A stretch of DNA of 52,989 nt, taken from positions 1 through 52,989 of the forward strand of contig JAAUSE010000003.1 in the NCBI GenBank assembly GCA_012031925.1. Direction: 5' to 3'. Under the pieces are notes generated by a model. The model was not told the origin of the DNA, did not search any database, and was given only the letters and a program-made list of their open reading frames with translations. This document shows positions 1-52,989 of this stretch, in pieces. Source of the DNA: Candidatus Altimarinota bacterium (lineage in GTDB: Bacteria; Patescibacteriota; JACMRA01). Position 1 is the first letter of the stretch. Every line of letters begins with the position of its first letter. Both the position numbers and the translations under genes were made by a program.

Positions 1-994
1 GCTGATTTATTATACTTTTGAAACAACTCATAGTCATGAGGATCGTGCGCAGGAGTTACTTTTAGCACACCAGTCCCAAACTCTGGATCAACTTCATTTG
101 AGTTGTTAGTAAAATAACAGATAAGTACTTTTCTGTTAGTGGTAGTTTTACAACCACCATATTATTGTTTTCACGGTAAAAATTCTTAAAATCTTCACTT
201 ATATTTTTTGAATTTTCATTTACTAATACAAATTGATCAGCAAATATTGTTTCAGGTCTTACGGTTTGAATTTTTAATTTGTAATCCGTTTTTTCTAGAC
301 CATTTCTTTTATAAACCTCATATTCAATAGTCACAAATGGGTCTTTGCGAGTCTCTCTACCAATATCTTCTGGCACATCACTTAGTGCAGTTTGGAGTCC
401 AACTGACCAATTGATCAAATAGCTTTTTTTGTAAATCAACCCATCCTCCCAGTATTTGACAAAGGCATGGTTCACCATATCCACAGCCCTCTTATCTAAA
501 GTAAAAAGATTTCTAGAATAATCTGGAGTATCCCCCAGAACCTTAGCCTGGTTTTTTTGGAAGTCTCTCCACTCATCCACCTTGGACCAAGCAAACTCTA
601 ACCAATCTTCTAGAAAATATTTCTTTAAAAACTTTGGTATATCCTCTTTATCCTTAGGAAATTCCAAGTGATTTCTCATCTCTTTAGTGATTCTTTTGTC
701 AGCTTCACCAGTCTTGAACATTTTATCAATCACTCCCTCCAATTGAATACCAGCATGATCAACTCCAGGTACCCAAAGAGCATCAACTCCTTTTTGTCTA
801 TAGATCCGAGTCAAAGTATCCATCAAGTAATGTTGAAAAGCGTGACCAGCATGAAGGTTTCCTGTAAGATTTGGTGGTGGCATCAAGATTGTGTGAGCTT
901 CATAAGAATCATTTCTAACCTCACCTACTTTTTGTTTCTCCCATTGTTGATATATTTTTTCCTCCCATTCTTTTGGATTGTAATTCTGGTTCAT
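1..994 (-). CDS. valS: Valyl-tRNA synthetase, N-terminal part (runs off the left edge)
   Basis: Class I aminoacyl-tRNA synthetase that charges tRNA-Val in the cytoplasm. About the first 330 residues are present. The HIGH signature reads HAGH at about residues 48-51, preceded by PPPNLTG as is usual for ValRS. The start is the ATG at 992-994 ([10 protein letters not shown]); reading further upstream has no family support. The frame breaks at the T-run 129-132. With one base restored the protein continues as [17 protein letters not shown], the typical ValRS editing-domain sequence, to base 1. A promoter at 1004-1032 ends 9 nt before the ATG, so the mRNA is probably leaderless. Family assignment is very secure; the frameshift is most likely a sequencing artefact. 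Confidence 0.95.
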
Positions 995-1003
995 ATTACT
1001 ATC

Positions 1004-1032
1004 AGTAGAGGCAAAAATCCAATTTTCGTCAA
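1004..1032 (-). promoter_or_regulatory. Promoter of valS
   Basis: On the minus strand TTGACG is followed by a 17-nt spacer and TCTACT. The -10 box ends 9 nt before the valS ATG. It lies directly downstream of the terminator at 1035-1062, which separates valS from the gene before it. Confidence 0.6.
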
Positions 1033-1034
1033 AC

Positions 1035-1062
1035 AAAAAAGCCTAGCAATTTAGCTAAGCTT
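1035..1062 (-). terminator. Intrinsic terminator, minus strand
   Basis: AAGCTTAGC pairs with GCTAGGCTT (one G-T pair) around a 6-nt loop and is followed on the minus strand by six Ts. It terminates transcription from the phosphatase-like gene at 1155-1672. The stem resembles that of the terminator at 1771-1800. Confidence 0.75.
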
Positions 1063-1154
1063 CAACGATTACCTCAGATGATCAGTTCTATTAAAATATT
1101 CCAACTCAAACCTATCACTGTATAACAAACTAGTCAGGGATGTTTCCTTAATTA

Positions 1155-1672
1155 TTAATTGATAAGAATTAAAATTGATTTGGTATCTGGGAAATAAACA
1201 ATGCAAAAAGCTTGTATAATCCTACCATGTGAAACAATAACTGCAGTCCTACCTTCATCTGTTTTAGACAAAATCAGATTAATTGATGTTTCAAATCTAT
1301 CAACACATTCACTAAGTGTTTCTCCACCACTAGGTGCGTAACCCCAGTTTTCTTGCATTTTTTTAAGCTCAATGAAGGACTCATTTTCAGTTAACTCTTG
1401 ATCACAAAAATACCGTTCACCCAATCCCTCAATAATAGTAATCTTTTTTTGCAAATACGAATTTATGCTAATAGCGGTTGAAACTGCTCGAGGATAGTCA
1501 CTACAAAAAACTTCACTCCATAGATACTTTTTTTTATTTCACTAAAATACTTAGTAAGTAATCTTACTTGTGATTTACCCAATTCGCTCATAACCAAATC
1601 TTTTCTTTTGGATGAAATTGTAGAGTTAGTGCTAGTTTTATTACCTTGTCTTATCAACAAAATTCTTTTCAT
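1155..1672 (-). CDS. Histidine-phosphatase (phosphoglycerate mutase-like) family protein with altered RHG motif
   Basis: About 172 residues in two frames. The N-terminal part has MKRILLIRQGN, the beta1 segment of the histidine phosphatase superfamily. The later part has VFCSDYPRAVSTA and the second conserved histidine in VIVSHGR. The two parts join if one base is restored at the single C at 1514. In this family the first motif is normally RHG with the phospho-accepting His; here it is RQG, so catalysis by the usual mechanism would be lost unless the base call is wrong. GAGGA lies 5 nt before the ATG at 1670-1672. The substrate cannot be inferred. Confidence 0.75.
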
Positions 1673-1770
1673 TTTATTCCTCAATCATTTACTAAACACA
1701 GTTTAGTCAGATATTACTGTAATTGTCAAAAATCCAACTACTATTTGCTTAAGTCTTTTCGATTTTTAAA

Positions 1771-1800
1771 TAAAAAAGCTCAACCAAATTAGGCTAAGCT
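1771..1800 (-). terminator. Intrinsic terminator, minus strand
   Basis: Minus strand AGCTTAGCC pairs with GGTTGAGCT around TAATTT and is followed by six Ts. It overlaps the stop codon of the 87-residue gene at 1794-2057 and ends that transcript. Confidence 0.7.
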
Positions 1801-2057
1801 ACTATTTTTTGTCTTTGTTCAATCATAATTAACTCATCGTTACAATCTATATACATTTCGTATTTATCAAAAATCAGAATTTTAAATAATATTAAAGAAC
1901 CCTCTTTTAAGATTTTAATTCTGACCTTTTCAGGAAAATAAACTTCCCATCTTCCATCCTTACATTTGCAACTTACAGTCAAACCAATTCCTTGCAAAAA
2001 ACTCTTGTATCCACCCAGCCCTGTAAACATATATCTATTTACTGACCTAGCTAACAT
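1794..2057 (-). CDS. Hypothetical protein, 87 aa
   Basis: No family recognised. The protein is basic in its first half, has a Cys pair spaced C-K-C near residue 30, and a strand-rich middle (VRIKILKEG, LILFKILIF). No signal peptide or convincing membrane segment. A good terminator sits right at its stop codon, which supports a real transcription unit. The ATG at 2055-2057 has no obvious Shine-Dalgarno sequence. Confidence 0.5.
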   Translation of the reverse strand: MLARSVNRYMFTGLGGYKSFLQGIGLTVSCKCKDGRWEVYFPEKVRIKILKEGSLILFKILIFDKYEMYIDCNDELIMIEQRQKIVA

Positions 2058-2165
2058 AAACTACTCCCCAAAAAAATCATATTATCCTTAAACAAGTTCT
2101 TTGCCAAACTATTGACAATTAATTAATTATATACTATCTAAACCTATTAGAGTCAAGGTAAAAAA

Positions 2166-2570
2166 ATGAAAACAAGACTTTTAGTTACACTTACAATGCT
2201 ATTTTTATTAATAAAAGCATCCTCAGCAAATGCAATTACACCGGAACAACAGATTGGACTAGAATTTTGCCAAATCCAAACTTTAAAAGAAGCTAATCTC
2301 TATATTGAAAAGTTAGCTCGAATTGCAACTCAAAAATACAATGAAGAAGTACAAAGAGCAATCAAAGAAAAAGTTCAAGGTGATTATCACTATTATTACA
2401 AAATCGCTCATATTGGAATTACTAAGCACTGCAATACTGCAAAAAGCAAACAACTAATAACTTCAATGTTAAAGATGCTTCAATGGCAAAAACCTGCTAC
2501 CAGTAAAGAATTTACTCTCAACTATCAAAAACAGGTAATTTTAACAAACCAGCTATCTGAATTTGACTAA
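2166..2570 (+). CDS. Small secreted protein, 134 aa
   Basis: Residues 1-23 form a clear signal peptide (MKTRLLVTL, hydrophobic core, cleavage after SANA). The mature part is about 110 residues, mainly helical, with two cysteines far apart (EFCQIQ and KHCNTA) that could form one disulfide. No family recognised. A TTGACA box (2112-2117) and TATCTA 17 nt later form a promoter, AAGG lies before the ATG, and a strong terminator follows at 2580-2608, so this is a monocistronic unit. Confidence 0.7.
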   Translation: MKTRLLVTLTMLFLLIKASSANAITPEQQIGLEFCQIQTLKEANLYIEKLARIATQKYNEEVQRAIKEKVQGDYHYYYKIAHIGITKHCNTAKSKQLITSMLKMLQWQKPATSKEFTLNYQKQVILTNQLSEFD

Positions 2571-2579
2571 AACACAATC

Positions 2580-2608
2580 AATGCGTCCTCTTATGACGCA
2601 TTTTTTAT
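2580..2608 (+). terminator. Intrinsic terminator
   Basis: AATGCGTC pairs perfectly with GACGCATT around a 7-nt loop and runs into a T-tract. It ends the transcript of the secreted protein at 2166-2570. Confidence 0.85.
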
Positions 2609-2683
2609 TCTTAATTTATGTCGAACCTGTCTAGTTATTGACAAAAAATCATAATCAACCTAAAAAAATTTATTCTGCGAAAT

Positions 2684-3148
2684 ATGCTAAAATATAAAAA
2701 CTCCAAAGCCTACTATTTATATCTTCTTGCCAAAAAAGATTACTCTTTACAAGAACTTATTGACAAAGCTATTAGCAAGGGTTATGAAGATGATGACATA
2801 TCTGAATCTATTAGCGAACTTACCAAGAAAAACTTCATTAATGATACACGTTATTGCCAAAACATTATAGAACATTACAAAAACTACAAAGGGCCGTTAT
2901 GGATAAAGCAAAAATTAATCTCCAAAAAAATCCCTAACACAATAATCAACCAAGAGCTTAGCAAATACAATCTCATTCCTTCTCAAAATCTCAAGAAAAA
3001 AATCCTAAACAAGTATAAAATAAAGAACTTTATTGATTTGGAAATGAGTACCAAACAAAAAATAGTATCCTTTCTTTCAAGAAGTGGTTACAACAACCCA
3101 TTCGACATTATTTCTACTTGGGAAGATTCTGATCAATCCAAACAATAA
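2684..3148 (+). CDS. recX: RecX-family regulatory protein
   Basis: 154 residues built from the three-helix repeats of RecX, a cytoplasmic protein that binds RecA filaments and limits their activity. Diagnostic segments are AYYLYLLAKKDYSLQELIDK, then LTKKNFINDTRYC and the repeat GPLWIKQKLISKKIPNTII. Length is normal for the family. recA is not in the window. A TTGACA box is at 2638-2643; no Shine-Dalgarno sequence is visible. It is followed 47 nt later by enolase, which has its own promoter. Confidence 0.82.
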   Translation: MLKYKNSKAYYLYLLAKKDYSLQELIDKAISKGYEDDDISESISELTKKNFINDTRYCQNIIEHYKNYKGPLWIKQKLISKKIPNTIINQELSKYNLIPSQNLKKKILNKYKIKNFIDLEMSTKQKIVSFLSRSGYNNPFDIISTWEDSDQSKQ

Positions 3149-3155
3149 CAAACTA

Positions 3156-3185
3156 TTGACCAGAATTAAATATTCCAGTTAGATA
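3156..3185 (+). promoter_or_regulatory. Promoter of enolase
   Basis: TTGACC, an 18-nt spacer and TAGATA. The -10 box ends 10 nt before the ATG at 3196, giving a leader of only about three bases. Confidence 0.5.
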
Positions 3186-3195
3186 ATTATATTAT

Positions 3196-4521
3196 ATGGC
3201 TCTTATAACAAATATCAATGCAAGATGGATACTAGACTCAAGAGGTTTACCAACCATTCAATGCGAACTAACTTTGGACAACCAAGGAAAAAAATCAACT
3301 GGAACTGCAAGTGTTCCCAGCGGTGCAAGTACTGGCAGTTATGAAGCTCTAGAACTACGAGATAACTCATCCAATTTCCATGGTAAGGGTGTAGATCGAG
3401 CTATCAACAATATTAATACAAATATACTCAACCACGTTATTAACAGAGAATTTTCATCAGCTGATGAAATTGACAAAACTATCTTGCAATTAGATAAATC
3501 AACCAACAAATCAGAGCTTGGTGCCAACAGTGTATTAGCAGTATCAATGGCTGCACACAGAGCTTTTGCAGAATCAGTTGGAGTTGAATTATGGCAATAT
3601 CTTAGAAGATTATATTTTTCTCAACTTCCAGCTACCAATCAATTTCCTAGATTGATGTGTAACCTTCTTAATGGTGGAGCTCATGCCAGTAATGGGCTTT
3701 CTATTCAAGAATTTATGATAATTCCCAATACTGAAACAATTGAATCTGATATTCAATCAGCAAGTGAAATTTACCATAATCTCAAAATAGCTCTAAAAAA
3801 TGATAATTATTCCACTTCTCTTGGAGACGAAGGCGGTTTTGCACCAAAATTTAATCTTGAAAATATTATCAAATCTCAATCAGAAGACACAGAAGAAACT
3901 AATATAATTGAACTAAACCCAACTAAAGTTGCTCTCAAGTATTTAATAGAAGCTTGTGAAAAATCCAATTATCCTAAGTGTCAATTAGCAATGGATTGTG
4001 CTGCCAATGAATTTTTAGAAAAAAACGAAGAAAACAAAGAAATTTACAAAATAGATGGTACAGAAATGTCCAGATCTGAGCTAGCTCAATTTTATAACCA
4101 GCTAAGTGAAGAGTTTCCGATAATTTCAATTGAAGATGGGTTTGCTGAAGATGATATACTAGGCTGGGAAATTCTAACTGAAATTCTTGGAAAAAAAATT
4201 AATTTAATCGGGGACGATCTTTTTGTTACGAACCCAAACAGGTTTAAAAAAATTGGATTACATAACAATATTGCCAATGGTGTCCTCATCAAACTCAACC
4301 AGATAGGAAGTGTTCTTGAAACCTGCCAAATGATTAATCTTGCCAAAGAAAATAATTACATAACTGCTGTTTCACATCGCTCTGGAGAAACTACAGATAG
4401 CTTTATTAGTGATCTAGCTTTTGCAGCTCAATCAGAATTCATCAAACTTGGAGCTCCAGCTAGAGGAGAAAGGGTTGCTAAATACAATCGGTTACTAGAA
4501 ATCAAAGATAACATACAATAA
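3196..4521 (+). CDS. eno: Enolase
   Basis: Phosphopyruvate hydratase, converting 2-phosphoglycerate to phosphoenolpyruvate in glycolysis. 441 residues, slightly longer than the usual 420-435. Visible hallmarks are the N-terminal WILDSRGLPT, the mobile loop SGASTG, the catalytic Glu in SLGDEGGFAPK (about residue 213), the magnesium ligand in AMDCAANEF and later in SIEDGF, the catalytic Lys in VLIKLNQIGS, and SHRSGETTD. All active-site motifs are intact, so the gene should be functional. No Shine-Dalgarno sequence. Confidence 0.97.
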   Translation: MALITNINARWILDSRGLPTIQCELTLDNQGKKSTGTASVPSGASTGSYEALELRDNSSNFHGKGVDRAINNINTNILNHVINREFSSADEIDKTILQLDKSTNKSELGANSVLAVSMAAHRAFAESVGVELWQYLRRLYFSQLPATNQFPRLMCNLLNGGAHASNGLSIQEFMIIPNTETIESDIQSASEIYHNLKIALKNDNYSTSLGDEGGFAPKFNLENIIKSQSEDTEETNIIELNPTKVALKYLIEACEKSNYPKCQLAMDCAANEFLEKNEENKEIYKIDGTEMSRSELAQFYNQLSEEFPIISIEDGFAEDDILGWEILTEILGKKINLIGDDLFVTNPNRFKKIGLHNNIANGVLIKLNQIGSVLETCQMINLAKENNYITAVSHRSGETTDSFISDLAFAAQSEFIKLGAPARGERVAKYNRLLEIKDNIQ

Positions 4522-4610
4522 TTTTTTATAGCCAAATTATCAAAAACATAATAGACCTAAGAACTAAAAAATCAAATGAGAATCAAGATAACCTATTTAT
4601 ACAGAATACA

Positions 4611-4677
4611 CATTAAACCTTTACATTACACGTCCGCGAAACCTATCAAATAGGTACAGCAGTGCAATGGTTTAATG
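4611..4677 (+). other. Structured intergenic element with nested stems
   Basis: Three nested inverted repeats are visible. CATTAAACC (4611-4619) pairs with GGTTTAATG (4669-4677). CATTACAC (4624-4631) pairs with GTGCAATG (4662-4669) with one mismatch. ACCTAT (4641-4646) pairs with ATAGGT (4650-4655). The element lies between enolase and the tRNA-like gene. It has no T-tract, so it is not an ordinary terminator. It may be a small RNA, an RNA-processing structure or a remnant mobile hairpin. Confidence 0.5.
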
Positions 4678-4699
4678 TAGTTCGACTATAAAATTATTC

Positions 4700-4728
4700 T
4701 TGACATCAAATAAATTTTTGTAATAAAT
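4700..4728 (+). promoter_or_regulatory. Promoter of the tRNA-like gene
   Basis: Perfect TTGACA (4700-4705), 17-nt spacer and ATAAAT (4723-4728). Transcription should begin within a few bases of the tRNA 5-prime end at 4741. Confidence 0.6.
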
Positions 4729-4740
4729 AATCGTGCAGTC

Positions 4741-4813
4741 CGTGGGATAGCTTAATTGGATAGAGTATCGGATTTTACATCTGGGGGTGTTGGTTCAAGT
4801 CCTTCTCCTGCGA
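4741..4813 (+). tRNA. tRNA-like gene, anticodon ambiguous (UUA or UAC)
   Basis: A cloverleaf can be drawn. Acceptor CGTGGGA pairs with TCCTGCG with two wobbles; the D-arm is GCTT/GAGT with GG in the loop; the anticodon stem TCGGA/TCTGG is fully paired with wobbles. The T-loop TTCAAGT is near canonical, but its stem GTTGG/CCTTC has two T-T mismatches. In the paired register the anticodon loop TTTTACA places UUA at 34-36 with an unusual C37. One base further on gives UAC (Val) with A37, but then the stem does not pair. CCA is not encoded. It has a strong promoter. It may be a degenerate or misread tRNA-Val; identity is unsure. Confidence 0.5.
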
Positions 4814-4876
4814 CTGTTTCTGACAAGCCAAATTCCTCAAATTTATAGCAAATCAATAATTGGTTTGCTTTTTTTA

Positions 4877-4905
4877 TTGCTTATTTTCTTAATTTGTTTT
4901 AGTAT
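4877..4905 (+). promoter_or_regulatory. Promoter of the DegT-like gene
   Basis: TTGCTT, 17-nt spacer, TAGTAT. The -10 box ends 6 nt before the ATG at 4912, so the predicted start of transcription coincides with the start codon. Confidence 0.55.
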
Positions 4906-4911
4906 AAAATC

Positions 4912-6174
4912 ATGAGTCAAGACAGTAGCAATCTGCCAAAATCCAGAATACTCTTCAATGCTCTAAACAAGCAACATCGGTGGTATACGGGTATTCCTAT
5001 TAAGAAATACATTCAGAAAAATATTTTTGCGACTGACCCAAATTTTTACAACAAGTCTATTACTTCATCCAGGTGGTCTGCTTACTGTCATTATTCTCCA
5101 TTAAAATCTATTCAAAACCTTTTGGAAAAGAATCAAGTGAACGAAAGGTCAACTATCTTAGCTCATCCCCTACTTTCAAAAAATATTATCAACCAACTTC
5201 AAAAAAACAATTGTCACATTACCTCAACTGATATTGACAAAAACTCCCTTAACTTTGACACCAAAGAGCTCCAACACATTATTCAAAAAAACAAACCTGA
5301 TCTAATCTTAAACTATTCTCCACTTGGTCTTTATAGTGATCTTATAGATCAAACAAAACTTTGTGAGCAGTTTTTAATTCCACACATTTCCTTTATTCCC
5401 GATCCCACAATTACTCTGGATTTGATGAATTTATTTGAATCAACAAATCTTGGAGGAGTTATAATAAATGCTGGTTTTAGCTTTGCAGATAATCATCTCA
5501 ATGAAGTTCTAGATATCAAGCTAACCAACAAAAAGTGGTATATTTCTTGGCAAATAGAGCAAAGAACAAAATCAATTTTAGAATATCACCTCCAACAATC
5601 ACATCAACAATATAGTCAAATAATTGAAGCTTATTATTATCTTTTGCTCAAAAAACAACCAAGAATTCTTAATCAACTTCTTCCAAGAATTGCTGGCTCA
5701 ACCTTTATGAAACATAAATTTGACACAGTCCAGGATGCAATGGCGACCCTTATTGAGCAATACACAAATATTCAAAATCAAGCTGTCCCAGATATTTTTT
5801 TTGATTTGGAGAACCATCACCCAAGTACACTTTCCAAACTTTCTTATTCACAACTCCAAGATCTCGATTCTTACTTACATCACCAAACCAAACAACTTCA
5901 TAATTTTATGTCCAAAGAGGTTGAAAGACAGCCCAAAGGTACTTTAGAAATTCCAAAATTTTTCCAAGATAAAACCTATCTATCTTTTGCTTTTTTTACT
6001 ACTAACCACAATCTTTGGAACAGATATTTTGAAGATCTCAACCTTACATATAGGCAACAAATTGAACAGCACATCAGTATAAAAAACCTTAACCTAAATA
6101 ACGTTAATTTTGTCTACAATTATATGGCTAAATTAGACATAGTAGAAATACTCACCAAAAACCTTCAATTCTAA
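4912..6174 (+). CDS. Divergent DegT/DnrJ/EryC1-like protein
   Basis: 420 residues. Residues about 80-190 resemble the large domain of PLP-dependent sugar aminotransferases of the DegT group. ITSTDIDKNSLNFDTKEL followed by KPDLILNYSPLG mirrors the family pattern of a strand, a DIDP-like turn and the helix-strand unit ending in the substrate-approach loop. The usual aspartate and PLP-binding lysine segments are not evident, so the protein may be a non-catalytic relative. The C-terminal 200 residues are helical and unrecognised. It overlaps the DUF192 gene by one base (TAATG), implying translational coupling. The fold assignment is by pattern only. Confidence 0.4.
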   Translation: MSQDSSNLPKSRILFNALNKQHRWYTGIPIKKYIQKNIFATDPNFYNKSITSSRWSAYCHYSPLKSIQNLLEKNQVNERSTILAHPLLSKNIINQLQKNNCHITSTDIDKNSLNFDTKELQHIIQKNKPDLILNYSPLGLYSDLIDQTKLCEQFLIPHISFIPDPTITLDLMNLFESTNLGGVIINAGFSFADNHLNEVLDIKLTNKKWYISWQIEQRTKSILEYHLQQSHQQYSQIIEAYYYLLLKKQPRILNQLLPRIAGSTFMKHKFDTVQDAMATLIEQYTNIQNQAVPDIFFDLENHHPSTLSKLSYSQLQDLDSYLHHQTKQLHNFMSKEVERQPKGTLEIPKFFQDKTYLSFAFFTTNHNLWNRYFEDLNLTYRQQIEQHISIKNLNLNNVNFVYNYMAKLDIVEILTKNLQF

Positions 6175-6653
6175 TGTCCAAAAAACATATTTATATTCTA
6201 ATTTTTTTTATAACAGTTACTATTGGAGTAACGATCACAGTTTTCCAAAAGAATTCTTCGGGCCCAATTTACAAAGTAATTAGTTTTGATGAAGTAGAAC
6301 TAGCTGATGAACCAATAGAACATTCTCAAGGTCTTATGAATAGAGATGAGCTTTGCCCAAAATGTGGCATGCTATTCGTTTTTGAGAAATCAGCAAACAG
6401 ATCTTTTTGGATGAAAAATACTACAATTCCCTTAGATATAATCTTCGTTGATAATAATAATCAGATTCAAAAAATCTATTCAAACACCAACCCCCTCCAA
6501 ACAAATCCTAGTTATTCATCTATCAAACCTATTAAATATGTGCTTGAAACCAACAGTTTTTATACCAAGCACAACAATCTTCAAGAAGGTGACTATATTG
6601 ATATTGAATATCTACAAGAAACCTCCATACCTTTTCAAAACTCAAAAAAATAA
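6174..6653 (+). CDS. DUF192 family membrane-anchored protein
   Basis: 159 residues. Residues about 5-27 are a single hydrophobic anchor (YILIFFITVTIGVTITV). The rest is a DUF192 (COG1430) domain: EHSQGLMNRDELCPKCGMLF, then RSFWMKNTTIPLDIIFVD and a C-terminal GDYIDIE. The extracytoplasmic role of this small beta-barrel family is unknown. The start codon overlaps the stop of the preceding gene, so the two are in one operon. The CPKC pair is a possible redox or metal site. Confidence 0.85.
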   Translation: MSKKHIYILIFFITVTIGVTITVFQKNSSGPIYKVISFDEVELADEPIEHSQGLMNRDELCPKCGMLFVFEKSANRSFWMKNTTIPLDIIFVDNNNQIQKIYSNTNPLQTNPSYSSIKPIKYVLETNSFYTKHNNLQEGDYIDIEYLQETSIPFQNSKK

Positions 6654-6654
6654 T

Positions 6655-6683
6655 TTGACTCAATTATGTATTTTTTGTTAAAT
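6655..6683 (+). promoter_or_regulatory. Promoter of the 6694 membrane gene
   Basis: TTGACT, 17-nt spacer, TTAAAT; the -10 box ends 10 nt before the ATG at 6694, giving a leader of about 4 nt. Confidence 0.5.
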
Positions 6684-6693
6684 TAAAGAATTA

Positions 6694-7305
6694 ATGCTCT
6701 CTCAACAAACATCAAGGCGTAAAACCCTTATCAACATTGATAATTTTCTCAAGTGGCTAGAGCTAATTATCTTTGGAGCTTGCCTAGCAATATTCGTTTG
6801 GTTTACTTTTAATTTGTTTAGATGTCAAGAATTTTGTAGTCCAGCTAACGTTAACACCAATTTTGCTATACTTCTTATAAGATTAAGTTTTATCTTAGGA
6901 GGTTTAATCTACACAACAAGAATTATTGCAATATATTTGATATTTGATGATAATCCACAATCTGAAACTGGTTTTTATATAAGCATGGCTGCAATTGCAA
7001 GTAGCTTTGTCCTTTATGGTATATTCATTAATCAAATCCAGCTCAAACCAGCAATAAACAATTTTAGTTCCATACTTACCTTTATTTTAACAGGATTATT
7101 CTTAATAGCTTCAACTAGCCTTCTTGCTGATAAACAATCTTGGCATCAATCAAACAGCTTTGTAAGAGCAAGAATTTCTTTGAGTTTGTTTTTCTTAGCA
7201 CTACTTTTGGTCTCACCAACTCTTGGCTTGATGAGTGCTTTGGTGTTTATACCATTATTTTTACTAATCAGAACTCCCAAAATCAATAAAAAATTATCAA
7301 AGTAA
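6694..7305 (+). CDS. Multi-pass membrane protein, unknown
   Basis: 203 residues with about six hydrophobic segments, starting near residue 20 (LELIIFGACLAIFVWFTF). They are separated by very short loops, and the tail is basic (RTPKINKKLSK). No family recognised and no charged catalytic motif is visible. A promoter at 6655-6683 suggests independent expression from the upstream DUF192 gene. Confidence 0.6.
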   Translation: MLSQQTSRRKTLINIDNFLKWLELIIFGACLAIFVWFTFNLFRCQEFCSPANVNTNFAILLIRLSFILGGLIYTTRIIAIYLIFDDNPQSETGFYISMAAIASSFVLYGIFINQIQLKPAINNFSSILTFILTGLFLIASTSLLADKQSWHQSNSFVRARISLSLFFLALLLVSPTLGLMSALVFIPLFLLIRTPKINKKLSK

Positions 7306-7376
7306 TAAGTTCCAAATACTTGACAACATTTTACCTATAAATAAGATTCAACCTAACAAAAACCCAAAATTTGTAT

Positions 7377-10300
7377 ATGCTAAACAGTGAGTTGGACGTA
7401 ATTAGGTTCTGGAAAGAAAATGATATTTTTCAAAAAAGTATCGAACAAAATAAGACTGGAGAAAGTTATGTTTTTTTGGACGGACCTCCTTTCGTTACTG
7501 GAATGCCCCATCTTGGACATCTTTCAACAGGATTTCCAAAAGATATTTTTCCTCGTTTTTGGACTCAAAAAGGCAAATATTGTATAAGGCGTTGGGGTTG
7601 GGATTGTCATGGTCTACCAATTGAGAATTTAGTTCAAAAAGAATTGAATATTAAAGACAAAAGAGAAATCGAAGAAACTATTGGTGTGGAAAAATTTAAT
7701 GAAACAGCCAAAGCTAATATAAAGGGTTTTGATTCTTCTTGGAGACTAACAATTGAAAGAAGTGGCAGATGGGTGGATATGGATAATCAATACCGAACGA
7801 TGGATATTGATTATATGGAATCTGTTTGGTGGGGGTTAGGTCAACTCTGGCAAAAGGACTCCTTTACAAAGATTATCGAGTTGGTATGTACTCACCTTCA
7901 ATGGGAGCAACTCTTTCTCATATGGAGATAGCAGATGATATAAAATATATTGATGAGACTTTGGAAACCCCTATTATTAGGTTTCAAGTACAAGATAGCT
8001 CAGCCAAAAAACTACTCAAAAAAGTTCATGAAGAAGTTGCTTTTAATTATTCTGAACAACTTCGTTACAAAATTGATGTAGAAAAAAGGATTCAAACTTT
8101 GGAGAACCTTGATGACTCCAAAAAAAGAACCAGCCTACAAGAGTTACTAAATTCAGATAGTAAGGAATTTAGTGGTTTAGAATGGGAAAATTTTCAAACA
8201 GACCTAGAAGCTGAACAAGAGTTAAATCATCTTCAAGATCAATTAGAAGTAATTGAAGCTAATATAAAGTCACTTGAAAACTTCAAAAAAATCACTTCAA
8301 CCCAATCTGCTCTAAATCTTCTTGTTTGGACTACTACTCCTTGGACTTTACCAGTCAATGTAGCTTTGGGCGTGGGGCCAGAGATTGAATATTCTGTATT
8401 TTATTTGGGGCAAACACAGGAATTAGTAATTGTTGCAGAAAAAAAAGCTATTGATACAATCAACCTTATCCTCAATTCAGACATTATCAACACCAAAGAA
8501 ATTCAATCCAAACTCGACTCAATAAGTAATTCTAGCGAATATTTTGAATTACTTGAAGTAAATATAACAAAAATAGCAAGTTTACTTGGCACAGATCTTG
8601 AAGGTTTAATTTACAAGCCACCATTCCAAAACCATCAAAGTATTCCTTCATACGAAGAAAAAGCCAACATGTACAAAGTCTACACAACTCAAGTTGTGAC
8701 TGACACTGATGGTACTGGTATCCTTCATATTGCCCCAGCTTATGGAGTAGATGATTTTGATATCAAAAAAAGCAGGGGACTACCAATACTAACATGTCTC
8801 AATGAATACGGTGAAGTCCAAGATAATCTTGATGAATCACTCAAACCAATTTTTGGTAAACACTTTAGCCAAACTGGTTCACTTATTTTAGACTTACTCG
8901 AAAAAAACAAAAAGCTCTTTGCCAAACTACTCTACACTCACAAATATCCTGTGTTTAGTAGAGACAATCAGAAAGTATACTATTCTGCTCAAGAGAATTG
9001 GTTTATTGGTGAAACAAAATTCTTGGAAGAATCTTTGATCCAAAATGACAAAATAAATTGGTATCCATCTCATTTCAAAGAAGGTCGATTCAAAAAAGGT
9101 CTAGAAACAGCACCAGACTGGTGTATATCCAGAAATAGATATTGGGGTAATCCTATCCCAATATGGCAAACTGAAGACAAGTCCAAAACAATCTTTATAG
9201 ATAGTATTGAAAAACTTTCCAAACTAGCCAAAAACCCAATATACAAAATAATTAATTCTCGCAATCTTGATCCAAAAATTTACGAAAACAGTAAAGTTGT
9301 TATTTTCACAGATGGTCATAACAAGCTACCATTAGGAATTAGTGCTTCACAATATAGATCCAAAAGCCTTTCTGAACTTCGCAAAATAAAAGATTTGGAT
9401 ATGAGTAAGTTTTCTAACATAGCTCAAAGCATACTGGACGAAATGCTGGAATTATTTGAAAAGTATAATACTATTCAGACTCTATTCAATGACTATGAAC
9501 AACAATTATGGACTACTTGGATCTATAATCTTCATCCAGATTCCAAAAAAATTGCTCGCAATATTTATTTTTACAAAAAAATTACAAAAGATCCTACTGG
9601 AGATTGGGAATCAACCAAAAGTATTAATTTGCTAGATCTTCACAGACCTTACATAGATGATATTATTCTTCAAGATGAAGTAGAAAACGAGTATTATAGA
9701 GTTGAAGAAGTTATGGATTGTTGGGTTGAATCTGGTTCTATGCCTTGGGCTTCATATCACTATCCCTTCGAAAACAAAGAGTTTATAGAGTCTAATATTC
9801 CAGCTGATTATATTGTCGAGTATGAAGGACAAATTAGAGGCTGGTTCCATGCTCTTCATGTTCTTTCAACTGGAATTTTTGGCAAAAACTCTTTTAAAAA
9901 TGTTCATGTTCATGGAACACTCCTTGGTTATGATGGCAAAAAAATGTCCAAATCCAAAGGTAATTATAGACCGACTGAAGAATATTTTCAAAAATATGGT
10001 AGCGATGCTCTTAGGTTATATTTCACTTCTAACCCTTATTTTGAGGGGGAGTCTTTGACCCTCAATGAAAAAGACATGCAAGCAGTTTTTAGAGGCTCCA
10101 CATTACTTTTGGCAAACAGTATTAAATACATAGATTTTGTACTTGGTCAATATGCAAGAAGAGAACTCCCCAAAGCTTTTAACCATCCACTCAACAGCTG
10201 GTGGTATAACTACAATCAATATTTTGCCAAAGAACTAACGACCAAACTTGAAAACTACAATCTCACAGAAGCTTCAAGAATGATTTTGCCATACATCAAC

Positions 10301-11038
10301 GATCTCTCTACTTGGTATATCCGTCGCTCTAAGGATCTTCTTGGTGAATATGGTCTTGAAGTAGCTAGTTGTCTCAAACAAACCTGCAAAATTTTTGCTA
10401 TAAGTACTGCTAGTATTCAACCATTCAACAGTGAAAGAATTTGGTCAATAATCAAAGACATAAATGATCCTGAATCAGTTCATTTAACTAAAATCCCAAC
10501 TTTACCAGCAATTAGTGATAAACAAAAAACCACTTTGGATACTATGCAAAAATTCCGCGATTTAGTTAGTATTATTCACAGTATCCGCAAAGAAAAATCA
10601 ATTCGTGTGAGACAACCATTGTACGGCGATTTTGATAAACTAGAGCTAGATAACATAATGAAGGATATTCTCAAAAAAGAATGCAATCTAATTGATAAAG
10701 ACCTCTCTAGGATGGAAGGAGAAATTTGGCAAACAGATGAATATTTTGGAGTAGTTAAAATAGATCTTGTAATTGACACTAACCTATCAGTTCTTGGTTA
10801 CACTAGAGACTTTGAAAGAGCAGTTCAATCATTTCGTAAAAAACAAGGCTTTCGTCCTAATCAGTTAGTTAGTATGAAATGGCAGATTACTGAAGTCAAA
10901 GATGAAGAAATCTTAGAAAAAGTTCTCAAAAACATCAATTGGTCCAAACTTAATATCGAAGTCAAATGGGTAGAAGATCTGGATAATCTTGACAAATCGT
11001 TTGAGGTCAAAGACTTGGTCAAAGTATTGGTAGACTAA
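7377..11038 (+). CDS. ileS: Isoleucyl-tRNA synthetase with two insertions (frameshifted)
   Basis: Class I synthetase for isoleucine. Signature motifs are HLGH at residues 45-48 and KKMSKSKG near residue 857; WTTTPWTLP marks the editing domain. The frame changes at 7856-7857: restoring a third G to the GG gives LWQKGLLYKDYRVG and joins both parts into about 1220 residues. That is longer than most IleRS. Two stretches are unusual: a charged coiled-coil-like segment of roughly 100 residues before the editing motif (DNA 7995-8310), and about 150 residues between NPIPIW and DLHRPYIDDI (DNA 9180-9640). The start is the ATG at 7377; TTGACA lies 57 nt upstream. Confidence 0.95.
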
Positions 11039-11061
11039 ACACACAAACTATAATTTCATAT

Positions 11062-11092
11062 TGAACCTTACTTACAAAGGTAGGGCTCAATC
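11062..11092 (+). terminator. Possible terminator after ileS
   Basis: ATTGAACCTTAC pairs with GTAGGGCTCAAT with one mismatch and one wobble. Only a weak T-tract follows, so efficiency is uncertain. Confidence 0.4.
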
Positions 11093-11094
11093 AT

Positions 11095-11123
11095 TTGACC
11101 AAAGTATTTTTTTGGTGTATACT
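11095..11123 (+). promoter_or_regulatory. Promoter of the NYN nuclease gene
   Basis: TTGACC, 17-nt spacer, TATACT. It gives a leader of roughly 60 nt before the ATG at 11192, unlike the leaderless neighbours. Confidence 0.6.
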
Positions 11124-11191
11124 CAAGTTACTTTAAAACATTTTAAGTTACAGAACTATATTGTTCACATTTTAAAACATTTTTCTTACAT

Positions 11192-11857
11192 ATGGCTAAC
11201 AAAGAAGGGTTTGTGCCACCCAAAAATACTAGCGATCTAGTTGCACATCTTAACAAAACTATCAAAAACAAAAAAGTCTCAATTTATATTGACTCTGCCA
11301 ACTTATATTTTGCATCCAATGTAGCCAAACTCAAAATAGATTTTATCCAATTCGCCAAATGGTTCAAAAAAAATTGCAAATTAACCGGTCTAAACTTTTA
11401 CACAGCATTTAATCCAGATGATCCCAAGCAATTAACTTTTCTCAAAGAATTAGAAGATGAAGGTTATCGTATCGTCAAAAAACCGATCAAGGTATTTGAA
11501 ACCAGTAAAAAAGGTAATATGGATATCGAACTAGCGGTGGACGCTTTATTACAAAAAGATATGTACGAAACTTTGATTCTTCTCAGTGGAGATGGTGATT
11601 TTAGTTACTTGGTTCAAGCTCTTGCAGCTTTAGGCAGAGAAACAATTATTATAGGAATTGGTGGATTCACATCTTATGAGCTACACCAAGAAGCCAGTGA
11701 TTACTTTTTCCTCAATAGAATTACTTCAGTTTGGCAAAAACCTCGCTCAAGGAAAAAAACTACCAAAAAACAACCCCAAATGACCAACAAAAAGAATACC
11801 AAAAACAACACAAAACCAACAAATAACCCTTCCCAAGACTTGAAGATATTTTTTTAG
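11192..11857 (+). CDS. NYN-domain (LabA/DUF88-like) ribonuclease
   Basis: 221 residues. Residues about 27-175 form a PIN-like NYN domain. YIDSANLY carries the first acidic residue, GNMDIELAVDAL the second, and LLSGDGDFSYLV the last conserved Asp pair; GIGGFTSYEL closes the fold. Such proteins are metal-dependent RNases or RNA-binding regulators. The C-terminal 40 residues are very basic (repeated KKTTKK and NKKNTKNN), fitting nucleic acid binding. The target RNA is unknown. It faces the convergent small membrane gene at 11877-12128. Confidence 0.8.
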   Translation: MANKEGFVPPKNTSDLVAHLNKTIKNKKVSIYIDSANLYFASNVAKLKIDFIQFAKWFKKNCKLTGLNFYTAFNPDDPKQLTFLKELEDEGYRIVKKPIKVFETSKKGNMDIELAVDALLQKDMYETLILLSGDGDFSYLVQALAALGRETIIIGIGGFTSYELHQEASDYFFLNRITSVWQKPRSRKKTTKKQPQMTNKKNTKNNTKPTNNPSQDLKIFF

Positions 11858-11876
11858 GTATTATTAGGAAAGAGGT

Positions 11877-12128
11877 CTATTGAATTTTTGGTAACTCCAA
11901 AATAGGAGCAGTAGGCTCCAAAGGAGAATTCTCATCAGTTTGCTCACCTTCACTATCTTGATTACTTTGTTTTGTCTCAATAATTGTTGTTTCTGTAATT
12001 TCTGAAGATTTGTCTTTTGTGATATTTCTAACTACCAGAACCAAAGCTATTAATACTACAAATAGAGTAAGTATAATCACTATGTAAATTTTGAAATTAT
12101 TCCAAAAAGCGGAAATTTTTTTAGTCAT
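11877..12128 (-). CDS. Small single-pass membrane protein, 83 aa
   Basis: A short basic N-terminus is followed by one transmembrane helix at about residues 14-34 (YIVIILTLFVVLIALVLVV). The tail is acidic and Ser/Thr/Glu-rich and probably lies outside the cell, ending in PTAPILELPKIQ. No family recognised. It converges with the NYN gene, with 19 nt between the stop codons. Confidence 0.5.
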   Translation of the reverse strand: MTKKISAFWNNFKIYIVIILTLFVVLIALVLVVRNITKDKSSEITETTIIETKQSNQDSEGEQTDENSPLEPTAPILELPKIQ

Positions 12129-12232
12129 ACTAATCTAATTAACAGTAAAAATGATTTTGTAATTACCTGCAAGTTTTTATTATTAAACTACCTTAGAGAC
12201 TCTTAAGTATGCCTAATTTTGAGTTTGTGATA

Positions 12233-12261
12233 TTGACATAAATAAATATTTATATTATGCT
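12233..12261 (+). promoter_or_regulatory. Promoter of the small ORF at 12276
   Basis: Near-consensus TTGACA, 17-nt spacer, TATGCT. It drives the short transcript that ends at the terminator at 12428-12457. Confidence 0.75.
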
Positions 12262-12275
12262 ACTAGCATCAATCT

Positions 12276-12416
12276 GTGGAATATAATACTATACCTATAT
12301 TTCTGTTAGGACTCTTTGGTGCCAGTTGTATGATTGGTTTAGTGGGACTACTAAAACCATACCATCTACAAAAAGAAAGTCAAGTAAATAAGGGTAAACC
12401 CCACTGGGTAAAATAA
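12276..12416 (+). CDS. Very small membrane protein, 46 aa (GTG start)
   Basis: The reading frame begins with GTG at 12276 and encodes a hydrophobic stretch (IPIFLLGLFGASCMIGLVGLL) followed by a basic tail ending in GKPHWVK. A clear promoter ends 14 nt upstream and a strong terminator follows, so the unit is transcribed for this gene or as a small RNA. An in-frame stop lies just upstream, fixing the earliest start. No Shine-Dalgarno sequence. The function is unknown; it could be a small regulatory or toxin-like membrane peptide, but nothing in the sequence proves that. Confidence 0.5.
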   Translation: MEYNTIPIFLLGLFGASCMIGLVGLLKPYHLQKESQVNKGKPHWVK

Positions 12417-12427
12417 TTTTACCTATC

Positions 12428-12457
12428 AGCGACCTATTAAATATGGGTCGCTTTTTG
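12428..12457 (+). terminator. Intrinsic terminator
   Basis: AGCGACC pairs with GGTCGCT around an AT-rich loop and is followed by TTTT. It ends the small transcript started at about 12268. The next 190 bases up to the tRNA-Ser promoter show no gene. Confidence 0.85.
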
Positions 12458-12611
12458 TGATTCTTTATCACAAACTAAAACCTATTCAAATTTTTTATCT
12501 TTTTTTAGTAATTCACCATACCTTACTTCATGATACTCAAAAGTTGTACTCATTTATTCTCCCAACTTAGAACTAAAAAATAAAGTCATTATTAGGCGAG
12601 ATTCACAATGC

Positions 12612-12640
12612 TTGACAAATACATATAAATCCATTAATTT
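12612..12640 (+). promoter_or_regulatory. Promoter of the tRNA-Ser/tRNA-Gln unit
   Basis: TTGACA, 17-nt spacer, TAATTT. The -10 box ends 7 nt before the first base of tRNA-Ser, so transcription should start at the mature tRNA 5-prime end. Confidence 0.65.
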
Positions 12641-12647
12641 GCTTGAT

Positions 12648-12735
12648 GGAAGTGTGACCGAGCGGTTTAAGGAGCCTGTCTTGAAAACAGGTGTGTAGCA
12701 ATACACCGAGGGTTCAAATCCCTCCGCTTCCGCCA
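12648..12735 (+). tRNA. tRNA-Ser (UGA)
   Basis: Acceptor GGAAGTG pairs with CGCTTCC. The anticodon stem CCTGT/ACAGG encloses TGA. A long variable arm (GTGTAGCAATACAC) marks a class II serine tRNA. The T-arm GAGGGTTCAAATCCCTC is canonical, and discriminator G plus CCA is encoded at 12732-12735. Confidence 0.95.
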
Positions 12736-12761
12736 CTAGCTGCCCGGCAATGAGGGCCCAT

Positions 12762-12858
12762 GCTCTCAATCACAAATTTTGTGAAGAAGAAAGTATAGCT
12801 AGTAGCTTAGCTTTGCTGAGTTAATAGTTATACTTTCTACACAAAATTGATTGAAAGC
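12762..12858 (+). repeat. 97-nt long-stem hairpin between two tRNA genes
   Basis: Arms pair almost completely. GCTCTCAATCA with TGATTGAAAGC has one mismatch. ATTTTGTG (12776-12783) pairs with CACAAAAT (12840-12847). AGAAAGTATAGCTA (12788-12801) pairs with TAGTTATACTTTCT (12825-12838) with one wobble. CTTAGC/GCTGAG closes the tip. There is a 3-nt bulge and a small internal loop. It is likely co-transcribed with both tRNAs. It could be a MITE-like insertion, an RNase III-type processing site or a small RNA; one copy only is seen here. Confidence 0.75.
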
Positions 12859-12869
12859 TGGTAATGAAT

Positions 12870-12943
12870 TCGGAGATCGTCTAACGGTAGGACAACAGGT
12901 TTTGGTTCTGTCAATCGGGGTTCGATTCCCTGTCTCCGAACCA
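12870..12943 (+). tRNA. tRNA-Gln (UUG)
   Basis: Acceptor TCGGAGA pairs with TCTCCGA. Anticodon stem ACAGG/TCTGT holds loop TTTTGGT with anticodon TTG. T-arm GGGGTTCGATTCCCT is canonical. Discriminator A and CCA are encoded. It has no promoter of its own, so it is read through from tRNA-Ser. Confidence 0.95.
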
Positions 12944-12950
12944 TCATAAC

Positions 12951-12975
12951 ACCTCTCTATCAGAGGTTATTTTTG
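12951..12975 (+). terminator. Terminator of the tRNA unit
   Basis: ACCTCT pairs with AGAGGT around CTATC, then a T-rich tract. It lies 8 nt after the tRNA-Gln CCA. Confidence 0.75.
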
Positions 12976-13048
12976 TTTTCTAAAATAGATTAAGTATAGC
13001 CCAATACCTTGCATGTTTTTCTTATAATAAACCACCTTCTCTGATAAA

Positions 13049-13867
13049 TCAGTTCTGATCCAAGTTAAGAAGCAAGCTTAACAAAAATATTCCAAGCCCA
13101 ACTAACGTTATAGAAGCTCCTGCTGGAATATCCAAAAACCAACTCAAAACCAAACCACACCACACTCCAAAAACCGAAAAAAATACAGAAAGCATATGGC
13201 TTTTTACAAAACCTAATTTGTATTGAAAACTAGTAGCAACTGGTATAACCATCAACCCACTTACCAAAAGACCACCAATGATATCGACACTAATAGCAAC
13301 AACAACTGAAGCTAAGATTACCAGAGCAAAATTCACAACCCCTACTTTAATACCCATACTCATTGCAATCTCTTCATCAAAAACTGTATTAATTATATTC
13401 CTATAGTTGAGCATTAAGAAACTTACTAAGACCAACCCAACCATACTAATCAACCATAAAGATCTAGTATCAACCACATAAATACTTCCAAAGAGCAAAC
13501 TCTCAATACTTCTACCCAAACCAATTTTTTGTTGCAAAATTGACAGAACTGAAAGTGAGCCTACAATAAAAAGTATCAAAGATGTTTCAGGCTTGAGGAT
13601 CTTCTTTACACGAAACCATTCTATCATAACACCAACAGCAACCGCCAAAATAATTCCTAGAAAAGATGACCAAATACCAAGAATCAAACCTATACCAATC
13701 CCCAAAAGAGCTACATGAGAAACACCATCACTAAGTCCTGAATACCTTTTGACTACCATAAATTGACCAATCAAAGGTGCAACAACAGCCAAAATTGTCC
13801 CAGCTAAAAAAGCATTTATAAAAAATCTATATTCAAATATTTCAAGTAGATTACTAATTACAGTCAT
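13049..13867 (-). CDS. znuB: ABC-3 type metal transporter permease (ZnuB/MntB-like)
   Basis: 272 residues with about eight hydrophobic helices. It is the inner-membrane channel of a zinc or manganese importer. Family markers include VVKRYSGLSDGVSHVALLGI (residues about 38-57, the coupling region) and DIIGGLLVSGLMVIPVATSF in the third quarter. The stop is 2 nt from the ATP-binding gene upstream, and the substrate-binding gene precedes that, giving operon order A-C-B. Metal specificity cannot be settled from sequence. Confidence 0.88.
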   Translation of the reverse strand: MTVISNLLEIFEYRFFINAFLAGTILAVVAPLIGQFMVVKRYSGLSDGVSHVALLGIGIGLILGIWSSFLGIILAVAVGVMIEWFRVKKILKPETSLILFIVGSLSVLSILQQKIGLGRSIESLLFGSIYVVDTRSLWLISMVGLVLVSFLMLNYRNIINTVFDEEIAMSMGIKVGVVNFALVILASVVVAISVDIIGGLLVSGLMVIPVATSFQYKLGFVKSHMLSVFFSVFGVWCGLVLSWFLDIPAGASITLVGLGIFLLSLLLNLDQN

Positions 13868-13869
13868 AT

Positions 13870-14547
13870 TTATTTGTGTATATGTTCATAATGAGCTCTT
13901 TCATCACATAGAGTTGTTTTATTAATACAAAGAACCCTATCAACAATTTGATCAAAGCCATCAAGATCGTGAGTAATATGAAGTATTGAAATATCAGTTG
14001 TAGTACTAAGCTCTTTCAAAAAAGTAAACAAACTCTTTCTAGATTTATCATCAATTCCACTAGTTGGCTCATCAAGTATTAATAATTTGGGATTGTTTAT
14101 CAAAGATCGAGCAATAAAAACTCTCTGCCTTTGGCCACCAGAAAGATCACCAATTAACTTACCCAATACGTCATTAATATCAACTAATTCGACCACCTGC
14201 TTTAATCTTTTTTGCTTATTCAACCCTTTTGGATTAAGCCAACCATTTTCAATAACCTCTCTAACCGTAATTGGCATTTCTGCAATTTTTTGACCAGAGC
14301 CTTGTGGTAAATAACCAATTTTATACCATTCATTAATTTTTTTTTGTTGCCTACCAAACAATTCAATTTGACCTGAGTTCATTTTTTTAATACCCAAAAT
14401 TAATTTGATAAGTGTAGATTTACCACTCCCATTCTCTCCAACAATAGCCACATACTCACCTTCAACCAACTCAAAATCTAAGCCATCGAGAACAGTATGC
14501 TCTCCATAACCAAAACTAAGATCACTAATTTTTACAATCGGCGTCAT
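13870..14547 (-). CDS. znuC: ABC transporter ATP-binding protein for metal uptake (ZnuC-like)
   Basis: 225 residues; the cytoplasmic ATPase that powers import through the permease encoded next to it. Walker A is GENGSGKST (about residues 36-44), the Q-loop is YLPQGS, the ABC signature is LSGGQRQRV, Walker B is LLILDEPTSGID, and the H-loop histidine is in ILHITHD. All ATPase motifs are intact. It sits 6 nt downstream of the binding-protein gene. Confidence 0.92.
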   Translation of the reverse strand: MTPIVKISDLSFGYGEHTVLDGLDFELVEGEYVAIVGENGSGKSTLIKLILGIKKMNSGQIELFGRQQKKINEWYKIGYLPQGSGQKIAEMPITVREVIENGWLNPKGLNKQKRLKQVVELVDINDVLGKLIGDLSGGQRQRVFIARSLINNPKLLILDEPTSGIDDKSRKSLFTFLKELSTTTDISILHITHDLDGFDQIVDRVLCINKTTLCDERAHYEHIHK

Positions 14548-14553
14548 TTATCA

Positions 14554-15516
14554 TTATTTATTACATTGCAAAGCAACTGTCAAAGATTTCTCATTCTCTT
14601 TCATAAAACCAACATAATCTCCAAACTCTTCAAGTTGGGAAGTTGTTGGTGATTCCATACTATACAACACTTCAACGCTTGAGTTAGTTTCGTTAGCAAT
14701 AGTTTTGGCAAAATCATCACTAACTTGTGTCTCAAACAAAATCACATTTATACGAGCATCTTCAACAATCTTAGACAATTCGATAATTTTTTGAGGGCTA
14801 GGCTCTTCACTTGGATCAATACCACTAATAGGAAAAATTTCAAAATTATAACGATTTCCCAAATAATCAAAAGCATCGTGCGAAGTAACAATTTTATTCA
14901 CTAAACATTGTTCCAAGTTTTTGGCAAGCGATGTATCAAGAAGATCCAAATTTTGAATATATATCTGAGAATTAGTTTCGTATAATCTTGAATTAGTGGA
15001 GTCAAGTAAAGAAAGTTCAATTGCTACAACCTTCGCCAAAGCTTGCATATTTTGAGGATCCATCCAGACATGAGGGTCAAAGCTCTTATGGTGTTTTTCA
15101 CCTTTCTCATCAACCCCTTCCTCTTTATGTTCAGTTTCATTTTCCTCACCTATTTCAAGCAAATCAACACTATCTGTTAGGTTAACTAGCCTGATATCTT
15201 TTTGTTTAAGTTTTGGTAAAACATCATCAACCCAACCACTAATTTCATCAAAATATATAAAAATATCAGCATCTTCTATCTCAGCTATTTGCTTGCCAGT
15301 TGGTTCAAAATCGTGAGGATCAACCCCTTGATTATTTACTAGTGTAATCTGAACCTCTTCTTTGGCAATCTGACTAACCAAATCATAGGCAGGATAAATA
15401 TTAGTCACTACTTTCAAATCAGCTTGGTTTTGATCTTTGTCTTGACTATTAAAAATAATTATTCCAAAAACAATAACTACGATAACTACAATCAATAACA
15501 AAATTTTTTTCAACAT
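14554..15516 (-). CDS. znuA: Zinc/manganese-binding solute-binding protein (ZnuA-like)
   Basis: About 320 residues. The start is the ATG at 15514-15516, giving an N-terminal membrane or signal segment (MLKKILLLIVVIVVIVFG). Metal ligands typical of cluster 9 proteins are visible: His in GVDPHDFEPT, the acidic/His-rich loop TEHKEEGVDEKGEKHHKSFD, His in DPHVWMDPQN, His in VTSHDAFDYL, and a C-terminal Glu/Asp site. No lipobox cysteine is present, so it is probably held by the uncleaved N-terminal helix. It is divergent from rnhB, 22 nt away. Confidence 0.88.
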   Translation of the reverse strand: MLKKILLLIVVIVVIVFGIIIFNSQDKDQNQADLKVVTNIYPAYDLVSQIAKEEVQITLVNNQGVDPHDFEPTGKQIAEIEDADIFIYFDEISGWVDDVLPKLKQKDIRLVNLTDSVDLLEIGEENETEHKEEGVDEKGEKHHKSFDPHVWMDPQNMQALAKVVAIELSLLDSTNSRLYETNSQIYIQNLDLLDTSLAKNLEQCLVNKIVTSHDAFDYLGNRYNFEIFPISGIDPSEEPSPQKIIELSKIVEDARINVILFETQVSDDFAKTIANETNSSVEVLYSMESPTTSQLEEFGDYVGFMKENEKSLTVALQCNK

Positions 15517-15538
15517 ATATTTCAAAATTACAACTAAT

Positions 15539-16279
15539 ATGCAAATTGTCAATGTCATAGGAATAGATGAAGTTGGCAGAGGAGCTCTATGTGGACCAGT
15601 ATATATGGCTGGCACCAAACTCTCCTCTGATTATCCCTTATTCACTCAAAAACAATCTACTGAGCAATTTACAAAAAAGTACAAAAATCTTGATTTTGTT
15701 AGAGATAGTAAGCTACTTCAGCCAAAGCTTAGAGAAAAAGCCTGTCAACTAATTTCAACTCACCAAATACCCAACCTAACACTTCAAGCAAATAATTTTT
15801 TGATAGATAAATACGGTATAGGGGTCTGCCTTTCTTTGATGATGAAAATAATTATCTTTTGGCTTTTGGATAAAAATATTCAAATATTCGTAGATGGCAA
15901 AATTAAAATCCGAAATCAATTCAATCCTGACTTGCTTAAAGAAATCTGCAAAGAAAACAATCTCAATATCCCACTCAAGGAATTTAACAAATTAATTATT
16001 AGTGAGAAGTCAGAGAAATCTCTTTTTGAAGACTCAATCAATATAGTTAGAGAAAACAAAGCTGATGATAAATACTTATCAATTGCTCTAGCAAGTAACA
16101 TCGCCAAAGTCCAAAGGGATAGACTTATGCAAAGACTTGATAAAGAGTTCCCAGAATATAATTGGTCTACCAACAAAGGCTACGGCACGCAAATGCATAG
16201 AAAAAAGATCAAAAAAAACCCTTATAATAAATACTTAAGACAAACTTTTTTTAAGCAAAATCATCAAACTAAAAATTAA
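15539..16279 (+). CDS. rnhB: Ribonuclease HII
   Basis: Removes RNA from RNA-DNA hybrids, including misincorporated ribonucleotides. GIDEVGRGALCGPV (residues 8-21) carries the Asp-Glu pair of the active site. DSKLL follows. ADDKYLSIALASNIAKVQRDRLM contains the later acidic residue and family helix, and WSTNKGYGTQMH is the conserved C-terminal loop. About 246 residues, slightly long for the family because of an insertion near residue 40. All key residues are present. Confidence 0.93.
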   Translation: MQIVNVIGIDEVGRGALCGPVYMAGTKLSSDYPLFTQKQSTEQFTKKYKNLDFVRDSKLLQPKLREKACQLISTHQIPNLTLQANNFLIDKYGIGVCLSLMMKIIIFWLLDKNIQIFVDGKIKIRNQFNPDLLKEICKENNLNIPLKEFNKLIISEKSEKSLFEDSINIVRENKADDKYLSIALASNIAKVQRDRLMQRLDKEFPEYNWSTNKGYGTQMHRKKIKKNPYNKYLRQTFFKQNHQTKN

Positions 16280-16403
16280 TTAATTCAAATTAGCAACCAA
16301 AAACATCCCTTGCCAAAATTCAATTTTTTCTATATATTAATTTGCAACAAAATACAATCATTTGCAAATACTTTTTTTTCAATTAAACTATTGATTATTT
16401 ATT

Positions 16404-18915
16404 ATGCCAGCTCTACCCAAATTTGATTCACGTGCCAAAAACGCTCTAGCAATAGCTCAACAAATTGCTATTCAGTTAAGTCACAACCACATAGGATCTG
16501 AACATTTACTTTTTGGAGTGCTTTCTCAGCCCCAAGAGGGCTTACCTTTCCAAGTAAGTTTTATGGATAACCTTTCCAATGAAGAGTTGCTGGAAATGAT
16601 TCGTAAACAAGGATTTGAAAAATTTCAAAATTCTCGCAAAAGCAACCAAGACAACAACCCTCTTCTTCCAGAAATTACAGAAGAGCTTCAAAAATGTTTG
16701 GACTCAGCAATAATGGTCGCAGAAAAACACAATTACAATTATATTGGCATTGAACATCTAATTTATGGAGTTTTGCGAACCAACAATTCCAACGGACAAG
16801 CTCTAATGAACCTCAATGAAGAGTCTTCACAAAAACTACTTGATGTACTTAATTCTCTTTTCAAATCATATAACAAAGGCTATTCTTCAGAAAACATAAT
16901 ACCTACCAGAAAAAAAATCCAAAAATCGCAAAAACAAAGATTCTGCTTTGGAGTTCTTTACAACCAACATTAATCAAAAAGTAATCAACGAGCCTAAGTT
17001 CAATGTCATTCAAAGAGATAATGAAATCAAAAGAATCATTCAAATCCTGTCTCGTAAGAACAAAAACAACCCAATAATTCTTGGAGAACCAGGAGTTGGT
17101 AAAACTGCTCTTATTGAAGGTCTTGCCAAAAAAATCAATGAAGATAAAGTCCCCGAGTGGTTAATGGATAAAAAAATCCTTGGGCTTGATGTTGGTAATT
17201 TAATTGCAGGTTCTGTTTTTCGTGGTGAGTTTGAACAACGAATCAAGGCTATTCTTGATGAGATCGCCGAACGTAAGAATATTATCCTTTTTATTGACGA
17301 GCTTCACACAACAGTTGGAGCAGGTGGAGGTGGTAACAACTCAGGACCAGATCTAAGCAATATACTAAAACCAGCACTAGCACGTGGCGAAATAAGTATT
17401 ATCGGAGCAACTACTGAAGACGAATATCGACAAGTTATCAAAAAAGACAAAGCTTTCGAAAGAAGATTTCAACCAATAAGACTTGATGAACCTGACCTTG
17501 CTCAAACTATTGATATCCTCAAAGGAATCAAACCAATGTACGAAAACTACCATAACTCAGAATTTCCCGAAAATCTTTTGGATGAGCTTGTTAGTCTATC
17601 AGACAGGTTTGCTCCAGAAAGACGTTTTCCTGATAAAGCCATTGATATTCTTGATGAGTGTCTTGTTCGAGCTAGAATTAAATCCAGCGAAAAAAGTAAT
17701 TCCAAAACAGATAAAAACAGTTGGGAAAATGTTGAGAAACAAATTATCACCCTAATCCAACAAAAAAACGAAGCTATTCTTAACAGTAATTTTGAACTAT
17801 CAGAAAAGTTTGAAAAAGATCAAAAAAAATTAGAAAAAGAGCTTGCGGTGCTTAATGTAAAAAACAAAGAAGCCCAAAAATCTAGTGTAGTCACCAAAAC
17901 ACTTTTAGAAAAAGTGATTTCTGAAATTTCTGGGGTTCCTCTTGTCAGAATTAGTTCTAATATCTTTACCCAAATCAATAATCTTCAAAGTGTTCTTGAT
18001 AATCAAATCTTTGGACAAACTGAAGCCAACACAGAAATAACCAAAGCACTAAAAAGAGCTTATGCAGGAGTTAGTCTTGTTAATGGACCTATTGCTTCAT
18101 TTTTACTACTTGGGCCTACAGGAGTTGGCAAAACAGAGCTTGTCAAAGTCCTTACCAAAGAGCTTTACGGCGATCCTAACAAATATCTACTCAAACTAGA
18201 CATGTCAGAATTTAGAGAAAAACACCAAATGAGCCGATTACTTGGAGCTCCAGCTGGTTACGTTGGCTATGATGACGCCCCCCAATTAACTGAATTCTTA
18301 CGTAAAAAACCCTATTCCGTAATTCTTTTTGATGAGATAGAAAAAGGTCATCCAGAAAATCTCAACATACTTCTACAAATGCTTGAAGAAGGCAAAATCA
18401 CAGATGCCAGAGGAAATACTGTATCTTGTGAACACACTTTAATTTTCCTAACTTCTAATCTTGGTAAGAATCAACTTAACAAATTCGCTTCCAAAATTGG
18501 TTTTTCTAGCCTAACAGAACAAAGTGAACAAAACTATCAATCAATCAAAGAGCAAGTTATGGAAGAAATCACCAAAAGAATCAAACCAGAAATTCTTGGT
18601 CGTATCTCTAGCAAAATTGTATTTAGACCAATTGATAAAAAAGTCTTAACCAAAATAATTGAAAAGGAGCTAGGAATCCTACAAAGTCACCTACTAAAAC
18701 AAGGAAAAACAATCTCTTTTACCAATGATAGTGTTAATAATCTAGTTGAACAAGCAGGTGAAAATTTTGAATACGGAGCTAGAGAAATCAAAACACTTCT
18801 TGCAAATACTATACAGAACCAGCTTGCTCAGTTCATCCTCGAAAGCCCAAGGGTTCGTAATATTCAAGTAAAAAGTAACAAAAAAAACATTGTTATTGAA
18901 AGAAAATCTGCCTAA
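16404..18915 (+). CDS. clpC: ATP-dependent Clp protease ATPase subunit ClpC-like (frameshifted)
   Basis: Hexameric unfoldase of the Clp/Hsp100 group that feeds substrates to ClpP. Two Clp_N repeats occupy residues about 5-150 (FDSRAKNALAIAQQIA, HIGSEHLLFGVL, YIGIEHLIYGVL). NBD1 has GEPGVGKTA and ILFIDELHTTVGAG; a short middle domain follows. NBD2 has LGPTGVGKTE and VILFDEIEKGHP. The frame breaks in the A8 run at 16910-16917; seven As would join the N domain to the rest, giving about 836 residues. clpP is not in the window. A TTGCAA/TAAACT promoter lies just upstream. Confidence 0.93.
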
Positions 18916-19062
18916 TAATCTCTACCCCATATATTTTTAAATTTTTAGTAATAGTAAAGGTTTTCATGAATTTAACTAAAATTGAGGGCAAATTTTAAAA
19001 CTAACCAGCAAACTGAACATAAAATAATTGACCAAAGGTACTTTTTGGGTTTTCTTGTTTAT

Positions 19063-19886
19063 ATGTACAACATAAGTCCACTAAGAAATAAATTCCAAGA
19101 ACATCTTCAAAAACCATCCAATCAAAAGTCAACATACCTACACTACACATTGTTCAAGTGGGTAACGATTTTGCATCTAACAAATACATACAATTCAAGA
19201 TCAAAAAAGCTCAAGAACTAAATATTATAACCAAATTACATCATTTTGAGACTTCAACAAAACATCAGTTAGTTGATCTAATCAAGAGTATATCCGAAAA
19301 AAATTCTGGAATAATTGTTCAATTACCTTTACCTCCAGGGCTGGAGAGTGTAATCAGTTTTATTCCCGCAAGTTGTGACATCGATCTTCTCAATAGTCAG
19401 TCAAAAAATTTGCTTCACCCTACTATCCAAGCAATAGACCTTACTATCAAAGATATTTTGGGTTTTAAGACTGATAATTTTAATGACTTTCTCAAACACC
19501 AGCCTGATTATTCTCAATATCAAATTGCTGTCATTGGTCAAGGAAAGCTTGTAGGCAAACCAGTAACAGAGTATTTTGAAAAACACAAAGGAGAAGTTAT
19601 AAAAATTGACGAATTCACAAATAACCCAATGAAGTTATCCAAAAATGCGGATATTATTGTTACTGCAGTCGGACAAGCTAACCTTATTAATAAAAATTGG
19701 CTCAAACCAAAGGCAATTATAATCGACGCGGCAACCAGTGAATCTTCAGGTCAACTCAAAGGTGATCTTAATCTTGATGATATTCACCCAACCAACATAT
19801 TTGTTGCTCCACCTAAAGGAATTGGTTCATTAACTATACTTTCCCTGTTTTACAACCTAATACATATCAAAACCTTTTCAAAATAA
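19063..19886 (+). CDS. folD: Bifunctional methylenetetrahydrofolate dehydrogenase/cyclohydrolase (frameshifted)
   Basis: Interconverts methylene- and formyl-tetrahydrofolate. The frame breaks at the A5 run 19109-19113; six As give SKVNIPTLHIVQVGNDFASN and KYIQFKIKKAQEL, the FolD substrate region with the catalytic Tyr-x3-Lys. Further motifs are IIVQLPLPPGLE, CDIDLLN, and the nucleotide site VIGQGKLVGKPVTEYF followed by DIIVTAVGQANLI and the C-terminal PPKGIGSLTILSL. The ATG at 19063 gives about 274 residues. Usually the motif is SxxVGKP; here GKLVGKP. Function likely intact. Confidence 0.9.
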
Positions 19887-20083
19887 TTATCTCATACTTT
19901 GACCAATCTTTAAAAAACCCAAACTCGTAACAAGCTATAGAATAATATTACTACTATATTTAAACTTGTTGAATTCATATAGTATATATCAAACACAACT
20001 ATACAAGTTGCCAAAGAAAAACAGCCTCGAGTATTACCCAAAGCTATTTCTCATCTGAATTTTTCTATCGACCCCGGAAATAA

Positions 20084-20800
20084 CTATCTAGAAACAAATC
20101 CTTCTACTGACGAAAATCTATCCCCACTAAATCCAAGCATTCCTCCCAATATAGCTACTACTCCAAAAACAGAGTATCCAAGTAAACTACTTACTCCTCC
20201 AGTTCTAGGAGTTGTTTCAGCCTGATCAACAACAAACTGATTAACATCTACTGATGAAGGAATCAATACCTTATCAATTATATGAACATATCCATTATTA
20301 CCATCAAAATCAGCCCTTGTGATCCTACTATCTTCATTAAGAAATACAGTCTCACCATCTTGGGATACAACCAACTCTTCTGTTGAGTTCATTGTCTCAA
20401 ATGATCCACCTTCAAGAACTTGAGTCGAATTAAGATCTTGATTGACTATATGATAATTAAGAATAGTTTTAAGTGTCTCAATATTCTCGTCCATCAAAAG
20501 AGCAGCCAAAACACCATCAGGTAATGCCTCAATAGCTTCGTTACTAGGAGCAAATACAGTATTCGGCCCTTCACTCAAAAGCAAATCTTCAAAACCGGCT
20601 TTCATCACAGCAGAAGAAAAAGTTGAAAGCTCTTCTTCATTCTGTACAATCTCTAACAAATTCTCAGTATTCTGAGCATTAACAGATAAACCTATCATAA
20701 AGAACAACACTGCAGCAAAAAATACTAGACTAGTTCTAATTAAAAAACTATTAAAATTGACCATCAAATTATTATTGTATTTAATCATAAACATTTTCAT
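20084..20800 (-). CDS. Secreted fasciclin-domain protein with C-terminal anchor
   Basis: 238 residues. A signal segment (about 20-42, ending SVNAQ) is followed by one FAS1 domain: LSTFSSAVMKAGFEDLL, then GPNTVFAPSNEAIEAL, ILNYHIV, and the closing GYVHIIDKVLIP. FAS1 domains mediate adhesion at the cell surface. After a short linker comes TPRTGG (about residue 197) and a hydrophobic helix with a charged tail. This layout resembles a sortase-type sorting signal and matches TPRSGG in the DUF11 protein at 30456. AGGAATA lies before the ATG, and a TTGACA box is at about 20846-20851 on the minus strand. Confidence 0.85.
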   Translation of the reverse strand: MKMFMIKYNNNLMVNFNSFLIRTSLVFFAAVLFFMIGLSVNAQNTENLLEIVQNEEELSTFSSAVMKAGFEDLLLSEGPNTVFAPSNEAIEALPDGVLAALLMDENIETLKTILNYHIVNQDLNSTQVLEGGSFETMNSTEELVVSQDGETVFLNEDSRITRADFDGNNGYVHIIDKVLIPSSVDVNQFVVDQAETTPRTGGVSSLLGYSVFGVVAILGGMLGFSGDRFSSVEGFVSR

Positions 20801-20944
20801 TATTCCTAACCACTAACATTTAATAATAATATTAAAATTCTTGTCAAGTTTTTTCTTAATTAATAAGCCAAAAATTACATCAATAGGTTAACTATAACAA
20901 AAAGACTACTTTACATTTTTTGCCTATTAAGTAAGGGTTTGGCT

Positions 20945-21553
20945 ATGACAAACAAAGTAAAAAAAATCTTGATAGTTGTAGCTAACCCATTATCACGACA
21001 TGATAACCGGGCTATGACAATCAACGAACTTTGTGCAGCGTTTTGTGAAGGAATTAATTATTCAAATATTGAAATCGACTACATTGACCTTTACAAAGAA
21101 GATTTTGACCCAGTTTACAATCCAGATACCAAAGATACTCAAACCATCGAATATCAAATCCGAATCCGCAAGGCAGATATGATTGCAATCTTCCATCCAG
21201 TTTGGTGGGGGCTTATGCCAGCAATTCTAAAAGGTTTTTGTGATAAGGTCTTTCAATCAGGTTTTGCTTATCAGTATCAAAAAGGTAAACTTATTCCATT
21301 ATTAGATAACAAAAAAGCCCTTGTTGTAAGTATTTCCAAAGAATCAAAATGGAAAAACAAACTAGTATATGGTAACATATTAGAATTATTCTGGAAAAGA
21401 ACAATTTTTCAAACTTGTGGTATAAGGTCAAAACAAATTACTTATTACAACCTAAGAAAAGTAGATGATGAAAAAATCAGTCAATGGAAAAATGAAATAA
21501 GAACTTTTGGAGAAAATATCTCCCTAAAAAAGACAATTGCCGAGATGATTTGA
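20945..21553 (+). CDS. NAD(P)H dehydrogenase (quinone)-like flavodoxin-fold protein
   Basis: About 202 residues of the Flavodoxin_2 (NQO1/KefF/MdaB) family. The N-terminal KILIVVANPLSRHDNRAM forms the FMN phosphate-binding loop, IEIDYIDLYKEDFDPVYNP is the second strand-loop, and MIAIFHPVWWGLMPAILKGF with DKVFQSGFAY is the flavin/quinone site. Likely reduces quinones or related electrophiles in the cytoplasm. The ATG at 20945 is preferred over the TTG at 20939. Its exact substrate is unknown. Confidence 0.85.
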   Translation: MTNKVKKILIVVANPLSRHDNRAMTINELCAAFCEGINYSNIEIDYIDLYKEDFDPVYNPDTKDTQTIEYQIRIRKADMIAIFHPVWWGLMPAILKGFCDKVFQSGFAYQYQKGKLIPLLDNKKALVVSISKESKWKNKLVYGNILELFWKRTIFQTCGIRSKQITYYNLRKVDDEKISQWKNEIRTFGENISLKKTIAEMI

Positions 21554-21588
21554 CGATTAAAGTTATCTTAATCAAGATAAAACAAATT

Positions 21589-22196
21589 ATGAAAATTCAA
21601 AAGTTTTTTAGATATTTTGGGTATTTTCAATAATCCTTGCTTTAATCACAAGTGGTTACTTACTTGGAGTTCGTAACAAAATGGACAATCAACCCAATAA
21701 TATAGATACCAGGTCATCAAATAATTACACTCAAAACTCGCTTTCCAAAATCCAAACAAGAGATATTTTTGGGGCAATAAGTCCCAATCAAGTTACAATT
21801 TTTGGACAATTTTATTTTAAGATCGTTGACAACCACACCGAAATTTTGATCAAACTTAACAACATACCAGAAAATGTCAAAACCGATAATCAAAGTAAAC
21901 CAATTCCTAATCAGTTAAAAATTTCCGCTGCTACAAGAGCTATCGATGGGCTAAATTATGAATACATAAGCCTTGGTACAATAAATATGGATGAACCTAT
22001 AAATAATTTGAAATCTGCTACATTTTCCACAACTATAGACCCTATTGAGCTAAATAAACCTGCTCTTGCCTCAGCTGAACGAATTGTTTTTGAACCTCTT
22101 AACGATTCTGAGGCCAATATTTTTAAAGACTCCAATCCTGATTTACCAATCAATGTAAGAGAAAAACCAGCTCCATATTTTTGGATTGTTCTCTAA
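21589..22196 (+). CDS. Membrane-anchored extracytoplasmic protein, unknown (frameshifted)
   Basis: The main frame gives a soluble domain of about 170 residues beginning MDNQPNNIDT, with strand-rich segments (VTIFGQFYFKIVDNHTEILI). Upstream, ATG 21589 opens MKIQKFFRYFG, which shifts frame at GGG 21619-21621. With a fourth G it continues VFSIILALITSGYLLGVRNK into the same frame, adding an N-terminal membrane anchor. No family recognised. It lies downstream of the flavodoxin-fold gene and ends before the RNA genes region. Confidence 0.6.
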
Positions 22197-22235
22197 AACC
22201 AAAATTTTTATAAACTCAATCAAAATAATATTTAT

Positions 22236-22264
22236 TTGCACAAAAATGTTTTGTAATATATACT
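22236..22264 (+). promoter_or_regulatory. Promoter of RNA A
   Basis: TTGCAC, 17-nt spacer, TATACT. The same -35 and spacing, with TATGCT, precede RNA B at 25085-25113. TSS predicted at about 22271. Confidence 0.7.
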
Positions 22265-22270
22265 ACATAC

Positions 22271-22580
22271 TAGTCATTTAATAATGACTGTTTTATTCAA
22301 CTGACATAGTTTCTGCATTCGTCTAGAATCAGAGCTTACGTCCTGACATACTAAGCACTCGCTAGAAAGATTCTGGTCGAAGTAGAAGAGATGTCAGTCT
22401 TATCAGGCTATGATGTTTAGCTGTTTGTGTTGCCTGTGGCTCGACCACTTCGGTGGAGCGACAAGAAGCCATAGATAAACTAGCCTAACAAAGGGGAAAT
22501 CGACTCAATCTTTTTTACAATGTAAGGAGTTCAGATTCCCCTTTTTCCAACAAATCTCTATATTTTAGAGGTCTTTTTTT
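22271..22580 (+). ncRNA. RNA A: structured non-coding RNA of unknown class
   Basis: About 310 nt with its own promoter and terminator and no supported ORF. A 5-prime hairpin AGTCATT/AATGACT (22272-22289) is followed by domain I: ACTGACAT/ATGTCAGT, then TTCT/AGAA, TTCG/CGAA and AGAATC/GATTCT stacked as an irregular rod over GCTTA/TAAGC. Domain II is GGCTA/TAGCC, GTTTA/TAAAC and a CCAC-TTCG-GTGG tetraloop hairpin. Domain III is AAAGGGGAA(A)TC/GATTCCCCTTT around a loop holding the segment 22514-22528 complementary to RNA C. It lacks RNase P, tmRNA and SRP hallmark sequences that I could recognise. Confidence 0.75.
22554..22580 (+). terminator. Terminator of RNA A
   Basis: ATCTCTA pairs with TAGAGGT (one wobble) around TATTT, then C and seven Ts. 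Confidence 0.8.
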
Positions 22581-22630
22581 ACACTTTTTTAATTTAGCAT
22601 CGAACCTATCCCAATTCTTTTTCATTTTAT

Positions 22631-22659
22631 TTGCCAAAACCTTTTTTTTGTGCTAGTAA
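22631..22659 (+). promoter_or_regulatory. Promoter of RNA C
   Basis: TTGCCA, 17-nt spacer, TAGTAA; TSS expected at about 22666. Confidence 0.5.
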
Positions 22660-22665
22660 AAACCT

Positions 22666-22798
22666 TGCTGTAAAAATAGCGTAGTTCCTTACATTGTAAA
22701 TAGGATAAGGAGCTAACTTTTTTGGTTAGTTCCTGAGTTAGATTTCTTCAAATTGTTAAAGAACTCAACAGTAAGACCCCGAAAGGGGTTTCTTTTTT
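22666..22798 (+). ncRNA. RNA C: short RNA with two alternative hairpins
   Basis: About 130 nt between promoter and terminator, without a convincing ORF. AGTTCCTTA (22683-22691) can pair with TAAGGAGCT (22706-22714). Alternatively GGAGCTAAC (22709-22717) pairs with GTTAGTTCC (22725-22733). The two hairpins share GGAGCT and exclude each other. TCCTTACATTGTAAA (22686-22700) is a perfect complement of a loop in RNA A. A further GAGTT/AACTC stem leads to the terminator. Confidence 0.6.
22776..22798 (+). terminator. Terminator of RNA C
   Basis: ACCCC-GAAA-GGGGT stem with a GNRA loop followed by TTCTTTTTT. The remaining sequence to the gyrB stop at 23026 contains two more inverted repeats (CATTGAGT/ACTCAATG near 22814-22840, and AACCAG/CTGGTT near 22880-22926) but no gene. 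Confidence 0.85.
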
Positions 22799-23025
22799 GA
22801 AATAATCAAAGCTCATTGAGTCAATTTTACTAACTCAATGTATAACCAACATCAAAGTAAGAGTGTGCATAAACATACTTAACCAGTTTCAAGAACTTTT
22901 TTTGTTGCTTTTTTTGAGCTGGTTTTTGGTCAGCTTTTCATTAAACTTGTGATCAATGGAAAACATAAACCATTCCTAAAACAATTAGGATAATCATGCA
23001 AGGAAATTAAACTGAAAAAGTTTTT

Positions 23026-24981
23026 CTAAAGATCAACCTCTGCAAATACCGCATTCTCTTCAATAAATTTTCTCCTTGGCTCCACATCTGCTCCCATAAG
23101 ATCTTCAAAAACATCATTTGCAGCTTGAGCTTCACCAATAGTAACTTGCCAAAGCAAACGGCTAGCTGGATCCATAGTTGTATCCCATAGTTGTTCAGGA
23201 TTCATCTCTCCAAGGCCTTTATAACGCTGTATTTCAAACTTCACATCCTTATCTGGACTAGCAACCCTAACTTTACTTATAACCTCATCTCTACCTTCAT
23301 CAGAATAAACATATTCAAATTTACTTTTTGCCCAAGATACCTTATATAAAGGTGGTCTAGCCATATAAATATACCCACCCTCAATCAAATCAGGCATATA
23401 TCTATACAAAAACGTTAGTAGTAAGGTTGTTATATGAGCTCCATCAACATCAGCATCAGTCATCAAAATTATTTTATGATATCTTAGCTTTTGAACATCA
23501 AACTTATCTCCTATACCAGTACCAAAGGCTATAATCATATTCTTAACACCTTCATAGTTCATAATCCTATCAAGTGTCGCCCTCTCAGTATTGAGAACCT
23601 TTCCACGAAGAGGTAATATTGCCTGAGTTTCTCTATCTCGTCCCTGTTTGGCAGAACCTCCAGCAGAATCTCCCTCCACAATATAAATCTCAGATTTTAC
23701 TGGATCTTTTTCAGAACAATCAGCTAATTTACCAGGAAGAGCCATGCTTTCCATAACTCCTTTTCGCATAACGCTTTCACGAGCAGCTTTAGCAGCAAAT
23801 CGAGCTTTCATTGCAAGCTGAGCCTTAACAACAATTGTTTGCCCAATAGCTGGATTTTCTTCTAAATAAGTTCCAAACCCTTCTGTAACAAGTTTGTAGG
23901 TGTTTTTTCGAGCAACAGTACTACCAAGTTTTACCTTAGATTGAGATGTGAATTGTGGATCAATCATCTTTATAGATAGTACAATCCTAACACCTTCACG
24001 AAGATCATCACTAGTAAATTTTTCATCTTTTTTAAAAAATCCTTTTTGTTGAGCGTAATTATTGATCAAAGCAGTAATTGCAGTCTTCAGGCCGGTCACA
24101 TGCATTCCACCTTCTGGATTGATAATCCCATTAGTAAAAGGAAATAATTTTTCCCTACTATCACTCCCATAAGCAATTGCCATCTCCAGCTCAAAATTCT
24201 TCAATTTTCTTTCAAAATGAATAATTGGAGTAATCAAAGTTTCTTTTTCAGTAAGATCCTCAAGGTATGTCAAAATTCCTAATGGATAACAAAACTCTTC
24301 TTCAATAGACTCTTTCTCAGCAACAAAAACAATTTTAAGACCTTTATTCAAATATGCCATCTGTTTGAGAGATTGTTTTATCTCATCAACATCAAAAGAA
24401 ACTTCTTCAAAAATCTCATAATCTGGCCTAAAACTAATTACCGTGCCAGTCTTATCACCAAGAATATGCTCAACAATTTCAGGGTGTTTCCCTGCCAGCA
24501 GCTCTTTTTCAAATTTGATAAGTTCATTATTGGGTTTTCCTTTGCTAAAACTCATATAGTGAATATTGTCTTCTCGATTAACCCAAACTTCTAACATATC
24601 TGAAAGAGCATTAACCACAGAAGCACCAACACCATGAAGGCCACCAGAAAATTGGTAAGAATCTTGATCAAACTTACCACCAGCATGAAGCACAGTTAAA
24701 ATAGTCTCCAAAGTTGACTTGCCAGTTTTGGGGTGGATATCGGTTGGAATACCTCTACCATCATCAGATACAAGAACAGAACCATCTTTTTTAAGAACAA
24801 CCTTGAGCACTGTTGCATGTCCCGCCATAAACTCATCCACAGAATTATCCAATATCTCTCCAAGACATCTATGAAGACCATCTTTGCCAGTGTTTCCAAT
24901 ATACATTCCAGGACGCTTTCTAACAGCCTCCAAACCTTCTAAGACAGTAATGTTCTCTGCACCATAATTACTCTTTGACAT
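23026..24981 (-). CDS. gyrB: DNA gyrase subunit B
   Basis: ATPase subunit of type II topoisomerase, about 651 residues; the start is MSKSNYGAENITVLEGLEAV at 24981. The GHKL ATPase has EILDNSVDEF, DDGRGIPTDIHP and GGLHGVGASVVNAL. The transducer follows. The TOPRIM domain has IVEGDSAGGSAKQGRD, PLRGKVLNTE and TDADVDGAHI. The C-terminus has QRYKGLGEMNPEQLW and EPRRKFIEENA, which favours GyrB over ParE. gyrA is not in the window. No Shine-Dalgarno sequence. Confidence 0.95.
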   Translation of the reverse strand: MSKSNYGAENITVLEGLEAVRKRPGMYIGNTGKDGLHRCLGEILDNSVDEFMAGHATVLKVVLKKDGSVLVSDDGRGIPTDIHPKTGKSTLETILTVLHAGGKFDQDSYQFSGGLHGVGASVVNALSDMLEVWVNREDNIHYMSFSKGKPNNELIKFEKELLAGKHPEIVEHILGDKTGTVISFRPDYEIFEEVSFDVDEIKQSLKQMAYLNKGLKIVFVAEKESIEEEFCYPLGILTYLEDLTEKETLITPIIHFERKLKNFELEMAIAYGSDSREKLFPFTNGIINPEGGMHVTGLKTAITALINNYAQQKGFFKKDEKFTSDDLREGVRIVLSIKMIDPQFTSQSKVKLGSTVARKNTYKLVTEGFGTYLEENPAIGQTIVVKAQLAMKARFAAKAARESVMRKGVMESMALPGKLADCSEKDPVKSEIYIVEGDSAGGSAKQGRDRETQAILPLRGKVLNTERATLDRIMNYEGVKNMIIAFGTGIGDKFDVQKLRYHKIILMTDADVDGAHITTLLLTFLYRYMPDLIEGGYIYMARPPLYKVSWAKSKFEYVYSDEGRDEVISKVRVASPDKDVKFEIQRYKGLGEMNPEQLWDTTMDPASRLLWQVTIGEAQAANDVFEDLMGADVEPRRKFIEENAVFAEVDL

Positions 24982-25084
24982 ATAAGTCAATAATTACCCA
25001 TAGAAGGGATTCTGTCAAGAAAATTCAAACAAAAAACCATGATTGTTGATAAGTTTTAAATAAACACACAAAATCAAGTCAAAA

Positions 25085-25113
25085 TTGCACAAATACAAAG
25101 AATATGATATGCT
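25085..25113 (+). promoter_or_regulatory. Promoter of RNA B
   Basis: TTGCAC, 17-nt spacer, TATGCT; nearly the same as the RNA A promoter. TSS at about 25120. Confidence 0.7.
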
Positions 25114-25119
25114 TATAAC

Positions 25120-25290
25120 TAGAATAGATGATTAGTAAATTTGATTAGCATTAATTTTTGGAGCTCAATCGCTTTTTCCCAAAAGGACGAAGCCTTCACC
25201 ATCGTGTAGAAGATAATAAAGCCCAAAAGCTATTCGGAAGAGCTATCATCTATTCACCAAAGAACTCAACTTTTTAGTGAGTTCATTTTT
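25120..25290 (+). ncRNA. RNA B: about 170-nt rod-shaped RNA, possible 6S RNA
   Basis: No ORF. GAATAGATGATTAG at the 5-prime end (25122-25135) pairs with CTATCATCTATTC (25243-25255), closing the molecule. The interior has an AT-rich open region, then GCTT-TT-TCC-CAAAA-GGA-CG-AAGC as a stem-loop. The terminator follows directly. A closing stem, a central bubble and a length near 170-190 nt are the general shape of 6S RNA, the RNA polymerase regulator. This is shape only; I did not find conserved 6S sequence, so the class is tentative. Confidence 0.6.
25262..25290 (+). terminator. Terminator of RNA B
   Basis: GAACTCAAC pairs with GTGAGTTC with one bulged A, around TTTTTA, then a run of Ts. Confidence 0.85.
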
Positions 25291-25320
25291 TATTAAAATT
25301 AGCAACTCCTTAACCTACAA

Positions 25321-25341
25321 AAAAACCCCAAAAGGGGTTTA
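25321..25341 (-). terminator. Terminator of the HU gene
   Basis: On the minus strand AAACCCC-TTTT-GGGGTTT is followed by Ts. It lies 22 nt after the HU stop codon. Confidence 0.85.
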
Positions 25342-25362
25342 TAAATTGATACAAATATCAAA

Positions 25363-25653
25363 CTATCTGCCGTTTACATCATTCTTTAGAGTTTGACCTG
25401 CAGAGAAAGAAACTCTAATAGAAGCAGGGATCTTGATCTTAGCTCCTGTTTGTGGGTTAACACCCATTCTTTCTTTAGTCTTTGTAGCTCTAAAAGTTCC
25501 AAAACCAGTGATTGTAACATTACTTCCACCTTTTAGGTTTGAAGTTACATTACCCACAAATGAGTTAAGAACTTTTTCAACTGCCGCTTGTGACATATCA
25601 GTATCTTTTGCAATTTCTTGAATTAATTGAGTTTTTCCTACTTTATTAGCCAT
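25363..25653 (-). CDS. hup: HU-family DNA-binding protein
   Basis: 96 residues of the HU/IHF histone-like family, a dimer that bends and compacts DNA. N-terminal helices are KTQLIQEIAKDTDMSQAAV; the beta-arm core is ITGFGTFRATKTKERMGVNP; the arm basic segment and the terminal IRVSFSAGQTLKNDV are typical. Start ATG at 25651-25653 has no Shine-Dalgarno sequence. A monocistronic unit with its own terminator. Confidence 0.95.
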   Translation of the reverse strand: MANKVGKTQLIQEIAKDTDMSQAAVEKVLNSFVGNVTSNLKGGSNVTITGFGTFRATKTKERMGVNPQTGAKIKIPASIRVSFSAGQTLKNDVNGR

Positions 25654-25906
25654 AGTAAGAGGTTTTTAAAATTTTAATTTTTTTTTGTCAAGAATTATTA
25701 TAGTTTATAGTTCCAAACATACCATATAATAGGTAAATATAAACATTCAAAAAATCTCACAAAAAATCACATTTTTCAAAAAAGAATAAAAATTATCCCC
25801 ATAATATCAACTAATTAACTAGTTGTAAAAACTTAGACTTATTTAATTGACAAAACAATAGATTTCATCCTCAATATAATCATAACAACCTAATAAATAT
25901 TAAACT

Positions 25907-26416
25907 ATGCAAATACCCAATGTAACATTCAAAACTAGAGTAAAAAATAACAATGGTGAATTTGAATGGAAAGATGTAAGCAGTTCAGAGATTTTTGATA
26001 ACAAAAAAATTGTCGTCTTTGCTCTACCCGGGGCTTTTACCCCAACTTGTTCTTCCACTCATCTACCAGGATACGAAGAAAAATATGATACTTTAAAAAA
26101 ACTTGGAGTTGACGAAGTTTACTGTTTATCTGTCAACGATGCCTACGTAATGAATGCCTGGGCTAAGGTACAAGATATAGAAAACATTAAAATGCTTCCC
26201 GATGGTAACACAGAATTCACTAAAGCAATGGGAATGTTAGTCAAAAAAGAAAATCTTGGATTTGGAAATAGATCTTGGAGATATTCAATGTTAGTAAACA
26301 ATGGAGAAGTTCAAAAAATCTTTACAGAAGCTGGCAAATCTGATAATTCTGACCCAGACCCACTAGAAGTAAGTGATGTTAACACAATGATTGAATACAT
26401 CAAATCCAACCAATAG
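25907..26416 (+). CDS. Peroxiredoxin, Prx5-like
   Basis: 169 residues of the AhpC/TSA thioredoxin fold that reduces peroxides. The active site is PGAFTPTCSSTHLPGYEEK, with the peroxidatic Cys in PTCS (about residue 49); the Arg partner is in NRSWRYSMLV. The pattern PGAFTPTCSxxHLPGY is that of the Prx5 subgroup rather than 2-Cys AhpC. No second resolving Cys is conserved apart from VYCLS. No glutaredoxin fusion. Confidence 0.9.
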   Translation: MQIPNVTFKTRVKNNNGEFEWKDVSSSEIFDNKKIVVFALPGAFTPTCSSTHLPGYEEKYDTLKKLGVDEVYCLSVNDAYVMNAWAKVQDIENIKMLPDGNTEFTKAMGMLVKKENLGFGNRSWRYSMLVNNGEVQKIFTEAGKSDNSDPDPLEVSDVNTMIEYIKSNQ

Positions 26417-26444
26417 CCTTTATATCTACAATTATTGTTAATCA

Positions 26445-27203
26445 CTAATTCAACTTTTTAATAACTTCTTTAGCCAAAGCTCTATATGCAACCGCACCAG
26501 AAGAATTTCCTGCATAGTCTAAAATACTTTGACCAAAAGAAGGAGCCTCAGCAAGCTTCACATTCCTTGGAATAACAATATCAAAAATATCTTCACGAAA
26601 GTTTTTCTGCAATTCTTCTTTGACTTCAAAACTCAGTTTGTTTCGTTTATCATACATTGTTAACAAAACTCCAAGCACTGATAATTTAGGGTGTAACTTA
26701 GTTTGAATTTCTTTGAGAGTTACAATTAGTTGTGACAAGCCATCAAGTGCCAAAAATTCAGCTTGAACAGGAAGCAGAACTTTATCACAAGACACCAATG
26801 CATTCAATGTTAATAAAGATAAAGATGGTTGACAATCAATTATTACATAATCAAAACGATTTTTAACCTCTTCTCTAATTCCTTCTTTGAGAGCAAATTG
26901 TCTTCCTACCGGACTATTTTGATTAAACTGACCAAGCCTAAGGTTAGTTGGTAATATCCATAAATTCGAAACATAAGTTGGATACAATAAACTAGTTAAA
27001 GAACCTTCTTTGTTGAGAAGTTCTAAAGCTGTCTTACCTTTTTCAGCTTTGACTCCCAAATGCTCGGTTGAGTGTCCTTGTGGATCAAAATCTATTATTA
27101 ATACCCTTTTCCCTAGTCCAGCTAAAGAAGCTGCTAGGTTGACAGTTGTGGTTGTTTTACCTACCCCACCCTTTTGATTTACCACAGAAATAATTTTAGC
27201 CAT
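26445..27203 (-). CDS. parA: ParA/Soj-family chromosome-partitioning ATPase
   Basis: 252 residues. The deviant Walker A is VVNQKGGVGKTTTTVNLAA (residues about 6-24), followed by LIIDFDPQGHSTEHLG. The A-prime/B motif is YVIIDCQPSLSLLTLNAL, and VLLPVQAEFLALDGLSQL is the switch region. It binds DNA non-specifically and positions ParB-bound origins. parB is not adjacent; the divergent gene at 27271 does not look like ParB. Convergent with the peroxiredoxin gene. Confidence 0.94.
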   Translation of the reverse strand: MAKIISVVNQKGGVGKTTTTVNLAASLAGLGKRVLIIDFDPQGHSTEHLGVKAEKGKTALELLNKEGSLTSLLYPTYVSNLWILPTNLRLGQFNQNSPVGRQFALKEGIREEVKNRFDYVIIDCQPSLSLLTLNALVSCDKVLLPVQAEFLALDGLSQLIVTLKEIQTKLHPKLSVLGVLLTMYDKRNKLSFEVKEELQKNFREDIFDIVIPRNVKLAEAPSFGQSILDYAGNSSGAVAYRALAKEVIKKLN

Positions 27204-27234
27204 TCATAGCAAAAATTAACAAGAATTTACCCTG

Positions 27235-27263
27235 TTGTCAAACTTGAAAAAAATTTTTATACT
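27235..27263 (+). promoter_or_regulatory. Promoter of the 27271 gene
   Basis: TTGTCA, 17-nt spacer, TATACT. The -10 box ends 7 nt before the ATG at 27271, so the mRNA should begin at or next to the start codon. Confidence 0.65.
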
Positions 27264-27270
27264 AATATTT

Positions 27271-27993
27271 ATGAACGAGAATCTCTCAGAGCAAAACCTA
27301 CAAAACATTATCCAAAATTCCGAAATACTCTCTAGTGGAGAAAAATCTATTTTACTTAAAGAGTTAGAAAAATATACACCACTTGAAAAACTAAAATTAC
27401 GAAAAGATATTTTACAAAATATTGTACCCATTGAAATTGTTCAACTAAGACAAACCAAGAATGAGTTTCAAAAACAAGAAAATCCTGATAAACCTGATAT
27501 AATTACTCAAATAACTAACAGAATTACTCCAAAACAAAAACCCACTCTCTTAAGTAAATCTCTCTTGCAAAAAACATATATTATAGGTTCTACAGAACCA
27601 GTAGCAGTTAATTCTACACCTGTTAATTTAGCAAATCTTCAAAGCTTGAACGATCTAGCTCAATTAAATTCACTTCACCCAACCCACATTAACTTCAACC
27701 TTAATAATAATTCCGAACAGTTAATAAGAAATTTTCTTCAAAAACTTGATAACCTATTCGATAAAATCCCAAACATTAATCAAAAAAGAAATTATCTTAT
27801 GAATTTTTTACAGTCTCCTTTGTTTAATTCTTATCTAAACACCGGAATTACAGCACTAAGACACCCAGAAATCCAACCTTCTAAGGTGGTTCTTAACACT
27901 CTAAATCACATTGATACCAAGTATCTAAATAACAAACAGTTTGTTATAACTTCCAAAATATCCAATCATATTCGTTCAATTGTAGCCCTTTAA
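27271..27993 (+). CDS. Hypothetical protein, 240 aa, divergent from parA
   Basis: No family recognised. It is mostly helical and polar, rich in Asn, Gln, Leu and Lys. The N-terminal 60 residues are coiled-coil-like (SGEKSILLKELEKYTPLEKL). There is a low-complexity linker and a C-terminal helical region (QLIRNFLQKLDNLFDKIP). No signal peptide or membrane segment. Its position back to back with parA is suggestive, but there is no ParB-like motif. The ATG at 27271 is chosen because the promoter ends 7 nt before it. Confidence 0.55.
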   Translation: MNENLSEQNLQNIIQNSEILSSGEKSILLKELEKYTPLEKLKLRKDILQNIVPIEIVQLRQTKNEFQKQENPDKPDIITQITNRITPKQKPTLLSKSLLQKTYIIGSTEPVAVNSTPVNLANLQSLNDLAQLNSLHPTHINFNLNNNSEQLIRNFLQKLDNLFDKIPNINQKRNYLMNFLQSPLFNSYLNTGITALRHPEIQPSKVVLNTLNHIDTKYLNNKQFVITSKISNHIRSIVAL

Positions 27994-28000
27994 AATACCT

Positions 28001-28681
28001 CTACAAAAAATTTTCTTCACTATCTACAACATTAGCTTCAGAATCATCAGCTTCAATATCTGGATCATCATCACTTTGGTTATTCGAATCAGACAAAAAA
28101 TCATTATTAAAAATCTTGCTATCCTCCAAAGAATCGTCACCATGACTCTTTACTATACTGTTAAAAGCTCCCCAAGTCGGCGTAGAATCTTTAGGAATAG
28201 TAATAGCAACCTCATCCCCAATTTGAAGTCCTAAATTCTTCATTGCATAAGTAGCACTTGCTTTGAGAATTTGAACTGGATTAGGGTGTTTATCAACAAT
28301 CACTAAATATCTGTCATCTTCAACAGTAAATGTCCCAGTTGCCCTTTCACGCAGTGCTGGTTGAATTAATTTAAAAATTTCCCTACTAGTAGTCAAAATC
28401 CACTTCATCCTATCACCAAGAACTAGCTGAGTCTTACTTGCATAATTTGGTGGTATCAAATATGTCTGACCATTATCACCAATCATACTCTCACCATCAA
28501 AATAACCTTCAACTACCTCTAAGGCATCACTTTCGTCAACACTAGCTTGAGTAGGCATGTGAGAAGCTGGTCTAGAAACTTCAGAACCCCCCAATTGAGT
28601 TAACAAAGACTTAGCTGTTTTTAAATTATTATCAGCAATTTCTATAAGGTTCAAGATTGTTGCAATTTTTTTTGAATTCAT
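28001..28681 (-). CDS. Hypothetical protein, 226 aa, with acidic tail
   Basis: Central region about residues 55-165 is well structured: VVEGYFDGESMIGDNGQTYL, then a lysine/arginine-containing strand-helix segment (LGDRMKWILTTSREIFKLI) and IGDEVAITIPKDSTPTWGAF. The last 45 residues are strongly acidic (SDDDPDIEADDSEAN). No membrane segment. I do not recognise a characterised family. Convergent with the gene at 27271, with 7 nt between the stop codons. Confidence 0.55.
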   Translation of the reverse strand: MNSKKIATILNLIEIADNNLKTAKSLLTQLGGSEVSRPASHMPTQASVDESDALEVVEGYFDGESMIGDNGQTYLIPPNYASKTQLVLGDRMKWILTTSREIFKLIQPALRERATGTFTVEDDRYLVIVDKHPNPVQILKASATYAMKNLGLQIGDEVAITIPKDSTPTWGAFNSIVKSHGDDSLEDSKIFNNDFLSDSNNQSDDDPDIEADDSEANVVDSEENFL

Positions 28682-28860
28682 ATTTATTTAAGTTAAGTGG
28701 CTTTATAAAATTTTATCTATATTTTCCGAAGTAGAATCATTCAACTAAAAAGATGATCTTTTGTCAAGAGTCAAACACTTTAATTTGCAACCCTTTTCAA
28801 AAATACTTAATCAAGTTAACACCTTGACATTACCTAACAATCAAATCAAATTTCAAGCAA

Positions 28861-30257
28861 ATGTCAGCCATCAAAAAAATCGTCAAAAAACTCATCCCAA
28901 AACAATTACTGAACAATATACGTCCAGTTTATCATGGCATCAAAGCTAACTATAATGCTAAAAAATTTCACAACCCCGCCAAAAATATAAATATTATCGC
29001 TATCACTGGTACCAAAGGCAAAACCACAACTACTGTATTCACTGGAAGGCTTTTGAATCTAATTGGTCACAAAACAGGCTATATAACAACTGGCATAATC
29101 AACCTTGATGGTCATCAAGAGTACCTCAATCTTCACAAAATGACTACATTAGACAGCTATAACATTCAAAAATATTTGAGAAAAATGGTCGATAATAACT
29201 GCGAATATGTCATACTAGAAATGTCTTCACAAGGGTTACAACAAAACCGTCATCAGGGGTTGGGCCAATTCAACTCTGGGCTCTTTTTGAATATTTTCCC
29301 AGAGCATATAGAATATCATGGTAGCTTCGAAAATTATCTTAACAGCAAAGCCTTGTTATTTCGCAATATAAAACCTGGTGGAATTGCGGTTCTCAACGGA
29401 CAAAGTGAATACTCCAAAACTATTGTCTCAACCATCCCAGCTAAGTTAAAACAAACTCTTCAAATATCCTTTCCCCAACCTAATAAACAAATTATTATCG
29501 AAAAAAACCACACCATGGAAAAGTCTTTCACTTATTTTGGCAAAAGTTACCGCACCAATCTGATAACAGATTTTGACATCAATAATCTATTTTTTGCTAT
29601 CCAAATAATTGCAAAAACCTTAACAAAAAACACCAAAGAAGAAACCCAGCTAAAACTCAAGCTATCCAAACTCTCTTCCAAATTAAAGCCAGTGTCGGGT
29701 AGAATGGAATGGGTTGTCAAAAATGGGTTAACAATTTTCAAAAAATCTCATATAAGTTCACCCAAAAGAAAAATCAGTATTTTAGTTGACTATGCTCACG
29801 AACCAGAAAGTATGAAACAGTTACTTCAAACTATCCAAAGCTGGACTCCAGATTATTTTAATAATATTATTCATATTGTTTCGTGTGATGGAGCTGGACG
29901 TGATGATTGGAAAAAACCAATTCTAGCAACTATAAGTCAAAAGTATGCCAATATAAGCATTTTGACAACCGACAATTATGATAAAAACGATAACCCAAAA
30001 AAAATTTTAGAACTTCTAGAACAAGATCTTGACCAAAAACCTACCAGTCTAGATACTATAAATATATAAACAGAAGAAGTGCTTTAAAAAAAGCCTTAGA
30101 ACTAACTAACCAACTCAAAGGCAAAACTCTAATAGTTTCTACAGGAGTAGGAAGTGAACAGGGTCTAACACAACCCCAAAAAACAATGAAATGGGATGAA
30201 AGAGAAGTGTGGATTGACGAATATCTCAAATTTGTTCGACCAAAGCTTCTCAAATAG
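28861..30257 (+). CDS. MurE-like Mur ligase (frameshifted)
   Basis: ATP-dependent ligase of the UDP-MurNAc-tripeptide synthetase type, adding the third amino acid to the peptidoglycan stem peptide. ITGTKGKTTTTVF is the ATP loop; VILEMSSQGLQQNR and IFPEHIEYHGSFENY are central-domain motifs; SGRMEWV and VDYAHEPESMK with LTTDNYDKNDNP mark the MurE C-terminal domain. The frame breaks at AAA 30060-30062; a fourth A gives DTIKYINRRSALKKALEL and the end at 30257, about 465 residues. The usual N-terminal UDP-binding domain is replaced by about 30 basic residues. Confidence 0.85.
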
Positions 30258-30403
30258 CTAATCAACCCATACAACCTAAATAAACAATCATTTAATTAAT
30301 TATCTAGAAGTATATAAATATGAGATCTCTTTGTAGACAATACAGTGCTATATAAAAACTTGTCCAAATCTCAACCTAGTCGTTTGGAGACTTCCAACTT
30401 TAT

Positions 30404-30432
30404 TTGACATCAGCATATTTTTTGGATATAAT
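30404..30432 (+). promoter_or_regulatory. Consensus promoter of the DUF11 surface protein
   Basis: TTGACA, 17-nt spacer, TATAAT, a perfect sigma70-type consensus. Leader about 17 nt. Confidence 0.85.
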
Positions 30433-30455
30433 TATTATTAATTAATATTTATTTT

Positions 30456-32462
30456 ATGAGTCCTAACAAGTTTTTGAAGAAATTTTTTGCAGGTCTTTCA
30501 TTCCTGTTTCTTGCTTTGAATTTAATCCCATTACAACCATCGACAGTCACAACTTCAGCTCAAACAGCACCATTTGAACCTGATTGTCAGACAATAACAA
30601 CAAGCCCAACATTCAATCCATACCCAATCACAACATCCAACCCTAACCCTACTTATTCTGCTGATGATTGTAAAGACATTCCAATGTTAAGTTTTTTTGC
30701 CATCAATACAGCTAATAACAACCCCAGAGAAATAAACGTGAGCCAAAACCAAAACATCACTTTTGAACTTTATTACAACAATGGTGCTACAGCTGGTTCT
30801 GCAGCCATTCAAAATCCAAGGGTCAAGATAATGGTCAATCAAGCAAGTCCTACAAAATACTGTATCTCAGCAACTCTATCTGGAAACAATGCGACCTCAG
30901 TAACTTCTGCTCAAAAAGGTGGGGATATATGTATGAATACACCTGCTAATACTCGTTTGAATATTGTGGGCAATACCACTACACATTTCCCAGATGCTGA
31001 CGAAAGAAGATACGAATCCGAAACAACAGGTCGAAGCCCTTCTGACCAAATTGCTGACAATAGTTCTGGAAATAATGTCTCCAATCCAATCTATATGGCA
31101 TTTCCAGGGACTCAACTATCCACAACATCTGGGTACCAATTTAAAAATCAATTAGAAGCTGGATTCTTAGGTTATGGCTATATTCTTAGCCAAATTGTAA
31201 CCTCTCCTGCTCCAGCCCAAGAAACCAACCTTCCTCCATCCGTCCCAGGTCAAGAAATTACAATTCTTCGCGGGGAGTCAAAGTCATTTGATACAATTAT
31301 TGGTTCTGATCCTGATAACAACACACCTTTGTCTTATTCACCTAATGATCTACCTAGCTTTTGTTCGTATAATTCTACCTCTACAATTATCAATTGCCAA
31401 TCAAATGAAACCACTCCAATTAGATCTACTTTCACTGTAACCCCAACAGACAGCAAAGGTTTGAGTGGTACTCCAGGTACTTTTATTGTCAATATTATTG
31501 AACCCACTGATCCAAATCTATCCAATTCACAAAAAACCTGTGTCGTCTTCGAATCAACCACACCTTGTAACAGTTCCGAACTGACAACTTCAGATCAAAT
31601 CACCTATACAATTGAAGTAAAAAACACTGGAGGTGGTGTCGCTCAAAATGTAATTGTAACAGACAGCTATGACAAAAAGCGTTTAGAAAATATCACTAAT
31701 CTTGATCCTGAGGGTATTTTAGATGAAAATAATGGCAAGATAGTTTGGCAATTAGGAGATATGAACCCTTCAGAAGTAAGAATTTTGAAGTTTGATGCAA
31801 CTATCAATAATCAAATTCTCAACACTGATACAATACTTAATGAAGCAATTATTAGCGCAGATAACCTTCCTGATCAAAAAGTAAGTACTCAGTTCCAAGT
31901 AATCGTTCCTAATTCTCCTAATCTAAGCACCTCTAGTAAAGTCTGCAAACAACTTGATACAGACATTAATTGTGATCAGGCTGGGCTGACTACTGGTAAC
32001 CAAATTTCGTATACAGTAAATGTAACTAATAATGGTCAGCAAGATGCTTACAATGTTAAAGTAGTTGACACTTATGATCTTAGCAGGCTAAAAGATATTA
32101 CCAACATTGATCCAAAAGGAGAATTAAATAAAGACAACGCTACAATTACTTGGGATGTGGGTACAGTAAAGGTTGGTCAAACTGTATCTCTTAATTTTAA
32201 TGCAACTATCAAAGATTCTGTCAAAGATGGTGATATTATTATCAATAAAGCTCTAATAACAGCTACAGATTTACCAGAAAAGGAAGTACAAGTAGAATTT
32301 CCTGTAGGGATTATTCTAACCCAAACACCTCGTTCTGGTGGAGTAACAATCTTTGTACTTCTTTTACTAATCACCGCTGGAGGAGGAGGGTACTACTATT
32401 ACAAAAAACATAATAAAATTGGCAAAGCCTTTGAACCAGCAAGAGCCAAAGAAGGAAAATAG
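30456..32462 (+). CDS. Secreted DUF11-repeat surface protein with C-terminal anchor
   Basis: 668 residues. Signal peptide 1-35 (GLSFLFLALNLIPL, ending TSAQ). Residues about 70-240 are a Thr/Asn-rich domain with paired cysteines. A cadherin/Ig-like stretch (LRGESKSFDTIIGSDPDNNT) follows near 270. Two DUF11 domains lie at about 355-490 and 490-620, each with paired Cys at the start and a YTIEVKNTG or YTVNVTNNG core. TPRSGG (about 624), a membrane helix and a Lys-rich tail end the protein. Likely an adhesive or structural cell-surface protein. No Shine-Dalgarno sequence. Confidence 0.85.
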   Translation: MSPNKFLKKFFAGLSFLFLALNLIPLQPSTVTTSAQTAPFEPDCQTITTSPTFNPYPITTSNPNPTYSADDCKDIPMLSFFAINTANNNPREINVSQNQNITFELYYNNGATAGSAAIQNPRVKIMVNQASPTKYCISATLSGNNATSVTSAQKGGDICMNTPANTRLNIVGNTTTHFPDADERRYESETTGRSPSDQIADNSSGNNVSNPIYMAFPGTQLSTTSGYQFKNQLEAGFLGYGYILSQIVTSPAPAQETNLPPSVPGQEITILRGESKSFDTIIGSDPDNNTPLSYSPNDLPSFCSYNSTSTIINCQSNETTPIRSTFTVTPTDSKGLSGTPGTFIVNIIEPTDPNLSNSQKTCVVFESTTPCNSSELTTSDQITYTIEVKNTGGGVAQNVIVTDSYDKKRLENITNLDPEGILDENNGKIVWQLGDMNPSEVRILKFDATINNQILNTDTILNEAIISADNLPDQKVSTQFQVIVPNSPNLSTSSKVCKQLDTDINCDQAGLTTGNQISYTVNVTNNGQQDAYNVKVVDTYDLSRLKDITNIDPKGELNKDNATITWDVGTVKVGQTVSLNFNATIKDSVKDGDIIINKALITATDLPEKEVQVEFPVGIILTQTPRSGGVTIFVLLLLITAGGGGYYYYKKHNKIGKAFEPARAKEGK

Positions 32463-32474
32463 AACAATCAACAA

Positions 32475-32498
32475 TCCACCCTAATTTGGGTGGTTTTT
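32475..32498 (+). terminator. Terminator after the DUF11 protein
   Basis: CCACCC pairs with GGGTGG around TAATTT, then five Ts. Confidence 0.85.
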
Positions 32499-32509
32499 GA
32501 TAGTAAGAT

Positions 32510-32538
32510 TTGTAAAAGAAAGTAATGTATGATATAAT
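32510..32538 (+). promoter_or_regulatory. Promoter of the 37-residue-repeat protein
   Basis: TTGTAA, 17-nt spacer, TATAAT; leader about 15 nt. Confidence 0.65.
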
Positions 32539-32558
32539 TACATCAACCCAAAACAAAT

Positions 32559-34778
32559 ATGTCAGAAAGATTCCCTTCATCAGTATTACCAAAACCAGCA
32601 GAACCCAAAAACAATGGTCATGAAAGTTACAGCCCAAAAGAACGACTAATCCTGAATCAAATAGACAATATCGATAACCCAAATCAGTTAGCAACATTTT
32701 GTTCTGAAAATATTGATAAGCTAACAACTAACTTAGTTAATTACATACTTAGACCTGACATGCTCAGCATCCACAAAGTTAATAAAGATTATCTTCACAA
32801 CTTCATCCGAGTATTCGCCGAGGCTGGGTTACTAACCCCGTTTCATGTTGATACTTTGCTTACTATTGATAATATTTCTACTATTTACAAAAATGACCCT
32901 TTTCAACTTGATAAGCTAATCCAAGTAATTGCCAATGCTGGGCTACTAACCTCGGTTCATGCTGATACCCTGCTTACACCTAAGGGTATCTCTTTTTACA
33001 AAGATAAAAATATTAGACTTCACTTCTTCATCCGAGTATTTGCCGATGCTGGGCTACTAACCTCGGTTCATGCTGATGCCCTGCTTACACCTAAGGGTAT
33101 TTCTTTTTACAAAAATTACCCTAGTCAACTTTACAGCTTCATCCAAATATTCGCCAATGCTGGTCTCCTAACTAAGGTTCATGCTGATACTTTACTTACC
33201 CCAGAAGGTTTATCTGTTTACAAAAATAATCCTGGAAGTCTTCACATTTTGATCAAAATCTTCGCCGATGCTGGCCTCTTAACTGAGGATCACGCTGATG
33301 CTTTACTTACCCCAAAGGGTATATCTGTTTACAAAAATAATCCTAGAAATCTTCACCTTTTCATCAAAGTCTTCGCCGATGCTGCCCTCCTAACCCCTCA
33401 AAACATCACCAATATCATAAAATGGGTAGTTCAAAATCCCAATCTAGTTGCTGGTGTAAAAGATCTAAATCTCCACAGACAAGTTGAGAACAAGGAGGTT
33501 TTGAATGAGTACGCTAGAGCCTTGATCCAATATGGTTACCATAACCCAGGTAAAACTGGTTCAGTATTCCATATCATCGTAGAACTCCAAGCCCTGTTAG
33601 ATAATCAGGATACAGATTCTCAACATGGATACGTCTCTCAACAAAACATCATCCAACTCCAAAACTTTGCCAAATCCAAAGACATCCAAACTGTTTTCAA
33701 TACAGGAAGTATGATAGCTTCATCTATTGGGTTCTTGGGTAGTGATGTAGAATTGGAGTTTAAATCAAACACAGATGAAAAAAACAACTACACCCCACAC
33801 CCAGATTTTGCTTTGGCTAGGCTTGGTTATAATACTGTATATGCTATCAAGAACTGGAGTAGTCTTGAGCCACTAACAATTACCAAAAAAGGTCAAGGCG
33901 GAGAAATACTTAACTCAATCAATGTCAAACCAATAGCAGTAGACTCCAACTTCTATCATGTGTATTACCTAACAGAAGATGATATGGTAGTTAGCATATG
34001 TTTGGATATGAGTAGAACAAAGGATCTACTCCAAGAAGGTCAATTGGCTTTTGGAGAAATAGCTCATTACTTTGATAATTCTCTTGATGAAGGTGAAACT
34101 AATCTCTCTGAACATAGCTCAGTATCTCAGTTCCAAGATTATCTAGTGAGTAGTTATCCTGCTATTAGTGAATATATTCCCAATCAAGGACGAGAACTAA
34201 CTTGGAAACAACTACTCCAAATCATTGAAAACTCCCAGAGCAGTATCTTTGACGAGTTCCCAGAATCATACAAAGCCCTACATTGGCATATCACCAACGA
34301 AATATCTTTGCTAACCAAAGAGGAATTTACCCAAACCAACCAAGCCTTGATTAGATTGATGGCTTCTAAAGATCACGATAACTACTTCAAGATATGTCAA
34401 AGTCTTCTCAGTGGCCCTAGCAAAGTCCTTGCTGGTGATGAACTAAGTAATTCTCACAGTTTTGTATTTTACGACAAAATGGAGAAGATCAAGGCAAACC
34501 TAAACACAGAAGAAGTAACCGAACCCTTTGTTAGACTTTATGAAGCAAGAGATAAAGGTTTTGTTGATTACTACTATCAGTTTGATATGGAGACAACCAC
34601 ACCAAGTCAGATGATAGTTCAAGGAAAAGATCTATTTGAACACAACCCTTCATTAGACATATCAATTAAGATGGCTTTTGAAAAAGATCAAAGTATATCT
34701 ATCAATGGAGTAATCTTGAACCAAGAAGATTTTTCTCAATACAAGATCAACCCAGGGGATCATGTTAGGGTTAGTTAG
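32559..34778 (+). CDS. Large cytoplasmic protein with six 37-residue helical repeats, unknown
   Basis: 739 residues without signal peptide or membrane helix. Residues about 63-285 hold six tandem repeats of 37 residues with the core F(I)xVFADAGLLTxxHADxLLTPKG, predicted as paired helices. Copies 3 and 4 are nearly identical even at DNA level, which suggests recent duplication. The middle (about 300-660) contains QHGYVSQQNIIQLQNFAKS and LARLGYNTVYAIKNW and is unrecognised. The last 60 residues (ISINGVILNQEDFSQYKINP, then GDHVRVS) look like a small beta-grasp or S4-like module. The family is unknown; the repeats suggest protein binding. Confidence 0.65.
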   Translation: MSERFPSSVLPKPAEPKNNGHESYSPKERLILNQIDNIDNPNQLATFCSENIDKLTTNLVNYILRPDMLSIHKVNKDYLHNFIRVFAEAGLLTPFHVDTLLTIDNISTIYKNDPFQLDKLIQVIANAGLLTSVHADTLLTPKGISFYKDKNIRLHFFIRVFADAGLLTSVHADALLTPKGISFYKNYPSQLYSFIQIFANAGLLTKVHADTLLTPEGLSVYKNNPGSLHILIKIFADAGLLTEDHADALLTPKGISVYKNNPRNLHLFIKVFADAALLTPQNITNIIKWVVQNPNLVAGVKDLNLHRQVENKEVLNEYARALIQYGYHNPGKTGSVFHIIVELQALLDNQDTDSQHGYVSQQNIIQLQNFAKSKDIQTVFNTGSMIASSIGFLGSDVELEFKSNTDEKNNYTPHPDFALARLGYNTVYAIKNWSSLEPLTITKKGQGGEILNSINVKPIAVDSNFYHVYYLTEDDMVVSICLDMSRTKDLLQEGQLAFGEIAHYFDNSLDEGETNLSEHSSVSQFQDYLVSSYPAISEYIPNQGRELTWKQLLQIIENSQSSIFDEFPESYKALHWHITNEISLLTKEEFTQTNQALIRLMASKDHDNYFKICQSLLSGPSKVLAGDELSNSHSFVFYDKMEKIKANLNTEEVTEPFVRLYEARDKGFVDYYYQFDMETTTPSQMIVQGKDLFEHNPSLDISIKMAFEKDQSISINGVILNQEDFSQYKINPGDHVRVS
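32745..33411 (+). repeat. Six tandem 111-bp coding repeats
   Basis: In-frame repeats encoding the 37-residue units. The phrase GCTGATGCCCTGCTTACACC and close variants recur, and copies 3-4 share long identical stretches. Confidence 0.8.
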
Positions 34779-34845
34779 GATTTGAGGTGGAATAAAATTC
34801 ACGAAATTAACCCCTGTCAAAACTGGGAATTTTTGATAAATTATT

Positions 34846-36198
34846 TTATTCGGGCTTCTCTTTTTCTTCTTCAACACCTTCGTTATCAACTTCTTTGTCT
34901 TTTAGTTCTTCTGCTAGTGTCTTTTCTACTTCAGTCGTACCATCTACACTAGCCTCAACCTCTTCTTTGATATTTTCCTCAGTTAACTCAACTACTTCCT
35001 CAGAATCTTGATCTCCTCTAAGATCAGCAGTATCTTCGCCTTCAACAGACATGAAACCACCATCTTCTTGGTCAAAATTGGACTCAGTCACATCTTCTTC
35101 CTCAAGAGTAACAATATTTAATTCTACGTTCAGCAAATCTGTAGCCAAACGAATATTTACTCCTCTTTTCCCAACAGCCAAGGATGCTTCCTCAGGATAA
35201 CAAAATACATCAGCATGATCTCTTTCTTCGTTGAGTTCAACTTTCTCAATTTCTGCTGGCTCTAAACTATCCATAATCATTCCTTCAAGATCTTCTTTGC
35301 GATACTCAATAATATCAATTTTTTCTTGTAGAGATGTACTAATTTCACGCATTATATTAATAAGTCGAACATTTTTGCGTCCAAGTATTGTACCAACAGG
35401 ATCAATATTCTCTCCCTCTTTGACACTAACTAATAGTTTGGATCTAGACCCTGGTTCCCGAACAAGCTTATCAATCTGCACGATTCCAGTAGCTACCTCT
35501 GGTACCTCTTTAGCAATAATTGCTTTCACAAAATCAATATGTGTTCTAGATAAAACAACCCTAGAGTTACCTCTTTCATCTTCATTAATATCTACAATCA
35601 AAGCTCTAACCATTTGACCAGGTTTGAACTTGTCAATTGGAAGAAGATTATCTCGATTAATAAATCCAATTGTTTGACCAATTTTTACAAGATACCCTCC
35701 TTTGCGAAAAAAGTCAATTTCAACAGTTACAATATCTCCAACTCTATCTTTGAACTGGTTAAGGATTTTACTATGTCTTGCATTGTTAATTGTTTGAAAA
35801 AGAACTTGTTTAGCAACTTGAGATGCGATACGTCCAAAATTCACTTCATCATCAACCACCAACTCCTCACGAATAATCTCACCTGTCATTATTTCTGGAT
35901 TGCTCAACCTAGCCTCAACTATGTCAATTTCTTTACCAGGATTTCTAAATTCTTCAAGCGGATTACCTTCTTCATCGAATTCTTTAGCAAGATCAACTAC
36001 AGTCCATGTTTGAAAAATGGAGTATTTTCCAGTCTCCTCATCAAATTTAGCTTCATAAGCTTTCTCCCTATCACCAAACTCTTTGCGATAAGCCGCAGCA
36101 ATAGCTACCTCAATAGCCTTCATAACCTCATCTGATTCAAGGTTGCGTTCGATACATAATAATTCTATATGTTGTTTGATATCTTCTAAATGAGTCAT
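34846..36198 (-). CDS. nusA: Transcription termination/antitermination factor NusA
   Basis: 450 residues; binds RNA polymerase and nascent RNA to modulate pausing and termination. The N-terminal domain has ALIVDINEDERGNSRVVLSR after an S1 domain (GDIVTVEIDFFRKGGYLVKI). KH1 contains PGSRSKLLV and DPVGTILGRKNVRL; KH2 contains YPEEASLAVGKRGVNIRLA. The last 80 residues are a highly acidic tail instead of the AR repeats of enterobacteria. The 5-prime leader carries a terminator-like hairpin at 36219-36242. Confidence 0.94.
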   Translation of the reverse strand: MTHLEDIKQHIELLCIERNLESDEVMKAIEVAIAAAYRKEFGDREKAYEAKFDEETGKYSIFQTWTVVDLAKEFDEEGNPLEEFRNPGKEIDIVEARLSNPEIMTGEIIREELVVDDEVNFGRIASQVAKQVLFQTINNARHSKILNQFKDRVGDIVTVEIDFFRKGGYLVKIGQTIGFINRDNLLPIDKFKPGQMVRALIVDINEDERGNSRVVLSRTHIDFVKAIIAKEVPEVATGIVQIDKLVREPGSRSKLLVSVKEGENIDPVGTILGRKNVRLINIMREISTSLQEKIDIIEYRKEDLEGMIMDSLEPAEIEKVELNEERDHADVFCYPEEASLAVGKRGVNIRLATDLLNVELNIVTLEEEDVTESNFDQEDGGFMSVEGEDTADLRGDQDSEEVVELTEENIKEEVEASVDGTTEVEKTLAEELKDKEVDNEGVEEEKEKPE

Positions 36199-36218
36199 AA
36201 AAAAATTAAATAATTAAT

Positions 36219-36242
36219 AAAAAAATTCCGCAAGATGCGAAA
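36219..36242 (-). promoter_or_regulatory. Terminator-like hairpin in the nusA leader (possible attenuator)
   Basis: On the minus strand TTTCGCA-TCT-TGCGGAA forms 7 pairs and is followed by seven Ts. It lies 21 nt before the nusA ATG and downstream of a TTGACA box at 36286-36291. No minus-strand gene lies upstream for it to terminate. Confidence 0.6.
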
Positions 36243-36387
36243 CAAAATCAATTTCTATTTGTAGAATTACACACATCTAAGAATTTGTCAAGAATTGTTG
36301 AATCAACAAGAAGATGTTGACATATATGTAATAATTAGTTTGTACTTATTATGTAAACTCTTAGGAGTAACTATAGGAGAAAACACA

Positions 36388-36711
36388 ATGAACAAGTTTC
36401 AGCTGTTGTCATTGACAGTTCTATCAGCTCTGGGGCTTTGCTCAATTGGATCTAGTGATGCTAATGCAATGGGATTGGATTTGAGAAATAGAGACATCTC
36501 ACCTAGTAGTCCTGCTCAATCAGAGTGCAATGGAATTGGTTATTGTGAAACTGGTGTCCAAGTACCAGAACTCAATAGTCAGACCAAATTCATTCAACCA
36601 CAGATTGAACAGCCAATGCATTTATCTCACAAAAATTCAATCGAACCCGAACTCTATTATATAATCGATAGAGAAATAATGGGCACAGAGCCGCCTACTA
36701 TGCTAATGTAA
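36388..36711 (+). CDS. Small secreted protein, 107 aa
   Basis: Signal peptide residues 1-27 (MNKFQLLSLTVLSALGLCSI, cleaved after DANA). The mature part is short, proline/glutamine-rich, with one close Cys pair (ECNGIGYCETG), and ends EPPTMLM. No family recognised. AGGAGA lies 8 nt before the ATG, a clear Shine-Dalgarno sequence. A terminator follows at 36750-36775. First of three neighbouring small secreted-protein genes. Confidence 0.65.
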   Translation: MNKFQLLSLTVLSALGLCSIGSSDANAMGLDLRNRDISPSSPAQSECNGIGYCETGVQVPELNSQTKFIQPQIEQPMHLSHKNSIEPELYYIIDREIMGTEPPTMLM

Positions 36712-36749
36712 GTTAATCCTCGACTCAATATATTTCATTCACAAACCAC

Positions 36750-36775
36750 TCCCCCAAATTCCTGGGGGATTTATT
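36750..36775 (+). terminator. Intrinsic terminator
   Basis: TCCCCC pairs with GGGGGA around an 8-nt loop, followed by TTTATT. Confidence 0.75.
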
Positions 36776-36878
36776 GTTGTGCAAAGTTAATTAATCAATT
36801 AATTACTTGACAAAAGACAACTAATCTGCTAGGTTACGTCTATGGCTATCATTAAATAGTACTATTTTGAGGAATAAA

Positions 36879-37750
36879 ATGAAAGAATCTTTGGGAGTTC
36901 TAGGAACATCCATTGCTTTATCTAGCTTCGGAGCTATTACTTCTCCTGCCTTTGCAGCATCCACGGATGAGTTATTAGAAAGCAAAGGTCTAACAATTAG
37001 ATCATGTAACCAATATGGCGTCAGCAAAATCGAATTTTGGGATAACCGAGGCGATGTTTGTGTCAGAGGAACTGATAGATATCCAACCGGTTTCTATTTT
37101 ATGAACGAGAATCGTCAACTAATTCGTACCGATGATGTTGATGAAACCAAAGTAAAAGACCCAGCACCTCCTAAAAATGACCCTCAAACCTCCCCTTCTC
37201 AAGAACCTTCACTCAGTAGTGTAAGTCAAGAGACAATGCAAATCATGACAATCAACGGTTTAACGCCGATGGATTGCGGTTTTGGTACAGCTTCATTGTG
37301 GAAGTCTGGAAGAGTTGCAGGTTGTTTTCGACCTACTACTGAATTCCCTGCTAGTGATATTTATTTTATCACTGATGATCTTCAGATAGTGAAACGCGGT
37401 GCCAACAAAAGACCTAGTGTACCTACAGCACCACAGTATCCTGGATATCCAGCTACTTATCAACAACCTCAGCCACAACAGCATTACCCACAACAACCGC
37501 AACAACCTGCTCCAGGGCAGTTTCAAGGTGGTTATATCCAGTCAAATAACTCTGTTTTTCGAAACGGCTCCAATGATTTTAATACAGTGAAGCCTGTGTC
37601 AGTCCAAGCTGTGCAAAAAAAGTTCGAAGCCTTGGTCTAACACCTGCTGCATGTAGCTCTGCTACAACAGTGATCAGAGTAAGGCAATTCGCGGGATGTG
37701 CAATCCCTAATAATGAATACCAAGCTGGTAAATTCTACAAATTAGAATGA
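36879..37750 (+). CDS. Secreted protein with three repeated Cys modules (frameshifted)
   Basis: Signal peptide 1-27 (ends SPAFA). Three copies of a module of about 50 residues follow the pattern GLT-x(3-4)-C ... GC/VC ... P ... Y/F-Y-hydrophobic. The first is GLTIRSCNQYG ... CVRGTDRYPTGFYFMNE. The second is GLTPMDCGFGT ... GCFRPTTEFPASDIYFIT. The third is GLTPAACSSAT ... GCAIPNNEYQAGKFYKLE. The third is out of frame unless the A7 run at 37615-37621 is A8. A Pro/Gln-rich linker separates modules two and three. GAGGA lies before the ATG at 36879. No known family. Confidence 0.7.
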
Positions 37751-37776
37751 AAAGCTAATATTCAAGTCCAAAAAAC

Positions 37777-37805
37777 ATCACCCCTATATAGGGGTGATTT
37801 TTCTT
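37777..37805. terminator. Bidirectional terminator between convergent secreted-protein genes
   Basis: ATCACCCC pairs perfectly with GGGGTGAT around TATATA, with Ts on the plus side and As (Ts on the minus strand) on the other. It serves both the gene ending at 37750 and the one ending at 37825. Confidence 0.85.
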
Positions 37806-37824
37806 GGATCAAACTTACGCTAAA

Positions 37825-38388
37825 TTAATTGAAACAAACATTGTAAACTCCACTCAAAGCAGCTTTTTTGTAAAAAGGTCCTTTGATGTTTAATTTGATC
37901 AACACTCTTTTGGAAGGTTTAAATGATTCTCCAACTTGTCCAGCAAAGAAATGTCTATGAGTTGTATCCATAACCATTCCAAGAAATCCATAAGGAAGAA
38001 AGTCAATCTTTTTATAATTAGGATCTTCTTCACCACTTACTGGGATACCAGCTGGACCAACTCTTTCGATAAAACCATCTCCAATTGTGCCAGAAATACT
38101 TGCTACAGTCGTCACTGGCTCATCAAAAAAGTAAGTTTTTTCACGTTGCTGGGAAGCATCAAAAACTACACAATTAGAGCCAGTCGCTTGAGTTGTAGGT
38201 ACAGCTTGAGGTGTTGGTATTACCTGAGGCTGCACTGGAACTGAAACTGGAGGTACTTGCTGTGTAGGATGTTGAACTGGAGCATGTTGTTGAACAGGAG
38301 CTGGTGATTGAAACTGATATTGTGCCAAAGCTGAGCTAGGGGACAAAACAGCAATCAAACCAAGTGAAGTGAAAAGTAAATTTTTCAT
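37825..38388 (-). CDS. Secreted Pro/Gln-rich protein, 187 aa
   Basis: Signal peptide 1-22 (LLFTSLGLIAVLSPSSALAQ). Then a Pro/Gln/Val linker of about 50 residues (HAPVQHPTQQVPPVSVPVQP) and a folded C-terminal domain from NCVVFDASQQREKTYFFDEP to YNVCFN, with two cysteines at its two ends that could be disulfide-linked. No family recognised. GAGG lies 8 nt before the ATG. Convergent with the Cys-module protein, sharing its terminator. Confidence 0.65.
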   Translation of the reverse strand: MKNLLFTSLGLIAVLSPSSALAQYQFQSPAPVQQHAPVQHPTQQVPPVSVPVQPQVIPTPQAVPTTQATGSNCVVFDASQQREKTYFFDEPVTTVASISGTIGDGFIERVGPAGIPVSGEEDPNYKKIDFLPYGFLGMVMDTTHRHFFAGQVGESFKPSKRVLIKLNIKGPFYKKAALSGVYNVCFN

Positions 38389-38462
38389 TAATTTGCCTCA
38401 ATAAAATCAACGGAATAGTTTCCAAAGCATTATTTAGCATAGTTTTGATGTTTTGTAAAGGG

Positions 38463-40261
38463 CTAAATTCTTGCCAACAAATCCTTTTTTAGTTGATTAA
38501 CTTCACTACTAGTTTTTAAATACTTCATATCCGATAGACTTTTCCTCATCTTATCATCAAATATCTTGGCAACCAAATCGTCATCATCCGTTCCTTTGGA
38601 CTCAACTAACTCGCCGACTTTTTGGTACAGTCCCAGAATAAGATTCAACATCGCCTCACATTTATCAAAAGCACAATACGTATCAATATCATCAAAACCA
38701 TTTTGTTGCAAAAAATCCTCACGTATCGATTTGGCTATCTCCAGAATCAATCTCTTGTGATTATCCAGCCCATCTACTCCAACAAGTTTGACAAGCTCCA
38801 ATAGCTCATCTTCTTCGCTCAACAGTCTCTTAGCTATTCCCCTATTCTCTATAAAATCACGATGAACACTTTCACTAGTTTGACCATTGAGACTAGCAAC
38901 CTCTTCTTGTCCAAGACTCCCAGAAGCCACCAAATCCTCATACATATCTTCGTATAAAGTATAACTCGTATTCCAATTAATTGATGGATAATGCCTTTTT
39001 GCTGCAAGTTTCTCATCCAAAGCCAAAAATACTTGAGTGTTCTTGAGACTAGCTTGGGTTACTGGCTCAGAAAAATCTCCACCAGCAGGTGAGACTGTGC
39101 CAATAAGAATAACTGAGCCCTCCTCTCCAGAATTAGCGCGAACCACTCCACTTCGCTCATAGAAAGCTGCAATTCTTGAAGACAAATAGGCTGGATAACC
39201 CTCTTCTGATGGCATCTCTTCCATACGCGCGCTAATTTCACGCATACTTTCTGCCCATCTGCTTGTCGAATCTGCCATCATTACCACATCATACCCCATA
39301 TCACGATAATATTCAGCAATTGTTACTCCAGTATAGATACTAGCTTCTCTAGCTGCAATTGGCATATTGGAAGTATTTGCAATCAAACAAGTCCTATCCA
39401 TCAGTGGCTTGCCAGTTCGAGGATCTTTGAGAGTTGGGAATAGTTTAACCATCTCAGTCATCTCATTGCCACGTTCACCGCATCCGACATACACAACAAT
39501 CTGAGCATTTCCCCATTTGGCAATCTGTTGTTGAGTGAAAGTCTTACCTGCACCAAAAGGTCCTGGAGTTGCCACTGGTCCACCAAGCATAATTGGGAAC
39601 ATAGCATCAATCACCCTTTACCCTGTCAAAAAATCTTCTTTGGGGTCAGCTTTTCCTGATAACTTCTAGCCACCTTAACTGGCCATTTTTGCAGCATTTG
39701 GATATCAATTTTTTGCCCTGAATCGGTTTTTATCTCAGCAATTTTATCCACAATTGTATTCTCACCACTACAAATCTCCTCAATAGTTCCACCCTCAACT
39801 CCGTGCGGAATCATTATAAAATGTTTGTAAGACTCAGTCTCTTGAACATAACCAATAATATCGCCTTGGCTGACTTTCTCACCAATTTTTTTGGTCGGTA
39901 CAAAATCCCAAAGTTTTTCTCTATCAAGACTCGGCAAACGAATTCCAGCCTCAATAAAAACTGGACTAACCTTATCAATTGCCTCTAGTGGTCGCTGAAT
40001 CCCATCAAACATATTGCTGAGCAATCCTGGAGCAAGTTCTACACTAAGAAGCTCACCTAAGAGCTCAACATCTTCACCCACGGTTAATCCACCAGTTTCT
40101 TCATACACTTGTATCTTACACTCTCCATTCTCAATGCTAATAATCTCACCCATCAATTTGGTTTCCCCTACCAGAACCGTTTCCAAAAATTTTGGTTTGT
40201 CCTTACTATCGACTATTTTTGCTGTAACTAACGGTCCTGAAATCTTGGTTACTTGGAGCAT
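38463..40261 (-). CDS. V/A-type ATPase catalytic subunit A (frameshifted, isolated)
   Basis: About 598 residues. The N-terminal barrel has [11 protein letters not shown]; the non-homologous region has [20 protein letters not shown]; Walker A is [28 protein letters not shown] and [17 protein letters not shown] are diagnostic of subunit A. The frame is broken at 39617-39633. Restoring T4, CC and A7 on the plus strand (three run-length changes) gives [19 protein letters not shown], the expected sequence. No B, C, D, E, F, I or K subunit genes lie next to it. An IS element sits just upstream of its promoter. Confidence 0.9.
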
Positions 40262-40278
40262 ACAATTCTATTTGTCCA

Positions 40279-40307
40279 ATATTTATCCACCATAGCACTA
40301 ATGTCAA
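40279..40307 (-). promoter_or_regulatory. Promoter of the ATPase A subunit gene
   Basis: On the minus strand TTGACA (40302-40307), a 17-nt spacer and AAATAT. The IS element begins 10 bp upstream of the -35 box, leaving the promoter intact. Confidence 0.5.
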
Positions 40308-40316
40308 GAGACAGTA

Positions 40317-41203
40317 GAACCTGTTTAATAACTCTTAACAAAAATATTGAGTTCTGGGTATATTCAGTTTACTATGAAAGAATACATAACCAGAACTCAA
40401 TTTAATTCAATCAAAAATCACCTAATAGTCAAGACAGGAAAACCGATGATGTATGATTTGTTTGATGTATTAAACGCAGTATTTCATATACTAATTACTG
40501 GAAGCCAATGGAGAAACTTGCCAGATAGTTATCCTAACTGGGAATCAGTATACTATCACTACTCAAAATGGAAAAAGAATAAGGTGATTCACCTTGTTCT
40601 TTACTCACTTATCAATAAAAGGAAGTTGGACGATCCAAGATTATTAATCATAGACAATCAAAGTATTAGTGACAGTGACTTGCCATCAAAAAAATACAAA
40701 GGATACGACGGACATAAAAAGAGAAAAGGATTAAAGAGATGTATCTTAGTAGATAACAAAGGATTAATTCATGATGTGAAATATTTCCCTGCTAATACTA
40801 GCGATGTGACTACAGCTAGATGTATTATTGAACACTACAAAGAATCATTGTTTGGTAAAAACAACAAAAACAAACTCACAATAATTGGGGATAAAGGGTT
40901 TAATTCTCCAAAAGTCAAAAAGTGGGCCAAAGAAACTTACAACATAGATTACAAATACATTCCTAGAATGAAAAAACCAGACTTAGATACAAAGACTGGC
41001 TGGGACTTATAGAAAACACAATATGGTTACTTAATAGAGTCTATAAAGAAAATTAGATATGTAGTTGAAAGATCTTTTGCATGGCTACAAAAGTATAGAA
41101 GATTGAATATGAATTATGAGAGAACAGTGTCAAGTTTGGAATCTTTTACCCTACTAGCTGGGATTAGGATGATTTTGAGGTGTCAGAGTATTTAAACAGG
41201 TTC
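40317..41203 (+). mobile_element. IS5-family insertion sequence, 887 bp
   Basis: Terminal inverted repeats GAACCTGTTTAA(T) at 40317 and its complement TTTAAACAGGTTC ending at 41203. GTA flanks both ends (40314-40316 and 41204-41206), fitting a 3-bp target duplication. A DDE transposase gene lies between. Inserted upstream of the ATPase A subunit promoter. Confidence 0.85.
40374..41195 (+). pseudogene. IS5-family transposase, interrupted before the catalytic Glu
   Basis: The N-terminal part has the IS5 DUF4096-like region (LNAVFHILITGSQWRNLP). DDE residues are visible in LLIIDNQSI and TIIGDKGFNSP. The reading frame meets TAG at 41010-41012, after KTGWDL. In the same frame after the stop it continues to KKIRYVVERSFAWLQKYRRL, with the third catalytic residue Glu, and ends at 41195. 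Alternatively, the stop could be produced by two compensating indels, since another frame reads LIENTIWLLNRVYKE between them. The product as read would be inactive. Confidence 0.8.
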
Positions 41204-41270
41204 GTAAACTCTCACCCAAACATTTCTAAGACAACAAAAAGCACTCTGCAAAATACAAAGTGCAACAAAG

Positions 41271-41549
41271 TTACCATCCTCTAATTTGATAATGATGAAA
41301 AGTACTATTATCCTGATATGAGTACATACCAGTCTCCCTTGAACACTGCTTATAAAAAGCATTCACAGCAGGGTAACCTTCCTTATTGGCAACCAGAAAA
41401 TTAATTAAAGCAAAGTATTCATTTTTGCTAAAATCCCCATTGAGCTTTATAAAATCACCAGTAGACTTCTTAGATGCAATTTTAAAAAGCCTTTTTGCCA
41501 TCCACAATAGCCTAAAATTTTTCAATTTCCAAATCATGTTTTGGCTCAT
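41271..41549 (-). CDS. Hypothetical protein, about 92 aa
   Basis: From the ATG at 41549 the protein starts MSQNMIWKLKNFRLLWMAKR. It is basic and helical with a small aromatic C-terminal part (YSYQDNSTFHHYQIRGW). No family recognised and no signal peptide. It could be an unrelated short frame, but it has coherent composition and lies alone between the IS and pilM. Confidence 0.4.
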   Translation of the reverse strand: MSQNMIWKLKNFRLLWMAKRLFKIASKKSTGDFIKLNGDFSKNEYFALINFLVANKEGYPAVNAFYKQCSRETGMYSYQDNSTFHHYQIRGW

Positions 41550-41715
41550 AATTATTTTCGATACGACCTGGCATGTTGTAGCTTCTACCAACAAAACTGA
41601 TTCAAGGCTAGGATCACTTTTATAAATTTTTCATGAAAAGCTTTCACAACTCTCTTCCATCCTCAAATTAATCTAACATTACGAACTCAAGTATTATCAC
41701 ACAAAAAAACTTATG

Positions 41716-42768
41716 TCAAATTTCTTCTCTAAGTGACAGTCCTACTGCAGTAGCTAATTGACTTGCAATTGGCATAACATAAGGTTTTAAGTTATCAGAA
41801 ACTTTTATTTTGCGAAAATTATTCGCCTCATATACTGGAATTTCAAAATTTTTAAAATATTCCATAAAACCTACAGTCAAAACCCCACCTCCGTTAACTA
41901 TAACTTTTTGAGGAGTTTGAGCCACTTTTTTATTAAGCTCCACGAAAGTTTTTAACTCACTTTTGAGAATAGATAAAGTCTCAACAATCTGAGGTGGCAA
42001 AAAATACAAGTTCACCAACCCCATATCTCTTTTAAAAGTTTCAGCAGTTATCATATCTACACCTAGTGATTCAATAAGATCAGCTTGAATCTTGTCTGTA
42101 CCAAAATTTACGTGCGAGCTTGATCGCAATATTCCATCTACTACAATACTAAAAGTAGTAAATTGACCACCTATATCCATTAGCACTGTATTACCTTTAT
42201 CTGGAGTTAGGCTAGCACGAATTTGAGAAACAGTCTGGTTCTCCAAAGCCGCACCATCCAAATTAACATGTTCTAATAAGTTTTTACTATTTTCTATTAC
42301 AAAATCTGGAAGGGCGTTAATTATAACTCTTTGTTTGCCAGTATAATCTACAATCTTAGAATCTTCATCAACAAAAGTCCAACTCAATCTCATCTCATCA
42401 GGAGGGTAAGGTAAAAAATATGGCGCTTGTTGAGTAATTTCATCTTGAATCCTTGGCTTAGTCCAGCTTGACTCAAAATCCATCGTTGTTACATAGACAT
42501 CTTTACTTTGAACACTCATAACAGTTTTAACACCTTTAAAATCTGCAGTATTCAAAATATCCTCAACAATTATAGAAATTTGACGTAACTTAGAGCTATC
42601 CCAGTATTCACTTAAATCAATACTGTGCCTAGCAACACCATAAGTAAGCAATTCGTATGAACCATCGTCCATTCTCATAACCTCCACCATCTTAATTGAC
42701 TCCGTTCCAATATCCAAGCCAATAATAGTTCTATCTTTAAAAAAATTTGATATCTTTTTGAGTACCAT
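41716..42768 (-). CDS. pilM: Type IV pilus assembly protein PilM
   Basis: 350 residues of the actin-like PilM/FtsA-type ATPase that sits on the cytoplasmic side of the type IV pilus. IIGLDIGTESIKMVEV is the phosphate-1 motif, TVLMDIGGQFTTFSIV phosphate-2, and VNGGGVLTVGFMEYF the adenosine motif. QAPYFLPYPPDEM corresponds to the domain 1C region. pilN, pilO and other pilus genes are not adjacent. Start ATG at 42766-42768, no Shine-Dalgarno sequence. Confidence 0.9.
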   Translation of the reverse strand: MVLKKISNFFKDRTIIGLDIGTESIKMVEVMRMDDGSYELLTYGVARHSIDLSEYWDSSKLRQISIIVEDILNTADFKGVKTVMSVQSKDVYVTTMDFESSWTKPRIQDEITQQAPYFLPYPPDEMRLSWTFVDEDSKIVDYTGKQRVIINALPDFVIENSKNLLEHVNLDGAALENQTVSQIRASLTPDKGNTVLMDIGGQFTTFSIVVDGILRSSSHVNFGTDKIQADLIESLGVDMITAETFKRDMGLVNLYFLPPQIVETLSILKSELKTFVELNKKVAQTPQKVIVNGGGVLTVGFMEYFKNFEIPVYEANNFRKIKVSDNLKPYVMPIASQLATAVGLSLREEI

Positions 42769-42859
42769 TTAATAATTAATTATTATCTCTCAACATAAAG
42801 TGTTAATAGATTTATGGCAAGTGACTTTACAAAACCTGTTTTGTTTTTAAGAATTAATC

Positions 42860-43513
42860 ATGCAATTTATACCATCATTTTTAGAATATTCTCCAGAAAG
42901 TCTCAATCAAAAAATCCAACTAATCAAGGATAACTATAATCAGTTTTTGGAAATAACTAATCAAAATAATCCTCAACCACATCTACATCTAGATTTTGTA
43001 CAAAAATATTTTGCTCAAGATCGTAAAGTTATGGAATCTATATCTATTGAAATTGTGCTGGAAAAAATCTATTCAAAATTTCCAAAAGGTGCTCACCTAA
43101 GCTTGCATCTTATGGGAGACGCTGAAGATTTACTTAATAGCTACAAATTCTTCGAAAAACATAAAGTCCCTAGTAATTTTCAACTAACTCTTCTTATTCC
43201 AGTAAAATACTACAGCAATTGGCATCAAAGATTCGGACTAACTCCTGGTTATGAAATTGGAATTTGGTTAGATAATGGTAATTGGACAACATTTAGATTC
43301 TTACCAAAAGTAACTTATTTATTAATGACTGTACAAGCTGGTAAATCTGGTCAAAAACTAACCAAATCAGTGTTAACCTTAGCTATGAATACAGTAAAAA
43401 CCCATCCAGATTCAACATATATTGTAGATGGTGGCTGGTCTATTGATTTTGAAGCACCTTACAAAAATCTTTCAATTGTTTCTCATTCTAGCTTTTGGCA
43501 AGCAATGAGTTAG
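42860..43513 (+). CDS. Ribulose-phosphate 3-epimerase-like TIM-barrel protein
   Basis: 217 residues with the family outline: PSFLEYSPESLNQKIQLI, then LHLDFVQKYF in place of the HLDVMDG metal-binding segment, LSLHLMGDAEDLL in place of the HLMV helix, YLLMTVQAGKSGQKL in place of MTVxPGFGGQ, and YIVDGGWS for the VDGG phosphate loop. The first His and one Asp are retained, but the MDG Asp and the third His region are altered. It may therefore be a specialised or inactive relative. Located between pilM (divergent) and dnaJ. Confidence 0.65.
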   Translation: MQFIPSFLEYSPESLNQKIQLIKDNYNQFLEITNQNNPQPHLHLDFVQKYFAQDRKVMESISIEIVLEKIYSKFPKGAHLSLHLMGDAEDLLNSYKFFEKHKVPSNFQLTLLIPVKYYSNWHQRFGLTPGYEIGIWLDNGNWTTFRFLPKVTYLLMTVQAGKSGQKLTKSVLTLAMNTVKTHPDSTYIVDGGWSIDFEAPYKNLSIVSHSSFWQAMS

Positions 43514-43514
43514 G

Positions 43515-43543
43515 TTGACAAAAAGCAAAAGCTAATCTACTGT
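43515..43543 (+). promoter_or_regulatory. Promoter of dnaJ
   Basis: TTGACA, 17-nt spacer, TACTGT, ending 14 nt before the ATG; leader about 7 nt. Confidence 0.55.
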
Positions 43544-43557
43544 TCATCTAACAAAAT

Positions 43558-44688
43558 ATGGCAGATTATTACCAAATATTAGGGGTAGATAAGAACGCTA
43601 CTCAAGAAGAGGTCAAAAAAGCTTATCGCAAATTAGCTCACAAATTTCATCCTGATAAGAACCCAGGTGACAAATCTGCGGAGACCAAATTCAAAGAAAT
43701 CAATAATGCTTACGAAGTTATTGGTGACCCCAAAAAACGTAACGATTATAATAGGTTTGGTGCAAATACCAACCAATACCAACAATATGCTCAAGGTCGA
43801 GGAGCAGGCGCTGGTGGTTTTGGTGGTTTTGAAGGTGTAGACTTTAATTTTGGTCAAGGTGGTCAAGGAGGTTTTGGAGATATTAATGATGTTTTTGAAA
43901 GTTTTTTTGGAGCTGGATTTAATGGTGGAGCTAGACAAAGCAGTAATTTTTCTCAACAAAAAGGAGTAGATATCGAAATGAAGATCGACCTCACTCTTGA
44001 AGAAGCAGCCAAAGGAGTTAAGAAAAAATTCAACTACAAACACAATATCAAATGCGAGCATTGTGAAGGAAAAGGCCATGAACCAGACAGTTCTGTCAAA
44101 ACCTGTAATACTTGTCATGGAAAAGGTCGTGTATATCAAAGAGTTGAAACAATATTTGGAACTATTCAACAAGAAACTCAGTGTCCAGAATGTGAAGGAG
44201 TTGGCAAACTTTATGACAAAAAATGCAATGTATGTACTGGTAAAGGGTTCAACAAAGCAAATGACAATATCGAAATTGATATTCCAGTAGGGGTTGATAC
44301 AGGAGATAAAATTCGCGTCAACGGCAAAGGTGAAGCTGGCTACAAGAATTCTAATCCAGGAGACCTTTATCTTATTGTTAACATTCTCAAACACAATCAC
44401 TTATCCAGAGATAATCAAGATATTAATTCTAGTATTGAAGTCAATTATTTCGATTTTTTACTAGGCACACAAGTAGATGTTTATACCGTATGGGGGGAAG
44501 TAGAGATAAAAATCCCTGCTGGAACTTCACCAGACAAAAAACTACGACTTAAGAATCAAGGAATGCCCTCTTTAAATAATTCGCGCAATAAAGGTGATCA
44601 TTATCTTCAACTAATTCCAATGATGCCAAAAAAACTGACCAAAAAACAAATCAAATCTCTAGAAAAACTCAAAGCAGAAATAGAATAG
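43558..44688 (+). CDS. dnaJ: Chaperone protein DnaJ
   Basis: 376 residues; co-chaperone that stimulates DnaK ATPase. J domain 1-70 with FHPDKNPGD; Gly/Phe-rich linker 80-140; four zinc-finger repeats starting [24 protein letters not shown] and CNVCTGKG; then the peptide-binding C-terminal domains ([20 protein letters not shown]). All Cys of the zinc centres are present. dnaK and grpE are not adjacent. No Shine-Dalgarno sequence. Confidence 0.96.
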
Positions 44689-44694
44689 GCACAA

Positions 44695-44729
44695 AAATAT
44701 TAGGTATGAAGAATATTCCTCATACCTAA
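44695..44729 (-). terminator. Terminator, 30-nt near-perfect palindrome
   Basis: TTAGGTATGA pairs with TCATACCTAA around GAATATTC, itself palindromic. T-rich on the minus strand side (TATTTTTG), so it best serves the SH3b gene; it also lies 12 nt after the dnaJ stop. Confidence 0.65.
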
Positions 44730-44770
44730 GGTAGGTTTAATTATATGCAAAACTTACAACCTATTCATAT

Positions 44771-45112
44771 TCAGAGGCATACCAACCAAGCAGCTACCCA
44801 TCCATATGTTCGGTTATTATTGGCAGAAATCAAAACCCAATCACCATTACTAGACCATTTTAATATATTCACAGATTGGTGCTTATACACCTTACCAACT
44901 ATTCCATAACCTTGACTTGGACCAGATCTTACATTCAAATAACCACTATTAATACAAACATACCCAGAGACAGTTGCATTAGCATTTTGAATCACAGATA
45001 TTGGTTTCTTTGAAAATTCATGAATAGAATTTGCTTGAAAGTTTAGTTGCAATGGCAACAATAACGAAGAAAAAGCTAAAATCGTCGCTGGAACAAATCT
45101 TTTCAATTTCAT
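44771..45112 (-). CDS. Secreted SH3b-domain protein, 113 aa
   Basis: N-terminal signal (FVPATILAFSSLLLPLQL). Residues about 50-113 form a bacterial SH3 domain: YLNVRSGPSQGYGIVGKV, then WSSNGDWVLIS and YGWVAAWLV. SH3b domains usually bind cell-wall peptides. GAGGA lies 9 nt before the ATG. Next to a VanY-like carboxypeptidase gene on the same strand, so a cell-wall role is likely. Confidence 0.85.
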   Translation of the reverse strand: MKLKRFVPATILAFSSLLLPLQLNFQANSIHEFSKKPISVIQNANATVSGYVCINSGYLNVRSGPSQGYGIVGKVYKHQSVNILKWSSNGDWVLISANNNRTYGWVAAWLVCL

Positions 45113-45194
45113 GATATTATTTCCTCAAAAGTTCACACAAACAAAAGTTAAAGAAATAAAAAGTTTAGTCAAGCAAAGAAAAATCTATAACTAT

Positions 45195-45803
45195 TCAAGG
45201 ACAGAATTGATCCTTAAACTCGCCGTCCTTACCAACATATCGCCAATGCCAAGGCTCAAATGATATATTTTGGCTATTACCTTTTGGAAAAGATAATTCA
45301 AATCCATATTTATTAGCATTATTTTGTAACCAACGATACGCCTCGGTATCAACAAATCTATCTTCAACATCATTAATATCAACAACCCTAGCCGTTGAAT
45401 GTTCACTGTACCCAACAGGAGCGCTTACGTATGCTCGCTCTTCTTTAGTCTGACCCTTAGCCATTCTCAAATCCTCAAACAAATATTCCTGATCATTATA
45501 ACTTCTATAACCAGAAACTACTGACAAAGTAATTCCTTGATTACTTGCGGCTTCTGCCATCTCCAAAAAAGCCTTAGCTACTTCTGGTCTCAAGCCCTTA
45601 CCATCAATATAATCAAGAGCTCCAGAATATTGCTCATACTTGTAATGTCTATGTTGACCATACTCAATGTACTTACATTTTGTTTTTGTTGTAGTATTCA
45701 ATGGATTAATCTTAGGAGTATTAACTTTCTCCCCTGCCAAAGTACATCCAAAACAACTAACCAAAACCACAAAAGTAACAATCAAAATATTCATCCTAAT
45801 CAT
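45195..45803 (-). CDS. VanY-family D-alanyl-D-alanine carboxypeptidase, lipoprotein
   Basis: About 203 residues. A lipobox (LVSCFGC) follows the hydrophobic segment. The peptidase domain has SGYRSYNDQEYLF, then YSEHSTARVVDIND with the zinc-binding His and Asp, and EPWHWRYV with the catalytic Glu and last His. HSTA replaces the usual HSTG. It trims D-Ala from peptidoglycan stem peptides outside the cell. GGAGG lies just before the ATG at 45803; MNILIV at 45794 is an alternative start. Confidence 0.85.
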   Translation of the reverse strand: MIRMNILIVTFVVLVSCFGCTLAGEKVNTPKINPLNTTTKTKCKYIEYGQHRHYKYEQYSGALDYIDGKGLRPEVAKAFLEMAEAASNQGITLSVVSGYRSYNDQEYLFEDLRMAKGQTKEERAYVSAPVGYSEHSTARVVDINDVEDRFVDTEAYRWLQNNANKYGFELSFPKGNSQNISFEPWHWRYVGKDGEFKDQFCP

Positions 45804-45855
45804 TATCCTCCAAATGTGCAATCAATTAATAATCTCGTAGGTATTTTTGTCAAGT

Positions 45856-45884
45856 TTGACCATTTTGAAAAATAGTGCTACAAA
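45856..45884 (+). promoter_or_regulatory. Promoter of the methyltransferase gene
   Basis: TTGACC, 17-nt spacer, TACAAA, ending 6 nt before the ATG at 45891: a leaderless arrangement. Confidence 0.55.
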
Positions 45885-45890
45885 CCAAGA

Positions 45891-46742
45891 ATGAAAGACT
45901 ATCAACTACTAGACTGTGGGAATCAAAAGAAGTTAGAAAAATATGGAAAATATATATTAATTAGACCATGCCCACAAGCAATCTGGCAACCTTACTCCCA
46001 AGAATTATGGAGCAAAGCACATTCAGAATTCATCAAAGAATCATCAGAAAAAGGACAATGGAAAGCTCTTCAAAATCCTGAAGGGCTCAAAAGAAACAAA
46101 CTTGGTTCAGGGATTCCAGATAACTGGGAAATTATGAATGATGGGACTAAATGGCGAATCGAACCTAATGAATACGGTAATATAGGTGTTTTTACGGAAC
46201 ACTGGACATACCTAAATGAAGTTATCCAGAACTTTTCAAACAAAGGTAAAACTCTAAGTCTTTTCACTTACACAGGATCTAACACAGTTGATTTAGTCAA
46301 AGCAGATCACAAAGTAACTGTCGTTGATTCTTCCAAAAATGCTATTGATGGTTACACATTCAATTTAGGTCTTAATAATCTAAGTAGAGAAGGTCAGAGA
46401 CTTATCCTTGAAGACGTTTTAAAATTCACTGCCAGAGAAATCAGAAGGGGAACACTATACTCTAACATTATTTGTGATGCTCCAAGTTTTGGTCGAGGAA
46501 CCAAAGGAGAGGTTTTTGATATTGATAAAAATCTAGTAGAGCTATTAGATACCTGCAAACAATTACTAACACCCAAAGGCAAAATCTTCTTTAGCCTGCA
46601 TTCTCCAAGATATACCATTACAGGTTTACAAAATTTAGCTAAACAACTATTTCCAAAACATCAAGTTACAATTGAAGAAATTCTTAACCCTTGTAATAGT
46701 GGAATAAACCTACCTAGTGGTCACTTGATTAAGATTATTTAG
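45891..46742 (+). CDS. SAM-dependent RNA methyltransferase, RlmI/RlmK-like
   Basis: 283 residues, Rossmann-fold methyltransferase. TLSLFTYTGSNTVDLVKADH is motif I with the SAM-binding glycine; KVTVVDSSKNAID is motif II; IICDAPSFGRGT is motif IV, like the DPP/DPxF segment of large-subunit rRNA methyltransferases of the RlmI/RlmK group. The N-terminal 90 residues are a distinct substrate domain lacking the full PUA domain. The precise RNA target is not determinable from sequence. Confidence 0.75.
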   Translation: MKDYQLLDCGNQKKLEKYGKYILIRPCPQAIWQPYSQELWSKAHSEFIKESSEKGQWKALQNPEGLKRNKLGSGIPDNWEIMNDGTKWRIEPNEYGNIGVFTEHWTYLNEVIQNFSNKGKTLSLFTYTGSNTVDLVKADHKVTVVDSSKNAIDGYTFNLGLNNLSREGQRLILEDVLKFTAREIRRGTLYSNIICDAPSFGRGTKGEVFDIDKNLVELLDTCKQLLTPKGKIFFSLHSPRYTITGLQNLAKQLFPKHQVTIEEILNPCNSGINLPSGHLIKII

Positions 46743-46849
46743 AACCTATTTGATATTTTTTCCGTAATTATCAATAGTAAAACAAACCTCTCACAATTAG
46801 ATAGCCTTTATTGCTTTTAATTTGGACAAGTTTTTTAGGATTATTATCT

Positions 46850-48234
46850 TTACTTTTTATCCTTATCTTTGAGATTACCAAACAACCATTGAGCAGCAAT
46901 TTGTTTTTTCAAAGTATTAGCGGCAAAATCCCTAGCTTGATTTTCTTCAACATTCTGAGCAAATCCAAATTTTTTTGGATTATCCATAACCTCTTTAGTA
47001 GCTAAATCTATTTGTTCTGGAGTTACTTTGTTCTCAACTTTCATCTCATAAATCACATTCCATATTGTACTTAGTTTGAACTCGTTTCTCACATAATCTT
47101 CAACAATGGTTTTTATTTCCATCTCATCTTTTACTTTTTTTCAGAACCTGGAACTCCACTTATTGCAAAAATCTCTTTAATATCTCTTTTTGTTTATCAC
47201 TATCTTCCCTTATGAGACCAAAAATTCTATCAGTTTCTTGGGTCACCCTATCTCCAACTAGAGGAATTTTACCTGATTTGACAATCACTTCTTGTAATGC
47301 GTTTTTTTGCCATTGATCTTCAATCATTTTTTCAGTCTCCTTACCATAATACTGCTGAACATATTCATCAAAACTTTTTTCATCATCAAAGTGTGTATGG
47401 TCGTGCCCATTATGATCAACATCATTGAGAACCTCAACAATAGAATTATATTTTGGCTTAGCTACACTTACCAAACCTACAGTAAATTCTGCACTTTTTC
47501 CAGCTAAACTTGATTCAAAATAATTATTTGGAAACTTTACCATAAAAGTCTTAATTTCTCCCTGCTTCATACCGCTAATTCCTTTTTCAAAATCAGGCAA
47601 AAAATTACCTAACCCAATAACACCTTTCATTTTTTTAGCAGTCAATCTATCATCATTTTTTCGTCAATTTTACCTGTCATATCCAAAGTAACCTCATAAC
47701 CATCTTCTGCTTTACCACCCTCGATAGCTTCAAAACATTATGACTAGTAATAAAACTTCTTTTTTCTTTTGCTACAAACTCTTTCTCACTCATTCTATTA
47801 GGCAAATCTTTCTCACTTGGTCTTGCTACTTTTATTTTATCTAAAAAACCAAAATCTATTTCAGGTAACAAATCAGCTTGAAGAACAAACTCAAAGGAAT
47901 CAGTTTTTTTAACAGAATCTGGAACTACGACAAAAGTTGTCAACAAAGCTACTCGTTTTTTTTCCTTAAGGTCTTTTTGAGCTTCAACCAAAGCCTCTTG
48001 TGTGTATTTTTCAAGTGATTCTTTTAGCAATGTTTGCTCCAAAGCTTGAGTACTGATCTGTTGTTCTACAAGATGTTTGGGTGCTTTGCCTTTGCGAAAA
48101 CCAGGCACTTCGACTACATCATAATATTGATTGGTCAGTCTTTGTAACCACACAGAGTATTCTTCATTTGAGATTTTGTAATGCATTTTGTACTGAACAT
48201 CACCCTCAATCTTCGCACTAATCACTTTCGACAT
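46850..48234 (-). CDS. tig: Trigger factor (four frameshifts)
   Basis: Ribosome-bound chaperone and peptidyl-prolyl isomerase. The N-terminal domain has VPGFRKGKAPKHLVEQQI, the ribosome-binding loop. The FKBP domain has GYEVTLDMTGKID, then GNFLPDFEKGISGMKQGE. The C-terminal domain follows. The frame breaks at C47731, T6 47656-47661, T5 47187-47191 and T7 47135-47141. Each is repaired by adding one base to the run, giving one gene of about 460 residues. The start is ATG 48232-48234 (MSKVISAKIEG). Divergent from the penicillin-binding protein gene. Confidence 0.9.
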
Positions 48235-48284
48235 AAATATAGATTTTCTTTTAACCAAGTAAAGTTCATTAATAAAACTACTTT

Positions 48285-48320
48285 TGTCAAATTGACAAAA
48301 TGTAATCTACAAATTAATCT
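48285..48320. promoter_or_regulatory. Back-to-back -35 boxes of the tig and PBP genes
   Basis: TTTTGTCAA-A-TTGACAAAA is a dyad: TTGACA at 48292-48297 with TAATCT 17 nt on for the plus strand, and TTGACA on the minus strand at 48285-48290 for trigger factor, whose -10 is less clear. Confidence 0.5.
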
Positions 48321-48345
48321 GATACAACACATATTAACGTTTGTT

Positions 48346-51300
48346 ATGGACAAAAAATCTAATTTAAGCAGCCATACTGGCTCTCATCATTCTAATCACA
48401 GTCACCCTAAAAAACACATTGATCATCATATAGAAGATGCTCAGTCTATTAGAGTGATTTCCAAAGATAGCAAGATTAGTACCGAGTTTAATCATGCTAC
48501 TTATAACCATCTCCCTAAAAAAGATGATATGGGAATTGGTAAAAAAAGTGACAACTCAAAAACTGATAGCCTCGACAAACTTCGCAAAAAGTTTGGTTTT
48601 TCTTGGAATCGATTTGGCCGAAAAGTTCTGCTAGGTGGAATAGCGCTTGGTCTTATTGCAATTGTCGGGCTTAGTATTGTGGCCGCTTGGCTAATCACAA
48701 TCTGGAATAATACACCTCAAATAGATTCTTTTAATGAACCTATTCAAAGCAGTATTGTCTATGACAGAAACGGTGATGAATTATTCAAGTTCTTCAGTGA
48801 GGAAAGACGTGAGGTTGTAGATATTGATAGAATTCCTCGTGAAATGCAATTAGCGATCATCGCTCTTGAAGATGAAAATTTTTACTATAATGAATCTGGT
48901 ATACCCTGGAGTAATTTAGTTGGGGCCTCGTTCAAATGTTTTACCAGAGCTGGAGATAATTGTCGTGGAGCCTCAGGTCTATCTCAACAATTAGTCAAAA
49001 ATATTACTGGAGATAATCAAGCCACAGTTTCTAGAAAAGTTCGTGAGTTATTCACAGCTCTCAAACTTAATCAAGAAAAAAACAAACAAGAAATTCTTGC
49101 AATGTATCTTAATCAAGTTCCTTTTGGGCGAAACGCCTATGGAATTCAAGAGGCTTCCAAAAGTTATTATGGTAAAGATGTTAGTGAATTAGATATAGTT
49201 CAATCATGCTACTTAGCTTCATTTGTCCAAAAGCCATCAACTTTTTCCATTAGCCTAGAAAACCAAGAAAGTGACGACTTCAAAGATCTTCAGTTTCGTA
49301 AAAATGTTTGCTTAGAAAAACTCCATACCAACCAACTTGAAGGAGATAACTCAGAACCATATATTAAAACCCAAGAAGAACTTACCAAGCTTCAAGACCA
49401 ACCCGTGGCTGAATCAGGTTTTGTAGAATATAAAGTAGAAAACAAATTCCCTCATTTTCGTGATTATGTAACCTCAGAACTTCGCAAACTAAACATTTCA
49501 GAACAAGCACTGTTTACCCAAGGATACAAAATAACAACTACAATTGATCCGCAAATTCAAGCTCAAGTAGACAAGACTTTTGATGATCTTTCAGAGTCTG
49601 CACTTGATGCTCAAGGTGTCAATAACGGTGCAGCATTAGTACTGGATGGGCCCACTGGAGAGATTCTTGCTATGCGTGGCTCACGTGATTATAATAATGA
49701 AGACATTGATGGACAAGTAAATATTGCCACATCTCCTCAACAACCAGGTTCAAGTATCAAACCGTATGTGTATTTGTCTGCTTTTGAAAAAGGCTTCACC
49801 CCTGCTACAACTTTAATAGATAACAAAATGGATTTTGGCGGAGGTTTCAAACCCAAAAACTTTACTGATCGTAATAATGGTATTGTTAGCATAAGAACAG
49901 CTCTACAAAACTCCTACAACATTCCAGCAGTCAAAGGGATGTATCTTTCAGCAGGTGGAACTGACACTATTGAAAGTCCCGATGAAGCTCTTGGCAAAGG
50001 TCTTGATAATTTCTTCTCTATAACTCGCAAAATGGGTCTTAACTACCCTTGTATTCCAGCAGGTGATGGAGTAGAAACCTGCGATAATCCATCAACCGCC
50101 CAAAATGCTTTTCGTAATCGATGTTATCTATCAACATCTATTGGAGGGTGTGAAGTAACCATGGTATCTCACACGACAGGAGTCAATACAATTCTTCAAG
50201 ATGGAAATCTTAGAACAGCAACTCCGTTCATAAGTATAATTGATCCCAAAACTGATATTGATATATACAAAGTTAATCAAGAAAGTGATAACCCAATATA
50301 TCCTGTTCAAGATAGTGTAATAGATCCTGCAATTGCAAGACAAACTGCTAATGTTCTCACAGACTGGAGAGAAAGAGGTGTAGCTTTTTGTGGAGATTAT
50401 GGAATAAGATGTAAAATTTCTAAAAATCTAGATTTAGTTGATCAAGGTTGGGACGATGATAGTGCAGTAGCATCCAAAACTGGAACTACTGATGAAATCC
50501 GAGATATGTGGACTGTTGGAGGATCTCCTTACTTTACAGTAACAACTTGGGCAGGTAATACAGATAACTCTCCAGCAGGAGCGCGTGATGCTAATTCAGC
50601 ATCTTCAGCAGGATCTTTGTGGAAAGATATAATGGTCAAAATCCACGAAGGTAAAGAAAAAAAAGGGTTCTCCAAAGAAGGACTTATTCCAACTGGACTT
50701 GATAATTTATCAGGACTATTAGGATCAGGCAAAACAGAACTCCTCACTCAAAAACAGATTGATATTCTCAACGATACCCAAACCAAACTTAACAGTGGCA
50801 AAATTAACCCATCCAAAGCAAGTATATTTGTTAATAGGGGTGTATTTGTAACAAGTAGGCTTAAAGTGAATAAAATTGATGGTTTGTTAGCAGTAGAAGG
50901 TAAAACTCTTGAAGAAAACATTGAAGAAAGAACATTCGTGCAAGTTGTTCCTGAGTTTCCAGTTGATCCTTGGAAATCTATTGCTAGTGGTTATAGTGCA
51001 AAATACGGGCAAGCACCTACAGAATTTTCTGAACAAGATCAGGTCTCTAATCAAGGAAGCAAACCAAACATCACTATCAACGTTTCCCAAAACAGCCAAG
51101 CTCCCAAAACCATTACCGCCAGCGCTGAAGTAACAGGTTCAAGTGAAAAAACTATCAACAGAATGGAAATATTTATTGATGGCAACTCAGTAGCGTCTTC
51201 TGACAACAACAAAGTCTCTTATAATCCTGATAACTCGCTTCAAGGTAACAAAACCATCAAAGTCATTGCTCAAGACAGCTACGGAATTAATAATGAAATC

Positions 51301-51606
51301 CAGGTTAACAATGTTATCTTTGGATCAGACTCAGTAACCATCAACAATCCAAACTCAGTCTCGCTTACCAATTCAAGTATTACTTTATCTGTTACTTCCT
51401 CAGCCAATCTAGTGCCAGCTCCTACACTAATTATTGAGCAAGATGGAATAATTAGATCATGTGCTGCCAATACCAAATCGGGCAATAATTATTCTTGCCA
51501 AGTACCAACAGTATTGTTCAAACCTGAAGAAGCTACTATTAGCTTTAAAGACAACTCAGCTCAAGGCTTAACTGCTCAAAGCCTAGTAATAACATTCAAC
51601 CTATAA
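48346..51606 (+). CDS. Class A penicillin-binding protein (PBP1A-like)
   Basis: About 1086 residues; bifunctional peptidoglycan polymerase. A His-rich cytoplasmic N-terminus (HTGSHHSNHSHPKKH) and one membrane helix (about 93-115). Glycosyltransferase with IALEDENFY and GASGLSQQLVKN. Transpeptidase with the active-site Ser in GSSIKPY (about residue 470), SYN in NSYNIPAVKG, and KTG in ASKTGTTDEIRD (about 711). The C-terminal 180 residues are Ig-like (EIFIDGNSVASSDNN). The start is ATG 48346; the frame is open upstream but without family support. Confidence 0.93.
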   Translation: MDKKSNLSSHTGSHHSNHSHPKKHIDHHIEDAQSIRVISKDSKISTEFNHATYNHLPKKDDMGIGKKSDNSKTDSLDKLRKKFGFSWNRFGRKVLLGGIALGLIAIVGLSIVAAWLITIWNNTPQIDSFNEPIQSSIVYDRNGDELFKFFSEERREVVDIDRIPREMQLAIIALEDENFYYNESGIPWSNLVGASFKCFTRAGDNCRGASGLSQQLVKNITGDNQATVSRKVRELFTALKLNQEKNKQEILAMYLNQVPFGRNAYGIQEASKSYYGKDVSELDIVQSCYLASFVQKPSTFSISLENQESDDFKDLQFRKNVCLEKLHTNQLEGDNSEPYIKTQEELTKLQDQPVAESGFVEYKVENKFPHFRDYVTSELRKLNISEQALFTQGYKITTTIDPQIQAQVDKTFDDLSESALDAQGVNNGAALVLDGPTGEILAMRGSRDYNNEDIDGQVNIATSPQQPGSSIKPYVYLSAFEKGFTPATTLIDNKMDFGGGFKPKNFTDRNNGIVSIRTALQNSYNIPAVKGMYLSAGGTDTIESPDEALGKGLDNFFSITRKMGLNYPCIPAGDGVETCDNPSTAQNAFRNRCYLSTSIGGCEVTMVSHTTGVNTILQDGNLRTATPFISIIDPKTDIDIYKVNQESDNPIYPVQDSVIDPAIARQTANVLTDWRERGVAFCGDYGIRCKISKNLDLVDQGWDDDSAVASKTGTTDEIRDMWTVGGSPYFTVTTWAGNTDNSPAGARDANSASSAGSLWKDIMVKIHEGKEKKGFSKEGLIPTGLDNLSGLLGSGKTELLTQKQIDILNDTQTKLNSGKINPSKASIFVNRGVFVTSRLKVNKIDGLLAVEGKTLEENIEERTFVQVVPEFPVDPWKSIASGYSAKYGQAPTEFSEQDQVSNQGSKPNITINVSQNSQAPKTITASAEVTGSSEKTINRMEIFIDGNSVASSDNNKVSYNPDNSLQGNKTIKVIAQDSYGINNEIQVNNVIFGSDSVTINNPNSVSLTNSSITLSVTSSANLVPAPTLIIEQDGIIRSCAANTKSGNNYSCQVPTVLFKPEEATISFKDNSAQGLTAQSLVITFNL

Positions 51607-51618
51607 TTGATTTTCCAA

Positions 51619-52989
51619 CTACACCTCTTCTTTAAGAGTTTGCAAAGAATAATACACAACCTTGCTTACAAGACCAAGGCTAGTTTTCATATTCATATTT
51701 CCCTCCAAAAACTCAATTACCTTTGTAATATCTTCGTTCATTGAGAGCATGTAGTTAAGAAAACTAGTTATAAACATAAAACTACTGTAAAAAGTAGCAT
51801 ATCTGTTTTTGAACTCATCATTAAGTAAAAATTCCAAAGATCTAATTTTGGAGTTACTAGTACCAATTTTGATTTTGATACTACCAAAAGACTCAGTAGC
51901 AATACTATATTCTCTATAAACTAAACTCTCTTGCTTGACAGGATTAATATTAGATTGTTTTTGCAGTTTTTTAGAACTTCTGTTTCTAATCTCTTTAATC
52001 ACTCCCGGATTATTAGTCACCAACTCGCGAAATTCGGTAAGAATTTTATTTCGTGACAAAAACTTATCCAAAACTACTTGAGACTTATGATCTAACAAAT
52101 CAGATTGATTATCAAAAATTAATGACACCAGTGACTGATCTTCTGACAAATCTACTTTTGAAGAATAAGCCAAATATAGACTTGTATCATTTTCAAAAAA
52201 CTCTGCAGCTACTAGCTCCAAATAATTAATAGATATTCCAAATTCTTTATGAAGATATTGACCCAGAAAATCCTTTGGCTCAACTAACCCATCATAATCT
52301 ATACTAACAAATACCTTTTATCCTCTTTATCCAAAACCATTAATTTACCCTTGGAATCAAGACCAACAAAAACCAACTTGGTTGTGTTTTTTCTTTGAGG
52401 GTTTTCATAAACTTCTTCAGCAGTTACAGGATTTTGAGTGTTGGTTGTCCTAATCTTTACATTTTTCTTAGGCATATCTTCTTGATAATCAAAATTTTCA
52501 AATAATAAATAATTTCTTCTTGGTGTAGATGTATAGCCTTGAGCTTTTACAGACTCTTGATCCATTTCATCAGCAATTTTCTTGCCATTAGCTATTGCCT
52601 CACCATCGGGATCTATCCAATTTTCATATTTATGTCCAGTAATTTCTTGTGAAACATTAACCCAGTTTCCAAAAACTCCTTTTTCTTCAGCCAAAAACTC
52701 ACTTGCACGGTAAATCATTCGTTTAATTTTATTCAAATACTTTTGTTGAAAATTCTCGTTGAGATTGAGCTTTTTAAAGAATTTTTTGGTATTCCATATC
52801 ACCAACTCAAGATTACGATTAAATTTGATCTTTTTTTTGATATTCTCATCCAAATAAACTGCATCAATAAGATTATCCAAAAACCGTATAGCAATATCAA
52901 TTGTATTTTGTAACTCAACTTCATCAAAAGACTCTTTTGTTGGTGTGCCAATATATCGACAAATCCAGTTGGTAAAAACTCATCCACAA
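51619..52989 (-). CDS. Ribonucleotide-reductase-like protein, C-terminal part (frameshifted, partial)
   Basis: Runs off the right edge. Two breaks, T4 at 52316-52319 and A5 at 52974-52978, are repaired by adding one base each. The beginning then reads RYIGTPTKESFDEVELQNTI and DIAIRFLDNLIDA, and later IYRASEFLAEEKGVFGNWV, which resemble the helix pair of class II/I reductase large subunits. The expected PTGTIS segment is not evident; instead there is an unusual lysine-rich region and a C-terminal FGSIKIKIGTSNSKI stretch reminiscent of the NrdJ tail. A divergent or degenerate reductase is likely. Confidence in the family is moderate. Confidence 0.45.

Follow-up and report, generated by a model that had tools for sequence, protein, structure and literature searches.

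A 0.8-kb gap between the end of a small-protein gene (22196, +) and gyrB (23026-24990, -) houses two adjacent candidate RNAs, here called A and C, that carry complementary segments. The locus raises the question of whether these are an RNA and its dedicated antagonist or whether the complementarity arose in some other way. The gap lies in what we call the window, the whole 52,989-nt stretch of DNA analyzed here, which is contig 9 of a 1.07-Mb assembly that is 80% complete. The order containing the source genome (G000) is represented here by six genomes (G000 to G005), one per genus. TGA is the stop codon of 5/35 ORFs and TAA that of 15/35; because TGA serves as a stop, the genome is not on the SR1 code, in which TGA specifies glycine. 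ARAGORN reported a tRNA with the anticodon UUA, which would read the stop codon UAA, at 4741-4814 (+) of the window; given its acceptor-stem mismatches and the C at position 37, this tRNA may be decayed or have been folded incorrectly. The gene for the small protein that precedes RNA A (21589-22196, +) shows an apparent frameshift near 21620, such that the N-terminal frame from the ATG at 21589 ends early; relatives have a single frame. This gene had no Pfam match.

The fold of RNA A has a z-score of -4.7, and none of 200 shuffled sequences was as stable. In the promoter scan, the site upstream of A matched at 9/12 positions with an alternative -35 element (TTTGCA/TGCACA); this promoter is weaker than those of three relatives from sister genera. 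The promoters of the relatives (TTGACG-17-TATAAT in G004 and G003 and TTGACA-17-TATAAT in G001, all ~7 nt before the RNA) were read directly as consensus sigma70-type sites, by sequence consensus alone. Coordinates of all features are collected in the table. Within A, the inner pairs of P3 are GU/AC, versus GC/GC in the relatives, and the 3' strand of the pseudoknot (22391-22397) can instead pair with 22301-22307, an alternative that the energy model favors here. A small antisense frame, MKKNWDRFDAKLKKCKKRPLKYRDLLEKGESELLTL (22513-22635, -), faces the RNA A terminators and ends inside the complementary segment; it showed no ribosome site and probably arose by chance.

Relatives of A were retrieved in 3/5 sister genera (G004, G003, and G001), giving four genera with G000. 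BLAST matched the 3' domain in two of these, and a covariance model of that domain (R1) added the third. Beyond the order, 374 genomes of the phylum were searched with the model, and none matched (0/374). A motif-based search of the remaining two genera (G002 and G005) gave coding matches or none, and the 11-mer CUAACAAAGGG occurred elsewhere in the order only within apparent coding sequence. Pattern scans of the genome collection returned only two genomes that were already known, and scans of viral contigs returned none. In G004 and G003, a homolog of the same small-protein gene (171-aa "YFWIVL" protein) precedes RNA A, as in G000, and in G001 RNA A lies between ftsK-like and trpS-like genes (named by inspecting translations).

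The four RNAs follow a common plan, in which P2 encloses P3 (loop of 8 to 9 nt), a segment complementary to the P3 loop (the pseudoknot partner) lies just 3' of P2, and P4/P5, CUAACAAAGGG, and a terminator follow. The terminator hairpin is present in all four genera and is of the long-loop type in the relatives. Pseudoknot counterparts were found in each relative (ACUGAUAC/GUAUCAGU in G003, CACCUACA/UGUAGGUG in G001, and CCUCAG/UUGAGG in G004). Changes on both sides of a pair occurred among the four genera at 8/8 pairs of P2, 4/5 pairs of P3, and 5/9 pairs of the pseudoknot, counts to be read as description, not as a formal test, because the helices were hand-picked on four sequences. The pseudoknot strands pair at 30/36 positions with their own partners and at 21 to 23/36 with swapped partners. 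As a separate observation, the 3' arm of the RNA A terminator in G004 (L002 1427-1530, -) carries GTTAGTATCGGGTCTGAC, with a second copy ~80 nt downstream; this sequence resembles a short palindromic repeat, GGGTCTGACCC.

The homologs in three genera, covarying helices, promoters, and terminators agree with the original prediction that A is an independent structured RNA gene, and this comparison marks RNA A as a genuine structured RNA. The covariance search proposed at that time succeeded for A, with relatives found and helices covarying; for C, the sister genomes yielded no homolog by DNA search.

No Rfam family matched the A/C locus at gathering or permissive thresholds. The identification of A as RNase P RNA (RF00010) or tmRNA (RF00023) was rejected: G000 has matches to these models on contigs C40 and C29, and since both genes lie elsewhere in the genome, RNA A is neither. 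These two models match in all six genomes of the order. Models for 6S and SRP RNA (RF00013, RF00169, and RF01854) gave no match in the six genomes and are perhaps too distant for this phylum; on inspection, A was rejected as either RNA, as it has neither the SRP GGAA-loop nor the single long hairpin of 6S RNA. Across 32 further genomes from the phylum, the large SRP model likewise had no match. RNA A contains a 22-codon ATG frame at 22410 (MMFSCLCCLWLDHFGGATRSHR), with no Shine-Dalgarno sequence upstream. This frame is not convincing as a coding sequence: it falls in P4/P5, a covarying domain, and the aligned frames of the relatives do not share its start, its length, or its sequence.

The stand-alone abundant RNAs of bacteria include 6S RNA, Ms1, RNase P, tmRNA, and SRP RNA. 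Like these, RNA A is ~300 nt long, runs from promoter to terminator, and is structured and conserved. Within the open-licence literature, we found nothing on structured RNA families of this reduced-genome phylum or on an RNA like A. RNA A appears to represent an undescribed family that, within the genomes searched, occurs in a single order.

Table. Features of the A/C locus, in window coordinates
Feature	Positions	Strand	Basis or remark
Promoter-like site of RNA A, TTGCAC-17-TATACT	22236-22264	+	-10 good, -35 poor
RNA A, conserved and structured, about 300 nt	22271-22580	+	Fold z-score, homologs
RNA A 5' hairpin P1, 7 bp	22272-22289	+	7-bp hairpin at the 5' end in G004 too
RNA A helix P2, 22323-22330 with 22369-22376	22323-22376	+	Covariation
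RNA A hairpin P3: pyrimidine bulge, two inner pairs, pseudoknot loop	22334-22356	+	Covariation
RNA A pseudoknot: loop 22343-22349 (CUGACAU) with 22391-22397 (AUGUCAG)	22343-22397	+	Counterparts in relatives
RNA A 3' domain: P4 (22406-22410/22481-22485), P5 (22434-22440/22468-22474), CGACAA bulge	22406-22485	+	Covariance model R1
RNA A motif CUAACAAAGGG	22485-22495	+	Identical in four genera
RNA A stretch collinearly complementary to C, 43 nt, 41 bp	22486-22528	+	Cofold
RNA A first terminator-like hairpin, GGGGAAAUC...GAUUCCCC, U-run	22493-22546	+	Complementary segment in loop
RNA A second terminator-like hairpin, then T7	22554-22580	+	Fold
Putative RNA C; closing stem 22664-22671/22768-22775	22655-22800	+	Fold
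C block 1, partner of A 22508-22528, 20/21 including one G-U	22686-22706	+	Cofold
C hairpin looped out between the blocks, 27 nt	22707-22733	+	Cofold, fold
C block 2, partner of A 22486-22507: 21 bp with three G-U, a bulge, and a small internal loop	22734-22758	+	Cofold
Intrinsic terminator of C, 7-bp stem, T6	22774-22797	+	Good
Terminator-like hairpin of convergent gyrB	22814-22840	-	Terminator scan

The case for C is of a different kind. C folds with a z-score of -3.3 relative to shuffles into a three-way structure with an 8-bp closing stem and an 11-bp hairpin, and it contains no noteworthy reading frame. Its promoter is weak, and the promoter scan found none passing for C. The original prediction had assigned a promoter and a terminator to each RNA; this holds for A (a good -10 element here, and promoters and terminators in the relatives) and for the terminator of C, but not for the promoter of C. 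It had also proposed that binding of A would switch C between two alternative hairpins. Both hairpins exist (22683-22714 and 22709-22733), but C folded alone already favors the second over the first (-39.5 versus -35.2 kcal/mol), so an A-triggered switch is not needed. The DNA search of the five sister genomes returned only terminator-length scraps for C, and C was absent from the regions downstream of gyrB read in four relatives. Fold stability, the terminator, and the complementarity with A are the features that mark C as a putative independent gene.

The extended A-C complementarity exceeds chance. TTTACAATGTAAGGA at 22514-22528 (+) has an exact 15-nt complement at 22686-22700, as originally described, and a search for TTACAWTGTAAGGA with at most one mismatch found just these two places in the 1.07-Mb assembly. 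No other exact inverted repeat of at least 13 nt occurs in the window (loop of 20 to 600 nt). An exact 15-nt repeat arose in 2/2,000 dinucleotide shuffles of the 530-nt region and in 3/30 shuffles of the whole window; the 15-mer alone is thus only a mild surprise when a whole window has been scanned. Its 21-nt extension, with 19 identical positions, was reached in 0/400 shuffles of the region. The complementarity is real, and the predicted pairing is stronger and longer than in the original prediction, which missed a second block (22486-22507 with 22734-22758); the pairs of this block are UAACAA/UUGUUA, GGGGAAAUC/GAUUUCUUC, and GACUCA/UGAGUU (A/C). The full 41-bp helix needs the C hairpin at 22707-22733 to be looped out, leaving 22686-22706 and 22734-22758 of C to pair. 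Since 4/5 substituted positions form G-U, the pairing is kept, which is a weak hint of constraint at the RNA level.

Energy calculations likewise set C apart. In an interaction scan of the window (90-nt stretches, both strands), the gain at C was -34.6 kcal/mol, compared with a mean of -5.6 (standard deviation, 3.2) over 7,055 stretches, and the best window site besides C and A's own antisense strand reached -22.5 kcal/mol. Block 2 alone gave -16.0 kcal/mol, bettered by few other window sites. Cofolding A with C gained 19.6 kcal/mol, versus 5.3 (standard deviation, 2.2) with shuffled C. When 22271-22800 was folded as one RNA, the A-C helix was part of the minimum-energy structure, which lay 24 kcal/mol below the separate folds. 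No outstanding complementary partner was found within 600 nt downstream of the RNA A relatives; pairing is therefore no part of what conserves A.

The reading that we favor, and hold tentatively at somewhat under half of our confidence, is that A is a stand-alone pseudoknotted noncoding RNA of an undescribed family and that C is a lineage-specific, same-strand, antisense-type antagonist of the A 3' end. C, at about 22655-22800, would be made beside A as a separate RNA from the same strand and would pair over 41 bp with the terminator hairpin of A (5' arm and loop) and with the conserved CUAACAAAGGGG motif. Because C covers the motif, the 5' arm, and the loop, the duplex would open the 3' hairpin of A. 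Acting in trans, C may mask the motif or make A a substrate for duplex-specific or 3' decay; if A is read through, the same helix would form in the joint transcript, with C as a 3' appendage. Separate transcription of C, formation of the duplex in cells, and antagonism of A by C are steps that we infer. C would most simply have originated by inverted duplication of the A tail with a later insertion, and as such an origin accounts for the complementarity, function needs separate proof.

That origin also feeds a competing explanation that is quite possible, if on the doubtful side, in which C is not a separate gene but a remnant of an inverted duplication of the A 3' end that later took up a 27-nt insertion. 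If transcribed at all, C would then be reached only by read-through from A, would fold back in cis as a long-range helix, and would serve at most as a third terminator or a 3' stabilizer. The reverse complement of C does resemble a 43-nt stretch of A, apart from small gaps and an insertion, the joint fold contains the A-C helix at the energy given above, the C promoter is weak, and relatives are without C. However, two terminator-like hairpins separate A from C, the pairing has been kept as G-U at most substitutions (4/5), and C has a closing stem and three-way fold of its own. We regard as unlikely a chance complementarity of A/T-rich noncoding stretches, in which A would be a real RNA and C meaningless to it. 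From the frequency of a 15-mer in window shuffles, one or two would be expected in a megabase genome, and the core TTACAWTGTAA is nearly palindromic; chance would nonetheless have to supply a second collinear block that is itself among the best window sites, an interaction gain that sets C well apart from the rest of the window, and a 19/21 match that 400 shuffles never reached.

The same core, an 11-nt imperfect palindrome present in both A and C, could instead be a DNA operator with two regulator sites, the RNA complementarity being incidental. We consider this very unlikely, as the match grows asymmetrically to 21 nt and is carried on by the second block, the genome has no third copy of the longer site, and the copy in A sits within a terminator loop rather than at a promoter. 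Terminal repeats of a mobile element were rejected as well, the complementary arms being without flanking target duplication and the A loops of the relatives being of similar length with no insertion. The least probable explanation, to which we give hardly any weight, is a type I toxin-antitoxin-like pair, in which one RNA would encode a small peptide and the other would be the antitoxin. In several type I pairs, adjoining small RNAs share about 20 nt of complementarity, a layout that A and C reproduce, and A contains the ATG frame at 22410. That frame, however, has no Shine-Dalgarno sequence, lies in a covarying domain, and is not kept in relatives, and C offers no noteworthy frame. The adjacent type I antisense pair istR/tisB resembles A/C in its neighboring RNA genes and in a complementarity of about 20 nt or more; unlike istR/tisB, A and C are without a toxin-like frame with a ribosome site.

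Described antagonist RNAs provide parallels for the favored role of C as an antagonist of A. In Campylobacter jejuni, the sRNA CJnc190 has a neighboring base-pairing antagonist RNA, CJnc180, the two being cis-encoded antisense to each other (PMC8687705). An adjacent antisense antagonist is the role proposed here for C. The two systems differ in that A and C lie side by side on the same strand with the pairing split into two blocks, whereas CJnc190 and CJnc180 are cis-antisense; in addition, A/C is known from sequence alone, without an assigned target or RNase III processing. In Caulobacter, CrfA and SisA-D provide a case of an RNA sponge, Hfq associated and shown experimentally (PMC12559287). 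The likeness lies in one noncoding RNA sequestering another by base pairing, with C being putative and read from the DNA. CJnc190/CJnc180 and sponge RNAs work in the manner proposed for A and C, which are a candidate sRNA-antagonist pair.

Taken together as a broader proposal, A would found a new class of pseudoknotted RNAs with an invariant CUAACAAAGGG tail motif and a conserved job in one order, and in this genus a dedicated adjoining antisense RNA would unfold the A 3' end; we put this forward as a possibility, with slightly more reserve than the favored reading itself. A covarying pseudoknotted RNA that persists in ~1-Mb genomes likely does something worth keeping. The fixed motif and the proposed partner C offer a concrete starting point, in that C may mark a part of A that is usefully blocked. 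Should C prove functional, it would represent an antagonist of recent evolution, with an origin (an inverted duplication of its target's tail) that is still legible in the sequence.
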